Below, piece by piece: positions 1-64,000 of a DNA stretch of 64,000 bases (position 1 is its first letter; each line of letters opens with the position of its first letter). The notes beneath the pieces were generated by a model. That model had not been told where the DNA came from and did no database searches. It worked only from the letters and a program-made list of their open reading frames with translations. This DNA comes from Acetobacter ascendens. GTDB lineage: Bacteria > Pseudomonadota > Alphaproteobacteria > Acetobacterales > Acetobacteraceae. Made by a program: the position numbers and the translations under genes. Where the stretch lies: assembly GCF_001766235.1 (NCBI RefSeq), contig NZ_CP015164.1, positions 992,001 to 1,056,000 of the forward strand. Reading direction: 5' to 3'.

Positions 1-2453
1 GAGTTTATTTACGATACAGAAAGTGGAGAGTTCTATTTTCTTGAAGTCAACACCCGGCTGCAGGTTGAGCACTGCGTTACCGAAGAAGTGTTTGGTATCG
101 ACCTTGTGGAATGGATGGTGCGTCAGGCAGATGGCAGCCTGACTTTACCACCGCAAGACAGCCTTATTCCGCAGGGTGTGGCGGTAGAAGCGCGTGTTTA
201 TGCGGAAAATCCTGCCGAAAATTTTCGGCCTTCAACTGGTCGCCTCACCGATGTGCGTTTTGCATCGAACGTGCGGGTAGATGGATGGATTGAGACCGGC
301 ACCGAAGTTACCCCTTATTATGACCCAATGCTGGCAAAAGTTATTGCGCATGGGGCCACGCGGGAGGATGCGTTCTGTAAACTTCATGAGGCTCTTTCAA
401 GCTCTCGTATCGGTGGCCTAGAAAGTAATCTGGATTATCTGCGTGCCATTACAGCGGCCCCTGCCGTGCTTGAGGGGCGTGTTTTTACAGGCCTTCTCAA
501 CAACTTTGCCTATACGCCGACGACTATTGAAGTGATCTCTCCGGGTTTGCAATCCACCGTACAAGATTGGCCCGGACGCATTGGATATTGGGATGTAGGT
601 GTTCCCCCCAGTGGCCCTATGGATGATCGTAACTTTCGTCTGGCCAATCGCATTGTCGGCAATGCGGATGGTGTGGCGGCGCTAGAATTCACCGTTTCTG
701 GCCCGGTTCTGCGCTTTAACGCACCTGCCACCATAGGCCTTTCTGGGGCATTTATGCCAGCTACACTGGAAGGCAAAGAAATACCTTATTGGGAACCTGT
801 TGAGGTCAAGGCCGGTCAGGTTCTAGCGTTGGGGCAGATTAAAGGGGCTGGTCATCGTACTTACCTTGCCATTCGGGGTGGTATTGATGCGCCGCTTTAT
901 CTGGGGTCTCGCGCCACATTCATGCTTGGGCAGTTTGGTGGCCATGCGATAGGCCAACTGCGTACAGGTGATGTTCTACGACTTGCCGCTCCACAGGTAG
1001 ATGCTCAGCCTACAACCGCCATTGCACAGGAAGATCGTCCCGAACTCACGCGTATGTGGGAACTGGGCGTGCTATATGGCCCACATGGTGCACCGGATTT
1101 CTTCCGGGATGAAGATATTGCAGAGCTATTTTCTAGCGAATACGAGGTGCACTTCAACAGCGCGCGCACTGGTGTGCGGCTGATTGGGCCCAAACCGCGC
1201 TGGGCACGCACAGATGGCGGTGAAGCCGGGCTGCATCCTTCCAACATTCATGACAATGCTTATGCTATTGGCGCAATTGATTTCACGGGGGATATGCCTA
1301 TCCTGTTAGGCCCGGATGGTCCCAGTTTGGGCGGTTTTGTCTGCCCTGCCGTGCTTGTGCGTGATGAACTGTGGAAGATGGGGCAGTTGCATCCCGGAGA
1401 CAAAGTGCGTTTCCGCCGTGTGCAGCCTCAACCACTGAATGTAGGTTTTCTGCCAGCACCCATTATGGGTGACAGCCCTATTCTCTTCCGCTCGGAAGGT
1501 GAAATTCCCGTTGTTTACCGCCGCGCGGGCGAAAACTATCTGCTGCTTGAGTTCGGCCCCCCAGAACTGGACGTCACATTGCGGCTACGCGCGCAGCTTG
1601 TGCTGGAACGCCTGAAAGCCGAGGACATAAATGGTATTATAGACCTCACACCCGGCATCCGCTCCTTGCAGGTTCATTACAACCCCGATGTTATCTCTCT
1701 GTCCGCTCTGCTGGAAACCCTGCACGGCATTGAGCAGGCCCTGCCTTCGGGAGATGATGATATTATCGTGCCAAGCCGTATCGTGCATCTGCCCGTATCA
1801 TGGGATGATGAGCAGGCACGACTGGCCATGCAGCGTTATCAGGAACTGGTGCGGCCCAATGCACCATGGTGCCCGTCTAACATTGAGTTCATTCGGCGCA
1901 TCAATGGCCTTCCTTCTATTGAGGCTGTAAAGGATATCATCTTCAACGCATCATATCTTGTGATGGGGCTGGGCGATGTTTATCTGGGCGCCCCTGTTGC
2001 CACCCCTATTGATCCGCGCCATCGGCTTGTAACCACCAAATACAACCCTGCTCGTACATGGACACCAGATAACGTGGTGGGCATTGGCGGAAGCTATATG
2101 TGCATCTATGGCATGGAAGGTCCCGGTGGTTATCAGCTATTTGGCCGCACCACGCAGGTTTGGAATACATGGCGCACAACGGATGTATTCCATGAAGGCA
2201 CGCCGTGGCTTTTAAGATTTTTTGACCAAATTCGTTTCTATCCTGTCTCACACGATGAGCTTATGGAAGCCCGTGCTGCTTTTCCGTATGGCCGGTTTTC
2301 CGTCAAGATTGAGGAAACACATTTCAGCCTAAAGGAATATCGCGCTTTTCTTGAAGCCAACAAAGAAGAAATTGCTGCCGCCCAAGCCCGACAACAGGCC
2401 GCCTTTGAAGCTGAACGGCAAGACTGGATTGCAAAGGGCCTTGATACCTTCGA
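1..2453 (+). pseudogene. Urea carboxylase, 5' part (split by IS nest; N-terminus outside window)
   Basis: ATP- and biotin-dependent carboxylation of urea to allophanate, first step of the urea amidolyase route. The frame is open from base 1, so the start lies upstream. The visible part opens in the biotin carboxylase domain ([10 protein letters not shown] motif, bases 43-72), then gives the BC C-terminal domain, the KipI/KipA-like carboxyltransferase region that begins near base 535 ([14 protein letters not shown]), and the long C-terminal carboxyltransferase part. At 2450-2453 (TCGA) it runs into an IS1380 end and stops 12 codons later. The missing end (linker plus biotin carrier domain) resumes at 8284. 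Deleting 2454-8283 restores GLDTFEEETHD in frame. About 906 residues are visible of the roughly 1,200 usual for the family. Identity is strengthened by the adjacent allophanate hydrolase. Loss of the biotin domain should make the enzyme inactive. Confidence 0.93.
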
Positions 2454-3027
2454 CGCGGAAATCTCACGGAAGGGTTGTACATCGGGTTAGATTATGAAAA
2501 AGTCTATTTTGTGTAAAAGAAATTTTCGTAAGCAATAAACGAACCCGATGCAGACAGAGTGTAGCGCAGGCGCGTATGAGTTTCCAGCCTCCTGTGGACG
2601 GCGTGTTGTGGCCCGTTTTGACGGGGGGCGCATGAGTTCGGATGGGGGCGTCATTCTGGTGAAGCAGGCTGATGACATTCTGGGGCTCAGCCGCCGCTTT
2701 GCTGCCTGTTTTCGCGATGAACGGCATCCCGGCTTTGTGGAATACCGGGTTGAAGACCTTGTCCGTCAGCGGATCATGGGCCTGGCACTGGGCTATGAAG
2801 ATCTCAATGATCACGATGCCCTGCGGCATGACCTGATCTTTGGTCTGGCCTCGGGCCGTCTGTCAGGAGGCCGGGCAAACTGCGCAGCATTGGCTGGCAA
2901 ATCTACACTGAACCGGTTGGAACGCAGTGGGCACAAGGCAGATCGTTACTGTCGGATCATTGCTGATCATGAGGCCCTGGCTACCCTGTTCGTCACGCTC
3001 TTCCTTGACCAGCATGAGCACGCCCCC
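2454..3027 (+). mobile_element. IS1380, 5' fragment A with transposase N-terminus
   Basis: Left terminal repeat (CGCGGAAATCTCAC) and the first 160 codons of the IS1380 transposase (2548-3030), ending where an IS3-family element begins at 3028. The protein matches the N-terminus of the 461-aa copy at 6709 almost residue for residue. The 3' remainder of this copy is absent on the other side of the IS3 element, so more than a simple insertion happened here. Confidence 0.9.
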
Positions 3028-3081
3028 TGAATTGCCCCGGGTTTTGTGGAGACGGAACGACCCGAGAGGTAAGAAGGATTC

Positions 3082-3405
3082 ATGAGCAACAAATCGAAGC
3101 GTTTTCCACCTGAGTTTCGTGAACGTGCAGCCCGCATGGTTCTGGAGGAAGAGAAGAACCATCCATCACGCTGGTCTGCGGTGATGATGATCGCGCCAAA
3201 GCTGGATATTCATCCTGACACGCTGTCAAAATGGACCCGTCTGCATGAACGTGCCAATGCGCCTGCGGTGAGTGAGCTGCCTGATCGAGAGAAGATCAGG
3301 CAACTGGAGCGAGAGAACCGCGAATTGCGGCAGGCCAATGAAATCCTGCGCAAGGCGTCGGCATATTTTGCCCAAGCGGAACTCGACCGCATCTTCAAGC
3401 CATGA
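3082..3405 (+). CDS. IS3-family transposase OrfA
   Basis: 107-aa helix-turn-helix protein that binds the IS ends. It starts MSNKSKRFPPEFRERAARMV, typical of IS3 OrfA, and ends in a leucine-zipper-like coiled coil (about residues 65-95, EKIRQLERENRELRQANEIL). A good ribosome site (AAGAAGGA) precedes the ATG. It overlaps the next frame by 4 bases (ATGA), the usual site of coupling or frameshifting to OrfB. The partner OrfB is broken, so this copy should not transpose on its own. Confidence 0.9.
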   Translation: MSNKSKRFPPEFRERAARMVLEEEKNHPSRWSAVMMIAPKLDIHPDTLSKWTRLHERANAPAVSELPDREKIRQLERENRELRQANEILRKASAYFAQAELDRIFKP

Positions 3406-3984
3406 CACGCTTCATTGAGGAGCATCGGCAGACATATGGTGTCGGGTCAATCTGCAGGGTTCTGTCGATTGCACCATCTGCCTATTATGCAACTGTTGCC
3501 AGACAGAAAAATCCGTGTGTGCGCAGCCAGAAAGACAAAGAGCTGTGCGATGACATCCGTAGAGTGTGGAATGATAATTTCTGCGTCTATGGAGCGCGCA
3601 AGGTCTGGCATCAGCTCAAACGTGAAGGCCTGGATGTCGCCCGCTGCACGGTAGAGCGGCTGATGCGCCGGATGGGGCTGAAAGGCGTCATTCGTGGCAA
3701 GGGGGTCAGAACCACACGGCCTGATCCGCAACGTCCGTGTCCGCAGGATCTGGTGCAGCGCCAGTTTCATGCTCCTGCCTCCAACAGACTGTGGGTTTCG
3801 GATTTTACTTACGTTTCCACATGGCAGGGCTTTGTTTATGTGGCCTTCATCATTGACGTCTTTGCACGGGTTATTGTGGGTTGGCGTGTCTCCTCAACGG
3901 CTCATACCGACTTCGTATTGGATGCCCTTGAGCAGGCTCTGTGCCAGAGGCAACCTGAGGGAAAAGTGACCCATCACTCAGACA

Positions 3985-4262
3985 GTCAGAAGATGGTCGC
4001 TAGCTTCCGGACGGTTTGTCTCACACTCCGATCGACCACGGTAGACTGGCACTGTGAGGTGCCCGGAACGGTTTGACCCGTATTCCGATCGACCGTTGTG
4101 TCTTTCCACGGACCTGTCGACTGTCCGGAAGCACCTCGCGGAAAGGCTATGCCTTGGCCATTGCCTGTGACCCGAGAAGGGCCTGACCTGATGAGGTCTC
4201 ATGACTGTCCTGTCCATGCAGCGGACCTTGGCCTAGCCATCACGACAGAGAAGCGCGAGGAA
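3985..4262 (+). ncRNA. Candidate IS110 bridge RNA region
   Basis: The 285-bp leader of the IS110-family element has no plausible ORF but does have structure. TCCGATCGACC occurs twice (about 4029 and 4085) with inverted partners nearby, a GACTGTCC-type motif occurs at 4123 and 4204, and there are several GC-rich dyads. IS110-family elements are known to encode a bridge RNA in this position with loops pairing to donor and target. That this copy does so is inference from position and structure. Confidence 0.4.
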
Positions 4263-4267
4263 CCGTC

Positions 4268-5347
4268 ATGGACAAAAACGAAGAAAGACTGCGTCAGGTT
4301 GTTGGCGGTGTCGACACCCACAAGGATCTGCATGTTGCAGCCATTGTTGACGAGCAGGACCATGTGATCGGCACACAGAGTTTCCCCACGACAAGACAGG
4401 GGTATCGGCAGATGCTGGCCTGGATGCGAGCCGCAGGTGATCTCGTGCGTGTGGGTGTTGAATCAACCGGCAGCTATGGTGCTGGCCTGTTGCGTTATCT
4501 TCAGGCTGCTGAGGTTGAAGTTCTGGAAGTCACGGCGCCGGATCGACATGATCGGCGTCGGCGTGGAAAGAATGATGATCTGGACGCCCAGAACGCAGCG
4601 CACGCCGCCTTTGCAGGCCAACGCACCGTTACACCACGACGCAGGGACGGCATGGTGGAAGCACTCCGGGTCTTGAGAGCGTGCCGCAAAACTGCCGTAA
4701 GTGCACGACGGATTTCCCTGCAGATGATCCAGAACACCATCATTGCGGCCCCAGATACCCTGCGTGAGCATCTTCGCTCCATGACCCGCATGCAGTTGAT
4801 CCGCACTCTTGCTGCCTCCCGACCGGATCTCACGGCTTATCGCGATATCGAGGCAGCTTATCGGATCAGCCTGAAATCTCTTGCGCGTCGCTACCTTGAA
4901 CTGCATGACGAAATTGGTGAACTGGATCTGATGATCAAGGCTATTGTTGAGGAACTGGCACCTGACCTCATTGCCAGAAATTCCATAGGCTATAATGGAG
5001 CAGCGCAACTTCTTCTGACGGCCGGCGACAATCCAGACCGCCTGAAATCAGAGGCCAGCTTCGCTGCCCTTTGCGGTGTCACGCCTGTTCCGGCGTCCTC
5101 TGGAAAAACAATTCGTCATCGTCTGAACCGAGGTGGTGATCGGGCGGCTAACAGCGCCCTGCATATCATCGCGATTAGACGCCTGCGAACAGATGAAAAA
5201 ACACGCGCCTATGTTGCCAGGCGTGTGGCAGAAGGACATTCCAAACTTGAGGTTATCCGTATCCTCAAGCGCTATATCGCCCGTGAGGTCTACGGGATCA
5301 TCATACGCCGACATCGGGACATCAACGCCACACGTTTTGCTACTTGA
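4268..5347 (+). CDS. IS110-family transposase (DEDD recombinase)
   Basis: 359-aa protein with the N-terminal DEDD_Tnp_IS110 domain: GGVDTHKDLH (first Asp, residues about 13-22), GVESTGSYG (catalytic Glu) and KNDDLDAQNA (Asp pair). The C-terminal transposase_20 domain includes a helix-hairpin-like GYNGAAQLLLTAGDNPDRL and the serine-bearing block SEASFAALCGVTPVPASSGK. It looks intact. A ribosome site GAGGAA lies just before the ATG. It catalyses RNA-guided recombination without target duplication in characterised relatives. Confidence 0.92.
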   Translation: MDKNEERLRQVVGGVDTHKDLHVAAIVDEQDHVIGTQSFPTTRQGYRQMLAWMRAAGDLVRVGVESTGSYGAGLLRYLQAAEVEVLEVTAPDRHDRRRRGKNDDLDAQNAAHAAFAGQRTVTPRRRDGMVEALRVLRACRKTAVSARRISLQMIQNTIIAAPDTLREHLRSMTRMQLIRTLAASRPDLTAYRDIEAAYRISLKSLARRYLELHDEIGELDLMIKAIVEELAPDLIARNSIGYNGAAQLLLTAGDNPDRLKSEASFAALCGVTPVPASSGKTIRHRLNRGGDRAANSALHIIAIRRLRTDEKTRAYVARRVAEGHSKLEVIRILKRYIAREVYGIIIRRHRDINATRFAT

Positions 5348-5712
5348 CAAACAGAAGGGCGTCCGCGGCTGTCAATATGTGTCCATTCTCTACACGCAAA
5401 GACTGGCTGAAGCGGGGCTCGTTGCTTCTGTCGGCAGTGTTGGGGATTCCTATGATAACGCCTTGGCAGAGACCATTAACGGGCTCTACAAAACCGAACT
5501 CATCTATCGGCAGGGGTCATGGAAAAACAGGGAAACTGTTGAACTGGCAACACTTAAATGGGTCGACTGGTTCAATAATCGGCGGCTCCTGTCCTCCATT
5601 GGAAACATCCCGCCAGCAGAAGCTGAGGCACGCTTTTATGCACAACAGAAATCACATGCATTAGCCGCTTAAATCAGATAAAAAACGTCTCCACAAAACC
5701 CGGGGCAATTCA

Positions 5713-6310
5713 GAACGCTGCTTTCTGTCCCGGATAAAATCCTGTCCGGGGCAGAGGTGTGCTACTCATCAAGTTAAATGCCACCTGCGGCTCAAGTGAT
5801 ACGAAGAAATGGTATATGCCTGCTTTGGCAACCGCACGATTAGTCATCGAATGACCGGAACTAGGCGTAAGCGGAATGCCTGGATCTGTCCGCATGGTTG
5901 TCGGGACTTCTGCTTGATTGGCAGATTTATCATTATCTTCTGGCTTTCGACAAACCTCCCTTTTTCCGTGCGCCACCTACTTGCGATAAGTGGAATTATC
6001 GCAAGTAGGTGGGGGGGAAGGGGGGCGGATTTTCGAAAAAAGATGGAGTTTGAAGTTAATGGCCTTATAGAGTAAATCAAATAGAAGCTCACCGTTGAAT
6101 ATTGCACCATTACGAGACCGCTTATCTGTCTCATTTATCGTATCAATGGAGTTCAGATTTTCTTCGCAAGTTGGTTTCACGAGCAATAGGATTTGAGAGC
6201 ATTTGCAGGATCTGTTCCATGTTCGCCGATAAGCTTGCTACCAATACGATCAGTACGTCGACTTATGACGGTTATCTTGTAACGGAAACCCACAATCCCG
6301 CCCTTCCTAC
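5713..6310. other. Non-IS segment of unknown origin between IS elements
   Basis: 598 bp bounded by an IS3 end on the left and an IS1380 end (TCGA flank at 6311-6314) on the right. It matches neither urea carboxylase nor any IS here. Only short frames of doubtful coding value are present, for example on the minus strand at 5977-6186 and 5710-5976, and I recognise no product. The segment holds a perfect 17-bp hairpin (5973-6012) and a G-rich tract just after it. It could be a leftover of a plasmid or another locus brought in by IS1380-mediated recombination. Confidence 0.6.
5973..6012. repeat. Perfect 17-bp inverted repeat with 6-nt loop
   Basis: The arm CCACCTACTTGCGATAA (5973-5989) is followed by GTGGAA and then by its exact complement (5996-6012). 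A run of G follows on the plus strand (C-run on minus), with no T-run, so it is a poor intrinsic terminator. A replication or recombination hairpin is possible; no function is assigned. Confidence 0.85.
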
Positions 6311-6314
6311 TCGA

Positions 6315-6610
6315 CGCGGAAATCTCACAGAAGGGTTGTACATCGGGTTAGATTATGAAAAAGTCTATTTTGTGTAAAAGAAATTTTCGTAAGCTATAAG
6401 AAAACCCGATGCAGACAGAGTGTAGCGCAGGCGCGTATGAATTTCCAGCCTCCTATGGACGGCGTGTTGTAGCCCGTTTTGACGGGGGTCGCATGAGTTC
6501 GGATGGCGGTGTCATCCTGGTAAAGCAGGTCGATGATAGTCTGGGGTTCAGTCGCCGTTTTGCTGCATGTTTTCGCGATGAGCGGCATCCTGCCTTTGTG
6601 GAATACCGGG
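6315..6610 (+). mobile_element. IS1380, 5' fragment B with transposase N-terminus
   Basis: IS1380 left end with TCGA on its outer side (6311-6314) and the first 67 codons of transposase (from 6409). It is cut at 6611-6614 by the insertion of another IS1380 at a TTGA inside the transposase gene. This copy carries several silent or minor changes relative to the neighbouring full copy, so it is not a simple tandem duplicate. Its 3' part is missing. Confidence 0.88.
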
Positions 6611-6614
6611 TTGA

Positions 6615-8279
6615 CGCGGAAATCTCACAGAAGGGTTGTACATCGGGTTAGATTATGAAAAAGTCTGTTTTGTACAAAATAATTTTTCATAAGCAATAAA
6701 CGAACCCGATGCAGACAGAGTGTAGCGCAGGCGCGTATGAGTTTCCAGCCTCCTGTGGACGGCGTGTTGTGGCCCGTTTTGACGGGGGTCGCATGAGTTC
6801 GGATGGGGGCGTCATTCTGGTGAAGCAGGCTGATGACATTCTGGGTCTCAGCCGCCGCTTTGCTGCCTGTTTTCGCGATGAACGGCATCCCGGCTTTGTG
6901 GAATACCGGGTTGAAGACCTTGTCCGTCAGCGGATCATGGGCCTGGCACTGGGCTATGAAGACCTTAATGACCATGACGCTTTACGTCATGATCCTGTCA
7001 TGGGTCTGGTATCGGGACGTCTGTCAGGAAGCCGGGCCAACTGTGCGGCACTGGCAGGAAAATCCACGCTGAACCGGTTGGAGCGCAGTGGGCAGCAGGC
7101 AGATCGTTACTGCCGCATCATTGCTGATCATGAGGCCCTGGCTACCCTGTTCGTGACGCTTTTCATGGACCAGCATGAGCGCGCACCCGCCCGGATCGTT
7201 CTGGATGTGGATGCCACCGATGACCGTATCCATGGCCATCAGGAAGGCCGGGCCTTTCATGGATATTACGGCCATAACTGCTATCTGCCGTTATACATCT
7301 TCTGCGGGGACCATCTCCTCAGCGCTACCCTGCGCACGGCAGACAGGGACCCGGGGAAGGAAGCACTGGCAGACATCCGCCGGATCGTGGAGCAGATCAG
7401 GAGCCGCTGGCCCCGGGTGCGTATCCTGGTGCGTGGGGACAGCGGTTTCGCCCGGGACAGTCTGATGACATGGTGCGAAGACAACCACGTTGACTTCCTG
7501 TTCGGGCTTGCAGGCAACACCCGCCTGTATGACCGGATTGCCTCTTTGTCCGCTGAGGTTCGTGACGAAGCCGCCACGACAGGCAGAGCTGCGCGCGGTT
7601 TCGCCTCCTTTGACTGGATCACAAAGGACAGCTGGACGCGCCGCAGGCGGGTCGTGGCCAAGGCCGAATGGCGCCACGGCAACCGCTATCATCGCTTTAT
7701 TGTCACCACGCTACCGCAGGGAATGTCCGACCCCCGCCATCTCTACGAACAGATTTACTGCGCACGCGGGGATATGGAAAACCGCATCAAGGAATGCCAG
7801 ATGGATCTGTTCTCAGACAGGACCTCGTCCCACACCATCCGGGCCAACCAGCTCCGGCTGTGGTTCTCGGCCGCAGCCTATGTCCTGCTGACCGCTCTGC
7901 AAAGACTGGCCCTTGGCCAGACCAGCCTGGAGACGGCGACCTGTGGCACCATACGCGCACGACTGCTCAAAATCGCGACACGTGTAACGCTCAGCGTCCG
8001 TCGGATTGTCCTGTCCATGCCGGACATGTTCCCCTGTCAGCATGAATTCGCCCTCGCTCATGCACGATTGCGAAGGCTCCGGCAGGCCATCTGAAGAAAC
8101 AGACAGTGCACAGACCACATAGCTTCCACCAACACTGCCTTCTCAGGCCGTGACACCCTCACTGCGTTCAGAACCCGCCGCCAGAAGCAGAATATCGTCA
8201 ATATTCCAGATCGGGCTCCTGTGGGATGGCTGAATTCTACAAAATGACCCGAAATTGCCTCAAGTGTGAGAAATCCGCG
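6615..8279 (+). mobile_element. IS1380, complete copy C
   Basis: 1,665 bp with terminal repeats CGCGGAAATCTCAC and GTGAGAAATCCGCG. The left flank is TTGA (target in fragment B) and the right flank is TCGA (target in urea carboxylase). The two flanks therefore come from different insertion events, and this copy is a recombinant. Confidence 0.93.
6709..8094 (+). CDS. IS1380 transposase
   Basis: 461-aa DDE transposase (DDE_Tnp_1 fold) of the IS1380 family, full length. N-terminal part GGRMSSDGGVILV, then VLDVDATDD with the first catalytic Asp (near residue 168), LVRGDSGFARD with the second (near residue 245), and the C-terminal ARGDMENRIKECQMDLFSDR with the catalytic Glu. Near-identical copies lie at 16693, 45810 and 60876 in this window. 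It is the likely source of transposase for all copies. Confidence 0.95.
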   Translation: MQTECSAGAYEFPASCGRRVVARFDGGRMSSDGGVILVKQADDILGLSRRFAACFRDERHPGFVEYRVEDLVRQRIMGLALGYEDLNDHDALRHDPVMGLVSGRLSGSRANCAALAGKSTLNRLERSGQQADRYCRIIADHEALATLFVTLFMDQHERAPARIVLDVDATDDRIHGHQEGRAFHGYYGHNCYLPLYIFCGDHLLSATLRTADRDPGKEALADIRRIVEQIRSRWPRVRILVRGDSGFARDSLMTWCEDNHVDFLFGLAGNTRLYDRIASLSAEVRDEAATTGRAARGFASFDWITKDSWTRRRRVVAKAEWRHGNRYHRFIVTTLPQGMSDPRHLYEQIYCARGDMENRIKECQMDLFSDRTSSHTIRANQLRLWFSAAAYVLLTALQRLALGQTSLETATCGTIRARLLKIATRVTLSVRRIVLSMPDMFPCQHEFALAHARLRRLRQAI

Positions 8280-8283
8280 TCGA

Positions 8284-8551
8284 GGAAGAAACGCATGACA
8301 ATCAGGCAGATGAATCTATCCTGCCCGAAGGCCATATGGGTGTGGATAGCCCGGTACCCGGCAATGTATGGCAACTGCCCGTAAACGTAGGAGATCACGT
8401 TACGGTAGGTGATACGGTGGCCATTATTGAATCCATGAAAACGGAAATGAAGATTTCCTCACCAGCCACCGGTGTTGTGACTGAAATTCTCTGCCGCAAA
8501 GGGCGTGAAGTGCGAGGCGGTGAACGCATTATGGTTGTTCGCACAAGCTGA
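8284..8551 (+). pseudogene. Urea carboxylase, 3' part (biotin carrier domain)
   Basis: This is the continuation of the gene cut at 2453. The frame enters directly from the IS end and gives a short acidic linker, then a biotinyl-lipoyl domain with ESMKTEM, where the Lys is the biotinylation site, and ends VVRTS at a TGA. Spacing between MKTE and the C-terminus is typical. An ATG at 8336 could start a free 71-residue biotin carrier peptide, but nothing suggests it is a natural gene. Allophanate hydrolase starts 38 bp downstream. Confidence 0.92.
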
Positions 8552-8589
8552 TTTTTATGCGCCCTAACGCTGATAGAACAGGAAAAAAC

Positions 8590-10392
8590 ATGACCGTGCC
8601 CAATATGTTGCAGATCACTTCGCTGCTTTCCGCCTATCGCGCCGGAACGCTTACACCTACCAACATGGTGCATGACGTTATTGCACGTATTGATGCCTAT
8701 ACCACCAAAGACCCAGCTGTATGGATCAGCCGGGTTTCAGCAGAGAAGCTTTTGGCCCGAGCTGCTGAACTGGAAAAAGAAACTGCCACTGACCTTCCGC
8801 TTTACGGCATTCCGTTTGCTGTAAAGGATAATATTAACGTTGCAGGCCTCCCCACAACTGCCGCCTGCCCAGCTTTTGCCTATTATCCCCAAGAAAGCGC
8901 TGAAGTTGTACAGCGTTTGGAAGCTGCAGGAGCTATTGTTATTGGCAAAACCAATCTTGACCAGTTTGCAACTGGTCTTGTTGGAATGCGCTCACCTTAT
9001 GGCCAGCCACATTGTGTGTTTAACCCAGAATATGTCTCGGGCGGTTCAAGCTCCGGGTCTGCTGTAGCTGTTTCCGCGGGGCTGGTATCATTCGCGCTTG
9101 GCACAGATACAGCAGGTTCGGGCCGCGTGCCGGCTGCATTTAACAACATTGTCGGGCTTAAACCATCACGAGGCGCGCTTAGCACATACGGCCTTGTTCC
9201 TGCCTGTGAATCTCTTGACTGTATCTCAGTTTTTGCAGGCTCTACTGCTGATGCGTGGGAAGTTGAACACATTGCAGCTGCGCCCGATGCGCGTGCTCCC
9301 TATTCGCGCACGTTAGATGCTCGGCCATTGCCTCTCACAACCTTTCGTTTTGGAGTGCTGAAAAAAGAAGATCAGTTTTTTGATGGAAACACAGCAAACG
9401 CAGCGCTCTATGCTCGTGCTATCCATCTACTTGAACAGATTGGCGGTACGCCCGTTGAGCTGGATTTTGCTCCGCTAAAAGAAACTGCAGCTCTACTCTA
9501 TAGCGGCCCCTTTGTGGTGGAAAGATTAGCCGCAATAAAGGATTTTTATAGTAATCATCGTCAGGATATGGATCCAACAGTTGGTTCTATTATTGACGGT
9601 GCCAAAAATTATACAGCCACAGATGTATTCGAAGGCATTTATCGCCAGCACAGCCTCCAGCAAGTGGCACAACGTATGTGGGCTGATTTTGACATCATGC
9701 TGTTGCCAACTGCACCGCGCATTGTCACAAAACAGGAGGTTATGGAGCAACCCATCGCAGCAAACAGTTTGCTTGGGGCCTATACCAATTTTGTAAATCT
9801 ACTTGATATGGCTGCCTGTGCCGTACCAGCCGGTTTTGCGCCAGATGGCCTTCCTTTTGGGGTGACATTTATTGCCCCTGCCTTCACTGATAAAGATTTG
9901 GCAGCATTGGCTGGGCGTTTTCATAATGCGTTAGATGAGGCTATTGGGGCTGCACGCACTGATAAACTAGCATCGAAAGCAGATGATAATACACCCCCGC
10001 ATGGTCGTGTGCTTCTGGCTGTAGTTGGGGCGCATTTAAAAGGCTTTCCCCTGCACTGGCAGCTTGAGCAGGAACACGCTGTTTTACGGAGCACTACGCG
10101 CACAGCTCCAGATTACCGCCTGTTTGCCTTACCCAATGCCACACCCCCCAAACCGGGCCTTGTGCGAGAGCAAGGCTTTAAGGGTAATGGGCTGGAAGTG
10201 GAGGTTTATGAACTTGATGCCGCAGGTTTTGGGCGCTTTGTAGCCTCTGTTCCGCAACCCATGTCCATTGGTCGGATTACGTTAGAGGATGGACAAGAAG
10301 TTTGCGGCTTCCTTTGCAGTGAAGCTGTGGCACGTAGTGGTGCTGATATTACGGAAACAGGTGGTTGGCGGTATTATATGCAAACGCGTTAA
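8590..10392 (+). CDS. atzF: Allophanate hydrolase
   Basis: Hydrolyses allophanate to ammonia and CO2, second step of urea amidolyase. 600 aa from the ATG at 8590, chosen because AGGAAAA precedes it at the right distance; an earlier in-frame ATG at 8557 lacks a ribosome site. The N-terminal amidase-signature domain shows Lys79 (FAVKDN), the GGSSSGSA serine block (about 151-158) and Ser177 in DTAGSGRVPA, the Ser-cisSer-Lys triad. The C-terminal domain from about residue 470 (LLAVVGAHLKGFPLHWQL) is the allophanate hydrolase C-domain. Intact and full length, but its partner urea carboxylase is interrupted upstream, so any transcript through both genes is probably affected. Confidence 0.95.
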   Translation: MTVPNMLQITSLLSAYRAGTLTPTNMVHDVIARIDAYTTKDPAVWISRVSAEKLLARAAELEKETATDLPLYGIPFAVKDNINVAGLPTTAACPAFAYYPQESAEVVQRLEAAGAIVIGKTNLDQFATGLVGMRSPYGQPHCVFNPEYVSGGSSSGSAVAVSAGLVSFALGTDTAGSGRVPAAFNNIVGLKPSRGALSTYGLVPACESLDCISVFAGSTADAWEVEHIAAAPDARAPYSRTLDARPLPLTTFRFGVLKKEDQFFDGNTANAALYARAIHLLEQIGGTPVELDFAPLKETAALLYSGPFVVERLAAIKDFYSNHRQDMDPTVGSIIDGAKNYTATDVFEGIYRQHSLQQVAQRMWADFDIMLLPTAPRIVTKQEVMEQPIAANSLLGAYTNFVNLLDMAACAVPAGFAPDGLPFGVTFIAPAFTDKDLAALAGRFHNALDEAIGAARTDKLASKADDNTPPHGRVLLAVVGAHLKGFPLHWQLEQEHAVLRSTTRTAPDYRLFALPNATPPKPGLVREQGFKGNGLEVEVYELDAAGFGRFVASVPQPMSIGRITLEDGQEVCGFLCSEAVARSGADITETGGWRYYMQTR

Positions 10393-10402
10393 ACAACGCT
10401 TA

Positions 10403-11245
10403 GGGCCTGTTAGATCTTGAATTTCTTCCCATATTGTAGGGATGGAAGAAGGAGACAGAACAGGCACCTTTACGGACGAGACATGGGCGATCTGGGAACC
10501 TCTGATTGAGGCGGTTCGCCCAAGGGGCAAGACGCCGCCCCATGATCTGCGGCGTACGATAGCAGCAATTTTCTGGCGTCATGAGAATGGCGCGAAATGG
10601 CGGAGCATCCCCGCTGAACTGGGTCCATGGTGGCGAGCGGCGCAGCTTTTCATCCGCTGGGCGAAGCTGGGTGTGTGGGAACGCCTGCTCGCACTGGTTC
10701 AGGAACAACAGGGAGTAGCACTCGGCATGACTTTTCTGGATGGCACGAATATCAGAGCTCACCACAAGGCGGCGGGAGCCCCAAAAAAGGGGGCTCTTTT
10801 GAAGAGCGAGACCATCGTGAAGCACTTGGCCGCTCTCGCGGCGGCTATGGCACAAAAGTCTGCGTGATAGCAGACGGGCATGGAAAGGCTGTTGGTTTTG
10901 CCCTGGCGCCCGGCCAGGCCCATGAACTGCCGCTGGCTCCAGATATGCTCGATAGCCTTCCCGCCATTCCTTTGTGGGTGGTGGCGGACAAGGGCTATGC
11001 CTCGGACGCCTTCCGTGAACGTATCTGGGACATGGGAGCCCGACCGGCCATTCCCGCAAAACGACGCGATGCGCCGGTTGCCTGCCCCAGATGGGTCTAT
11101 CGGTGTCGGCACCTGGTCGAGAACCTCTGGGCCCGTCTCAAGGAGTGGCGTGCTGTTGCAACCAGATACGAGAAAACCGCAGCGTCGTTCCTGGCCGTCA
11201 TACACATCGCTGCAGCCGCAGACTGGATCAAGTGCTAACAGGCCC
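10403..11245 (+). mobile_element. IS5-family element (843 bp, frameshift type), copy 1
   Basis: Terminal repeats begin GGGCCTGTTAG and end CTAACAGGCCC. TA flanks both ends (10401-10402, 11246-11247), matching the 2-bp TA target duplication of the IS427-type group of IS5. Two more copies lie at 24400 and 47461. It sits 10 bp after allophanate hydrolase and disrupts no gene. Confidence 0.9.
10442..11238 (+). CDS. IS5-family transposase made by frameshift (orfA/orfB)
   Basis: OrfA (10442-10867, 141 aa; N-terminal DUF4096-like domain and first Asp in MTFLDGTNIRAHH) overlaps the orfB frame, which carries VVADKGYASD (second Asp) and the Glu-bearing HLVENLWARLKEWRAVATRYE and ends at 11238. The slippery AAAAAAGGGGG near 10784 is where a programmed shift would join them after AGAPKKG. 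The fused product would be about 265 aa, normal for this group. Confidence 0.88.
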
Positions 11246-11460
11246 TAGCTGCTCTTTACCGTTTCCCGCCGTATAACGCTATGCTTGCGCCCTTAGGCAT
11301 CTGCCCGCCCGATCTTGGATAGGGTGGGTAGATGTAAGCGCAATCGCATACAAATCTCCAAAAAACTACGGTAATTCAAATTATTGTAGGGTCATTGTTA
11401 TCTCGATCGACAGATCTTTATGATCCTGTTGCCCCTCAAGAGAAATGGAGAGTTCTCCCA

Positions 11461-12405
11461 ATGACTACCCTTGCTTTGGTTGATGCCGAACAACGCGACA
11501 TGATCGCTTCGTTTCCATCCTTCGATCCTGAACAGGATGATCTGATGGAATTCCGCCGTGGCCTCGTTGAAGGCACAACAACTCTTCTAAACTCTGGATC
11601 GGTTAAATATGAGGAACGATTGATCCTCGGTCCTGTTTCAGCCCCAGATGTTCGCGTTCTCTTATTTCAACCACCCAAAACCAAGAGAACGAGATCTGCC
11701 ATTCTCTATATTCATGGTGGCGGTATGATTGCTGGTACACCTGATATGCAGGCCGGTATGTTTAACCGACTGGCCTTAAAAACAAACACCCTGATTGTCT
11801 CTGTTGATTATCGGCTTGCACCGGAAACGCCTTTTCCTGGTGGCTTGGAAGACGTTTATGCTGCCCTTGTATGGTTACATGAGTGTGCAAAAGAACTGGG
11901 AGTGGATCCCGATCGTATCATGATTATGGGTGACAGTGGTGGAGGTTGCTTAGCTGCGGCTACAGCTCTTCTGGCGCGTGATCGCGGTAAGGCAAAATTG
12001 CATGCCCAAGTTTTAATTTACCCAATGCTTGATCTGCGCACAGGTGGGCCAGATGCCCTTTCCGATGATCCTACAACAGGGGAATTTGTATGGACACGCG
12101 CTCAGAACCAACACGCTTGGTCCGCCGTGCGCGGAGGATTGACAGTGGATGATCCACGATTTGCCTATTTGTCACCTGCTTTCATGCATGATCTCTCTGG
12201 GTTGCCGGAAACATTCATGATTACGGGTGCTTTGGATCTGTTTCGCGATGAAGATATAACTTTTGCGCAGCGCCTATGGAAAGCCGCGGTCCCGACAGAA
12301 CTTGTCGTCTATGCAAATGCGGTGCACGCTTTTGACCTGTTGCCTTCCGCCCTTGGTGAACGTGTCCGTCATGATGTGTTAGAAGCAGTGCGTCGGCTAC
12401 TGTAA
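11461..12405 (+). CDS. Alpha/beta hydrolase, HSL-type esterase
   Basis: 314-aa carboxylesterase/lipase of the hormone-sensitive-lipase group, predicted to cleave short acyl esters in the cytoplasm. It has the oxyanion motif HGGG (His85-Gly88), nucleophile elbow GDSGG (Ser159), probable acid Asp259 (GALDLFRDED) and His289 (NAVHAFD). I chose the start at 11461 for the upstream GGAGAG; the frame extends further upstream without a better start. There is no signal peptide. It lies alone between two IS elements, and no partner gene suggests a natural substrate. Confidence 0.88.
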   Translation: MTTLALVDAEQRDMIASFPSFDPEQDDLMEFRRGLVEGTTTLLNSGSVKYEERLILGPVSAPDVRVLLFQPPKTKRTRSAILYIHGGGMIAGTPDMQAGMFNRLALKTNTLIVSVDYRLAPETPFPGGLEDVYAALVWLHECAKELGVDPDRIMIMGDSGGGCLAAATALLARDRGKAKLHAQVLIYPMLDLRTGGPDALSDDPTTGEFVWTRAQNQHAWSAVRGGLTVDDPRFAYLSPAFMHDLSGLPETFMITGALDLFRDEDITFAQRLWKAAVPTELVVYANAVHAFDLLPSALGERVRHDVLEAVRRLL

Positions 12406-12451
12406 CGCGCATGTGTCTGTTCACATCGAAAAAATCTGAAGCCCTCAGTTA

Positions 12452-13315
12452 CGGCGTGTCGTCAGTTAAGCCCTGAGAGTGGCACGTGAGGGTTGTACTT
12501 TGTGTCTGCGTGTGCTGACTGTTTTCCCGTTTTTTTGGGGAGACAGACAGATGCGGCGCTATAGTTTACGCGATGACCAGTGGGAGCGGATAAAGGATCT
12601 TCTTCCTGGTCGAGAAGGCTATGTCGGCGGCACTGCGGTGAACAACCGTCTGTTCGTGGAGGCGGTGCTGTATCGCTATCGCGCGGGTATTCCATGGCGC
12701 GACCTTCCTGCCCGTTTCGGTGACTGGAAAAACGTGCACCGGCGTCTGCGCCACTGGTGTGAAAGCGGCGTCATCGAACGGATATTTCGTTATCTGGCCG
12801 CTGATTACGACAACGAATACATGATGATCGACAGCACAATTGTCCGAGCGCATCAGCATAGTGCCGGAGCTCTCAAAAAAGGGGCACGGATCAGGCCATC
12901 GGACGATCACGAGGCGGGCTAACTACAAAGATCCATGCCATCTGCGACGCTCTGGGCAATCCAGTGGAACTCGGCATCACACCGGGACAGGATGCCGATA
13001 TCACCCAGGCAGAACCACTTCTGGAAAACATCGAACCGGATGCTTTCCTTGCTGACAAGGCGTATGACGCGGACAGGTTGATCGATCGGCTGATACAGCG
13101 CGGGATTACCCCGGTCATCCCGCCAAAACGCAACAGAACGACACGACGGAAAACCGATTTTTCTCTCTACCGCGAACGGAACCTTGTTGAGAGGTTCTTC
13201 AATAAACTCAAGCAGTTTCGCGCTATCGCAACCCGCTACGATAAACTGAAATCGACCTTCCTCGCAGCCGTACAGTTCGCCTCAATCATCATCCTGCTTA
13301 ACTGACGACACGCCG
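12452..13315 (+). mobile_element. IS5-family element (864 bp), distinct type
   Basis: Inverted repeats of 19 bp (CGGCGTGTCGTCAGTTAAG at 12452 and its complement ending at 13315), flanked by TA on both sides. Only one copy occurs in the window. It lies in an intergenic region with another IS5-type element 16 bp to its right. Confidence 0.9.
12551..13305 (+). CDS. IS5-family transposase made by frameshift (orfA/orfB)
   Basis: OrfA 12551-12922 starts MRRYSLRDDQWERIKDLLPG with the DUF4096-like N-terminus and MMIDSTIVRAHQHS (first Asp). A run of A followed by GGGG (about 12875) is the likely frameshift site. The second frame gives TPGQDADI, AFLADKAYDAD (second Asp) and RNLVERFFNKLKQFRAIATR (Glu), ending at 13305. 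About 250 aa fused. Apparently intact. Confidence 0.87.
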
Positions 13316-13331
13316 TAGAGCTACTTTCTTA

Positions 13332-14236
13332 GAGCCCTTTTGGAAATTCGCTATGATAGGTTTTCAAGAGGTTTTGAGCGTGATTCAAAGGCAGGATGTG
13401 GACGCCAGCACAACGAGGCCGCATGGCCGGAATTACACGCAAGACGAAACGCTATCCGTCTGATCTGACAGATGAGGAATGGGAGCGCATAGCGCCTCTG
13501 ATGCCCCCTGCGAACCGGCGTGGTCGGAAACGGACAACCGATTTCCGTGAGATCATCAATGCTCTGCGCTATCTCGTGCGCTCAGGCTGCGGTTGGGAGA
13601 TGCTTCCGGTTCATTTTGGCCCATGGCAAACGGTTTACTGGTGGTTCCGCAGGCTGATGCGCCGTTTCCTGTTCCAGACCATTCATGATGTCTGTCTGAT
13701 GCTCGATCGTGAAGCGACAGGACGCGAAACCAGTCCATCGGGTGGTGTCATTGATAGCCAGAGTATCAAGGCACCCCACGCAAAGACACGTGGTTATGAC
13801 GCAGGCAAGAAGATCGTCGGTCGGAAACGTCACATCGCAGTTGATACGGATGGCCGCCTTCTCCTGGTCCAGCTGACAACAGCCGATATTTCGGACAGTG
13901 CAGGAGGACAGATGATCCTTGATGCCATTCGTAAACGCTGGCCTTGGGTGAAGCACCTGTTTGCCGATGGAGCCTATGACTGCCTCCAGTTGATGGATAA
14001 GGCCACTTTTCTCGACTTCACAGTCGAGATCATCCGGCGGTCAGAGACAGCAAAAGGGTTTGAAATCCTGCCGCGTCGGTGGGTTGTGGAACGGACCTTC
14101 GGTTGGATGATCCGCTGGCGTCGCCTTGTGAAGGACTACGAACAGCGGATCGACGTCGCAGAGGCCATGATCCACATCGCCATGGGAAGCCTCATGCTAC
14201 GCCGAAACGCTCATCCGTCAATTTCCAAAAGGGCTC
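13332..14236 (+). mobile_element. IS5-family (IS1031-group) element, 905 bp, copy 1
   Basis: Ends GAGCCCTTTTGGAAATTC and GAATTTCCAAAAGGGCTC-type repeats, flanked by TTA on both sides (13329-13331, 14237-14239), the 3-bp TNA duplication of the IS1031 group. Five copies of exactly 905 bp occur in the window. Confidence 0.92.
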
Positions 14237-14256
14237 TTAACCTGCGGGCCTTCTAG
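13396..14256 (+). CDS. IS5-family (IS1031-group) transposase with lost stop codon
   Basis: DDE transposase beginning MWTPAQRGRMAGITRKTKRY, with GVIDSQSIKAPHA (first Asp), HLFADGAYDCLQL (second Asp) and RWVVERTFGWMIRWRR (Glu). The other four copies end LRRNAHP at a TGA. Here that TGA is TCA, so translation runs through the terminal repeat into flanking DNA to 14256 and adds 12 residues (286 instead of 274 aa). Activity may survive, since the extension is short. Confidence 0.93.
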   Translation: MWTPAQRGRMAGITRKTKRYPSDLTDEEWERIAPLMPPANRRGRKRTTDFREIINALRYLVRSGCGWEMLPVHFGPWQTVYWWFRRLMRRFLFQTIHDVCLMLDREATGRETSPSGGVIDSQSIKAPHAKTRGYDAGKKIVGRKRHIAVDTDGRLLLVQLTTADISDSAGGQMILDAIRKRWPWVKHLFADGAYDCLQLMDKATFLDFTVEIIRRSETAKGFEILPRRWVVERTFGWMIRWRRLVKDYEQRIDVAEAMIHIAMGSLMLRRNAHPSISKRALNLRAF

Positions 14257-14491
14257 CCTGCTGCTTTTGGGGAATGGCACCAGAATTCTGGCACTTAAAG
14301 CGGACCCAACCAAAAGATAAGAGGGTTCGCCCAATATATTACCCTGCATGTCAGCTAAAAGCTGACCACCCTATCAAGCACCCGCATTCTACCATCACTT
14401 GCAAATCTGTTACCAATTACACACACTCCTCTTTCTCATGAAACAAGAATAACTTTGTCATAATACGATAGATAGTTGTGTTATTGAGCGC

Positions 14492-16069
14492 ATGAATATG
14501 GAAGATAGAAGGGAATTTTCGGTGGATACAGAGCATAAACAGATTTCTGAAGACACCGATCAACCCTTGCCTACCGAAACACCATCTCTGCAAATTGCAC
14601 TGCAAGAAGCCGTAAATGCAAGCCTTTGGGAAAACAGTGTTCCCATTCTTGAAGAGCTTGCCTTCGACAACAAAACCGATATCGAATATCCCGTTGTTGA
14701 CATTACCATCAGCAGCGAGCCCCCGTTTCTTACGCCGCGTTCATGGAAGTTGCAGCAGGTAAGGCCCCAAGAACTGCGCGTGTTGAATGACCGTGACATC
14801 ACACTTGATGGAGCCTTGCTCTCTGCCCAAACCGAAGCATCCAAAGCAGTAGTAACAGTGACTGCGTGTGCTGGAGAGCTGGAGCTAACCAAAACCACCC
14901 GTGATGTGCGCGTATTGGCTCGTAATGAATGGGGAGGCCTGTGTGGCATTCCTGATATTCTTGCCGCATTTGTTTTACCGAATGATCCTGCTGTTGCTCG
15001 CATTTTACGCACGGCATCCGATATTTTGCGGCAGGCAGGGCAAACCCACTCGCTGGAAGGATATCAAGGCGATAAAGCCAGAGTATGGGCACAAGCACAG
15101 GCAATCTGGTGTGCCATTTGTGGGCTGAACATCACCTATATCAATCCACCAGCATCGTTTGTGGAATATGGACAACGCATCCGCCTGCCCTCTCAGGTCT
15201 ATGAAGAACGGCTGGCAACCTGTTTGGATACCACCGTTCTATTTGCAGCTTGCCTTGAGGCCATTGGTCTGCGCCCCTTGATTGTTCTTACCAAAGGGCA
15301 TGCCTTTGCAGGTTTCTGGCTTTCCCTGCAGGATGCTGGCGCATCTGTTGTTCAAGATTTGCCGGGTATACGCAACCGCCTGAAGCTTGATGATCTGCGC
15401 GTTTTTGAAACAACGCTGGTAACAGCTACCCGCAAACCCAGCTTTGCAACAGCTTGTGAGCGCGGAGAAGCTAATCTGCGTGATATCGGCGATGAGGATG
15501 AGGACTCATTCCGCGAAATTATTGATGTGCATCGCGCTCGTCTGCGCCGCATTCGTCCTCTTTCCACTCCGGGTTCTCGCGCAGATACTGATCTCGATGA
15601 AACCTCGGATGACACTTCCGAGCAGCCGCTCTTTGAAGCCCCACCAGATCTGCGTGAGGAACGCGAGGAAGAACAGCTACCAGATCGCCCGGCTGATCGT
15701 GTTCAGCGCTGGTGCAATCGTCTTCTTGATATGTCGGCACGTAACCGCTTGCTCAATTTGCCAAAGTCTGACCGCCAGCAGATTGAGATAAATTGCCCAG
15801 AGCCTGCCAAACTGGAGGATATGCTGGCAGACATGCGCGCAGGCGGTAACGCTAAGCCTTTGCGCTTTATTTCTGCACCAGATCTGATGGATGAGGATGA
15901 TCCTCGCAACAAAGCCCTTCATCAAAGCCGCTATCAGGAGGATGCCGCACGTGCCTATGCTATAGAGGCTCTTGCACGGCGCGAAATTGTTGTACCGCGC
16001 AAGAAAGAAAATCTTCAGAACGCTCTTATCGAGATTTATCGCCAAGCTAGATCAGCCGAGCAGGAAGGT
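14492..16069 (+). pseudogene. DUF4011-type helicase-nuclease, 5' part (residues 1-526)
   Basis: First quarter of a protein of about 2,010 aa. Residues about 220-280 look like a transglutaminase-like core: CLDTTVLFAACLE with a Cys near 243 and GHAFAGFWL with a His near 270. A highly charged stretch (about 330-420) follows, then the DUF4011 start at about 425 (DRVQRWCNRLLDMSARNRLL), a DNA-binding-associated N-terminal part of SF1 helicases. The frame stops just after an IS enters at 16070. The target duplication AGGT (16066-16069 and 19030-19033) shows exact insertion. Start context is weak; an alternative ATG lies at 14498. The architecture resembles large helicase-nucleases often found in defence islands; a defence role is inference. 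Confidence 0.87.
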
Positions 16070-16507
16070 GGAGGGTTCTAAAAACCCCCTGGTTTTGAGG
16101 TCTTCTGTATGATTCTATTTCTTCTGCGTTGATTGAGGGAATGGCGATATGAAGCAGTCTGGTTTCTTTGATGTTGAAGAGCGTCTTGCCCGGCTGAGTG
16201 GGCTTGGCGATCAGCTCGAAGCGTTTTCCCGGACTGTGGATTTTGAAGCGTTCCGTCCTGATCTGGACAAGGCCCTGGCGTATTCCGATGGAAGCAAGGG
16301 CGGACGACCGCCATTTGATCCTGTGCTGATGTTCAAGATCCTGGTGATCCAGACGCTCAACAATTTGTCTGATGAGCGGACGGAATATCTGATCAACGAT
16401 CGCCTCTCCTTTATGCGTTTCCTTGGGCTGGGACTTTCAGATCGGGTGCCGGATGCCAAAACGGTCTGGCTGTGTCAAAAGCGTCTGACCCAGGCGGGTG
16501 CGATCGA

Positions 16508-18172
16508 CGCGGATTTCTCACACTTGAGGCAATTTCAGGTCATTTTGTAGAGTTCAGTCATCCCACAGGAGCCCGATCTGGAATATTGACGATATTCTGC
16601 TTCTGGCGGCGGGTTCTGAACGCAGTGAGGGTGTCACGGCCTGAGAAGGCAGTGTTGGTGGAAGCTATGTGGTCTGTGCGCGGTCTGTTTCTTCAGATGG
16701 CCTGCCGGAGCCTTCGCAATCGTGCATGAGCGAGGGCGAATTCATGCTGACAGGGGAACATGTCCGGCATGGACAGGACAATCCGACGGACGCTGAGCGT
16801 GACACGTGTCGCGATTTTGAGCAGTCGTGCGCGTATGGTGCCACAGGTCGCCGTCTCCAGGCTGGTCTGGCCAAGGGCCAGTCTTTGCAGAGCGGTCAGC
16901 AGGACATAGGCTGCGGCCGAGAACCACAGCCGGAGCTGGTTGGCCCGGATGGTGTGGGACGAGGTCCTGTCTGAGAACAGATCCATCTGGCATTCCTTGA
17001 TGCGGTTTTCCATATCCCCGCGTGCGCAGTAAATCTGTTCGTAGAGATGGCGGGGGTCGGACATTCCCTGCGGTAGCGTGGTGACAATGAAGCGATGATA
17101 GCGGTTGCCGTGGCGCCATTCGGCCTTGGCCACGACCCGCCTGCGGCGCGTCCAGCTGTCCTTTGTGATCCAGTCAAAGGAGGCAAAGCCGCGCGCCGCT
17201 TTGCCTGTCGTGGCGGCTTCGTCACGAACCTCAGCGGACAAAGAGGCAATCCGGTCATACAGGCGGGTGTTGCCTGCAAGCCCAAACAGGAAGTCAACGT
17301 GGTTGTCTTCGCACCATGTCATCAGACTGTCCCGGGCGAAACCGCTGTCCCCACGCACCAGGATACGCACCCGGGGCCAGCGGCTCCTGATCTGCTCCAC
17401 GATCCGGCGGATGTCTGCCAGTGCTTCCTTCCCCGGGTCCCTGTCTGCCGTGCGCAGGGTAGCGCTGAGGAGATGGTCCCCGCAGAAGACATACAGGGGA
17501 AGATAGCAGTTATGGCCGTAATATCCATGAAAGGCCCGGCCTTCCTGATGGCCATGGATACGGTCATCGGTGGCATCCACATCCAGAACGATCCGGGCGG
17601 GTGCGCGCTCATGCTGGTCCATGAAAAGCGTCACGAACAGGGTAGCCAGGGCCTCATGATCAGCAATGATGCGGCAGTAACGATCTGCCTGCTGCCCACT
17701 GCGCTCTAGCCGGTTCAGCGTGGATTTTCCTGCCAGTGCCACACAGTTGGCCCGGCTTCCTGACAGACGTCCCGATACCAGACCCATGACAGGATCATGA
17801 CGTAAAGCGTCATGGTCATTAAGGTCTTCATAGCCCAGTGCCAGGCCCATGATCCACTGACGGACAAGGTCTTCAACCCGGTATTCCACAAAGGCAGGAT
17901 GCCGCTCATCGCGAAAACATGCAGCAAAACGGCGACTGAACCCCAGACTATCATCGACCTGCTTTACCAGGATGACACCGCCATCCGAACTCATGCGACC
18001 CCCGTCAAAACGGGCTACAACACGCCGTCCACAGGAGGCTGGAAATTCATACGCGCCTGCGCTACACTCTGTCTGCATCGGGTTTTCTTATAGCTTACGA
18101 AAATTTCTTTTGTGCAAAACAGACTTTTTCATAATCTAACCCGATGTACAACCCTTCTGTGAGATTTCCGCG
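16508..18172 (-). mobile_element. IS1380, complete copy D
   Basis: 1,665 bp, inserted in the 1,291-bp IS5-family element with a TCGA duplication (16504-16507, 18173-18176). Both terminal repeats are intact. The insertion point differs from that in the other nested pair at 45625, so the two nestings are independent events. Confidence 0.95.
16693..18078 (-). CDS. IS1380 transposase
   Basis: 461 aa, intact, nearly identical to the copy at 6709. Small differences cluster at the N-terminus (QVDDSLGFSRRF instead of QADDILGLSRRF), a variant shared with the copy at 45810 and with fragment B, so at least two IS1380 sequence variants circulate in this genome. Confidence 0.95.
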   Translation of the reverse strand: MQTECSAGAYEFPASCGRRVVARFDGGRMSSDGGVILVKQVDDSLGFSRRFAACFRDERHPAFVEYRVEDLVRQWIMGLALGYEDLNDHDALRHDPVMGLVSGRLSGSRANCVALAGKSTLNRLERSGQQADRYCRIIADHEALATLFVTLFMDQHERAPARIVLDVDATDDRIHGHQEGRAFHGYYGHNCYLPLYVFCGDHLLSATLRTADRDPGKEALADIRRIVEQIRSRWPRVRILVRGDSGFARDSLMTWCEDNHVDFLFGLAGNTRLYDRIASLSAEVRDEAATTGKAARGFASFDWITKDSWTRRRRVVAKAEWRHGNRYHRFIVTTLPQGMSDPRHLYEQIYCARGDMENRIKECQMDLFSDRTSSHTIRANQLRLWFSAAAYVLLTALQRLALGQTSLETATCGTIRARLLKIATRVTLSVRRIVLSMPDMFPCQHEFALAHARLRRLRQAI

Positions 18173-19033
18173 TCGATGGGCTGTTCAACCGCTTTGATGC
18201 GACCCTGCGTAACGCCGGTTATCTCCCGATGTCCGGCCAGATCCTGGATGCAACACTGGTGGCTGCTCCAAAGCAGCGCAATACGAACGCTGAGAAAGCG
18301 GATCTCCGGGCAGGACGTATTCCTGAAGACTGGCAGGACAAACCCGCAAAGCTGTCGCACAAGGATCGTCATGCGCGCTGGACACTGAAGTTCACGAAGG
18401 CGAAGCGGCAGGATGATGGAACCATGCCATCCAGCGATCTCGCCATCCCGTTCTTTGGCTATAAATCGCATGTTTCCATCGATCGGAAATACCGGTTCAT
18501 CCGCAAATGGAAAACAACGCATGCCGCTGCCAGTGATGGCGCGCGATTGAGAGAGGGGCTTCTGGATAAAACCAATATGGCCTCAAGTGTCTGGGCCGAC
18601 ACGGCCTATCGCTCAAAAGACAACGAAGACTTCATGGAAAAGCAGGGCTTTGTCTCCAAGGTTCATCGCAAAAAGCCGCATCTCAAGCCTATGCCCCGGC
18701 ATATCCAGAAATCAAATGCTGGAAAGTCGGTCATCCGCTCGCGTGTCGAGCATGTCTTTGCCGATCAGAAGTCACAGACGGGGCTGTTTGTCCGGACTGT
18801 CGGTATCAGTCGAGCCACCATGAGGATCGGGCTCGCCAATATCGTCTACAATATGCGCCGCCTCCTCTTCCTCGAAAGATTGAACGCGAGCGCATAGCCA
18901 TCCAGCGAGAGACAACTCCCAATCCGCTCAAAACGCAGACTGGACGCCATCGCAAAAACCGTCAATCAAATCGCCAAAACCCAGAAATTACCGGCCAAGC
19001 ACATCAATCAAGGGTTCTTCGATCCCTCCAGGT

Positions 19034-22000
19034 GGCACAAACGTGCTCTTTCTGACCATAGGAGCCTTAGCATGGACACCAGAGGACAAGAGCAAACCTT
19101 ACCTTGCGCCGCTAATCCTTGTGCCGGTTATTCTAGAGCGCGCCAGCATCAAATCGCCCTTTACGCTGCGTGCGCATAGCGATGAAACTCGCATAAACAC
19201 GACTCTGCTGGAAATGCTGCGCGCGGATTATGATATCCGCATCCCCCTACTAGAGCATGAAAACCTTCCCGAAGACGGTTCTGGACTGGATGTGCCAAAA
19301 ATTATTGAAGCATTTCGGCTTCATCTGCGCCACATTCCGGGTTGGGAAATCCGTGAACATGTTAGCCTGACAACATTAAGTTTTTCAAAATTCTTAATGT
19401 GGAAAGACCTTCTTGAACGGCGGGACAAGCTCGCCACCAACGATGTTGCTAGCCGCCTGTTAAATGGTATCAAAGAGACTGAACAAGATGGCGCAACACC
19501 ATCTGCTGTGTTTGATGCTTCTCAGGATCTTGATACAGCATTGGCCCAAGCTGATCTTGTCTGCCCGATGGAAGCTGATTCATCACAACTCAAAGCTGTG
19601 GCACGCGCCGCTGCGGGCGAAAACTTTGTGCTGATTGGGCCACCCGGAACAGGTAAAAGCCAGACAATTGGCAACATCATTGCCAATACCCTTGCGCAAG
19701 GCCGTACCGTATTATTCGTGGCCGAAAAACGCACTGCACTGGAAGTTGTGCGTAATCGGCTGGAAAAGCTAGGTATTGCCGAATTCTGTCTGGATCTGTT
19801 CTCGCCAAAAGCCAGTAAAATGGGCGTGCTCCAACAATTTCAGACAGCCCAAGCCGCATTGGAAGATTTTCAGCAGGAAGAATACGCACACACAAAACAG
19901 ACACTTGATGCGTTGCGCCTTGAGCTAAATGCTTATGTTCACGCGCTTCATGCCCCTCGCCGAAATGGCTGGACGCCATATCGGGGCATTGGCATGACTT
20001 TGCGTGCGCAAGAAGAAAAAATCGTACGCATTCCCCTTGTATGGGCCAATGCTGATACGCATTCAAAAACAGATTACGACACTCTCGTGCAGGCAGCCGA
20101 AGACCTCGCCACGCTGTATACTCGTATTGGCGATATTGTTGTGTCACCCCAATTGGCTGGGCTTGGGCAGACAGAATGGTCTCCGTTATGGGAGGCTCGG
20201 TGGCTGGATACAGTCAATGCAACATTGTCTGCCTTAGGAGAGCTCCGCAACGCAGTAGATGATATGGGTAAAGCGCTTGCATTAGGGACCGATGATTTAT
20301 CATTTGTGCGCCTTGGCCAGATTGATGCGCTATGTGCACATTTATTACAGCCGCATGCTGCTGGCTGGGCGTTTGGAGATACCGCGCAGGACATTTGCAA
20401 CCAAGTGCTTGCAGAAAAAGAACGTATTGCCCAACATCGCGCTTTGACTGAAGACCTGAATACCCGCTGGAAAGAAAGTGCTGGCATACTTCCTGTGTCT
20501 GACATTCTTGCTGAATGGCGCACGGCAAAGGAAAAATGGCTGATAGCGCGTTCCATGGGGCAAAAAGCCATCCGCAAGCGGTTGAACGAGCATGCCATAG
20601 CCATGCCAGAAGATTGCGAAAGCGATCTGGAAAAGCTGGTGGAACGCCAGACCATTGCCAGCAAGTTGGAGGAAGCTCCGCACAAGGCACATATTGGTGG
20701 CTTATGGCGTGGACTTGATACGGATTTCGATCAGATAAATCTTGTTTTTGAATGGGGCCAACAAGCCAGAAGTCACCTTGGCGAGTGTATGGCGGATACT
20801 GCTGCCCTTCTCTCGGCTCGTACTCACCTCAAAACCTTATTGACCGAAGGGCAAGATCTGCTAGCACCGGGAGGCAGCGTTCATACTGCGCTGACACAGT
20901 ATCGGGCTGCCTTTTCAACACTGGAAGTAGCCTTGAAAACGCTTGCCGAGTGCAGTGCTAGTAATATCAGCGCTTTGGTAAGCCCCAAGGCTCCAGATTG
21001 GCTGCGCGAAACCAACAAAAAACTACAAAACTGGAAAAATTCTGCGCGTGAATTGCGAGATTGGTGCGCGTGGCAACGTGCCTGCCACCATGCAGCACAA
21101 CTGGGCTTAACGCCTTTGGTAACTGCAATTGAGCAAGGCCTGGTTGCGCAGGAAGATGTTCTTTCTGTTTTTGAAGCAAATTATGCCCGTTGGTGGACCA
21201 TGCATGCCGTAAGCGATTCCGCCCTGTTAAGCGGTTTTGTGGCAGCAACGCATGAAGGCCGTATCCTGCGTTTTCGTGAGCTTGATGAAAAACTGAAGAA
21301 CCTTGCGATACGGTTGATACGTGCACGCTTGGCAGGAAAAATTCCGGGGGAAACCGAACGGCAGCACGACCCCGAATATAAAATATTAACCCGCGAAATT
21401 GCAAAAAAAACGCGCCACCTTCCGGTACGCCAATTGGCTGAGAAAATGCCCAGTGCCCTACGGACTTTAACGCCTTGCCTGATGATGAGCCCTCTTTCAG
21501 TGGCTCAATATCTGCCAGCAGATGCAGAACCTTTCGATCTGGTGATTTTTGATGAAGCCTCCCAGATTGCAACATGGGATGCCATTGGCGCTATTGGCCG
21601 GGGGAAACAGGTTATTGTTGTAGGAGACCCCAAGCAGCTTCCGCCAACCGATTTTTTTGTAGCCGGCAAAGCGGCTGACGATATTGCAACATCTGATGAA
21701 ATAACTGACCTTGATTCCATTCTCGATGAATGTCTTGGAGCAGGCATTCCTGCCATTAGTCTGGAATGGCATTATCGAAGCCGGCATGAAAGCCTGATCG
21801 CCTTTTCTAACCAGACATATTATGGCGGCAACCTTGTTACCTTCCCCTCACCTGTCACGTCCGATCAGGCTGTATCGTTCCGTTTCGTGCCCAAAGGTGT
21901 TTACGAACCCGGACGCAACGGGTCCCACACCAACCCTATAGAAGCACGTATGGTGGTTGCGGAAGCTATAAAAATCATACGTGATGGGCGCGAACGCTCG

Positions 22001-23488
22001 GTTGGTATCGTCACCTTTAATGGTGAGCAGCAAAAACTGATTGTTGATTTGCTAGAAGCGGAAGTTCGCAAAGATCCAAGTCTTGAAAGATTTACGGGTG
22101 ATGCCGCGCCAGAGCCTCTGCTTGTAAAAAATCTAGAAAATATTCAGGGTGAAGAGCGTGATGTCATGTTATTCTCCTTAACTTATGGTCCTGATATTAC
22201 AGGCAAGATTTCCATGAACTTCGGCCCCCTTAACCGGGAGGGCGGTGAACGACGGCTGAATGTTGCCATCACCCGTGCCAGAGAGCAGTTGATTGTGTTC
22301 GGTTCACTCCGTGGAGATCAAATTGCCATTGAGCGAACACGTGCCGCAGGTGTGCGTGATTTGCGCCGCTTCCTGCTATTTGCTGAACGTGGCGCAACCG
22401 CACTGGCAGGCGCACATGAAGGGTCCGTGGGCGGTTATGACAGCATATTTGAAGTTGAAGTTGCCACCATGCTGCGCGCCAAGGGATGGAACGTTACAAC
22501 GCAAATTGGCGTATCTGGATTCCGTATTGATCTGGGCGTGATAGACCCTGATCTGCCCACCACATTTTTGGCCGGTATTGAATGTGACGGGACAACTTAT
22601 CACCGCAGTGCTACTGCCCGTGATCGGGATAGACTGCGGCAAGCTGTGCTCGAAAACCTTGGCTGGAACATCCTCCGTATCTGGTCCACAGACTGGTGGA
22701 CCAATGCACCGCGTGAAGTGGAACGGATTGACCACGCCTTGAATGGTTTTTTGGAAGAAACCCGCAAAAAACGTGCTGAACAAGCAGAACACGATGCGGC
22801 AATGGCGGCTACGAGCCATAACGAAATTTCCCCCGATATAGAGGATATTTCAGATCACCCTCTCGACGCGCAGCAGGCAGAACCAACCCCGGAAACAGCA
22901 CCACCAGAAGCGCTAGCAATATCTGCACCACCAGCAGAACCTCTTTATGCCAAAGCACCTACTGAGGATGTTGTATCTCCTACTCAAAAACCGGTTATTG
23001 ATCCCTCCCGTTTTAATCAAGAAGATTATCTTCCAACCTTAACACAACTCATTCGTCAGATTGTGGATGAGGCAGGTGTTATGCGTGAAGACGTGCTAAT
23101 TCAGACACTCTCGCGTGATCATGGCTTCGCACGGGTGGGCAGAGAAATACGCGAGCGCATTCAAAGCGCTGTTCCTGCATCACTTGGCCGCACCGAGGAA
23201 AGTGTTGGTGCTTTCCTGTGGTCAGAGCGCCTTCCTGTGACTTCACGCTTGCCTTTGGCTTCGTGCACTTCAGAAAAAAACGTAGATCCAGCCAAGGTGC
23301 CCCTGCCTGCTCTTGTTGACCTTGCCTGCCGCGCTATTGCGATTGACTGCCCTGATGATGAAGCCATTACGCGTATGCGTGATGCCTGCGGTATGAGCCG
23401 AATGGGGCAAGCAACGCGCGCACGCTTTGCTGAAGCTTTGCAAGAAGCACGTCAGATGAATGGTAATCAAAGTGAGGTATTATTCTAA
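19034..23488 (+). pseudogene. DUF4011-type helicase-nuclease, 3' part (residues 527-2010)
   Basis: Continues the gene cut at 16069. It resumes GTNVLFLTIGALAW, the conserved block after DUF4011. Walker A GPPGTGKS lies at about 728-735, Walker B VIFDEASQ near 1366, helicase motif VGDPKQLPP near 1389 and SF1 motif VAITRAREQL near 1605. A Vsr/MTES_1575-like PD-(D/E)xK nuclease follows at about 1660-1760 (FRIDLGV, then GIECDG, with a WNILRIWSTDWW tail), then a proline- and acid-rich linker and a DUF3320-like domain (about 1855-1930). All motifs look intact, so the IS is the only visible lesion. A GTG at 19043 could start this part alone, but no ribosome site supports that. Role is unproven; nucleic-acid helicase plus nuclease suggests phage or plasmid restriction. 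Confidence 0.9.
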
Positions 23489-23630
23489 AATATCAGCACC
23501 TTACGCAGCTACCATTGGGTAGCTGTGCTGCAGGATATACGGCAGTTATTGAAAGATACTGGATCAGGCCCCATCATCCCCAATACTGCCGGGCTTGCGC
23601 ACCATTCAAACTAGATTACTCATATCAGTA

Positions 23631-24397
23631 TCAGTTGCCGATATGGGCATTATCAAGCTTATCGCCGCGGCCAAATAGCTTGTTGCGCAATGTTCCCGGC
23701 TGGTAAGCTGTTTTATAGCGGCCTCGTTTCTGAAGTTCAGGAATAATAAGGTCTACAATGTCCTCAAACGTTTCGGGGGCTACTGCATAGGCAAGATTGA
23801 ACCCATCAATGCCTGTTTCTTCCATCCACGCTTCCATCTGGTCAGCAATTTCGGTAGGGCTGCCAACAATTGTAACCCCCATGCCCCCGATTGCCGCGTG
23901 CCGCGCCAGTTCACCCACTGTCCATATCTTGTCTGGGTTAAGTATAGTCAGAGAATCAATGGCGGAATTAATAGCATCATTTCGCACGTGCCTTATGGGG
24001 GCATCAAGTTCGTACTGCGAAAAATCAACGCCAGTCCATCCCGACAAAAGTGTTAATGCTCCTTCCAAACTGATATACCGTTTATAATCTTCATATTTTT
24101 CCCATGCGGCCTTTCGCGTTGGTGCCGTGATAATAGTTAACAAAGAGAAAATAAGTGGATCTTCTGCGCGGCGCCCTTGAAGTCTGGCTTGGTTGCGTAT
24201 GCTGGCAACCGTTTTGCCAACAATTTGCTGAGATGGCCCTGCAATAAAAACACATTCTGCATGGGCTCCGGCAAACTGTTGCCCTCGTTTAGAGGCCCCA
24301 GCCTGAAATAGCACAGGCGTGCGTTAAGGTGATGGTTCTGACAAATGAATGGCATCTACTGTGAAATATTTACCATCATGGCGCACCGGATGCACTC
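23631..24397 (-). pseudogene. NtaA/DszA-type flavin monooxygenase remnant with in-frame stop
   Basis: C-terminal half of a flavin-dependent, LLM-class monooxygenase of the NtaA/SnaA/DszA group (usually about 440 aa). From the IS edge it reads VRHDGKYFTVDAIHLSEPSP, hits TAA at 24324-24326, then continues in the same frame RTPVLFQAGASKRGQQFA to a stop at 23631. Relatives usually have Gln at this stop, so a CAA-to-TAA change is likely. The N-terminal half is missing beyond the IS at 24400. Such enzymes use FMNH2 on small organosulfur or amino-polycarboxylate compounds. Dead through truncation and nonsense mutation. Confidence 0.85.
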
Positions 24398-24399
24398 TA

Positions 24400-25243
24400 G
24401 GGCCTGTTAGCACTTGATCCAGTCTGCGGCTGCAGCGATGTGTATGACGGCCAGGAACGACGCTGCGGTTTTCTCGTATCTGGTTGCAACAGCACGCCAC
24501 TCCTTGAGACGGGCCCAGAGGTTCTCGACCAGGTGCCGACACCGATAGACCCATCTGGGGCAGGCAACCGGCGCATCGCGTCGTTTTGCGGGAATGGCCG
24601 GTCGGGCTCCCATGTCCCAGATACGTTCACGGAAGGCGTCCGAGGCATAGCCCTTGTCCGCCACCACCCACAAAGGAATGGCGGGAAGGCTATCGAGCAT
24701 ATCTGGAGCCAGCGGCAGTTCATGGGCCTGGCCGGGCGCCAGGGCAAAACCAACAGCCTTTCCATGCCCGTCTGCTATCACGCAGACTTTTGTGCCATAG
24801 CCGCCGCGAGAGCGGCCAAGTGCTTCACGATGGTCTCGCTCTTCAAAAGAGCCCCCTTTTTTGGGGCTCCCGCCGCCTTGTGGTGAGCTCTGATATTCGT
24901 GCCATCCAGAAAAGTCATGCCGAGTGCTACTCCCTGTTGTTCCTGAACCAGTGCGAGCAGGCGTTCCCACACACCCAGCTTCGCCCAGCGGATGAAAAGC
25001 TGCGCCGCTCGCCACCATGGACCCAGTTCAGCGGGGATGCTCCGCCATTTCGCGCCATTCTCATGACGCCAGAAAATTGCTGCTATCGTACGCCGCAGAT
25101 CATGGGGCGGCGTCTTGCCCCTTGGGCGAACCGCCTCAATCAGAGGTTCCCAGATCGCCCCATGTCTCGTCCGTAAAGGTGCCTGTTCTGTCTCCTTCTT
25201 TCATCCCTACAATATGGGAAGAAATTCAAGATCTAACAGGCCC
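24400..25243 (-). mobile_element. IS5-family element (frameshift type), copy 2, itself mutated
   Basis: Same element as at 10403 but 844 bp, with TA on both sides. It joins a monooxygenase fragment on its left to a TetR fragment on its right. Neither gene continues on the other side, so DNA next to the element was lost. Confidence 0.9.
24407..25204 (-). pseudogene. IS5-family transposase with 1-bp insertion in orfA
   Basis: OrfA would start at 25204 (ATGAAAGAAGG), but a C-run at 25158-25161 has four bases where the other two copies have three. The frame is lost about 14 codons in. The orfB frame (24407-25018) is unchanged. This copy should not make a working transposase. Confidence 0.87.
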
Positions 25244-25245
25244 TA

Positions 25246-25540
25246 GCGTTTGTCTTACACAACCATCTTCTAACACAAGTCCTTCAAGTGGCTTTGCCAG
25301 CTTCCGGCACTCGTCTGTTATAACTGCAACAAACAGTCCTTCTTTACCACCAAAGCGCTCATATATGTTGCGTCGTGATCCCCCTACTTTTTGGATCACC
25401 ATGTCCATGGAAGTGGCTTCATAACCATGTTCAAGGAAAAGGTTTGTGGCAGAATCCTTTAGCTTTTTCAGCCGTTCAGCCCCCTTGGGACGTAACCTTT
25501 TTTCTGATGATACAGAATATTGGGGGCTAGAAGACATCAT
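25246..25540 (-). pseudogene. TetR-family regulator, N-terminal fragment
   Basis: About 98 residues from ATG 25540, which follows AAGGAG in the minus strand; a GTG at 25561 overlaps that site and is a poor start. It contains the TetR_N helix-turn-helix (ATNLFLEHGYEATSMDMVIQ, then KVGGSRRNIYERFGGKEGLF) and the start of the ligand domain, cut by the IS at 25243. DNA binding might survive, but dimerisation would not. Its operator lies immediately upstream at 25562-25594. Confidence 0.88.
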
Positions 25541-25561
25541 AAACAAAAACCACTCCTTCAC

Positions 25562-25594
25562 ATTTTAGATATGGTATTATACCGTACCTAAAAT
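25562..25594. promoter_or_regulatory. Palindromic operator, probably for the TetR protein
   Basis: ATTTTAG (25562-25568) and CTAAAAT (25588-25594) flank a central GGTATTATACC (25573-25583), all symmetric about 25578. Its position just before the TetR start suggests autoregulation and possibly control of the divergent adenine deaminase 230 bp away. Confidence 0.7.
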
Positions 25595-25823
25595 GCAATA
25601 GATAAATTGCTTATCTGCCACCTATAGCCATTCGTAATGTATGGGCTTTCATGCACCCGCCCCTTTTAAATTTCATAGATTTCAAAACATTATTATATAT
25701 TCGCCTTATATCATAATATTTTTAATTACATCTGGTGATATATGCGGCAATGGTCTTCATCTGCCGCTGCTGCAAATATATAGAGCAACTTGTCAAATGG
25801 TCGCAGAATGATAATAATACACC

Positions 25824-26846
25824 ATGGTACACGATACATTCATCACCAATATTCCCAAAGCGGAACTACATCTACATATCGAAGGAAGCCTAGAGCCGGA
25901 GCTGATGTTCCGACTAGCTAAGCGCAACCGGATATCAATTCCTTTCCAATCTGTTGAAGATGTCAAAAAGGCTTATAATTTTAACAATCTTCAGGATTTT
26001 CTAGATATCTATTATGCTGGCGCTTCTGTTTTGCAAACTGCAGAAGATTTTCATGATCTGGCCACTGCCTATTTTGCACGTGCCGCAGCAGATGGCGTGA
26101 CCCATACAGAAATCTTTTTTGATCCGCAAACGCACACAACACGGGGCATTCCCTTTGATGTGGTGATGGAAGGCCTACTATCTGGAATTGCAGAAGCAAA
26201 GGCCCAACATGGCATAAGCGTTCTGCTTATTATGTGCTTCTTGCGTCATCTGGACGAAGACTCTGCGTTTGCAACCTTTAAGTCAGCAGAAAAATGGATC
26301 CCTCATATCTCTGGCGTTGGCCTTGATTCATCTGAACTAGGCCACCCTCCTTCAAAATTTGCACGTGTTTTTGCCGCTGCTGGAAGTGCCGGCCTCATGC
26401 GAGTTGCACATGCGGGAGAGGAAGGTCCGCCATCTTATGTGGTGGAAGCCTTGGACTTGCTGAATATTAATCGTCTTGATCATGGTAATCGTGCATTGGA
26501 AGATGCCGCCCTAACGGCACGTCTGGCCCGAGAAGCGATGACACTAACGGTCTGCCCTTTGTCTAATCTGAAACTGTGCGTTGTAGATAATCTGAATAAC
26601 CACCCAGTAAACCGCATGCTGGATGCTGGATTGCGTGTCACCATCAATTCAGATGATCCTGCGTATTTTGGTGGATATATAAACGATAACTTCCGAGCAT
26701 TAGTGGCCGCAGGAAAAGTGTCGCGCGAAGACATTATCACTCTGGCCCGAAATAGTTTTCTGGGCTCGTTTCTGAAGGATGAGGATCTCGCAACACAAAT
26801 TGAGGCACTCAACACTTTTGTTGCAGCACACACTGTAAGCCACTGA
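25824..26846 (+). CDS. Adenine deaminase (adenosine deaminase family)
   Basis: 340-aa zinc amidohydrolase, purine salvage. Metal ligands are His16 and His18 in AELHLHIEG, the His of RVAHAGEEG with the catalytic Glu, and Asp-Asp in TINSDDPAYFGG. The FFDPQTHTTRGI and SSELGHPPSKF blocks are typical of the adenine-deaminase branch rather than true adenosine deaminase. Cytoplasmic, intact, normal length. It stands alone after a 230-bp AT-rich leader that contains the operator of the decayed TetR gene. A hairpin follows the stop. Substrate (adenine versus adenosine) is inferred from family motifs. Confidence 0.9.
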   Translation: MVHDTFITNIPKAELHLHIEGSLEPELMFRLAKRNRISIPFQSVEDVKKAYNFNNLQDFLDIYYAGASVLQTAEDFHDLATAYFARAAADGVTHTEIFFDPQTHTTRGIPFDVVMEGLLSGIAEAKAQHGISVLLIMCFLRHLDEDSAFATFKSAEKWIPHISGVGLDSSELGHPPSKFARVFAAAGSAGLMRVAHAGEEGPPSYVVEALDLLNINRLDHGNRALEDAALTARLAREAMTLTVCPLSNLKLCVVDNLNNHPVNRMLDAGLRVTINSDDPAYFGGYINDNFRALVAAGKVSREDIITLARNSFLGSFLKDEDLATQIEALNTFVAAHTVSH

Positions 26847-26863
26847 AATAAACAAAAAGACAA

Positions 26864-26914
26864 GCCGGAAAATACCTTTTCGTTCACAACGGTTATCGGC
26901 AGGTATTTTCCGGC
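26864..26914. terminator. Hairpin downstream of adenine deaminase
   Basis: GCCGGAAAATACCT (26864-26877) pairs perfectly with AGGTATTTTCCGGC (26901-26914), with a 23-nt loop. There is no clean T-run, so termination strength is uncertain. Confidence 0.6.
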
Positions 26915-26991
26915 ATAAAAGGCTATTTTATATTCAGTCTCAACTGGCATTGGGTAATCCCCCCATTTTTAGTGGGGTGCTGAATGAGAAT

Positions 26992-27819
26992 TCAGGCAGC
27001 TGTTTTTAGTTTCTGGGCGGGGGGTAGCCCGCTGTTCCCCATGTTGGGTCTGTCATGGTTATATGTCCAGAGCCATTGTGTTGCGACCTCCTGCACGTCC
27101 TGAATGCTTTCAAACAGATACTGCTCCAGCCATTCCTGCCGGACAGTTCTGTTGTAGCGTTCAATATAGGCGTTCTGCTGCGGATTACCCGGTTGCGTAT
27201 AGATCAGGGTAATCCCCTGTTTTTCGGCCCATGAAACCAGCGTATGACTGACATATTCAGGGCCATTATCCATTCGGATGGCTTCTGGCCTGCCACGCCA
27301 CTCCATAACCTGTTCCAGACAGCGGACAACCCGACAGGCTGGCAGGGAAAAATCAACCTCGATCGCCAGTCCTTCACGATTGAAGTCATCCAGAATGTTC
27401 AGGAGCCGAAAAGCACGTCCATCCATCAGCCTGTCCGCCATAAAATCCATGGACCAGACCCTGTTGGGAAGGGCCGGAACCGACAGCTTTTCTGGCTTTT
27501 CGCGAACCAGACGCTTGCGGGGTTTAATCCGCAGGTTGAGTTCCTGTTCCCGATAGATCCGATAAACCCGCTTATGATTCCAGAGCTGTCCCTGCACATT
27601 GCGCAGATACAGGAAACACAGACCAAATCCCCATCTCCTGTGAGCCTGGGTCAGTCCCACCAGAAGAGCGGCAATCCTGTCGTTCTCCGCTGCCAGTCGC
27701 GGACGATAGCGAAAGCAGGCCTCGGATATCCCAAAAATCCGACAGGCCAGCGCAATGCTGACCCCATGATGCGCCACAGCTTGTGCGGCCAGTTCCCGGC
27801 GCTGGGCTGGCCGCTTCAT
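26992..27819 (-). CDS. IS3-family transposase OrfB
   Basis: 275 aa from [13 protein letters not shown]. Integrase core with [10 protein letters not shown] (Asp), [11 protein letters not shown] (Asp) and [19 protein letters not shown] (Glu). The start overlaps the end of orfA by a few bases at a GGAAAAAAATGA sequence suited to -1 frameshifting, the normal way the OrfAB fusion is made. Intact. Confidence 0.92.
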
Positions 27820-28079
27820 TTTTTTCCAAGGGCTTCCTTCAGGATATCCGTCTGCATGCTCAAATCCGCATACATGCGCTTCAGCCGACGGTTCTCCTCT
27901 TCCAAAGCCTTCATCTGACTGATCATCGAAGCATCCATGCCGCCATATTTCGCGCGCCACCGGTAAAACGTGGCGTTGCTAATCCCATGCTCCCGGCACA
28001 GGTCAGGAACCGGGACACCGCCCTCAGCCTGGCGGATCACACCCATGATCTGGGCGTCAGTAAAGCGATCACTCTTCAT
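27816..28079 (-). CDS. IS3-family transposase OrfA
   Basis: 87 aa from [20 protein letters not shown], with GAGGAG six bases upstream of the ATG. Helix-turn-helix of HTH_Tnp_1 type ([20 protein letters not shown]), then a coiled coil ([19 protein letters not shown]). Ends LGKK at TGA, overlapping OrfB. Confidence 0.92.
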
Positions 28080-28240
28080 CAGAATCTCCTCAATTCTTAC
28101 GCTGAGAAAATTCTCATTCAAAAGCCACTCTTTTTATGGGGGGATTACCATTGCACAAATTTGATATCAGCATTTCATCCTATTCTGTAATTCTGCTTTG
28201 CTCTTATCAAAAGATAAGTTACAAACTGCCTCACCAAAAA

Positions 28241-28495
28241 CCACGATGGCCCCGCGCGAGCGGGTTAATAGGGAACACCGTCAGCATCTGGTCTTATCGT
28301 TTTTTTCAGATGCCTAGTCGGGGCTGCTCCCGCAACTGTAAGCGGTAGCCGCTGGTTCGTTCACGGATAACGTGAACCACTGTCTCCAAATGGAGATGGG
28401 AAGGTAGAGCCAAGCGGTTCTGATCCGCAAGCCAGGAGACCTGCCATCGTTCAGCCACCATACCGTCGGGCGGGATGTACCGAAGGTGGGGGAAG
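28241..28495 (+). promoter_or_regulatory. Cobalamin (B12) riboswitch
   Basis: Conserved core elements in order: GGGAACAC at 28271, CGGGGCTGCTCCCGCAACTG around 28319-28340, AAGCGG, ATGGGAAGG near 28396, and the B12 box GCCAGGAGACCTGCC at 28431-28445. A downstream CCACC (about 28458) can pair with GGTGGGGG (28484-28492), which is also the ribosome site of the next small ORF, so control is likely at translation initiation. It reads toward the small ORF at 28501 and the Rieske oxygenase at 28736. B12 should repress. Confidence 0.92.
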
Positions 28496-28500
28496 TTACT

Positions 28501-28581
28501 ATGTCCAACTGCCTTACCTCGTATGCTGCAATATCTTCTACAGTCTGGTGCTTTGCCAGTTATCTGTGCAGGATAGTGTAA
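28501..28581 (+). CDS. 26-codon ORF directly under the B12 riboswitch
   Basis: ATG 28501 follows GGTGGGGGAAG at good spacing, inside the riboswitch expression platform. It encodes a short, Cys- and aromatic-containing peptide (MSNCLTSYAAISSTVWCF...) ending at TAA. I recognise no family. It may be a leader peptide, a genuine small protein, or the stub of a longer B12-regulated gene that has been lost. The 154 bp from here to the Rieske gene hold no other clear ORF. Confidence 0.4.
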   Translation: MSNCLTSYAAISSTVWCFASYLCRIV

Positions 28582-28735
28582 ATAAACCCCTTTTTCCCCT
28601 GTCAGTACATCTATTCCAAAAGAGCATCATTTAGTGATGCGGCTTTGGATGACATTTGTCTGCTGATACGTACAGAACGGCAAGCATTATCAATTCTTAT
28701 TGCCTTACTCTTTCGTTTCCAGCAGGCCTTAATGA

Positions 28736-29863
28736 ATGGCCCAAACAATGCAAAATGGATTCCGCGCAGCCGGTTCAAACACCGTCGATCTCAAACAAAC
28801 TGATTTAAGACGCGTCAAAAGTAATCCAAACTTCTGGTATCCTCTCGCATGGTCGCGCGAAGTAAAACGCGGAAAGGCCCTCGATGTTGTTTTTGCCGGG
28901 CATCATATTGTTATTGTCCGCCCGCTCACTGGGCTACCTTATGCCCTAGATGGACTTTGCCCTCATCGCCAAGTGCTCCTTGGTAAGGGAGACGTGCATA
29001 ACAACCTCATCACCTGTATGGCGCATGGCATAACATTTAACCGCGAGGGACAATCTGTTGCACCAAACCCCCAGCCCGGAGCAACCTGCCTTAAGCTGAA
29101 AACATGGGCATGTCAGGAAAAAGGCGGCCTTCTTTTTGTGTTTATGGGAGACCAAACACTTGCCAACACCGTACCGTTGCCTAACTTTCCGCGGGTAAGC
29201 GACAGGCATTACCGGACGCGCCGTTTCGGACAGGTGGTGAATTGCCATTACAGTTTTATGCATGAAAACCTCATGGATATGAATCATCAAGTTTTGCACA
29301 GCAAACTTGTGGGCAAGATGAAACCGCGTTTTCTTGGCATGGAGAGTGGAGAAAATTTTGTTGAAGCGCGTTACACCTTTGCCAGAACAGGAGGCAAGCA
29401 GCCTATTAGTGAAGCACTGATTTATGGCCAAAGGCGGCGCGATGGCCGTGACTTTGCTTATCGTGATATCATGACCATTCGTACTCAATATCCTTATCAA
29501 ACTCTCAGGATCGAAACGCAGGGCATTGATGAACCCGTTATGGAGCTATGGATTTCCTACGTTCCGCAAGATAGCGAAGAACTGACCAATCGTGTTTTTG
29601 GTTTGCTCTCTATCCGACGATTAAAAGTGCCCCTATTGCTAGATCTGGCATGGCCATTACTTATTGCTTTTACAGAACGTGTCTTTTTCGAAGATCGTGA
29701 AATTGTGGAGCTTGAGCAGCGCGCATGGAAAGATCTTGGCGGTGATCATAACGCCGAGGTTTTTCCGGTTATTCTGGCACTAAGGCAACTTTTGCGTGCA
29801 CGAGGTATCTCGCCTGATACTGGAGGACTGAATCATGATACTCAAAAACGTGCATCTTCATAA
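28736..29863 (+). CDS. Rieske non-heme iron oxygenase, alpha-type
   Basis: 375 aa. The N-terminal Rieske domain binds a 2Fe-2S cluster through Cys75, His77, Cys94 and His97 (CPH...CMAHG). The C-terminal catalytic domain has the mononuclear iron triad candidates Asp181, His184 and His188 (NLMDMNHQVLH). It belongs to the vanillate O-demethylase/pheophorbide oxygenase-like type that works with a separate reductase; none is encoded nearby. The substrate is unknown. An ATG at 28748 is an alternative start. It lies about 240 bp after a cobalamin riboswitch with no terminator obvious in between, so B12-dependent expression is possible. That link is inferred from position only. Confidence 0.85.
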   Translation: MAQTMQNGFRAAGSNTVDLKQTDLRRVKSNPNFWYPLAWSREVKRGKALDVVFAGHHIVIVRPLTGLPYALDGLCPHRQVLLGKGDVHNNLITCMAHGITFNREGQSVAPNPQPGATCLKLKTWACQEKGGLLFVFMGDQTLANTVPLPNFPRVSDRHYRTRRFGQVVNCHYSFMHENLMDMNHQVLHSKLVGKMKPRFLGMESGENFVEARYTFARTGGKQPISEALIYGQRRRDGRDFAYRDIMTIRTQYPYQTLRIETQGIDEPVMELWISYVPQDSEELTNRVFGLLSIRRLKVPLLLDLAWPLLIAFTERVFFEDREIVELEQRAWKDLGGDHNAEVFPVILALRQLLRARGISPDTGGLNHDTQKRASS

Positions 29864-29949
29864 AATGATTGCTCAAGGAAATTATTATACCCAACAAGGC
29901 TATCATCAATAAAAGCCATTGTACGTGCACCCCGGCCCATCGCCTGTTA

Positions 29950-30854
29950 GAGCCCTTTTGGAAATTCGCTATGATAGGTTTTCAAGAGGTTTTGAGCGTG
30001 ATTCAAAGGCAGGATGTGGACGCCAGCACAACGAGGCCGCATGGCCGGAATTACACGCAAGACGAAACGCTATCCGTCTGATCTGACAGATGAGGAATGG
30101 GAGCGCATAGCGCCTCTGATGCCCCCTGCGAACCGGCGTGGTCGGAAACGGACAACCGATTTCCGTGAGATCATCAATGCTCTGCGCTATCTCGTGCGCT
30201 CAGGCTGCGGTTGGGAGATGCTTCCGGTTCATTTTGGCCCATGGCAAACGGTTTACTGGTGGTTCCGCAGGCTGATGCGCCGTTTCCTGTTCCAGACCAT
30301 TCATGATGTCTGTCTGATGCTCGATCGTGAAGCGACAGGACGCGAAACCAGTCCATCGGGTGGTGTCATTGATAGCCAGAGTATCAAGGCACCCCACGCA
30401 AAGACACGTGGTTATGACGCAGGCAAGAAGATCGTCGGTCGGAAACGTCACATCGCAGTTGATACGGATGGCCGCCTTCTCCTGGTCCAGCTGACAACAG
30501 CCGATATTTCGGACAGTGCAGGAGGACAGATGATCCTTGATGCCATTCGTAAACGCTGGCCTTGGGTGAAGCACCTGTTTGCCGATGGAGCCTATGACCG
30601 CCTCCAGTTGATGGATAAGGCCACTTTTCTCGACTTCACAGTCGAGATCATCCGGCGGTCAGAGACAGCAAAAGGGTTTGAAATCCTGCCGCGTCGGTGG
30701 GTTGTGGAACGGACCTTCGGTTGGATGATCCGCTGGCGTCGCCTTGTGAAGGACTACGAACAGCGGATCGACGTCGCAGAGGCCATGATCCACATCGCCA
30801 TGGGAAGCCTCATGCTACGCCGAAACGCTCATCCGTGAATTTCCAAAAGGGCTC
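29950..30854 (+). mobile_element. IS5-family (IS1031-group) element, 905 bp, copy 2
   Basis: TTA on both sides (29947-29949, 30855-30857). It sits at the cut edge of an acyl-CoA dehydrogenase-like gene whose remainder is not recognisable on the left, so a deletion accompanied or followed insertion. Confidence 0.92.
30014..30838 (+). CDS. IS5-family (IS1031-group) transposase
   Basis: 274 aa, complete, ending LRRNAHP at TGA. Identical at the protein level to the copies at 33803 and 42942. The DDE residues are as in the first copy; HLFADGAYDRLQL has Arg where copies 1 and 5 have Cys. Confidence 0.95.
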   Translation: MWTPAQRGRMAGITRKTKRYPSDLTDEEWERIAPLMPPANRRGRKRTTDFREIINALRYLVRSGCGWEMLPVHFGPWQTVYWWFRRLMRRFLFQTIHDVCLMLDREATGRETSPSGGVIDSQSIKAPHAKTRGYDAGKKIVGRKRHIAVDTDGRLLLVQLTTADISDSAGGQMILDAIRKRWPWVKHLFADGAYDRLQLMDKATFLDFTVEIIRRSETAKGFEILPRRWVVERTFGWMIRWRRLVKDYEQRIDVAEAMIHIAMGSLMLRRNAHP

Positions 30855-30857
30855 TTA

Positions 30858-30996
30858 CGGCATCATGGGCCAGAATACGGTTTTCTTCCCGATCAATGGC
30901 ACCATCTGCAATACGTGCAAAAATGGGACGTAGCTTTTGCGCAAGCGCATCAATCCGTGGAGAAAAATTCTGAGAGGAACGTGCATGATATGTCAT
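30858..30996 (-). pseudogene. Acyl-CoA dehydrogenase-like monooxygenase, N-terminal stub
   Basis: The first 46 codons remain (MTYHARSSQNFSPRIDALAQ through IDREENRILAHDAV) before the IS. The IDREENRIL...HDAV block is typical of SfnB/DszC-type flavin monooxygenases in the acyl-CoA dehydrogenase family. The ATG at 30996 follows GAGG. It is divergent from the related gene at 31424. The rest is gone. Confidence 0.7.
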
Positions 30997-31423
30997 TGCG
31001 ACCTCGTTGCTTACATATAACAACTATTTTTAATGCGCATTTTACGTTTCAACACGCTAACAACCATTATAAATGAGTCAATAAAATAATTACTATTTAA
31101 TGTAGTTTTATGTTGTGAGAAGTGCTAGATCGAGAATTTTCCCTCTAAAAATCACTTACTGAATTTTTGTATTTATTTGTTTTTAAAAGATATATTTTTA
31201 ATATAATAACAATTATATATAGTGAATTTAAAAGAGAATCCTTTTTGATCACGTGCGCAAATAAGGTGCCATATAAGTTTCGAACGCCCTCTTTCAGTGA
31301 ATCGAAATTTAGCTAACCACTTCACATCTTTCTTGAGGAAAAAATCTCTCATTGACATATATATTCACGTCATAAATGTTATATTTCATTACCACCTCAT
31401 GAAAATGGTGAAATATATATTCC
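30997..31423. other. AT-rich divergent intergenic region
   Basis: 427 bp between the stub at 30996 and the gene at 31424, much richer in A+T than its surroundings. No ORF or RNA gene is recognised. An imperfect dyad (ATTTCA...TGGTGAAAT, about 31383-31414) lies just upstream of 31424 and could be an operator. No Shine-Dalgarno sequence is seen before 31424. Confidence 0.5.
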
Positions 31424-32575
31424 ATGTCGATTGATCTACAGACCGTGCACGATGCCATTGATGCAGCTACGCATCTCAAACAGCAGTTTGCCACACGGGC
31501 AGCTCATCATGATCGCACTGGGGTTTTTGCACAGGAAAATATTGATGATCTACGTCAGGCAGGTCTGCTGTCTTTACGTATATCCACACCAGAGCGCCCT
31601 ACTCCCTTCACTCTAGGTGTTGTGCAGGACATCGTTGGACAGATTGCTCAGGGGGATGCCTCTACAGCGCTAGTTATGGTCAATCATTACATGGTGCGTG
31701 CCGCCATTGCTCACCATGAGTTCGGATCTGGAGATATGCCCCGTTGGATAGAAGATGAACAGCACGATCAACTGCTGAATATCCTGCTAGCTGAACCTGA
31801 TCTTGGTTCTGCCTCTCGGGGTGGACTGCCCAGCACAATAGCCACCCGTACGGCAACCGGATGGAGTTTAACTGGGCGAAAGGCCTATGTAACAGGTATT
31901 CCCGGTTTATCTTGGCTTTTGGTACGTGCTCGCACAGATGATGACCCCGCGCAGGTTGGTACATTTATTGTGCCAGCCAAAGCAGATGGGATCCATGTGC
32001 TTGAAAACTGGGATCACATCGGCATGCGTGCCAGCAATAGCCATGAAGTTACATTTACAAATGTTATCCTGCCACCCGATGCCGCGCTAGAACTCTATGC
32101 GCCTGATGCACCACCAGCAGGGCGCAATACCCTCGTTATATGGAATACTGGGCTATTGGGTGCTTTGTATAATGGTATCGCAACCTCTGCACTGGCATGG
32201 TTTTGTGAGTTCCTGAAAACCCGTGTTCCATCTAATCTGGGGGCACCGCTGGCAACGTTACCTTCAATGCGCGATGCCGTTGGGGGATTTACCATTACAT
32301 TACACATGAACGCCATGCTGCTCCGGCTTTACGCCATGGATGTAGAAGCTGCTCGTCCACCCCATGAACTGAAAGCTCATGCAGCGGTTATAAAGACACG
32401 TGTTGTTGATGCTGCCGCTGACTTTACATCTGCTTTACTTGGTTTGGCAGGCAATGCTGGGCTATCTGCCCATAACCCATTAGAGCGCGCTCATCGTGAT
32501 GCGCTATGTGGGCGTATTCATGCACCACATGCTGAATTACTCCGGCGGATCGCAGGACAGCAGGCTCTTTCATAA
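31424..32575 (+). CDS. Acyl-CoA dehydrogenase family protein
   Basis: 383 aa with the fold of acyl-CoA dehydrogenases: N-terminal helical part, central beta domain (LNILLAEPDLGSASRGGLPS, then GWSLTGRKAYVTGIPGLSWL, WDHIGMRASNSHEVTFTNV) and C-terminal helices. The SfnB/DszC-type subset acts as FMNH2-dependent monooxygenases on sulfur compounds, and the neighbourhood (a related stub, an NtaA-like remnant and a nitroreductase) would suit that, but no substrate can be assigned. A classical dehydrogenase role cannot be excluded. Probably co-transcribed with the nitroreductase 32 bp downstream. Confidence 0.82.
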   Translation: MSIDLQTVHDAIDAATHLKQQFATRAAHHDRTGVFAQENIDDLRQAGLLSLRISTPERPTPFTLGVVQDIVGQIAQGDASTALVMVNHYMVRAAIAHHEFGSGDMPRWIEDEQHDQLLNILLAEPDLGSASRGGLPSTIATRTATGWSLTGRKAYVTGIPGLSWLLVRARTDDDPAQVGTFIVPAKADGIHVLENWDHIGMRASNSHEVTFTNVILPPDAALELYAPDAPPAGRNTLVIWNTGLLGALYNGIATSALAWFCEFLKTRVPSNLGAPLATLPSMRDAVGGFTITLHMNAMLLRLYAMDVEAARPPHELKAHAAVIKTRVVDAAADFTSALLGLAGNAGLSAHNPLERAHRDALCGRIHAPHAELLRRIAGQQALS

Positions 32576-32607
32576 ATTCAGAACCGTTTCTTGCTACGGG
32601 AAAAACC

Positions 32608-33225
32608 ATGACAACAGCGCCAGGCCGTGCTCCCAATTCTTCCGTGCTGCCGGCTATTCTTAACCGTTGGTCTCCACGAGCATTCCAGCCAGAAAGCATC
32701 AGTAAGGAAGAACTTCTTTCGCTAATAGATGCCGGACGATGGGCTCCTTCTGCCTATAACATGCAGCCTTGGCGCTTTATTTATGCACGGCGTGGGACTG
32801 CAGAATGGGAACGCTTTTTATCATGGCTTATACCATTCAATCAGTTCTGGGCAGAAAATGCATCGGCCATCATTTATGTGGCTTCTCAAACCATAACGCT
32901 TTCAAGCCGCACAGGAGAACCCTCCCCACTGCCAACGCACGCATTTGATGCCGGTGCGGCGGCGGTTCTCATACAAATTCAAGCGGCGCATAACGGCTGG
33001 GCGACGCACCCCGTAAGTGGTTTTGACCACGCTTTGGCCCATGCTGGCTTAGAACTGCCTGAAGAGTATGAATTGCATGCAGCTATTATTGTTGGGCGAC
33101 AGGGAAACATAGAAACTCTACCGGAAGCCTTGCAAAAACGTGAGGCGCCCTCAGACCGAAATGCTCTGAACGAAATTTCTTCCGAAGGGAGATGGAATGC
33201 TTCAACACAAACCAATATAGATTAA
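32608..33225 (+). CDS. Nitroreductase family protein
   Basis: 205 aa, FMN-dependent NAD(P)H oxidoreductase fold. N-terminal RWSPRAFQPESISKEEL and APSAYNMQPWRF are the FMN-binding signatures; the C-terminal ELHAAIIVGRQG is typical. Cytoplasmic, homodimer in known relatives. As a reductase it might supply reduced flavin to a neighbouring flavin monooxygenase; this is inference from the operon-like spacing to 31424. Ribosome site AGGA-like only (GGGAAAAACC). Intact. Confidence 0.85.
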   Translation: MTTAPGRAPNSSVLPAILNRWSPRAFQPESISKEELLSLIDAGRWAPSAYNMQPWRFIYARRGTAEWERFLSWLIPFNQFWAENASAIIYVASQTITLSSRTGEPSPLPTHAFDAGAAAVLIQIQAAHNGWATHPVSGFDHALAHAGLELPEEYELHAAIIVGRQGNIETLPEALQKREAPSDRNALNEISSEGRWNASTQTNID

Positions 33226-33367
33226 CGCATAGCATCAGTTTATTTCTGTAGCCATCACGCTGATATAACCTTCGCTTCCGGAGCAGATTGTTTTATTTGC
33301 TCCGACTTGCGACCGCTCACACCATATCTGTCCTTCAAAAGCTAATAACTTTGATGCGTAAGCGTCT

Positions 33368-33786
33368 CTATGGGTGCAAGTTCTTAATATACTGATAAAA
33401 CTCTTTCCGAAACTGATCTCGAGCAGGATTGATACCGATATCATAGGTTGCCATACCAACCTCCCACCTTGCAGCCGGATGCTGTAATGCGTGAATGGTA
33501 AATTTCTTTTCTGTTTCTGATAAAATAGACAAGCTTGAGCGATGTATCAAAGCGCACGCAAGACCAGAGCGCACCACCTGAATAGCGCTCAATGTTTCAT
33601 TAAACCATAAGATACGGTGTGGCTGTATGATATGATCGCTTAATATTTGTTCTGTCCGCTCATAAATACCTTGTGAAAATTCTTTTCTAAAGCGAACCAA
33701 GGGTAAATTGAAGTGAGACAGGCCTTTCAGGCTAACAATAGTATCTTGATCATATGGCACAAGGAATACAAGCTCTTCCTGTGTGA
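33368..33786 (-). pseudogene. LysR-type regulator, C-terminal fragment
   Basis: About 138 residues of the effector-binding domain (ELVFLVPYDQDTIVSLKGLSH, HRILWFNETLSAIQVVRSGL with the typical VRSGLACALIHRS). The DNA-binding N-terminus should lie to the right but is replaced by the IS at 33787. An ATG at 33760 exists, but the frame runs into the IS, so this is a remnant. Confidence 0.82.
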
Positions 33787-34691
33787 GAGCCCTTTTGGAA
33801 ATTCACGGATGAGCGTTTCGGCGTAGCATGAGGCTTCCCATGGCGATGTGGATCATGGCCTCTGCGACGTCGATCCGCTGTTCGTAGTCCTTCACAAGGC
33901 GACGCCAGCGGATCATCCAACCGAAGGTCCGTTCCACAACCCACCGACGCGGCAGGATTTCAAACCCTTTTGCTGTCTCTGACCGCCGGATGATCTCGAC
34001 TGTGAAGTCGAGAAAAGTGGCCTTATCCATCAATTGGAGGCGGTCATAGGCTCCATCGGCAAACAGGTGCTTCACCCAAGGCCAGCGTTTACGAATGGCA
34101 TCAAGGATCATCTGTCCTCCTGCACTGTCCGAAATATCGGCTGTTGTCAGCTGGACCAGGAGAAGGCGGCCATCCGTATCAACTGCGATGTGACGTTTCC
34201 GACCGACGATCTTCTTGCCTGCGTCATAACCACGTGTCTTTGCGTGGGGTGCCTTGATACTCTGGCTATCAATGACACCACCCGATGGACTGGTTTCGCG
34301 TCCTGTCGCTTCACGATCGAGCATCAGACAGACATCATGAATGGTCTGGAACAGGAAACGGCGCATCAGCCTGCGGAACCACCAGTAAACCGTTTGCCAT
34401 GGGCCAAAATGAACCGGAAGCATCTCCCAACCGCAGCCTGAGCGCACGAGATAGCGCAGAGCATTGATGATCTCACGGAAATCGGTTGTCCGTTTCCGAC
34501 CACGCCGGTTCGCAGGGGGCATCAGAGGCGCTATGCGCTCCCATTCCTCATCTGTCAGATCAGACGGATAGCGTTTCGTCTTGCGTGTAATTCCGGCCAT
34601 GCGGCCTCGTTGTGCTGGCGTCCACATCCTGCCTTTGAATCACGCTCAAAACCTCTTGAAAACCTATCATAGCGAATTTCCAAAAGGGCTC
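33787..34691 (-). mobile_element. IS5-family (IS1031-group) element, 905 bp, copy 3
   Basis: Left flank TGA, right flank TTA, so the two ends do not share a target duplication. It truncates a LysR gene on the left. Confidence 0.92.
33803..34627 (-). CDS. IS5-family (IS1031-group) transposase
   Basis: 274 aa, complete, identical in sequence to the copy at 30014, with the normal TGA stop. Confidence 0.95.
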   Translation of the reverse strand: MWTPAQRGRMAGITRKTKRYPSDLTDEEWERIAPLMPPANRRGRKRTTDFREIINALRYLVRSGCGWEMLPVHFGPWQTVYWWFRRLMRRFLFQTIHDVCLMLDREATGRETSPSGGVIDSQSIKAPHAKTRGYDAGKKIVGRKRHIAVDTDGRLLLVQLTTADISDSAGGQMILDAIRKRWPWVKHLFADGAYDRLQLMDKATFLDFTVEIIRRSETAKGFEILPRRWVVERTFGWMIRWRRLVKDYEQRIDVAEAMIHIAMGSLMLRRNAHP

Positions 34692-34693
34692 TT

Positions 34694-34816
34694 AAAAGTG
34701 CCATTGATCATGCAGGGTTTAACCCAGCACGCGCAGCAGATGGAGCGCGGGCTGGTTTTATGTGTGTTAAAAACTATATGATTACGCCTAATGTGCTTAT
34801 CAGCACACCAAACTGA
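34694..34816 (+). pseudogene. 3' remnant of an unidentified gene
   Basis: A frame open from the IS edge gives about 40 residues (AIDHAGFNPARAADGARAGF, then MCVKNYMITPNV) to a TGA, followed by a strong hairpin. It looks like a gene end convergent with the heme operon. A TonB-type C-terminus would suit the location but the match is weak; unassigned. Confidence 0.4.
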
Positions 34817-34834
34817 TTTTCTAAAGAAATAGAA

Positions 34835-34866
34835 ATGACCTGAAACCCCTTTGGATTTCAGGTCAT
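34835..34866. terminator. Bidirectional terminator hairpin
   Basis: ATGACCTGAAA (34835-34845) and TTTCAGGTCAT (34856-34866) form a perfect 11-bp stem with a 10-nt loop, between the convergent remnant at 34816 and the end of the heme operon at 34898. Confidence 0.8.
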
Positions 34867-34897
34867 TAAGTCATTTTCACATGTCAGATATAGAATA

Positions 34898-35218
34898 TCA
34901 GACCGTCACATTCTGCAAAACGCTAAACCCTTCAAACACTGGGGGGCCTGCCGTCAAAGCACGGCCCTGCCCTGCACCTGCATGTGCCTGACGAAACTGC
35001 TCAGATTGTGTCCAAGCCACAAAGGCATCGTATGAATCCCACACTGTATGAGAAGCATATAGCCTAGCGCCTTCTTTTTCCGGCCCTTTAAGAAACTGAA
35101 AACTAACAAATCCTGGAACTGTTTTTAATAAAACCTCACGATCCAGCCAACGCTTTTGAAAGGCTTCCTCATTTTCCGGTATCACCAAAAATCGGTTCAT
35201 AGCAATATACTGAGACAT
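34898..35218 (-). CDS. IsdG/HmuQ-type heme-degrading monooxygenase (last gene of operon)
   Basis: 106 aa, antibiotic-biosynthesis-monooxygenase fold, releases iron from heme in the cytoplasm. Start at 35218 chosen for the GGAAAGGAG site; a longer frame begins at 35251. The catalytic Asn, Trp and His of IsdG have counterparts at Asn8 (AMNRF), Trp69 (AFVAWT) and His79 (RQAH), with the Trp-His spacing of 10 seen in IsdG. Lies 20 bp after hmuV. A second paralogue opens the operon (38083). The exact products (biliverdin-like or staphylobilin-like) cannot be told. Confidence 0.85.
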   Translation of the reverse strand: MSQYIAMNRFLVIPENEEAFQKRWLDREVLLKTVPGFVSFQFLKGPEKEGARLYASHTVWDSYDAFVAWTQSEQFRQAHAGAGQGRALTAGPPVFEGFSVLQNVTV

Positions 35219-35238
35219 AGCCTGCTCCTTTCCTTCAA

Positions 35239-36051
35239 TCATGATTGGCACATCATATCATGCGGCAAAACGTAGGGTTTGCCGCTACCTACGTGCATGC
35301 GCACTCGCCCGTCTTCCAACCCAAAAACATGGCTGGCCAACGCATTGGTTAAAACCTGTTCTGGTGGCCCCTGCGCATAAATAGCCCCTTCATGCATCAC
35401 CACAATGTGGTCCGCACAGGCTGCCGCCCAATTTAGATCATGAATAACCACCACTACACCACCACCAGCTAAGGCATGGGCGCGTGCAAGGTTAAGCACC
35501 AGATGCTGCCGGGATAGATCCTGCGCGGAAATTGGTTCATCCAGCAACAAAAAACCCGGAGGCCTGCCATTACCATGCGCTGCGGCCTCTAGCTGCATCA
35601 GAACCCGAGCCAGATGAACGCGCTGACGCTCTCCTCCAGACAGATCCATTACATCGCGCTCAGAAAACGCCGCCAGTCCAACCCGTTCAAGCAACTGCCC
35701 GGCTAGCTCTAAACGAACTGAAGTGCTCATGAATGGCGCAGAAATCCGCCCTCCCATCGCCACCAACTCACGCAACGAAAACTGAGCCCGCAAAGGAGAG
35801 TCCTGCATTAACATAGCCCGACGGGCCGCCAGACAAGCAGAAGAAAATCTGGTTATAGGAGCACCATCAATCCATACATCACCGCTGGTTGGCGGCAATA
35901 AACCACTGGCAAGGCGGAGCAATGTGCTTTTACCTGCCCCATTCGGCCCGATAATGGCCGTCATCTGCCCAGCCTCAAAGTTCAGAGAGGCTTCATGCAC
36001 AATGTCTTGGCCGCGAACACGCCAACCTGCGTTGCGCAAAGAAAGCTTCAT
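35239..36051 (-). CDS. hmuV: Heme ABC transporter ATP-binding protein
   Basis: 270-aa ATPase powering heme import. Walker A GPNGAGKST at residues 35-43, Q-loop LMQDSPL, ABC signature LSGGERQRVHLARVL, Walker B GFLLLDEPIS and H-loop VIHDLNWAA. Overlaps hmuU by 4 bp (ATGA), so translation is probably coupled. The HmuV assignment rather than a siderophore ATPase rests on the flanking IsdG-type genes and the binding protein type. Confidence 0.9.
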   Translation of the reverse strand: MKLSLRNAGWRVRGQDIVHEASLNFEAGQMTAIIGPNGAGKSTLLRLASGLLPPTSGDVWIDGAPITRFSSACLAARRAMLMQDSPLRAQFSLRELVAMGGRISAPFMSTSVRLELAGQLLERVGLAAFSERDVMDLSGGERQRVHLARVLMQLEAAAHGNGRPPGFLLLDEPISAQDLSRQHLVLNLARAHALAGGGVVVVIHDLNWAAACADHIVVMHEGAIYAQGPPEQVLTNALASHVFGLEDGRVRMHVGSGKPYVLPHDMMCQS

Positions 36052-37100
36052 GCCAGTCTTTCCTTGTCATGCGTGCGTGTAAGCAGCCAAACAAAAACTG
36101 GCGTGCCTAAAACCGCGGTTACAATCCCCACAGGCACATCTGCCGGCATGGCAATAATGCGCGCCAACGTATCTGCCGCTATTAACAGGATAGCCCCCAA
36201 CAAGGCACTTCCCGGCAGTACCAGCCGATGATCTGGCCCAGTTACCAAACGCACCAGATGGGGAACCACAACGCCAACAAACCCAATTGCCCCCACAAAG
36301 GAAACCGTAGGACCAACAGCACAGGCAACCGAGAACATAGCAAGCCGCTTAATACGCTCCACGGGATATCCCATGAGCCGTGCATCGCTCTCCCCCAACA
36401 GCAGAGCATTCAGGGGCGAAGCCAGACGCACCGTTACCCATGTAGCCACCAACAGGAAAGGACATAACAGGCCTATACGTGACCAAGTTGTTCCTGCAAA
36501 ACTGCCCATTGTCCAAAAAGTTAGATCACGTAAAGCCGTGTCGTTAGCACGAAAAATAAGGATACCCGTTAAAGCGCCAGAAAATGCGCTAAACGCCACC
36601 CCTGCCAGCAAGATCATGCTAACAGATGTGGTGCCCCCGCGTGTTGCAAACATGTAAAGCAAACATGCAGCTACAAAGCTGCCCAGCATCCCCGCCACGG
36701 GCACAGCCCATGCGGTGCTCATAATTGCTGCGTGCACGTCTCCTGCCCCTAAATCAAGCCATGCGCCGCCCAATACAATTATACACGCCGTGGCCAAAGC
36801 AGCCCCGGAAGACACGCCAATCAACCCCGGATCGGCCAACGGATTTCGAAAAAGCCCCTGCATGACAGCGCCAGCGACAGCTAGAGCCGCTCCCGTAAGC
36901 CCAGCCATAACAACACGAGGGCCACGGATCTGGGTCAACACAACCCGGTCTGCAAAGCTATTGGCCTGTAGGTCATTCTGCCACAAAGCCGAAAGATGTA
37001 CGCCTGTTGCCCCGATATTGAGAGAGATTGCCATGATCAGCATCAACAATGGTAACAAGGCACATAGAAACAGAATGGTGGACCGCCGAACCATTGTCAT
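36048..37100 (-). CDS. hmuU: Heme ABC transporter permease, FecCD family
   Basis: 350-aa inner-membrane permease, about ten hydrophobic segments. FecCD hallmarks are RGPRVVMAGLTGAALAVAG, NPLADPGLIGVSSGAALA and GFVGVVVPHLVRLVTGPDHR. Forms the homodimeric channel with two HmuV subunits. Overlaps hmuT by 4 bp. Full length with no lesion. Confidence 0.92.
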   Translation of the reverse strand: MTMVRRSTILFLCALLPLLMLIMAISLNIGATGVHLSALWQNDLQANSFADRVVLTQIRGPRVVMAGLTGAALAVAGAVMQGLFRNPLADPGLIGVSSGAALATACIIVLGGAWLDLGAGDVHAAIMSTAWAVPVAGMLGSFVAACLLYMFATRGGTTSVSMILLAGVAFSAFSGALTGILIFRANDTALRDLTFWTMGSFAGTTWSRIGLLCPFLLVATWVTVRLASPLNALLLGESDARLMGYPVERIKRLAMFSVACAVGPTVSFVGAIGFVGVVVPHLVRLVTGPDHRLVLPGSALLGAILLIAADTLARIIAMPADVPVGIVTAVLGTPVFVWLLTRTHDKERLA

Positions 37101-38083
37101 ACAGGATGGCTCACCGCCGCCATCATTCTAGCAAGGTCTAACGCAGCCTGAGGTGTACGGGGGTCAAAGCCCAGCAGGCGTTCCCCTTCCATGCTCACAA
37201 AAGCATTATTACGCCCTGCCGGAGTGAGCTTGAAGCCGGGGTCTGCCTGCAAGGCTGTACGAATAGATGTTGCTGTCTGATCCATAAGCAGAATAATGTC
37301 AGGCCGCAGAGCGACCAGATTTTCCTGATCCACAATCTTGTAACCCTGCATATCAGCACCGGCATTAACGCCCCCAGCAAGACTGATCATCGCATCTGCT
37401 GCTGTACCTTTACCTGCAGCCATGGGGCGGTTATTTGTCATGCGCATGATAAACAACACGCGTGGCTTCCCTGTATGCGTGGCGCGCCATGCTTCCAATT
37501 GCTGAAACTGCCCGGTAAGAGCGCTGCATAGCTGCTCTCCTGCTGCCTGAGCCCCAACAATCCCGGCTAAAAAACGGGTACGCTGTTCAATGGCCTCGGG
37601 AGATGGTGTAGCGTCTACAAACACAACAGGAACACCTGAGGCCACAAGCTGATCCCTGGCTGCGGGTGGGCCTGCATCGTTCATGGTCAACACGAGATCT
37701 GGACGCAGAGACAAAACCCCCTCGGACGAAATAGCACGCATGTAACCAAGATCTTTTTTCTCTTTCCGTGCTTGCTCTGGCCATGTGGAAGTTTGATCTA
37801 CAGCTAAAATCGCAGGTGATCGCCCAAGCGCGTACAGGGTTTCGGTTATAGTGCCACCAATACTGGCTATTCTTGTTGCTCCGTGGAGTGTAACACGTCG
37901 GCCCCGGCAATCTGTTACACTTCTGGGCGTAACTGCATCTGTCACATCTTGCGCTAACTCAGCACGGGGCATGCAGATTGAGGCCATGCCACAAATCAGC
38001 GCAACACCTACAGATCGGCGAGACAGCAAAAAGGTAGCTGCAATCTGATCAGTGCCCTTGCTTGTTGTCCATTGGTTTTTCAT
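37097..38083 (-). CDS. hmuT: Periplasmic heme-binding protein
   Basis: 328 aa, class III substrate-binding protein. N-terminal signal with a twin-arginine-like LLSRRSVGVALICGMASICM followed by an Ala-rich cleavage region. Mature domain: RIASIGGTITETLYALGRSP, then LGYMRAISSEGVLSLRPDLVL, typical of HmuT, with a Tyr in the position of the heme ligand, and VALRPDIILLMDQTA. The start overlaps the stop of the preceding monooxygenase gene by one base. Confidence 0.9.
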   Translation of the reverse strand: MKNQWTTSKGTDQIAATFLLSRRSVGVALICGMASICMPRAELAQDVTDAVTPRSVTDCRGRRVTLHGATRIASIGGTITETLYALGRSPAILAVDQTSTWPEQARKEKKDLGYMRAISSEGVLSLRPDLVLTMNDAGPPAARDQLVASGVPVVFVDATPSPEAIEQRTRFLAGIVGAQAAGEQLCSALTGQFQQLEAWRATHTGKPRVLFIMRMTNNRPMAAGKGTAADAMISLAGGVNAGADMQGYKIVDQENLVALRPDIILLMDQTATSIRTALQADPGFKLTPAGRNNAFVSMEGERLLGFDPRTPQAALDLARMMAAVSHPV

Positions 38084-38412
38084 CAGGCTGCCTGCTCCTG
38101 CCCTGCGACAGTACGCAGTACGTCATACCCACTGAACTCGCGTTTTTCGATCGTCAAAACCTCACTCTGGCCCATGCCTTTATGCGCGGCATGAAACAGT
38201 TCCGATTGACGCCATGCTTGATATGCCTCACGAGAGGTCCAAATTGTTTGAGATGCGTAGGCTACATAATCTGGCAGCGCCTCGCCGCGCATAAACTGGA
38301 TCATTAAAAAACCGGGGGCAGCACTTAACAGAACCTCCCGTTCAAGCCAGCGACTTTTGAACTCGGCTTCTTTTTCTAGCCGAACTTTAAAACGGTTCAT
38401 GCCGATAAACAT
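38083..38412 (-). CDS. IsdG/HmuQ-type heme-degrading monooxygenase (first gene of operon)
   Basis: 109 aa from ATG 38412, chosen because GGAGGG lies just before it (spacing is short); a longer frame reaches 38457. Asn6 (GMNRF), Trp67 (YQAWRQ) and His77 (HAAH) reproduce the IsdG catalytic set and spacing. About 45% similar by eye to the paralogue at 34898. First gene after the Fur box. Confidence 0.86.
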   Translation of the reverse strand: MFIGMNRFKVRLEKEAEFKSRWLEREVLLSAAPGFLMIQFMRGEALPDYVAYASQTIWTSREAYQAWRQSELFHAAHKGMGQSEVLTIEKREFSGYDVLRTVAGQEQAA

Positions 38413-38506
38413 TGACCCTCCACACCACAAAATGCCGTTAGATCCAACATTTTTCACAAACGCAGCGCGGCTGTGCGCATTAAATCGTAATCACCCTTTC
38501 ACAATT

Positions 38507-38525
38507 GATAATGAGAATCAATATC
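38507..38525 (-). promoter_or_regulatory. Fur box of the heme operon
   Basis: GATAATGAGAATCAATATC matches the classical 19-bp Fur consensus GATAATGATAATCATTATC at 16 positions. It sits about 95 bp before the first gene of the heme operon, so iron-dependent repression is expected. Confidence 0.88.
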
Positions 38526-38600
38526 ATATTATAAGCAAAACCATGAGATGCACATGATGCTCATGAAACTTTAGAACTTTATTTGAATAAAATCAGGATA

Positions 38601-40022
38601 TTATCTCAGAAGTAAATTTGTGATCGCAGTCGTAAGCTTTCCGAAAGGAGGCTGAAGCAGCGTTGCGGCATTAAAACGGCCCTGTTGGTAGACCCCACGC
38701 GCATGGGTAAGGGCGATAAACCCCTCCTTCCCATGATATGCCCCAATGCCACTGTCCCCTACGCCGCCAAAAGGCAAATCGTCCTGCGCAACATGTAACA
38801 AAGTGCCATTGATTGTAACATTTCCTGAAATTGTATATTTCAATACTTTCTTACACGCATTACGGTCACTCCCAAAATAATACAATGCAAGTGGTCGTGG
38901 TCGAGCATTAATAAAGGCAATCGCTTCATCAAGTTTTCTGTAGGTTAATACCGGCAGAATGGGCCCAAAAATTTCCTCCTGCATAACCGTCATCTGGGGG
39001 GTGACATTCAGCAGAAGTACGGGAGCCATGACATGATGCTCTTGTGAATCTCGCCCTAAATGGATGACCTGTGCGCCTTGAGCCTCCGCATTGTTAATCA
39101 GGCCGGTCAACCGTTCGTAGTGATGTTGGTTGAGAATGGCCGTATAATCTGATGACCCTGCAAAGCCATCCGGGTACAACTTCCTTATGATATTCTGATA
39201 GACTGCGGTAAAAGCATCCAAATCATTTTCATGCAGCAGCACGTAGTCTGGCGCGATACAGGTTTGTCCGGCGTTGGTAAGTTTACCGAATGCTATCCGG
39301 TCCACTACTCGTGCCATGGGAAAATCAGGCTCAATCACCGTAGGAGATTTGCCGCCAAGCTCTAGCGTGATTAGAGTTAGATTTCGAGCAGCAGCGGCCG
39401 CAACTTTCTTTCCCACAGCAGTACTGCCGGTGAACAGGATATGATCGAACGGCAAAGCAGAAAACGCTGCACCTAGTTCTGCATCCCCTGTGACAACAAC
39501 AACCTGTTCTGGCGAGAAAACAGCTTGAACAATCTTCTCAATCACGGCGGATGTGGCTGGCGTAAATTCTGAAGGCTTGAGCATAGCACGGTTGCCAGCT
39601 GCAATTGCTGTAGCCAGCGGCACGAGGGCAAGAAAAACTGGATAATTCCACGGTGCAATAATCCCCGCAACACCAACAGGCTGCCGGATCACCCATGCAT
39701 GGCCAAACTGGAAATACGCGGAAACGTGGCGACGTTCCGGCTTCATCCAACGTCCTACGTGTCGGATCATGTAGTTAATGGATTGCACCAGCGGAATTAG
39801 TTCCACAATGGCACTTTCACGCTCTGAGCGCTGTCCGAAATCTGTATTCAAAGCCTGAACAATATCGGTTCGTCGCTTCAGTATTTCGGCTTTCAGGCGA
39901 CGCAGATCGGTCTGCCGCTGCCGTAAGCTAGGAGGCCCATTACGCAAGAACGCGGTACGCTGGCGATCTAGTAACTTTGGTAGATCAGTTGCTGTAGCAG
40001 AAGCTGAAACAGTATCGGACAT
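38601..40022 (-). CDS. Aldehyde dehydrogenase, coniferyl-aldehyde type
   Basis: 473 aa, NAD(P)-dependent aldehyde oxidation. Start MSDTVSASATATDL at 40022 chosen for GGAGGG upstream; 40034 is the alternative. Signatures: GIIAPWNYPVFLALVPLATA, the Rossmann FTGSTAVGKKV, catalytic Glu in LELGGKSP and catalytic Cys in NAGQTCIAPDY. The C-terminus has the hydrophobic tail (TTAITNLLLR) common in class 3-like and coniferyl aldehyde dehydrogenases. Divergent from a TetR gene with a long inverted repeat in between, so probably an aldehyde- or solvent-induced detoxification gene. Confidence 0.9.
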   Translation of the reverse strand: MSDTVSASATATDLPKLLDRQRTAFLRNGPPSLRQRQTDLRRLKAEILKRRTDIVQALNTDFGQRSERESAIVELIPLVQSINYMIRHVGRWMKPERRHVSAYFQFGHAWVIRQPVGVAGIIAPWNYPVFLALVPLATAIAAGNRAMLKPSEFTPATSAVIEKIVQAVFSPEQVVVVTGDAELGAAFSALPFDHILFTGSTAVGKKVAAAAARNLTLITLELGGKSPTVIEPDFPMARVVDRIAFGKLTNAGQTCIAPDYVLLHENDLDAFTAVYQNIIRKLYPDGFAGSSDYTAILNQHHYERLTGLINNAEAQGAQVIHLGRDSQEHHVMAPVLLLNVTPQMTVMQEEIFGPILPVLTYRKLDEAIAFINARPRPLALYYFGSDRNACKKVLKYTISGNVTINGTLLHVAQDDLPFGGVGDSGIGAYHGKEGFIALTHARGVYQQGRFNAATLLQPPFGKLTTAITNLLLR

Positions 40023-40030
40023 TATGCCCT

Positions 40031-40112
40031 CCATGTTTACAGGAGAAACTTATGCAGGCAGGATATGAAGCATAACGCATTGGTGTCAACAAAGTTTCTG
40101 CTGTAAACATGG
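40031..40112. promoter_or_regulatory. Paired inverted operator sites between aldehyde dehydrogenase and tetR
   Basis: Bases 40031-40051 and 40092-40112 are 21-bp inverted copies with one mismatch, 40 bp apart. Each arm contains GTTTACAG and GAAAC, a smaller dyad. The arms lie next to the two divergent starts, as expected for a TetR protein that represses both promoters. Confidence 0.75.
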
Positions 40113-40121
40113 ACCTCACAA

Positions 40122-40730
40122 ATGAGTGAAATGAAGGACCGTCCCTATCATCATGGTGATCTGCGCCACGCTCTCATCAACACAGCGCTTGCCATGCTGG
40201 CGGCAGACCAAAACTGGACTTTTACCTTAAGAGAAGTCGCGCGCCGTACCGGCGTGAGCCACGCTGCGCCTTACAAACATTTCCGAGATAAAGAGATGTT
40301 GCTACGGGAACTTGCCCAGATCGGTTTCTTTAGGCTTGGAGAGGCCATGATGGCTGCCATATCCTCAAACCAATCTTCATCACGCATGCAATTTGTGGCT
40401 GCGGCGCAGGCTTGTATAGAATTTGCGCTCTGCAACCCCGGTCTTTATCGCCTGATGTTCAGCTCCGATGCGGACAAGACGATTGATCCTGAATTGCAGA
40501 GCACGGCTATGAATACATTCGAGATCCTTCTGAAACTTCTTGAAGAAGGGCAGCACAATGGCAGTTTCCGCCCAGTTGCCATCAATGCACAAGCGGCAGC
40601 CAGTTGGGCACAGGTGCATGGTCTTGCCATGCTCGCGATTAGTGGTCAGCTTCTTGAAGAGAAGGTTGGATCAGATCCGGTTGAAGCCGCACTCGATGTG
40701 CTACTGGATGGCATGTGCCACAGGAGTTGA
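40122..40730 (+). CDS. TetR-family regulator with WHG-type ligand domain
   Basis: 202 aa. N-terminal helix-turn-helix (FTLREVARRTGVSHAAPYKH) preceded by the PYHHGDLRHALI block typical of the TetR_C_WHG subgroup; the C-terminus has SWAQVHGLAMLAISG, the WHG-like motif. Likely represses itself and the divergent aldehyde dehydrogenase. Start at 40122 or 40131. Stop abuts the stop of mntR on the other strand with no gap. Confidence 0.9.
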   Translation: MSEMKDRPYHHGDLRHALINTALAMLAADQNWTFTLREVARRTGVSHAAPYKHFRDKEMLLRELAQIGFFRLGEAMMAAISSNQSSSRMQFVAAAQACIEFALCNPGLYRLMFSSDADKTIDPELQSTAMNTFEILLKLLEEGQHNGSFRPVAINAQAAASWAQVHGLAMLAISGQLLEEKVGSDPVEAALDVLLDGMCHRS

Positions 40731-41204
40731 TTAGGCTCTGGCTTTTTGCATGAAGTCCTCCAAACCAGCATCTATGGCAAGCTGAAACGCTTTTAGTGTT
40801 TCAGCGCCCACGTAATGTTCCAGACCTTCTGCATCAATCCGTGCATTGCATGGGCTCACACCAAGAGCCAGAAGAAATGCTTCAACAATGCGATGCCGTG
40901 TGCGCACTTTTTCCGCCAGTGCACGCCCCTCGGGCGTTAAAAAAATACCGCGATAAGGTTTGCGTGCAACCAAACCTTCATCGCTCAGGCGCGTCAACAT
41001 TTTGGCCACGGTTGGCTGAGAAACACCCAGCCGCGTTGCCAAATCAACTTGCCGGGCCTCCTGCCCTTCATCCAGAAGGTCTGCAATAAGTTCTACGTAA
41101 TCTTCAATAATGGCATGTTGCCGCGCTACACGGCTGATGCGAAAACCTTCTGAATGCGTTTGTGCATCGGGTAGCGTATCTGCTGTATCAAAAGTTTGTT
41201 GCAT
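40731..41204 (-). CDS. mntR: Manganese-dependent transcriptional regulator
   Basis: 157 aa, DtxR/MntR family. Winged helix [20 protein letters not shown], then [33 protein letters not shown] with the conserved metal-site region and an Asp/Glu/His set ([15 protein letters not shown]). No SH3 extension, as in MntR. Divergent from mntH with a palindrome between; should repress mntH when Mn(II) is plentiful. Confidence 0.9.
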
Positions 41205-41250
41205 TCTCTTTTTCCAACCGGTCCGTAGGGCTTCGTTGGCTCCATGCCGT

Positions 41251-41295
41251 CAAGATATTCCATTAAGCATAAAGTATTCCAAATGGAATATCTTG
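41251..41295. promoter_or_regulatory. Probable MntR operator
   Basis: Perfect 14-bp inverted repeat CAAGATATTCCATT (41251-41264) and its complement (41282-41295). A tighter palindrome TATTCCAAATGGAATA (41275-41290) is embedded in the right half. Lies in the shared mntR-mntH promoter region. Confidence 0.75.
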
Positions 41296-41394
41296 CGCTG
41301 GACATTATGCACATACACTGCAACCAAAAGTTTCCTTGTGCTTTCTAATATAGCATGTTGCATATTTTAATCAGGTACAGTTTAGTCTGAATTT

Positions 41395-42768
41395 ATGCCT
41401 CAAGACTCGCAAGCTCCTGCTCCACCGTTGTCTGCCCAAAAAGCTGCATGGCGTTTTGCTAAAACGACAGAAGCAGGCAGCCAAAGTTTGCCGGAATCTT
41501 TTGCCAGCATTAAATTGCCGGCGGCAAATACATCGTGGTTCAAGCGCTTTCTGGCTTTTGTCGGGCCGGGTTACATGGTTTCCGTAGGATATATGGACCC
41601 CGGCAACTGGGCGACTGATTTACAAGGCGGTGCTCAGTTTGGGTATACGCTGCTTGCCGTCATCATGCTTTCAAACCTGATGGCCATTCTTCTGCAGGCT
41701 CTCTCTGTCAGATTGGGCATTGCAACAGGTCGTGATCTGGCTCAAGCTTGTCGAGATCATTTTCCACCAGTTATCAATATTGTTCTGTGGCTGGCTTGCG
41801 AACTTGCCATTATTGCGTGTGATCTGGCTGAGGTTATTGGCACAGCCGTAGCACTTCAGCTTTTGTTTGGTATTCCGCTTTTAGGAGGTACCATTATTTC
41901 GGTTCTTGATGCCTTTCTTGTGCTGTTTTTAATGAACCGTGGTTTCCGATATCTGGAAGCGTTTGTGATTGTATTGCTCAGCATTATTGCTATCTGTTTT
42001 GGCGTGCAGATTGTGGCTGCGGCTCCACCTGTTGCTGAAGTGCTCAAAGGCTTTATTCCCTCACCCGAAATCATGACCAACAGCCATATGCTTTACATTG
42101 CCATCGGCATTATTGGCGCTACGGTCATGCCGCATAATTTGTATCTTCATTCATCTATCGTACAGACACGTGCGTTTGAGCACACTGTATCTGGACGTAG
42201 GGAGGCTATCCGGTGGGCTACATGGGATAGCTCAATTGCTCTTGTGCTGGCATTGTTCATTAATGCTGCCATTTTGATTGTTGCCGCATCCGCTTTCCAT
42301 ACAACGGGCCATCAGAATGTTGCGGAAATTGAGGACGCCTACCGCCTGCTCTCTCCCGTTCTTGGCTTAGGTATTGCATCAACCCTGTTTGCGGTTGCCC
42401 TTTTGGCCGCCGGAACGAATTCAACTGTTACCGGCACGTTGGCTGGGCAAATTATTATGGAAGGCTTTTTACGGTTAAAAATACCGCACTGGTTGCAACG
42501 GCTGCTCACACGCGGCCTTGCCATTATTCCTGTTATAGTGGTGACCGCTCTTTACGGTAATAAAGGGGTGGGAGAACTGCTGATGCTCAGCCAGGTTATC
42601 TTATCCATGCAACTCCCTTTTGCCGTTATCCCTTTAATTCTGTTTGTATCTGACCGCCAGAAAATGGGGGAGCTTGTCATTTCTCGTAAAACAACCATTT
42701 TTGCCTGGGGTATGGCTGCTCTTATTCTGGTTCTCAATTTTAAACTTTTATATGATACAATTTTATAG
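41395..42768 (+). CDS. mntH: Nramp-type Mn(II)/H+ symporter
   Basis: 457 aa, about eleven transmembrane segments, imports manganese across the inner membrane. Hallmarks: [11 protein letters not shown] (metal-binding Asp68 and Asn71) in TM1 and [14 protein letters not shown] (His/Met near residues 245-247) in TM6. The hydrophilic N-terminus is somewhat long (about 50 residues). Regulated with mntR by the palindrome upstream. The IS begins 109 bp after the stop and does not damage the gene. Confidence 0.94.
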
Positions 42769-42877
42769 AATATCTACACACGCTGTTACCTACAAAATCT
42801 TTATCTGGAACATGAAAATTTTTACAAACTTAATACAGAAGCCTTTTCTCGTTGCTGCTTTTATCTGTACGTTCTTA

Positions 42878-43782
42878 GAGCCCTTTTGGAAATTCGCTAT
42901 GATAGGTTTTCAAGAGGTTTTGAGCGTGATTCAAAGGCAGGATGTGGACGCCAGCACAACGAGGCCGCATGGCCGGAATTACACGCAAGACGAAACGCTA
43001 TCCGTCTGATCTGACAGATGAGGAATGGGAGCGCATAGCGCCTCTGATGCCCCCTGCGAACCGGCGTGGTCGGAAACGGACAACCGATTTCCGTGAGATC
43101 ATCAATGCTCTGCGCTATCTCGTGCGCTCAGGCTGCGGTTGGGAGATGCTTCCGGTTCATTTTGGCCCATGGCAAACGGTTTACTGGTGGTTCCGCAGGC
43201 TGATGCGCCGTTTCCTGTTCCAGACCATTCATGATGTCTGTCTGATGCTCGATCGTGAAGCGACAGGACGCGAAACCAGTCCATCGGGTGGTGTCATTGA
43301 TAGCCAGAGTATCAAGGCACCCCACGCAAAGACACGTGGTTATGACGCAGGCAAGAAGATCGTCGGTCGGAAACGTCACATCGCAGTTGATACGGATGGC
43401 CGCCTTCTCCTGGTCCAGCTGACAACAGCCGATATTTCGGACAGTGCAGGAGGACAGATGATCCTTGATGCCATTCGTAAACGCTGGCCTTGGGTGAAGC
43501 ACCTGTTTGCCGATGGAGCCTATGACCGCCTCCAATTGATGGATAAGGCCACTTTTCTCGACTTCACAGTCGAGATCATCCGGCGGTCAGAGACAGCAAA
43601 AGGGTTTGAAATCCTGCCGCGTCGGTGGGTTGTGGAACGGACCTTCGGTTGGATGATCCGCTGGCGTCGCCTTGTGAAGGACTACGAACAGCGGATCGAC
43701 GTCGCAGAGGCCATGATCCACATCGCCATGGGAAGCCTCATGCTACGCCGAAACGCTCATCCGTGAATTTCCAAAAGGGCTC
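42878..43782 (+). mobile_element. IS5-family (IS1031-group) element, 905 bp, copy 4
   Basis: Left flank TTA, right flank TGA: no shared target duplication. It removes the N-terminus of the DUF4142 lipoprotein on its right. Confidence 0.92.
42942..43766 (+). CDS. IS5-family (IS1031-group) transposase
   Basis: 274 aa, complete, same protein as copies at 30014 and 33803, with one silent base change visible (CTCCAATTG for CTCCAGTTG). Confidence 0.95.
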   Translation: MWTPAQRGRMAGITRKTKRYPSDLTDEEWERIAPLMPPANRRGRKRTTDFREIINALRYLVRSGCGWEMLPVHFGPWQTVYWWFRRLMRRFLFQTIHDVCLMLDREATGRETSPSGGVIDSQSIKAPHAKTRGYDAGKKIVGRKRHIAVDTDGRLLLVQLTTADISDSAGGQMILDAIRKRWPWVKHLFADGAYDRLQLMDKATFLDFTVEIIRRSETAKGFEILPRRWVVERTFGWMIRWRRLVKDYEQRIDVAEAMIHIAMGSLMLRRNAHP

Positions 43783-43785
43783 TGA

Positions 43786-44264
43786 GCGCCTGTATTAGCC
43801 CTGGTCAGCCCCCTGCCCCTCCTTTGCCTGCTCTGGCAAAAGCTGCACCTTTTACGTCTGCTGATGCAAATTTTGTCCAACAACTTAATGAAATGGATCT
43901 CACCCATATTGCGTTAGCAAACCTTGCCAAAACCCATTCAGCTCGCAACGATATCGCTCTTCTCAGCCCGACTATCGTAAAAGACCTGACGGCAAACCAT
44001 GATACGCTCACTAAACTGGCAACAGATCACACCTTAACTCTGCCTACAAAACCCTCTGCTCAAAACCAAAAAATTATTGATCGGCTGCAACATTTATATG
44101 GCGCGGCGTTTGACCGAGGCTACTCTCGCTATTTCATGAGCAGCACAACCAAGATGAAATCAGCCATTACGGCAGAAATCACCACATCTAAAAATACAGA
44201 TTTGGTTAAGCTTGCCACCGACACCAATACAAAAATCACAACGTATCAATCACAAATAAAGTGA
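43786..44264 (+). pseudogene. DUF4142 lipoprotein missing its signal peptide
   Basis: The frame enters from the IS edge as SACISPGQPPAPP, a lipobox-like SAC followed by a proline-rich linker, then a DUF4142 (ferritin-like helical) domain: FTSADANFVQQLNEMDLTHI to the C-terminus. An internal ATG at 43824 would give a 146-aa cytoplasmic form without export. The family is periplasmic or lipid-anchored and poorly characterised. Loss of the export signal should destroy normal function. Confidence 0.72.
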
Positions 44265-44288
44265 ATGGTCCCAACTTGACCTATTAAG

Positions 44289-44326
44289 TCCGTCCGACGT
44301 TAAAAGTCGGGCGGCACAGTTTTTGT
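44289..44326 (+). terminator. Rho-independent terminator, shared region with tannase 3' end
   Basis: CCGTCCGAC and GTCGGGCGG form a stem with one G-T pair around a GTTAAAA loop, followed by CACAGTTTTTGTT. It lies 25 bp after the DUF4142 stop and overlaps the 3' end of the tannase gene on the other strand (stop at 44300-44302). Confidence 0.65.
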
Positions 44327-44472
44327 TACTTCGTGACTTGGAGGGATCGAAGAACCGTTGGTTGATGCGCTTGGCTCGTGATTTCAGGCTTTTGGCGATT
44401 TGATTGACGGTTTTTGGGGTAGCTTTTGATCTGCGTTTTGAGCAGATCGGGGACTGCCGTCCCGCTGGATGA

Positions 44473-45552
44473 CTACGCGCTCGCGTTCAACCTTTCGAGG
44501 AAGAGGAAGCGGCGCATGTTGTAGACGATATTGGCCAGCCCGATCCTCATGGTGGCCCGGGTGATACCGACAGTTCGGATGAACAACCCCGTCTGTGATT
44601 TCTGGTCGGCAAAGACGTGCTCGACGCGTGATCGGATCACGGACTTTCCAGCATTCGATTTCTGGATATGTCGGGGCATAGGCTTGAGATGCGGCTTTTT
44701 TCTGTGAACCTTTGAGACAAAACCCTCTTTGTCCATGAAGTCCTCATTCGCTTTCGAGCGATAAGCTGTATCAGCCCAAACGCTTGAGGCCGTATTGGTT
44801 TTATCTAACAGCCCCTCTCTCAATCGCGCACCATCACTGGCGGCGGCATCCGTCGTCTTCCATTTTCGGATGAACCGAAACTTCCGGTCGATGGAGACGT
44901 GGGATTTGTAGCCAAAGAACGGGATGGCGAGATCGCTCGACGGTATGGTTCCATCGTCCTGCCGCTTCGCCTTCGTGAACTTAAGTGTCCATCGTGCATG
45001 ACGATCCTTATGCGACCTCTTTGCGGGCTTGTCCTGCCAGTCTTCTGGAATACGTCCTGCCCGGAGATCCGCTTTCTCAGCGTTCGTATTGCGCTGCTTT
45101 GGAGCAGCCACCAGTGTTGCATCCAGGATCTGACCAGACATCGGGAGATAACCGGCGTTCCGCAGGGTCGCGTCAAATCGGTCAAACAGCCTTTCAATGG
45201 CACCCGCCTGTGTCAAACGCTCACGAAACAGCCAGACCGTTTTGGCATCCGGCACGCGGTCCGACAGCCCCAATCCCAGAAAGCGCATGAACGACAGGCG
45301 GTCGTTGATCAGATACTCTGTCCGTTCATCAGACAAATTGTTCAACGTCTGGATGACCAGAATTTTGAACATCAGCACCGGATCAAACGGCGGACGTCCG
45401 CCTTTACTTCCGTCTGAATAGGCCAGAGCCAGCTCCAGATCAGGGCGGAACACCTCAAAATCCACAGTCCGGGAAAAGGCCTCCAGCTGATCGCCAAGCC
45501 CGCTCAGCCGAGCAAGGCGCTCTTCAACATCAAAGAAACCAGGCTGCTTCAT
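44473..45552 (-). CDS. IS5-family transposase (359 aa)
   Basis: Complete: MKQPGFFDVEERLARLSGLG, PFDPVLMFKILVIQTLNN, LDATLVAAPKQR (first Asp), VWADTAYRSKANEDF (second Asp), IRSRVEHVFADQKSQ (Glu). Differs from the other two copies at about a dozen residues (for example FRERLTQAGAIERLFDRF), so it is an older divergent copy. Confidence 0.93.
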   Translation of the reverse strand: MKQPGFFDVEERLARLSGLGDQLEAFSRTVDFEVFRPDLELALAYSDGSKGGRPPFDPVLMFKILVIQTLNNLSDERTEYLINDRLSFMRFLGLGLSDRVPDAKTVWLFRERLTQAGAIERLFDRFDATLRNAGYLPMSGQILDATLVAAPKQRNTNAEKADLRAGRIPEDWQDKPAKRSHKDRHARWTLKFTKAKRQDDGTIPSSDLAIPFFGYKSHVSIDRKFRFIRKWKTTDAAASDGARLREGLLDKTNTASSVWADTAYRSKANEDFMDKEGFVSKVHRKKPHLKPMPRHIQKSNAGKSVIRSRVEHVFADQKSQTGLFIRTVGITRATMRIGLANIVYNMRRFLFLERLNASA

Positions 45553-45624
45553 CTTCCACCATCCCCAATCAACGCCGAAGAAATGGAATCACACAGAACA
45601 GCTCAGAACCAAAGGGTTTTTCAA

Positions 45625-47289
45625 CGCGGATTTCTCACACTTGAGGCAATTTCAGGTCATTTTGTAGAGTTCAGTCATCCCACAGGAGCCCGATCTGGAA
45701 TATTGACGATATTCTGCTTCTGGCGGCGGGTTCTGAACGCAGTGAGGGTGTCACGGCCTGAGAAGGCAGTGTTGGTGGAAGCTATGTGGTCTGTGCGCGG
45801 TCTGTTTCTTCAGATGGCCTGCCGGAGCCTTCGCAATCGTGCATGAGCGAGGGCGAATTCATGCTGACAGGGGAACATGTCCGGCATGGACAGGACAATC
45901 CGACGGACGCTGAGCGTGACACGTGTCGCGATTTTGAGCAGTCGTGCGCGTATGGTGCCACAGGTCGCCGTCTCCAGGCTGGTCTGGCCAAGGGCCAGTC
46001 TTTGCAGAGCGGTCAGCAGGACATAGGCAGCGGCCGAGAACCACAGCCGGAGCTGGTTGGCCCGGATGGTGTGGGACGAGGTCCTGTCTGAGAACAGATC
46101 CATCTGGCATTCCTTGATGCGGTTTTCCATATCCCCGCGTGCGCAGTAAATCTGTTCGTAGAGATGGCGGGGGTCGGACATTCCCTGCGGTAGCGTGGTG
46201 ACAATAAAGCGATGATAGCGGTTGCCGTGGCGCCATTCGGCCTTGGCCACGACCCGCCTGCGGCGCGTCCAGCTGTCCTTTGTGATCCAGTCAAAGGAGG
46301 CAAAGCCGCGCGCCGCTTTGCCTGTCGTGGCGGCTTCGTCACGAACCTCAGCGGACAAAGAGGCAATCCGGTCATACAGGCGGGTGTTGCCTGCAAGCCC
46401 AAACAGGAAGTCAACGTGGTTGTCTTCGCACCATGTCATCAGACTGTCCCGGGCGAAACCGCTGTCCCCACGCACCAGGATACGCACCCGGGGCCAGCGG
46501 CTCCTGATCTGCTCCACGATCCGGCGGATGTCTGCCAGTGCTTCCTTCCTCGGGTCCCTGTCTGCCGTGCGCAGGGTAGCGCTGAGGAGATGGTCCCCGC
46601 AGAAGACATACAGGGGAAGATAGCAGTTATGGCCGTAATATCCATGAAAGGCCCGGCCTTCCTGATGGCCATGGATACGGTCATCGGTGGCATCCACATC
46701 CAGAACGATCCGGGCGGGTGCGCGCTCATGCTGGTCCATGAAAAGCGTCACGAACAGGGTAGCCAGGGCCTCATGATCAGCAATGATGCGGCAGTAACGA
46801 TCTGCCTGCTGCCCACTGCGCTCTAGCCGGTTCAGCGTGGATTTTCCTGCCAGTGCCGCACAGTTGGCCCGGCTTCCTGACAGACGTCCCGATACCAGAC
46901 CCATGACAGGATCATGACGTAAAGCGTCATGGTCATTAAGGTCTTCATAGCCCAGTGCCAGGCCCATGATCCGCTGACGGACAAGGTCTTCAACCCGGTA
47001 TTCCACAAAGGCAGGATGCCGCTCATCGCGAAAACATGCAGCAAAACGGCGACTGAACCCCAGACTATCATCGACCTGCTTTACCAGGATGACACCGCCA
47101 TCCGAACTCATGCGACCCCCGTCAAAACGGGCTACAACACGCCGTCCATAGGAGGCTGGAAACTCATACGCGCCTGCGCTACACTCTGTCTGCATCGGGT
47201 TTTCTTATAGCTTACGAAAATTTCTTTTACACAAAATAGACTTTTTCATAATCTAACCCGATGTACAACCCTTCCGTGAGATTTCCGCG
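45625..47289 (-). mobile_element. IS1380, complete copy E
   Basis: 1,665 bp inserted in the terminal region of the 1,291-bp element. Left flank is TCAA and right flank TCGA, so one base of the duplication has changed or the target was imperfect. Confidence 0.94.
45810..47195 (-). CDS. IS1380 transposase
   Basis: 461 aa, intact, of the QVDDSLGFS variant shared with copy D. One difference is DRDPRKEA where others have DRDPGKEA. Confidence 0.95.
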   Translation of the reverse strand: MQTECSAGAYEFPASYGRRVVARFDGGRMSSDGGVILVKQVDDSLGFSRRFAACFRDERHPAFVEYRVEDLVRQRIMGLALGYEDLNDHDALRHDPVMGLVSGRLSGSRANCAALAGKSTLNRLERSGQQADRYCRIIADHEALATLFVTLFMDQHERAPARIVLDVDATDDRIHGHQEGRAFHGYYGHNCYLPLYVFCGDHLLSATLRTADRDPRKEALADIRRIVEQIRSRWPRVRILVRGDSGFARDSLMTWCEDNHVDFLFGLAGNTRLYDRIASLSAEVRDEAATTGKAARGFASFDWITKDSWTRRRRVVAKAEWRHGNRYHRFIVTTLPQGMSDPRHLYEQIYCARGDMENRIKECQMDLFSDRTSSHTIRANQLRLWFSAAAYVLLTALQRLALGQTSLETATCGTIRARLLKIATRVTLSVRRIVLSMPDMFPCQHEFALAHARLRRLRQAI

Positions 47290-47460
47290 TCGAACCCTCC
47301 ACTTGCAAATATCATGGGCACGAACACTGGCGATTTCACAGGCCGGTAATTCTGTGCATCCTTCACGTCCCCTGTTCCAGTATACTGCACAATATATGGA
47401 TAGGGATAAACTGGATTGCTGGCAGTCGACGCGACATTAGCCTGTGCATAAGGCTGGCTA

Positions 47461-48303
47461 GGGCCTGTTAGATCTTGAATTTCTTCCCATATTGTAGGGA
47501 TGGAAGAAGGAGACAGAACAGGCACCTTTACGGACGAGACATGGGCGATCTGGGAACCTCTGATTGAGGCGGTTCGCCCAAGGGGCAAGACGCCGCCACA
47601 TGATCTGCGGCGTACGATAGCAGCAATTTTCTGGCGTCATGAGAATGGCGCGAAATGGCGGAGCATCCCCGCTGAACTGGGTCCATGGTGGCGAGCGGCG
47701 CAGCTTTTCATCCGCTGGGCGAAGCTGGGTGTGTGGGAACGCCTGCTCGCACTGGTTCAGGAACAACAGGGAGTAGCACTCGGCATGACTTTTCTGGATG
47801 GCACGAATATCAGAGCTCACCACAAGGCGGCGGGAGCCCCAAAAAAGGGGGCTCTTTTGAAGAGCGAGACCATCGTGAAGCACTTGGCCGCTCTCGCGGC
47901 GGCTATGGCACAAAAGTCTGCGTGATAGCAGACGGGCATGGAAAGGCTGTTGGTTTTGCCCTGGCGCCCGGCCAGGCCCATGAACTGCCGCTGGCTCCAG
48001 ATATGCTCGATAGCCTTCCCGCCATTCCTTTGTGGGTGGTGGCGGACAAGGGCTATGCCTCGGACGCCTTCCGTGAACGTATCTGGGACATGGGAGCCCG
48101 ACCGGCCATTCCCGCAAAACGACGCGATGCGCCGGTTGCCTGCCCCAGATGGGTCTATCGGTGTCGGCACCTGGTCGAGAACCTCTGGGCCCGTCTCAAG
48201 GAGTGGCGTGCTGTTGCAACCAGATACGAGAAAACCGCAGCGTCGTTCCTGGCCGTCATACACATCGCTGCAGCCGCAGACTGGATCAAGTGCTAACAGG
48301 CCC
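47461..48303 (+). mobile_element. IS5-family element (843 bp, frameshift type), copy 3, in tannase gene
   Basis: TA on both sides. It splits the tannase C-terminal region between HMAPMPR and QPYAQANVAS. 843 bp as in copy 1. Confidence 0.92.
47500..48296 (+). CDS. IS5-family transposase made by frameshift (orfA/orfB)
   Basis: OrfA 47500-47925 and the overlapping orfB frame to 48296 are the same as in copy 1, including the AAAAAAGGGG shift site near 47842. Apparently functional. Confidence 0.88.
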
Positions 48304-49161
48304 TAGGCATGGGAGCCATGTGGATCTGCCCACCTGCAGTTGGCTTGCCGTGTTCACCCAGTGGCGGCAACATCGGCCCTTCACCCAGCACTGGCCGTTC
48401 GGTGCGGATAGTGTTAGGCATCGTCTCGGTTTCCGTCCAAGCCATGAGCGGGGTTAGAAAATCGACCGGCAGAAAACCCTCGCCGTTACGACAATGTCCG
48501 ACACCGGGCAGCAGGTAAAATTTCAGGAAGCTGTCGGTCTGCTCCACGCCCATTTCTCGCTGCACGCCTTGATAATACGCAATGGTGTTCAAAGGCGAAA
48601 TCGACTGATCCGCCAAGCCGTGCCACAGAATAAGGTGACCGCCACGCTTGTGAAACGAATGGAAATTTGTGTTCTCAGCATTATACAACGGCGCCAGTTT
48701 GGTCATGTAGGCAAAGGATGCATCATCAAAGTGGAAGCCCGTCAGGTCAGTCGCCTTTTCATCCACCTCCGATCATCCACCTCCGATGGGATAACATAAG
48801 CAATGGCAGAAACCGCAATGCCTTGGCTCCTTGCGCTGTGGCTGGGAGCTCCCATTGTAGTTCCGATCCCGCGGCAATGGGCCGCCAATAATGTAAGGAT
48901 GCCCAGCCCCATCCGTAGCCCCTTTGTAAAGCCGTAGGGCAGCCTGTGTTTCCTCCCCCGTCAGGCAGTGTGAGGTGTCACTTTGACCAGCCGGGCACTG
49001 CACCCACAATTCCGCACAAAGCAATCAAATTTAGAGGTATTCTTTTCATTTGTGTTAACCGAAATGATGCACTGAATAGAATGTATGCTTTTATAATAAA
49101 TACAGCAATTCAGAACCCGTTACTCTGCATTACCCATAAAATTACAACACCGGCAGAACAT

Positions 49162-50466
49162 TTATTTCTTGTTGGGCCATGCCAGAAGGCAAAGCGCCTG
49201 CATACATACCGCCCCCAGTGGCAACCATACAAAGCCCGCAGCAATCCATGCAGACAATTCCAACGGCTGAGCAATTCCACCCTCAACGTAATGGCCTTGT
49301 GACAGGAACTGCGCCAGAACGAAGCCAGTTACCCCCATCGCCAGTTTAGTGACCCATGTATTGATTGAATAAGCCAGACCAGGCGAGCCAGTTGAGGTCT
49401 GCGGATCACCATTATCCACGGCTTCCGCCAGTAAGGTGTAATACAGCGGAGACATCACGCCCTGAGCCAATGCCAGAAGCGCTACAGACAGGAAAAAACC
49501 TATCATGGACGCACCAGCCATAGCCATTGCCAGATAGGCTGCTCCCTGTGCGATCAGGCATATAATCCCGCTACGGATAGTTCCCACACGTTTGGCAAGC
49601 GGAAGGCACGTGGGCACCCCTGCAAACAGCAGGACGGTAATGAAGGTGATAATATTGGCACCAAGTTGCTCCGTGCCACCCAGAATAATGCGGGCGTAAT
49701 ACAGGGCAAACCCGAACAGAGCAGTCTGCCCCACAAAATAGAAGAATGCGAGCAGATTACTCAGCACCCAGGGCCTGTTTCCACATAGATGCTGCAACGT
49801 TACCGTCAGGTTCTGTCGGACAGGCGCTGGCGGATGCCTTACGGTGCAGCCGCGCGCCACACACAGCCATAAAACACTCCCCAGAATTGACAGCGCCAGC
49901 ACATACACCGCCATGCCATACTGGTGCTGTGCCACACTTTCGCCCCCACCCAGCCAGCTAATGGCGGGAATAGTTAGCAGCGCCACAAACAACGACCCGG
50001 CCTGACAGCCCATCATGCGGAATGCATTCAAGCCAACCCGCTGCGTTGCGGAACGGCTTATCATAACAGCGAGCACACCATAGGGCGTGTTGATGCATGA
50101 ATAAATCGCACCGAATACGATATAGGTCAGCACTGCCCATAGGACCTTACCCATAGGTGAAAGCGGGAGGGCAAGAAAACACAGAAAGCCTGTTAGGCCA
50201 AAGGGAATGGCAAGAACCCGGATCAGGCGCGGCACGATCAGGCCGCCCAAACGGTCCACAACATAGCCGATGGCCGGATCGCAGAAGGCATCTACAACAC
50301 GCGCCACTAGAAGTATCCACGATACGGCAATCAGCGGTAGACCATATATATCTGTATAATAATACATGAGGTAGGATGACGTCATACCCCACATCATGTT
50401 GGAGGCAGCATCACCACACCCGTAGGCCATCTTTTCTTTTACGGAAAGCGTCTGTTTGTTCTCCAT
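49162..50466 (-). CDS. GPH-family sugar/cation symporter (MFS)
   Basis: 434 aa from MENKQTLSVKEKMAYGCGDA (a GCAGGG lies just before; the upstream ATG at 50481 has none). Twelve hydrophobic segments. The N-terminal block YGCGDAASNMMWGMTSSYLM and the D-P-x-x-G motif FCDPAIGYVVDRLGG are GPH-family (melibiose carrier) signatures. Imports a glycoside, pentose or hexuronide with a cation; the substrate is unknown. Follows phosphoglucomutase on the same strand but is separated by a terminator. Intact. Confidence 0.88.
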   Translation of the reverse strand: MENKQTLSVKEKMAYGCGDAASNMMWGMTSSYLMYYYTDIYGLPLIAVSWILLVARVVDAFCDPAIGYVVDRLGGLIVPRLIRVLAIPFGLTGFLCFLALPLSPMGKVLWAVLTYIVFGAIYSCINTPYGVLAVMISRSATQRVGLNAFRMMGCQAGSLFVALLTIPAISWLGGGESVAQHQYGMAVYVLALSILGSVLWLCVARGCTVRHPPAPVRQNLTVTLQHLCGNRPWVLSNLLAFFYFVGQTALFGFALYYARIILGGTEQLGANIITFITVLLFAGVPTCLPLAKRVGTIRSGIICLIAQGAAYLAMAMAGASMIGFFLSVALLALAQGVMSPLYYTLLAEAVDNGDPQTSTGSPGLAYSINTWVTKLAMGVTGFVLAQFLSQGHYVEGGIAQPLELSAWIAAGFVWLPLGAVCMQALCLLAWPNKK

Positions 50467-50556
50467 TACCCTGCTTTCCATGAAAATTCAGACCAAGCCT
50501 TACGCTATCATGTGGTTATAAAACGACAAGCCGGGCCAGATCTTTTGCGATACCGC

Positions 50557-50593
50557 AAAAAAAATGCCACCTACCCATGACGGGTAGATGGCA
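50557..50593 (-). terminator. Terminator of phosphoglucomutase
   Basis: On the minus strand, TGCCATCTACCC pairs with GGGTAGGTGGCA (50565-50576 with 50582-50593, one mismatch) around a 4-5-nt loop and is followed by a run of eight T. A second small hairpin (ATGCCC/GGGCAT near 50601-50620) lies between it and the stop. Confidence 0.82.
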
Positions 50594-50636
50594 CTAACCC
50601 ATGCCCCAATGATAGGGCATAGGAGTTACTCAAAAA

Positions 50637-52304
50637 TCAGTCAGCCTTCTTCTCAGATGCCTTAGTGAACAAGGCAGAAATTGCATCTTGTGCTTCGGTC
50701 TGAATGGCCTTGAGGTGCGCCTCGCTTTTAAAGCTTTCAGCGTAGATTTTATAGACATTTTCCGTGCCCGATGGACGAGCTGCAAACCAGCCATCCTTAG
50801 CAGAAACCTTTAGCCCGCCAATGGCTGCCCCGTTACCCGGCGCATTGGTTAAAGTACTAATAATCGGCTCACCCGCCAGTTCAGTCATACCAATCTGCTC
50901 AGGCGATAGATTTTTCAAGATAGCCTTCTGTTCCGGGTTGGCTGGGGCATCAATACGCGCGTAGTACGGCGTACCAAGGCGTTTGGTCATGTCCTCATAC
51001 GCAGCCCCGGGGGTACGCTTGGTACGAGCCGTAATCTCGGCTGCCAGCAAGCCAAGGATAATACCATCCTTGTCTGTGCTCCAAACCGTGCCATCACGGC
51101 GCAGGAAGGATGCACCCGCACTTTCTTCCCCACCAAAGCCCAATGTGCCGTGGTACAAACCATCAACAAACCACTTAAACCCAACCGGCACTTCCACCAG
51201 CTTACGGCTGATTTCCTTGGCCACGCGGTCGATCATGCTGCTGCTGACCACCGTCTTGCCTACGCCCGCATTGGCGTTCCAGTTTTTGCGGTTGTTGAAC
51301 AGATATTCAATCGCAACTGCCAAATAATGGTTGGGGTTCATCAACCCATATTTGCCAGACACGATGCCATGACGGTCAGCATCGGTATCATTGGCAAAGG
51401 CGATATCGAATTTGTCCTTCATCTTCACCAAACGCGCCATGGCGTAAGGCGAAGAGCAGTCCATGCGGATCTGCCCATCCCAGTCGGCGGTCATGAAACG
51501 GAAGGTCGGGTCCACATCCTTACTGACGATCGTGGCGTTGATACCGTATTTGTCAATGATCGGCTGCCAGTAATCCACCGCAGCCCCACCCAACGGATCG
51601 ATACCAATGGATACTCCAGCTTCGCGAATAACATCCATGTCCACCACGGCAGCCAGATCGTCCACATACGGAGTGATGTAGTCATGGCGCTTTGTGGTGG
51701 CGGCTTTCAGCGCATCTTCAAGACTAACGCGCTTCACCCCTTCCATGCTTTTGGCCATGTAATCGTTGGCTGCACCTTCCACCACCTTGGTGATATCAGT
51801 ATCCGCCGGGCCGCCATGGGGAGGATTGTACTTGTAGCCACCATCTTCTGGCGGGTTGTGTGATGGCGTAATCACCACGCCATCTGCCAGACCGCTGCTA
51901 CGTCCGCGATTATAAGTCAGGATCGCGTGCGAGATGACCGGCGTGGGGGTGTAGCCATCCTGCGCATCAATGCGAACTTCCACACCATTGGCGGCAAACA
52001 CTTCCAGCGCAGACTTCAGCGCCGGTCGTGATAGCGCGTGGGTATCAATACCGATGAACAGAGGTCCGGTAATACCTGCGCCCTTGCGATAGTCGGCAAT
52101 CGCCTGACTAATCGACAGGATGTGATTTTCATTGAAACTGGTAGTCAGCGAAGACCCACGATGCCCCGATGTGCCAAACGCCACACGCTGCGTTGCAATG
52201 GCGGGATCGGGCTTGCGGGTATAATAGGCGTCAAGCAGGGCGTCGATATTGACAAGACGATCCGGATTGACCGGTTTGCCGGCAAATGGGCTTACGCTGG
52301 GCAT
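50637..52304 (-). CDS. pgm: Phosphoglucomutase (alpha-D-glucose phosphate-specific)
   Basis: 555 aa. Interconverts glucose 1- and 6-phosphate, feeding nucleotide-sugar and exopolysaccharide synthesis. The catalytic phosphoserine loop is [11 protein letters not shown] (Ser148), the metal loop is [10 protein letters not shown], the sugar-binding loop is GGEESAGAS, and the phosphate-binding loop [15 protein letters not shown] lies near the C-terminus. N-terminal [11 protein letters not shown] is also typical. Length is normal. Ribosome site GGGAGT before the ATG. Confidence 0.96.
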
Positions 52305-52501
52305 TCACTACTCCCGAAATACGATATGAAAAACGCGTATATTCTACAAATTCTCTTACAGGCCGGTAATGGCTACGTCCACCTGCAAGCCTTCTCACGC
52401 ACTCAAGACTTTGCTCAGTTTCACCCAGTATCTCAATTTTCCTACAGAAAAAATGAAAGCCCCTTTTATCTAAAAAGGAGCTTTTAGAAAATGATGAGGC
52501 T

Positions 52502-53575
52502 TCACCGAGCAAATGGATAATCGGTATAACCTTCTGCCCCCTGCGTGTACCATGTACGGATGTCATCTTTGTTCAGGGGAAGGTTATCTTCCAGACAATA
52601 CACCAAATCTGGATTAGCAAGGAAAGGCCGACCGAATGCAATGGCGTCAGCCACACCGGTTGCGACCGCTTCAATTGCTTCCTCCCGTGTGTAATCCTGA
52701 TTTAGAACCAGTGGTTTCGTGAAGACTTCACGGATCGGACCATGCAGCTTCGGCTGATCGGTCTTGCCAAAGGTGCCATTGGGTCCGGGTTCGCGTAATT
52801 CGAGAAAAGCAATACCGAGATCATTTAAAAGCTTTGCGGCAGGCACAAAAACCTGTTCGGGGTGGCTATCAATGCACCCCTGTGTGTCGCCATTGGGTGA
52901 AAGCCTTACTGACGTTCTGTCCGCGCCAATCGTGGTGATTATCCGCTCCGTAACTTCACGCAGGAAACGGATGCGGTTTTCAGGAGAACCACCATATTCA
53001 TCAGAGCGATGGTTGGTACCGTCCCGCAGGAATTCATCGATCAGATAACCGTTGGCTGCGTGAATCTGAACACCATCAAAGCCGGCCTCAAGAGCATTGC
53101 GAGCTGCTTTTTCGTAATCGTTTAGAATACGAGCAATGTCATCTTTGGTAAGGACGCGGGCAATTTCGGGAGGCTGCTTACCGTCATAAGTATGAAGTGG
53201 CTCAGGCGCCTTTGTTGCCGAGCAAGAGACCGGCTGCTGGCCCGTCACACTTGAATGCACCATGCGCCCCATGTGCCAGAGTTGGGCTACAATCTTTCCA
53301 CCCTTTGCATGCACAGCCGCAGTAACCGGCTTCCAGGCTTCCACTTGCTCCTGTGACCACAGGCCTGGCGCATAAGGCCATCCAAGACCTTCCCGGCTGA
53401 TCCCGGTTGCTTCCGAGATAATCAGACCTGCGCTGGCACGCTGCGCATAATACTCGGCCATAATGGGTGTTGGAACATGCTGACGGGTCGCTCTGCCACG
53501 CGTCAGTGGCGCCATAAGAATTCTGTTTTTGGCGTAAACACTTCCCAGTTCAATCGGCTCAAACAGGCTGGGCAT
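52502..53575 (-). CDS. Old Yellow Enzyme, alkene reductase (NemA/XenA-like)
   Basis: 357 aa, FMN-dependent NADPH:ene reductase acting on activated C=C bonds, quinones or nitro esters. MAPLTRGRA, the QLWHMGRMVHSS phosphate/FMN region, the substrate/FMN site HAANGYLIDEFLRDGTNHRS, EYGGSPENRIRFL, and C-terminal IAFGRPFLANPDLVY are all present. Cytoplasmic, intact. AGGAAGG precedes the ATG. A detoxification role is inferred; no regulator (such as NemR) is adjacent. Confidence 0.93.
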   Translation of the reverse strand: MPSLFEPIELGSVYAKNRILMAPLTRGRATRQHVPTPIMAEYYAQRASAGLIISEATGISREGLGWPYAPGLWSQEQVEAWKPVTAAVHAKGGKIVAQLWHMGRMVHSSVTGQQPVSCSATKAPEPLHTYDGKQPPEIARVLTKDDIARILNDYEKAARNALEAGFDGVQIHAANGYLIDEFLRDGTNHRSDEYGGSPENRIRFLREVTERIITTIGADRTSVRLSPNGDTQGCIDSHPEQVFVPAAKLLNDLGIAFLELREPGPNGTFGKTDQPKLHGPIREVFTKPLVLNQDYTREEAIEAVATGVADAIAFGRPFLANPDLVYCLEDNLPLNKDDIRTWYTQGAEGYTDYPFAR

Positions 53576-53852
53576 AACAGATCCTTCCTAAAAGACGCGG
53601 TTCTTATGAGTTGGGGAAGTCTCACGTCGATTACAACAGGAGGCTTGCCTCTAACCTTATGAATTGAAGAGGGGCTGAATTGTGGGACAGGAAGTACCCG
53701 TAGCCATTCACCCAGAATCTGATGCCACTTGATGTAAACCAGTTGAGACAAGTTGACATCCTTTTCTAGGATATTAAAGGCACCTACTTTCGGGAAACAC
53801 AAACGGACGAGAATGACTGTACATGAAGCGAAATGCGGCTAAAGCGCCAATA
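53576..53852. other. Intergenic region upstream of Old Yellow Enzyme
   Basis: 277 bp between two minus-strand genes. No convincing ORF or RNA. It holds the presumed promoter of the Old Yellow Enzyme gene; TTGACA-like sequence near 53752 (ATTCACC and TTGACATCC, plus strand) faces the other way. Nothing further supported. Confidence 0.4.
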
Positions 53853-54084
53853 TTATCCCGCATGCAGACTGAAACAAGTGATCTCGGAAGGCCTGCCTAG
53901 CCGCAGCGCGAAGCCCGGCCACAACCCGGTACCGTTACTGACGTAAAGCGTCATGCCATCCACATCGTAGCGCCCAGATACAAATCCGTTATTCCCACGC
54001 GCAACAAGATGGGGTGGACGGCCTCCCTGCGGCATCAATGTGCCATGATGGAGGTTCACTGACCATCAGGAGGAGACCGCCCGT

Positions 54085-55116
54085 ATGAAAGCTATCATAA
54101 TTGGCCTTGATATTGCCAAATCCGTTTTTCAGGCTCATGGAGCTGACGCAAATGGAAAGTGTGTTTTCAAATGCAAGCTTGGTCGCAGTGAAGTTTCAGC
54201 ATTTTTTGCAAAACTTGACCCATGTGAAGTTGTTCTGGAAACCTGTGGTTCGGCTCACTACTGGGCGCGGGTAATCAGCAGCGTAGGTCATGATGTCAGA
54301 TTGGTTCCTCCTGATCGGGTCAAACCATTTGTCAAAAAAGGCAAGAAAAACGATGCTGTTGATGCGGCTGCGATCTGTCTGGCAGCAATTCATCCTGATA
54401 CGATGTGTGTTCCGATCAAGAGCGAAGAGCAGCAAGGTGTCTTGTCACTGCATTCTACCCGCGCTCTTCTGGTCAAACAGCAGACCATGCTGAGTAATGC
54501 GTTACGGGCTCTTGCTTCCGAGTTCGGGCTGATAGCCCCTCTGGGCACACGCCATCTGCCAGAACTGATGGCAAAAATAGAGACATCAGCCGACCTGCCG
54601 GCTACCATGAAGCAGAGTGCCATATTGTTATTTGAGCATTACGAAAAGGTCGTTCAGAGCATTGATGCTTTGGAAGTGCAGATCCGGGCGCGTGCAAAAA
54701 GCGATGAGGATGCGCGTCGGCTGATGACCATCCCTGGGGTCGGTCCCATAACGGCTTCTCTGATTGTCGCCTCGGTCGCGGATATTGGCTCCTTCGCCTC
54801 TGCGCGCCATTTTGCCGCTTGGCTTGGGCTTGTGCCTCGTCAGCATTCTACCGGCGGTAAAACCCGTCTGGGAAGGATTACCAAAACGGGCAACCGGCAG
54901 ATAAGAACGTTGCTGGTTCTTGGTGCGACGGCCATGCTTCATCGTGCCCATAAGTGGGATAGCGCTGCGGGTCAGTGGCTATGCGAACTCATGGCGCGTC
55001 GTCCAAGGCGTCTGGCAACAGTTGCACTTGCCAATAAAATGGCTCGTATCATCTGGGCGTTGTTGTCACGTAAAGAGATCTATCGTCCGGCTGGTGTCAG
55101 TGTTTCAGCAGGCTGA
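54085..55116 (+). CDS. IS110-family transposase
   Basis: 343 aa, intact. N-terminal DEDD motifs GLDIAKSVFQAHG (Asp), VVLETCGSAHYW (Glu) and KKGKKNDAVDAAAI (Asp); C-terminal transposase_20 block TIPGVGPITASLIVASVADI followed by FAAWLGLVPRQHSTGGKTRL with the catalytic Ser. Only distantly related to the transposase at 4268. AGGAGG precedes the ATG. Confidence 0.93.
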   Translation: MKAIIIGLDIAKSVFQAHGADANGKCVFKCKLGRSEVSAFFAKLDPCEVVLETCGSAHYWARVISSVGHDVRLVPPDRVKPFVKKGKKNDAVDAAAICLAAIHPDTMCVPIKSEEQQGVLSLHSTRALLVKQQTMLSNALRALASEFGLIAPLGTRHLPELMAKIETSADLPATMKQSAILLFEHYEKVVQSIDALEVQIRARAKSDEDARRLMTIPGVGPITASLIVASVADIGSFASARHFAAWLGLVPRQHSTGGKTRLGRITKTGNRQIRTLLVLGATAMLHRAHKWDSAAGQWLCELMARRPRRLATVALANKMARIIWALLSRKEIYRPAGVSVSAG

Positions 55117-55119
55117 CCT

Positions 55120-55579
55120 GCACCAGCAGAACGATGGACACCGGAGCTTGCTCCGGTAGATCCGGCAGTATGTACGAACCGACGTGATGGGAAGACTGTC
55201 ATTCAGCAACAGTTCAGGCCATACCGTTCGACCGTCTGTGCCCCTGAGCACGCGATACGAGATTGGTGCCTGACACGTGAGCGCACACCCATGATGGCCA
55301 GCGCATAAAGTCGCATAAACAGGCCGGACATAAGAGCGCATCTGACCGGGTCTTCGCGTTAAATCGGTATTCATCATCCAGCCGGTAGAATAATACGTTT
55401 TGGAAATGACATCGGGAGAACAATATGAGGTATTGCGCTTAAACGGCCGTCCACATAAGCGCATCTGACCGGGTCTTCGCGTTAAATCGGTATTCATCAT
55501 CCAGCCGGTAGAATAATACGTTTTGGAAATGACATCGGGAGAACAATATGAGGTATTGCGCTTAAACGGCCGTCCACAT
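55120..55579 (+). ncRNA. Noncoding right end of IS110-family element, candidate bridge RNA
   Basis: About 460 bp without a credible ORF. In IS1111-type elements the bridge RNA is made from this side. Here the segment 55336-55458 is repeated as 55459-55581 (period 123 bp, ending in GGCCGTCCACATAAG each time), so the putative RNA region and the element end are present twice. The RNA assignment is inference. Confidence 0.35.
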
Positions 55580-55581
55580 AA
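55336..55581 (+). repeat. 123-bp tandem direct repeat at IS110 right end
   Basis: Two essentially identical units: 55336-55458 and 55459-55581, each running from GCGCATCTGACC to CCGTCCACATAA. A further partial similarity (GGCCGGACATAAGAGCGC) precedes the first unit. Confidence 0.93.
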
Positions 55582-57387
55582 GACGGTCGAGACCGAGGAT
55601 CATCCCGCCATGCGTATGGCCCGACAATTGAAGGGCGACACCTTGAGTTGCAGCCCCACGCGCATCACCGGGTTGGTGATCAAGAAGTACGATCGGAGCC
55701 CCTGCGGGACTATCTGCGAGGGCTGCAGCAAGATCGGGGCCAGCCTGCCCATGCGCTGGTGCCGACCGATCGGTAACGCCCGCAATGACCAACTCAGCCC
55801 TGCCCCTTGAAATGACCGTGTGACGGTTCAGTTGCATGCGAAAACCCAATTCCGTCAGGTGACGCATCCAGTCGGTATAATCAAAGTAATATTCATGATT
55901 TCCCGGAATCGCCAGAACACCGTCTGGCGCGTGTAATTGTGCAAGGGGGGGCCACATCAGCACGACGCATGGCTACCGAGCCGTCAATAAAATCGCCTGT
56001 CACGACAATCATATCAGCACCGATCGCATTGGTGCGGTCTACAACTCCCTTTGTCCATCTGGCGGGAAACAGCCGACTGATATGCAGATCTGTCAACTGG
56101 ACCAGTCGATACCCTTCAAACGCTGGTGACAGGCCGGGAATAGTGACGGTCACGTTCCTGACCGGTGGCACACGCAGCGCATTGGTAACACCGATTGCGG
56201 CAAGCACCCCAGCAATACCCCCCACGGCCACCCGTGCACCCACTGGGATATGAACCGGCTGCCACGTTACCAGTGCAACCAGCAATGCACCAAAATCCAG
56301 CGCAATCTGGAGTAGCGTGAGAAGCAGGATTGTCCCGAATGCCCAGTTAAATAGGATGACAATAGGCCGAGGGAACTCCGGGGCAAAAACGGACCCCGAG
56401 GAGAGCCGGGACCAGTAGTGATAAAGTGCTGCCACCACTACCAAAGCAGCCGCAGTAATCTTCAGGCCCAAAGGCAATGGTAACGGCCAGAGCCAGTTCA
56501 GGATCACGACAAGAAGGGGCAAGCCGAAAACAACAAGGTGCATTGCAATTAATATCCTCGCACGAAAGCGCAGAGAGACATCTTCCCTCCCCTGCGCCCG
56601 GGCTACACACATCTTTATCCGTTATGCCAGAGACAGAGGCACGGATGTTTTAGGAAAATTTTTCCCCGACCATTTCCTCGCTTTTTGACCATAGCGCCTC
56701 GGCATGAACGGGATCGACCGCGTAGGCCCGCACGCCTTCACTGACCAAACTGATAGGCTGATCATCGGGCACGACCGGGCTTACGTGGCAGTCTTCGCAG
56801 TAATGGCCACCAACTGCGTCAGCGTCCGCCACAACGCCGGCCCAGACTGATGTGGCTGCACCCTGCGGAATGGTCTTGAACTGAAATGGTGGTTTGCCTT
56901 CTGCAGCAGCCTGTTCATTGATCCCCGCCACCATCGCCTCAATGGCACCTGCCTGCATATAACGCGGCAGTTCAGTCATGATCCCGCCCGGATGCACCGC
57001 TGTCGCACGCACACCACGTGCGCGATGTCGTGCATCAAACGCAACGGCAAAAAGGATATTGGCTGTTTTGGAACGTCCGTAAGCGATGAATGGATCGTAT
57101 GGCGTATGCTCGAAATTTGGGTCTTTCAGATCAACATCTGCAAAGCGATGTCCGGCCGAAGAGACATTGACCAACCGGGCCCCATGACGCATCAACCCTG
57201 CTATCCGGTTGACGAGGACAAAGTGCCCCAGATGATTGGTGCCGAACTGTGTCCCGAACCCATCCTTCGTATGACCAAACGGCGTGGCCATCACACCCGC
57301 ATTGGCAATTACCAGATCGAAAGGCAAACCTGCTGCATTCAGTTGATCGGCACAGGCGCGGACACTGGCCAGATCTGTGAGGTCTAA

Positions 57388-58292
57388 GAGCCCTTTTGGA
57401 AATTCACGGATGAGCGTTTCGGCGTAGCATGAGGCTTCCCATGGCGATGTGGATCATGGCCTCTGCGACGTCGATCCGCTGTTCGTAGTCCTTCACAAGG
57501 CGACGCCAGCGGATCATCCAACCGAAGGTCCGTTCCACAACCCACCGACGCGGCAGGATTTCAAACCCTTTTGCTGTCTCTGACCGCCGGATGATCTCGA
57601 CTGTGAAGTCGAGAAAAGTGGCCTTATCCATCAACTGGAGGCAGTCATAGGCTCCATCGGCAAACAGGTGCTTCACCCAAGGCCAGCGTTTACGAATGGC
57701 ATCAAGGATCATCTGTCCTCCTGCACTGTCCGAAATATCGGCTGTTGTCAGCTGGACCAGGAGAAGGCGGCCATCCGTATCAACTGCGATGTGACGTTTC
57801 CGACCGACGATCTTCTTGCCTGCGTCATAACCACGTGTCTTTGCGTGGGGTGCCTTGATACTCTGGCTATCAATGACACCACCCGATGGACTGGTTTCGC
57901 GTCCTGTCGCTTCACGATCGAGCATCAGACAGACATCATGAATGGTCTGGAACAGGAAACGGCGCATCAGCCTGCGGAACCACCAGTAAACCGTTTGCCA
58001 TGGGCCAAAATGAACCGGAAGCATCTCCCAACCGCAGCCTGAGCGCACGAGATAGCGCAGAGCATTGATGATCTCACGGAAATCGGTTGTCCGTTTCCGA
58101 CCACGCCGGTTCGCAGGGGGCATCAGAGGCGCTATGCGCTCCCATTCCTCATCTGTCAGATCAGACGGATAGCGTTTCGTCTTGCGTGTAATTCCGGTCA
58201 TGCGGCCTCGTTGTGCTGGCGTCCACATCCTGCATTTGAATCACGCTCAAAACCTCTTGAAAACCTATCATAGCGAATTTCCAAAAGGGCTC
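57388..58292 (-). mobile_element. IS5-family (IS1031-group) element, 905 bp, copy 5
   Basis: TAA on both sides (57385-57387, 58293-58295): a clean insertion in the SDR gene. Carries the Cys variant of the transposase seen in copy 1. Confidence 0.94.
57404..58228 (-). CDS. IS5-family (IS1031-group) transposase
   Basis: 274 aa, complete with normal stop. MWTPAQRGRMTGITRK has Thr where the other copies have Ala at residue 11, and YDCLQL as in copy 1. Confidence 0.95.
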   Translation of the reverse strand: MWTPAQRGRMTGITRKTKRYPSDLTDEEWERIAPLMPPANRRGRKRTTDFREIINALRYLVRSGCGWEMLPVHFGPWQTVYWWFRRLMRRFLFQTIHDVCLMLDREATGRETSPSGGVIDSQSIKAPHAKTRGYDAGKKIVGRKRHIAVDTDGRLLLVQLTTADISDSAGGQMILDAIRKRWPWVKHLFADGAYDCLQLMDKATFLDFTVEIIRRSETAKGFEILPRRWVVERTFGWMIRWRRLVKDYEQRIDVAEAMIHIAMGSLMLRRNAHP

Positions 58293-58458
58293 TAAGGCGA
58301 TCAGTTCAAACGTCCCTCCCCCATGCTCGGCATCTGCACGGACCTGTCCGGTGGCATGCTCTGCTTTTGTCAGGTTGCGCGCGGCACCCACCACTTGGGC
58401 GCCATGTGCAGCAAGGGCGCGCACGGTTTCAACGCCCAGACCAGCAGAAACGCCAGTT

Positions 58459-59749
58459 GGAGGGATCGAAGAACCCTTGATTGATGTGCTTGGCCGGTAA
58501 TTTCTGGGTTTTGGCGATTTGATTGACAGTTTTTGCGATGGCGTCCAGTCTGCGTTTTGAGCAGATTGGGAGTTGTCTCTCGCTGGATGGCTATGCGCTC
58601 GCGTTCAATCTTTCGAGGAAGAGGAGGCGGCGCATATTGTAGACGATATTGGCGAGCCCGATCCTCATGGTGGCTCGACTGATACCGACAGTCCGGACAA
58701 ACAGCCCCGTCTGTGACTTCTGATCGGCAAAGACATGCTCGACACGCGAGCGGATGACCGACTTTCCAGCATTTGATTTCTGGATATGCCGGGGCATAGG
58801 CTTGAGATGCGGCTTTTTGCGATGAACCTTGGAAACAAAGCCCTGCTTTTCCATGAAGTCTTCGTTGGCTTTTGAGCGATAGGCCGTGTCGGCCCAGACA
58901 CTTGAGGCCGTATTGGTTTTATCCAGAAGCCCCTCTCTCAATCGCGCGCCATCACTGGCAGCGGCATGCGTTGTTTTCCATTTGCGGATGAACCGGTATT
59001 TCCGACCGATGGAAACATGCGATTTATAGCCAAAGAACGGGATGGCGAGATCGCTGGATGGCATGGTTCCATCATCCTGCCGCTTCGCCTTCGTGAACTT
59101 CAGTGTCCAGCGCGCATGACGATCCTTGTGCGACAGCTTTGCGGGTTTGTCCTGCCAGTCTTCAGGAATACGGCCTGCTCGCAGATCCGCTTTCTCTGCA
59201 TTGGTGTTCCGCTGCTTCGGAGCCGCTACCAGCGTGGCATCCAGGATCTGGCCTGACATCGGCAAATACCCGGCGTTACGCAGGGTCGCATCAAAGCGGT
59301 TGAACAGCCCATCGATCGCACCCGCCTGGGTCAGACGCTTTTGACACAGCCAGACCGTTTTGGCATCCGGCACCCGATCTGAAAGTCCCAGCCCAAGGAA
59401 ACGCATAAAGGAGAGGCGATCGTTGATCAGATATTCCGTCCGCTCATCAGACAAATTGTTGAGCGTCTGGATCACCAGGATCTTGAACATCAGCACAGGA
59501 TCAAATGGCGGTCGTCCGCCCTTGCTTCCATCGGAATACGCCAGGGTCTTGTCCAGATCAGGACGGAACGCTTCAAAATCCACAGTCCGGGAAAACGCTT
59601 CGAGCTGATCGCCAAGCCCACTCAGCCGGGCAAGGCGCTCTTCAACATCAAAGAAACCAGGCTGCTTCATATCGCCATTCCCTCAATCAACGCAGAAGAA
59701 ATAGAATCATACAGAAGACCTCAAAACCAGGGGGTTTTTAGAACCCTCC
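58459..59749 (-). mobile_element. IS5-family element (1,291 bp), uninterrupted copy
   Basis: Ends GGAGGG and CCCTCC. Left flank AGTT, right flank AGGT: not a duplication. The SDR gene stops at the left end and nothing of it reappears on the right, where a G+C-rich region begins. The element therefore marks a recombination or deletion junction. Confidence 0.9.
58591..59670 (-). CDS. IS5-family transposase (359 aa)
   Basis: Complete copy, nearly identical to the split transposase at 16149 (VWLCQKRLTQAGAIDGLFNR variant) and more distant from that at 44473. All DDE residues present. Confidence 0.94.
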   Translation of the reverse strand: MKQPGFFDVEERLARLSGLGDQLEAFSRTVDFEAFRPDLDKTLAYSDGSKGGRPPFDPVLMFKILVIQTLNNLSDERTEYLINDRLSFMRFLGLGLSDRVPDAKTVWLCQKRLTQAGAIDGLFNRFDATLRNAGYLPMSGQILDATLVAAPKQRNTNAEKADLRAGRIPEDWQDKPAKLSHKDRHARWTLKFTKAKRQDDGTMPSSDLAIPFFGYKSHVSIGRKYRFIRKWKTTHAAASDGARLREGLLDKTNTASSVWADTAYRSKANEDFMEKQGFVSKVHRKKPHLKPMPRHIQKSNAGKSVIRSRVEHVFADQKSQTGLFVRTVGISRATMRIGLANIVYNMRRLLFLERLNASA

Positions 59750-60012
59750 AGGTCCTGTTCTTCACCCATCATCCACATCTTGTGGAGATCGCAAAGTCGG
59801 TCGTCGGGCGCGAGATGCACTCCGAGTGCTCATTGTCGTGACGGCAATCGGCGGCCGAGGGGACGTGACGGTATCCGTAACATCCGTCGAACCCGCCTAA
59901 CATTCCGTGCGGGGAATCGTCGACGATAAACGCGGGCCGAGCTAATCGGGATGTAGCCGAATTGATCGACAGTCACCGGGGGCGACACGGATCTGACCGG
60001 TCGCCCGCCGCC
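59750..60012. other. Unassigned G+C-rich region downstream of the RloC-like gene
   Basis: 263 bp between an IS end and the stop of the RloC-like gene. Higher in G+C than the Acetobacter-like flanks. Only short frames, none recognised. It probably belongs to the same acquired segment as the RloC-like gene. Confidence 0.45.
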
Positions 60013-60686
60013 TCACGCCGCTGGGGCCGAAGCTGGCGTGCCCTGAGGTGGAGATGCCGCTTCGACGGCGGCAGGGTGCGTCTCGCCTTCCGCCGGCTCG
60101 CCCTCGTCCTCGTCGCTGATCCGCATCATCATGCTGTAGTGGGCGATATGACCGGTTTTCTCAAAGACCTGCTCGAACACGCGAAGGTAGCTCTGGACGG
60201 CGTTGTCGTCGGCTGCCAGATAAATGTCGTCGTGCGCGCTGTGAGACCCGTCATTGATCCATGAGAACAGCGAGGCGCAGACTTGGGCGTCGCGACCGGT
60301 GAAGAGCGCGACAATGGCATCCTGTTTCCAGCCGCCGAGGACAACGAGATAGTTCTCGACGATCCGCCGCAGCGTGTTCTGGATGGTGAGGTTGGCGCGC
60401 TCGGAATTGCGCACGTCCTCCCAGAGCAGCTCGTAGGATGTCTTCACCGGATTGAACGCGTAGTGGTGAAGCGACGAGACGTTGTCGCGCTTCCGCACTA
60501 CCCAGAAAGTCTCGTCCCGTCGGCAACCTGAGGCGGGGCGATCCCGATCGTAGCTCACCTCCTTATGAAAGTAGATGTTATGCGTCAGCACAAAGACCTG
60601 CCGGACCGAGCCCTTTCCGGCGCGCACATCGCCGACCACCTTCCGGATGAGCGCGCTGACGATGAACAGAACATCGGAATCTAGGC
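60013..60686 (-). pseudogene. RloC-like ATPase/anticodon nuclease, 3' part
   Basis: Residues 542-765. Completes the Walker B/D-loop (FDDPVS|SLDSDVL across the insertion) and adds the H-loop VFVLTHNIYFHKE. The C-terminal domain has RRIVENYL, where Arg648 and Glu652 have the i, i+4 spacing of the Arg-Glu pair of PrrC/RloC anticodon nucleases, and INDGSHSAHDD with His690 as candidate third catalytic residue. The tail is Ala/Pro/Glu rich. Stop at 60013. Known RloC proteins cut a tRNA anticodon loop when activated by DNA damage or phage; activity here is inferred. Confidence 0.85.
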
Positions 60687-60690
60687 TCGA

Positions 60691-62355
60691 CGCGGATTTC
60701 TCACACTTGAGGCAATTTCGGGTCATTTTGTAGAATTCAGTCATCCCACAGGAGCCCGATCTGGAATATTGACGATATTCTGCTTCTGGCAGCGGGTTCT
60801 GAACGCAGTGAGGGTGTCACGGCCTGAGAAGGCAGTGTTGGTGGAAGCTATGTGGTCTGTGCACTGTCTGTTTCTTCAGATGGCCTGCCGGAGCCTTCGC
60901 AATCGTGCATGAGCGAGGGCGAATTCATGCTGACAGGGGAACATGTCCGGCATGGACAGGACAATCCGACGGACGCTGAGCGTTACACGTGTCGCGATTT
61001 TGAGCAGTCGTGCGCGTATGGTGCCACAGGTCGCCGTCTCCAGGCTGGTCTGGCCAAGGGCCAGTCTTTGCAGAGCGGTCAGCAGGACATAGGCAGCGGC
61101 CGAGAACCACAGCCGGAGCTGGTTGGCCCGGATGGTGTGGGACGAGGTCCTGTCTGAGAACAGATCCATCTGGCATTCCTTGATGCGGTTTTCCATATCC
61201 CCGCGTGCGCAGTAAATCTGTTCGTAGAGATGGCGGGGGTCGGACATTCCCTGCGGTAGCGTGGTGACAATAAAGCGATGATAGCGGTTGCCGTGGCGCC
61301 ATTCGGCCTTGGCCACGACCCGCCTGCGGCGCGTCCAGCTGTCCTTTGTGATCCAGTCAAAGGAGGCAAAGCCGCGCGCCGCTTTGCCTGTCGTGGCGGC
61401 TTCGTCACGAACCTCAGCGGACAAAGAGGCAATCCGGTCATACAGGCGGGTGTTGCCTGCAAGCCCAAACAGGAAGTCAACGTGGTTGTCTTCGCACCAT
61501 GTCATCAGACTGTCCCGGGCGAAACCGCTGTCCCCACGCACCAGGATACGCACCCGGGGCCAGCGGCTCCTGATCTGCTCCACGATCCGGCGGATGTCTG
61601 CCAGTGCTTCCTTCCCCGGGTCCCTGTCTGCCGTGCGCAGGGTAGCGCTAAGGAGATGGTCCCCGCAGAAGACATACAGGGGAAGATAGCAGTTATGGCC
61701 GTAATATCCATGAAAGGCCCGGCCTTCCTGATGGCCATGGATACGGTCATCGGTGGCATCCACATCCAGAACGATCCGGGCGGGTGCGCGCTCATGCTGG
61801 TCCATGAAAAGCGTCACGAACAGGGTAGCCAGGGCCTCATGATCAGCAATGATGCGGCAGTAACGATCTGCCTGCTGCCCACTGCGCTCCAACCGGTTCA
61901 GCGTGGATTTTCCTGCCAGTGCCGCACAGTTGGCCCGGCTTCCTGACAGACGTCCCGATACCAGACCCATGACAGGATCATGACGTAAAGCGTCATGGTC
62001 ATTAAGGTCTTCATAGCCCAGTGCCAGGCCCATGATCCGCTGACGGACAAGGTCTTCAACCCGGTATTCCACAAAGCCGGGATGCCGCTTATCGCGAAAA
62101 CAGGCAGCAAAGCGGCGGCTGAGCCCCAGAATGTCATCAGCCTGCTTCACCAGAATGACACCGCCATCCGAACTCATGCGACCCCCGTCAAAACGGGCCA
62201 CAACACGCCGTCCACAGGAGGCTGGAAACTCATACGCGCCTGCGCTACACTCTGTCTGCATCGGGTTTTCTTATAGCTTATGAAAATATCTTTTCTACAA
62301 AACAGACTTTTTCATAATCTAACCCGATGTACAACCCTTCTGTGAGATTTCCGCG
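60691..62355 (-). mobile_element. IS1380, complete copy F, in RloC-like gene
   Basis: 1,665 bp with TCGA on both sides (60687-60690, 62356-62359). The insertion is exact: removing it plus one TCGA restores DDPVSSLDSD. Confidence 0.96.
60876..62261 (-). CDS. IS1380 transposase
   Basis: 461 aa, intact, of the QADDILGLS variant like the copy at 6709; one change near residue 58 (FRDKRHPGF for FRDERHPGF). Confidence 0.95.
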   Translation of the reverse strand: MQTECSAGAYEFPASCGRRVVARFDGGRMSSDGGVILVKQADDILGLSRRFAACFRDKRHPGFVEYRVEDLVRQRIMGLALGYEDLNDHDALRHDPVMGLVSGRLSGSRANCAALAGKSTLNRLERSGQQADRYCRIIADHEALATLFVTLFMDQHERAPARIVLDVDATDDRIHGHQEGRAFHGYYGHNCYLPLYVFCGDHLLSATLRTADRDPGKEALADIRRIVEQIRSRWPRVRILVRGDSGFARDSLMTWCEDNHVDFLFGLAGNTRLYDRIASLSAEVRDEAATTGKAARGFASFDWITKDSWTRRRRVVAKAEWRHGNRYHRFIVTTLPQGMSDPRHLYEQIYCARGDMENRIKECQMDLFSDRTSSHTIRANQLRLWFSAAAYVLLTALQRLALGQTSLETATCGTIRARLLKIATRVTLSVRRIVLSMPDMFPCQHEFALAHARLRRLRQAI

Positions 62356-62359
62356 TCGA

Positions 62360-63979
62360 GACGGGATCGTCGAACACCACCACCTTATCGGCTGTAGTGC
62401 CTGAGCCGGATGTGCTGCCGGCCAGCATGTGATAGAAGTAGAGGAAGGTGATGAACGACCGCTCGCCTTCGCTCAACGTCTTCGCGGCGTCGGATCCATC
62501 GAGACGAACGATCCGGTACATATCCCCGCGCTCGCTAGCGACGGCCAGCTTGAAGCTGGTGAAGCCGAATGAGAAGAGGATGCGGTTGATCTCGTCAACC
62601 GTCGGCTTAACGCTCGTGATACTAGCTTCCTTGGCCTTCAACTGAGCATCGAGCCGCGCACGCTCGCCCTTCTTTTCTGCGATCTTGGCTTCGAGGCCCT
62701 CGATCATCTTGCCGAGCTTGGTCGCTGACGCGTCGTACGTTGTAAGGTCGGTCCGGCGCTCCTCGACAATGAAGCGCCATACCTGCGAGGTCAGGGTGCG
62801 TTTCGACTTCGACAGGTCACGGATGGTCTCGTTGTATTCATCGATCACGGTGTTCGCCTGCATCAGCAGATCGCTGATCGCGCTCGCGAACTCCTTCGTA
62901 TACTCGAGCGTGATCTCGCTGCTGGGTTCGCGACGCTTCGCTACCAACCACTCGTGGTTGAGTTCGAACGCCGTCTTCAGGGCGTGGTAGCGCTCGGTGA
63001 GTGTCTCCGAATCGATAAACCTGCCAGGCGAGGCCACGAGGACATCGAGGCGATCACACACGGCCTTCGTGGCTGCTTCGTAGCGTGTGGACAGTTGCGC
63101 GATCTCTGCGAGATCCGCCTTATACTGCTCGTCGAAGAATGCGTTCAGATCTTCGATCAGATTCGCCGGGGCAACCTGCTGGCAGAATGGGCACGAGCCG
63201 TCCGCTGCCGCAAGATACTCCACGCCCTGCTTGACCCAGTCGCTGTTGCCCAGCCGACCTATCAGGGCCGCAACGACGACGTCGTCACGGCCGACAATCT
63301 TCCGTCCGAGGATCGCCGACTTTTCCAAGGTGGGGAAGGCGGTGAAGGCGATCGGCTGGATAGCGGCTTCCGGCGGCGTTGCATCCTTAAAGACGGTCGC
63401 GGCGCGCACGATGAGATCCTCAAGGGTGGCGACGTCGGTGTTGTTCTCCGCAGCCTCCTTCAGCACCTTGTCGCAGAAGGCGACCTTGCCATGGCGGTGG
63501 CCGGTCATGGCTTTCTCGAAAACCGCCTTGTGGGCTTGCTGCGATTTCCAGCATGCCTCGTCGAGGAGCGATCGCGCGTCTGCAAGATCCTTACGGCTAC
63601 CTCCCGTGCCATCGTCGCCTTCGAGCTTTTGGCGCAGCCCGCCGATTTCGCGGTCGAGCTTGCCGATCTGCTGCTGCAGGCTCTCGATCTTCTCGACGGC
63701 TTTCGTTGAATCCTCGCCGAGTGTGAAGATGCCCTTCAGCTGCTCTCCGAAGTTGGCTTCGGCGAAATCACGGTTGTAGACGAGTGTCGCTATCGCCCGG
63801 CCGTCCTTCCATGAGACGCTATAGCCGGCACGGACGGCAGGATCGTGGATGGCGCGGGATACAGTGGTCTTCCCGCAGCCATTGTGACCGAAGAGGTAGT
63901 TGATTTTCTTGAGGTCGGTGAGCGTCTCACCTGCGGCTGGATATGTCGCCTCGCCAGCAATCCCAATTAAAGTCAGCAT
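62360..63979 (-). pseudogene. RloC-like Zn-hook ATPase/anticodon nuclease, 5' part
   Basis: Residues 1-540 of a 765-aa protein, the size of RloC (about 800) and twice that of PrrC. AAA_13-type ABC ATPase head with Walker A GHNGCGKTT (31-39). Coiled-coil predicted by eye at about 95-135 and again at about 400-450; between the coils is SCPFCQQ with Cys263 and Cys266, like the CxxC zinc hook that separates RloC from PrrC. ABC signature LSEGERSFITFLYF near 500 and Walker B VVVFDDP near 533-539. The ATG at 63979 follows GGGGG. No hsd genes are in view. G+C is clearly above that of neighbours, suggesting transfer. RloC-type proteins are translation-disabling phage-defence factors. Confidence 0.87.
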
Positions 63980-64000
63980 CTACGCCCCCAAGAAATGGAC

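What the first reader, a model, noticed from the sequence alone, without database searches (positions are those of the whole stretch)
60013..63979. RloC-type Zn-hook anticodon nuclease knocked out by a clean IS1380 insertion
The restored 765-aa frame has an AAA_13 ATPase head, a CPFC zinc-hook motif between coiled coils, and a C-terminal R-x3-E plus INDGSH motif resembling the catalytic set of PrrC/RloC. RloC is a suicidal tRNA-cleaving defence protein. The insertion lies exactly in the D-loop between the Walker B motif and the nuclease, so the ATPase part could still be made without the nuclease. The region is G+C-rich and bounded by an IS junction, suggesting an acquired island.
Basis: partly seen in the sequence, partly recalled or inferred. 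Interest (0 to 1): 0.72.

Follow-up and report, generated by a model that had tools for sequence, protein, structure and literature searches.

The report
Defence nuclease gene split by transposon
A vinegar-bacterium-type genome carries a gene for a known kind of self-harming anti-virus enzyme, apparently picked up from a distant relative, and a common jumping element has split it in two, so it is very probably dead.

Summary
Two in-frame pieces of one gene (63979-62356 and 60686-60013, minus strand) flank a 1665-bp IS1380A copy (60691-62355) with TCGA on both sides. Searched apart, the pieces match Pfam AAA_13 at 3-536 and 539-713 and PADLOC PDC-S06 at 1-535 and 538-728. The nearest intact allele found (Stakelama pacifica) is 90.8/90.2% identical in DNA, its two matches overlapping by the 4-bp target. 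The published sequence marks of RloC are met: ABC motifs, CPFC hook, R-x3-E-x37-H with Ser before His, 765 codons. It is an RloC-type gene, not found in 48 congeneric genomes, knocked out by an abundant IS. Nuclease activity is inferred.

One claim fails: the split lies inside the ATPase head, so neither half is a complete ATPase. New point: a diverged rloC on an Acetobacter ascendens plasmid is broken by the same IS in the same Walker B/D-loop stretch, beside an intact twin. IS1380A prefers TCGA, and the conserved motif codons cluster TCGA sites, which may explain this. Known kind of protein, ordinary kind of inactivation.

The parts
62356..63979 (-). rloC-type gene, 5' piece (start codon at 63979; ABC head N half, coiled coils, CPFC zinc hook, signature, Walker B, first Ser codon of the D-loop)
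   Evidence: AAA_13 positions 3-536, E 8.7e-116; PDC-S06 model PDLC04890 1-535, E 3.9e-175; match to single-ORF homologues
60013..60686 (-). rloC-type gene, 3' piece (rest of D-loop, H-loop, C-terminal domain with the proposed nuclease triad, stop)
   Evidence: AAA_13 positions 539-713, E 2.8e-46; PDLC04890 538-728, E 1.4e-85
60691..62355 (-). IS1380A, 1665 bp, same direction as the gene
   Evidence: at least 42 near-full copies in the own genome, this one included; 96.4-98.7% identical in the 15 listed Acetobacter plasmid records, most of them annotated IS1380A
60876..62261 (-). IS1380A transposase, 461 aa
   Evidence: DDE_Tnp_1_4, E 1.3e-151
60687..60690 (.). target duplication TCGA, left copy
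62356..62359 (.). target duplication TCGA, right copy
   Evidence: one TCGA in the intact alleles L025 and L022, where the two BLAST pieces overlap by 4 nt
63182..63193 (-). CPFC zinc-hook motif
   Evidence: CxxC in 145 of 149 single-ORF homologues
60355..60369 (-). R-x3-E of the proposed nuclease triad
   Evidence: first R in 146 of 149, E in 142 of 149
60241..60249 (-). Gly-Ser-His; His of the proposed triad, 37 residues after Glu
   Evidence: H in 112 of 149 and S in 117 of 149 in the wide alignment; both invariant in 73 closer ones
60013..60744 (-). 243-aa ORF whose ATG lies in the IS and runs in frame into the 3' piece
   Evidence: no minus-strand sigma-70-like site found in 60600-61200
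62312..63979 (-). 555-aa ORF: 5' piece (541 residues) plus 14 residues read from the IS, then stop

Best explanation
This is an RloC-type gene (ABC ATPase with coiled coil and zinc hook, plus a C-terminal domain with the RloC/PrrC nuclease motif) that entered an Acetobacter-like chromosome from outside the genus, the nearest alleles found being in Sphingomonadales, and was then inactivated by a single insertion of the resident IS1380A into a TCGA in the D-loop codons. Before the insertion it most likely worked like characterised RloC: the Rad50-like head responds to DNA breaks or phage action, and the C-terminal domain then cuts tRNA anticodon loops and stops translation (inferred from relatives, not tested). 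Now the head is split between two reading frames separated by 1.67 kb, so no working protein is expected. Shown here: the split, the exact target duplication, intact relatives, the motifs. Inferred: origin, former activity, loss of function.
For: Adjacent profile positions in the two halves; in 158 of 162 loci holding both pieces they are in one ORF, each time with exactly two residues between them; intact alleles at 90.8/90.2% and 87.9/86.9% DNA identity with a 4-nt overlap at the site; published RloC sequence criteria met; another copy of the IS in the genome is reported as 100% identical (rounded) over query 7-1680, so the insertion looks recent; 20 of 24 equal 4-bp flanks of this IS in the genome are TCGA; no good match in the other 99 of 100 relatives, 48 of them congeners.
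Against: No assay of tRNA cleavage. The catalytic His is aligned in only 112 of 149 homologues; some misses may be misalignment, which I did not check. The structure model of the intact relative has low confidence at the active site (pLDDT below 50 at 685-697; 95-103 of the C-domain model) and the C domain has no significant PDB match. No characterised RloC sequence was compared directly. A 2025 survey calls RloC's function unknown and found it associated with phage susceptibility (PMC12447246, passages).
Confidence: 0.88

Rival explanations
1. The halves are both translated and reassemble into a working split RloC, the 3' half starting at the ATG supplied by the IS.
For: The IS supplies an in-frame ATG giving a 243-aa ORF; neither piece holds an internal stop; some IS1380-family members drive neighbouring genes (recalled, from no call).
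Against: No minus-strand sigma-70-like site in 60600-61200; no clear ribosome-binding site in the 40 nt before the ATG (my reading); the break separates Walker B from the rest of the D-loop and the H-loop; in the A. ascendens case the corresponding IS ATG is out of frame with the 3' piece (my reading).
Confidence: 0.03
2. The protein was never an anticodon nuclease but another AAA_13/PDC-S06 defence ATPase with a different C-terminal activity.
For: AAA_13 and PDC-S06 are broad labels; the C-domain fold search gave nothing significant; His is aligned in only 112 of 149 homologues.
Against: R-x3-E-x37-(S)H, CxxC hook and size all meet the published RloC definition; R, S and H are invariant in the 73 closer homologues; RloC/PrrC C domains are described as HEPN RNases (PMC3710099, passages).
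Confidence: 0.15
3. The shared place of IS1380A breakage in two diverged rloC genes reflects selection against this part of the protein, not target preference alone.
For: Two events in alleles 41% (5' piece) and 60% (3' piece) identical in protein, both in the Walker B/D-loop stretch and in the same orientation.
Against: Three of 18 TCGA sites of the intact A. ascendens twin and two of 25 of the window allele lie there, so target preference alone gives a second hit in that stretch with a chance of roughly 0.08-0.17; only two cases; an insertion at many other sites would also inactivate the gene.
Confidence: 0.1

Closest known systems
RloC (Geobacillus kaustophilus; Acinetobacter baylyi ACIAD0152)
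   Same: ABC ATPase head split by coiled coil with CxxC hook; C-terminal R-x3-E-x36-52-H; 658-897 aa; only 8 of 72 mapped to a type I or III R-M locus (PMC2610378, passages read; PMC3874168, passages read)
   Different: The window gene is interrupted by IS1380A; no activity tested; sequences of the characterised proteins were not compared here
PADLOC PDC-S06 (candidate defence family)
   Same: Model PDLC04890 covers both halves, 582 and 286 bits
   Different: A candidate label; I found no mechanism for it (one search listed four papers; one passage read, a table entry). The window copy is broken
PrrC
   Same: ABC ATPase plus R-x3-E...H domain (PMC2610378, passages)
   Different: PrrC is 341-416 aa, without the zinc-hook insert, and linked to a type Ic hsd locus; here a hook is present and the genome's two HsdR_N matches are on other contigs
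IS1380 gene knock-outs in Acetobacter
   Same: Same IS family member; IS1380 is named in a reference title as involved in loss of ethanol oxidation (Takemura 1991, reference entry only); transposons truncate 32 genes in A. pasteurianus IFO 3283 (PMC3751514, passage)
   Different: Here the target is an acquired defence-type gene

Membership tests
RloC | Length 658-897 aa | tested here: met
   765 codons by adding the two pieces' lengths; alleles L025 and L022 translate to 755 and 764 residues
RloC | ABC ATPase motifs (Walker A, signature, Walker B/D-loop, linchpin His) | tested here: met
   All located; the positions counted are kept in 144-149 of 149 homologues
RloC | CXXC zinc hook between helical coiled-coil regions | tested here: met
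   CPFC 263-266; CxxC in 145 of 149; in the model of the intact relative L022 long helices at 92-154 and 274-452 lie either side; no coiled-coil predictor was run
RloC | C-terminal R-x3-E-x36-52-H, Ser often before His | tested here: met
   R-x3-E-x37-H with Ser in the window gene; R, E and H together in 110 of 149 homologues, 103 at spacing 37
RloC | tRNA anticodon nuclease activity, wobble nucleotide excision, Zn-responsive | not testable with these tools
   Needs an assay
RloC | Sequence relation to a characterised RloC | not tested
   No characterised RloC sequence was compared; four Streptococcus prophage records with a 26.9% identical match are annotated translation-disabling ACNase, the one opened as RloC
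PrrC | Short (341-416 aa), no hook, linked to type Ic hsd | tested here: not met
   Hook present, 765 codons; HsdR_N matches only on C2 and C3, the gene is on C1
PADLOC PDC-S06 | Match to a PDC-S06 model over its length | tested here: met
   PDLC04890 1-535 and 538-728 of 732, pieces searched apart
HEPN superfamily | HEPN fold of the C domain | tested here: inconclusive
   Model of L022's C domain is helical after a beta hairpin; weak PDB matches 7bxo_G E 0.6 (that it holds a HEPN toxin is recalled) and 2hsb E 1.7 (titled HEPN), none at E 0.001 or better
IS1380 family, IS1380A | About 1665 bp, 4-bp duplication, DDE transposase, identity to annotated IS1380A | tested here: met
   (length and duplication size as family marks are recalled)

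The most novel reading that the evidence does not exclude
The conserved Walker B/D-loop codons (Phe-Asp-Asp-Pro-x-Ser-Ser-Leu-Asp) of G+C-rich ABC-type defence ATPases form a cluster of TCGA sites that acts as a natural hot spot for IS1380A, so Acetobacter repeatedly silences incoming RloC-type genes at their most conserved motif.
Probability: 0.2. Interest if true: 0.4.

Novelty: new member of a known kind. Interest (0 to 1): 0.25.

Why it matters
It documents the arrival and loss of a potentially costly self-harming defence gene in an IS-rich bacterium, with a close intact allele elsewhere and a parallel case (intact and broken twins on one plasmid) that could be used to ask how often and where ISs switch off such genes. 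Otherwise it is ordinary genome decay.

Tried and rejected
Conserved partner gene: by my criterion 62 of 158 single-ORF loci have a close same-strand downstream ORF (loci cut by contig ends were not set apart), and the largest group is five (methyltransferase-like by eye, not scanned), so I see no general partner. The DUF3223 gene overlapping rloC was scanned in Erythrobacteraceae WH01K only.

PDB by sequence: no match for the 5' piece, one chance match for the 3' piece (E 0.49), and one weak match (E 0.005, an ABC transporter) for a six-sequence profile. Foldseek with the intact relative's full model: Rad50/SMC heads lead (best E 2.8e-08, whole-length TM 0.19), which fits the ATPase part only. 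The viral library gave mainly Rad50/SbcC/SMC-like and unnamed proteins among the 50 shown.

dN/dS against intact alleles (0.157 and 0.084 for the two pieces against L025) shows past purifying selection but cannot date the loss, since the comparison mixes time before and after the insertion.

Full report
Observation. The minus strand of 60013-63979 holds a long open frame (62312-63979, 555 aa), a transposase (60876-62261, 461 aa) and a second open frame (60013-60744, 243 aa). The element between the two gene pieces begins CGCGGATTT at 60691 and ends ATTTCCGCG at 62355, 1665 bp, with TCGA on each side. The own genome (3.0 Mb, 4 contigs) holds at least 42 near-full copies, this one included, and four partial matches. 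I fetched all 42 and could score both ends of 34 with different flanks: 24 have identical 4-bp flanks, 20 of these TCGA; 10 have unequal flanks; 8 were not scored. The 54 plasmid records with a near match to 59700-64000 are Acetobacter (51) or Komagataeibacter (3), and most of the 15 listed are annotated IS1380A, so the host is most likely Acetobacter; the window itself is unnamed.

One gene in two pieces. Searched apart, the 5' piece matches AAA_13 positions 3-536 and the 3' piece 539-713 of 713; PADLOC PDC-S06 model PDLC04890 is matched at 1-535 and 538-728 of 732. NCBIfam gave five matches far below their cut-offs for the 5' piece and none for the 3' piece. Homologues came from plasmid records (151 with the 5' piece, 74 with the 3' piece), genome contigs (best 80 of 344 kept) and viral contigs (best 80 of 102 kept). 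Of the 180 loci then held (several of them the window's own genome), 171 match the 5' piece and 162 both; in 158 the two lie in one ORF with exactly two residues between them. The other four are the window's own locus, the A. ascendens copy (L015), L050 and L126; the last two were not examined. Nine loci matched the 5' piece alone.

Intact relatives and origin. Stakelama pacifica DSM 25059 (L025) is 90.8% and 90.2% identical in DNA to the two pieces and Sphingomonas sp. A2-49 (L022) 87.9% and 86.9%; in both, the two BLAST pieces overlap by 4 nt, the single TCGA of the uninterrupted gene. Of 100 relatives (one genome per species, the window's own included) only three had any match: the window's own and two weak ones (28.2 and 20.6 bits) outside the family; none of 48 congeners. 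In 299 genomes of the family 12 had a match, five of them above 100 bits, the window's own included. The pieces have G+C 0.60-0.61 and third-position G+C 0.77. This supports acquisition from outside the genus; the donor is not identified. Upstream, 133 bp of homology to L025 (83%) continues on the far side of a further IS that ends about 35 bp before the start codon, so the gene has probably lost its promoter contact too (inference).

RloC marks. The published definition is an ABC ATPase split by a coiled coil with CXXC hook, C-terminal R-x3-E-x36-52-H with Ser often before His, 658-897 aa (PMC2610378, passages). The window gene has GHNGCGKTT, CPFC, LSEGE, VVVFDD, LDSD, LTHN, RRIVE and GSH; E to H spacing is 37. 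In 149 non-identical single-ORF homologues (a few partial, the shortest 383 aa) the hook is kept in 145, R in 146, E in 142 (Asp in 7), S in 117 and H in 112; R, E and H together in 110, 103 of them at spacing 37. I did not check how many of the His misses are misalignment. In 73 closer ones R, S and H are invariant and E nearly so. The model of L022 (mean pLDDT 81.4, pTM 0.51) has a head whose best PDB matches are Rad50 complexes; the Ser-His region is of low confidence. The C domain modelled alone (pLDDT 77.4) found no PDB match at E 0.001 or better; 7bxo_G (E 0.6) and the HEPN protein 2hsb (E 1.7) were among weak ones, as were many unrelated proteins. The HEPN claim for RloC/PrrC is from PMC3710099 (passages).

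Effect of the insertion. The IS lies at the Ser-Ser codons of the D-loop. The 5' product would end 14 residues into the IS; it lacks LDSD and the H-loop. A 243-aa frame starts at an ATG inside the IS and runs into the 3' piece, but the scan found no minus-strand promoter-like site in 60600-61200. One other copy of the IS is reported as 100% identical (rounded), so the event looks recent.

Parallel case. Acetobacter ascendens plasmid pAP1447-1 carries two related R-M cassettes (hsdM, a nucleotidyltransferase and its substrate-binding partner, hsdS, hsdR, rloC), 89-94% identical in the matched blocks, with most of hsdS unmatched. One rloC is intact (73505-75772; L241) and the other (L015) is broken by IS1380A, itself holding an IS3-family transposase. 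The intact twin is 41% and 60% identical to our two pieces in protein. The broken twin lacks 21 nt between the first and third of three TCGA sites in the Walker B/D-loop stretch, as read against the intact twin, and its 5' part also has a stop within a gap-free alignment. Both IS copies run in the gene's direction. The intact twin has 18 TCGA sites, three in this stretch; the window allele 25, two in the stretch. Target preference alone would thus place a hit there with a chance of roughly 0.08-0.17, so two cases do not prove selection.

Literature. RloC is a described anticodon nuclease, activated by a DNA break inducer in A. baylyi (PMC3874168, passages), and is listed among predicted defence systems in genome surveys; one of these calls its function unknown and found it associated with phage susceptibility (PMC12447246, passages). 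IS1380 is described as abundant in A. pasteurianus strains, and 280 transposons as involved in the truncation of 32 genes in IFO 3283 (PMC3751514, passage). A search for RloC with insertion sequence and defence (15 of 1,136 partial matches seen, titles and abstract starts only) and one for IS1380 with TCGA and target (none) showed me no paper on IS disruption of rloC; this is no proof that none exists.

Verdict. A correct and careful reading of a new, broken member of a known family; interest is modest.

Noticed in passing
L241 4498-13773 and L015 1-11206 (NZ_CP021525.1): Two related copies (89-94% in matched blocks) of a type I R-M cassette with an embedded nucleotidyltransferase/substrate-binding pair and a terminal rloC sit on one Acetobacter plasmid, one rloC intact and one broken.
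   Followed up: partly
L009 about 515-1572 (starts about 14 bp beyond the window end): An IS630-like element (label recalled) sits about 35 bp upstream of the rloC start codon, separating it from upstream sequence shared with Stakelama.
   Followed up: partly
L013 8241-9008: A DUF3223/DCL-family gene overlaps the end of rloC in Erythrobacteraceae WH01K; in L023, L024 and L026 a shared ORF, not identified, follows the rloC stop directly.
   Followed up: partly
L101-L180: RloC-type genes turn up in contigs classed as viral (102 confirmed relatives, 80 kept) and in nine phage records, four of them annotated translation-disabling ACNase in Streptococcus prophages.
   Followed up: no
G000:C1:1220232-1223574 and G000:C1:2219844-2223186: IS1380A copies occur as two directly abutting pairs.
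   Followed up: no
L050, L126: Two further relatives have the 5' and 3' pieces in different ORFs; cause not examined.
   Followed up: no
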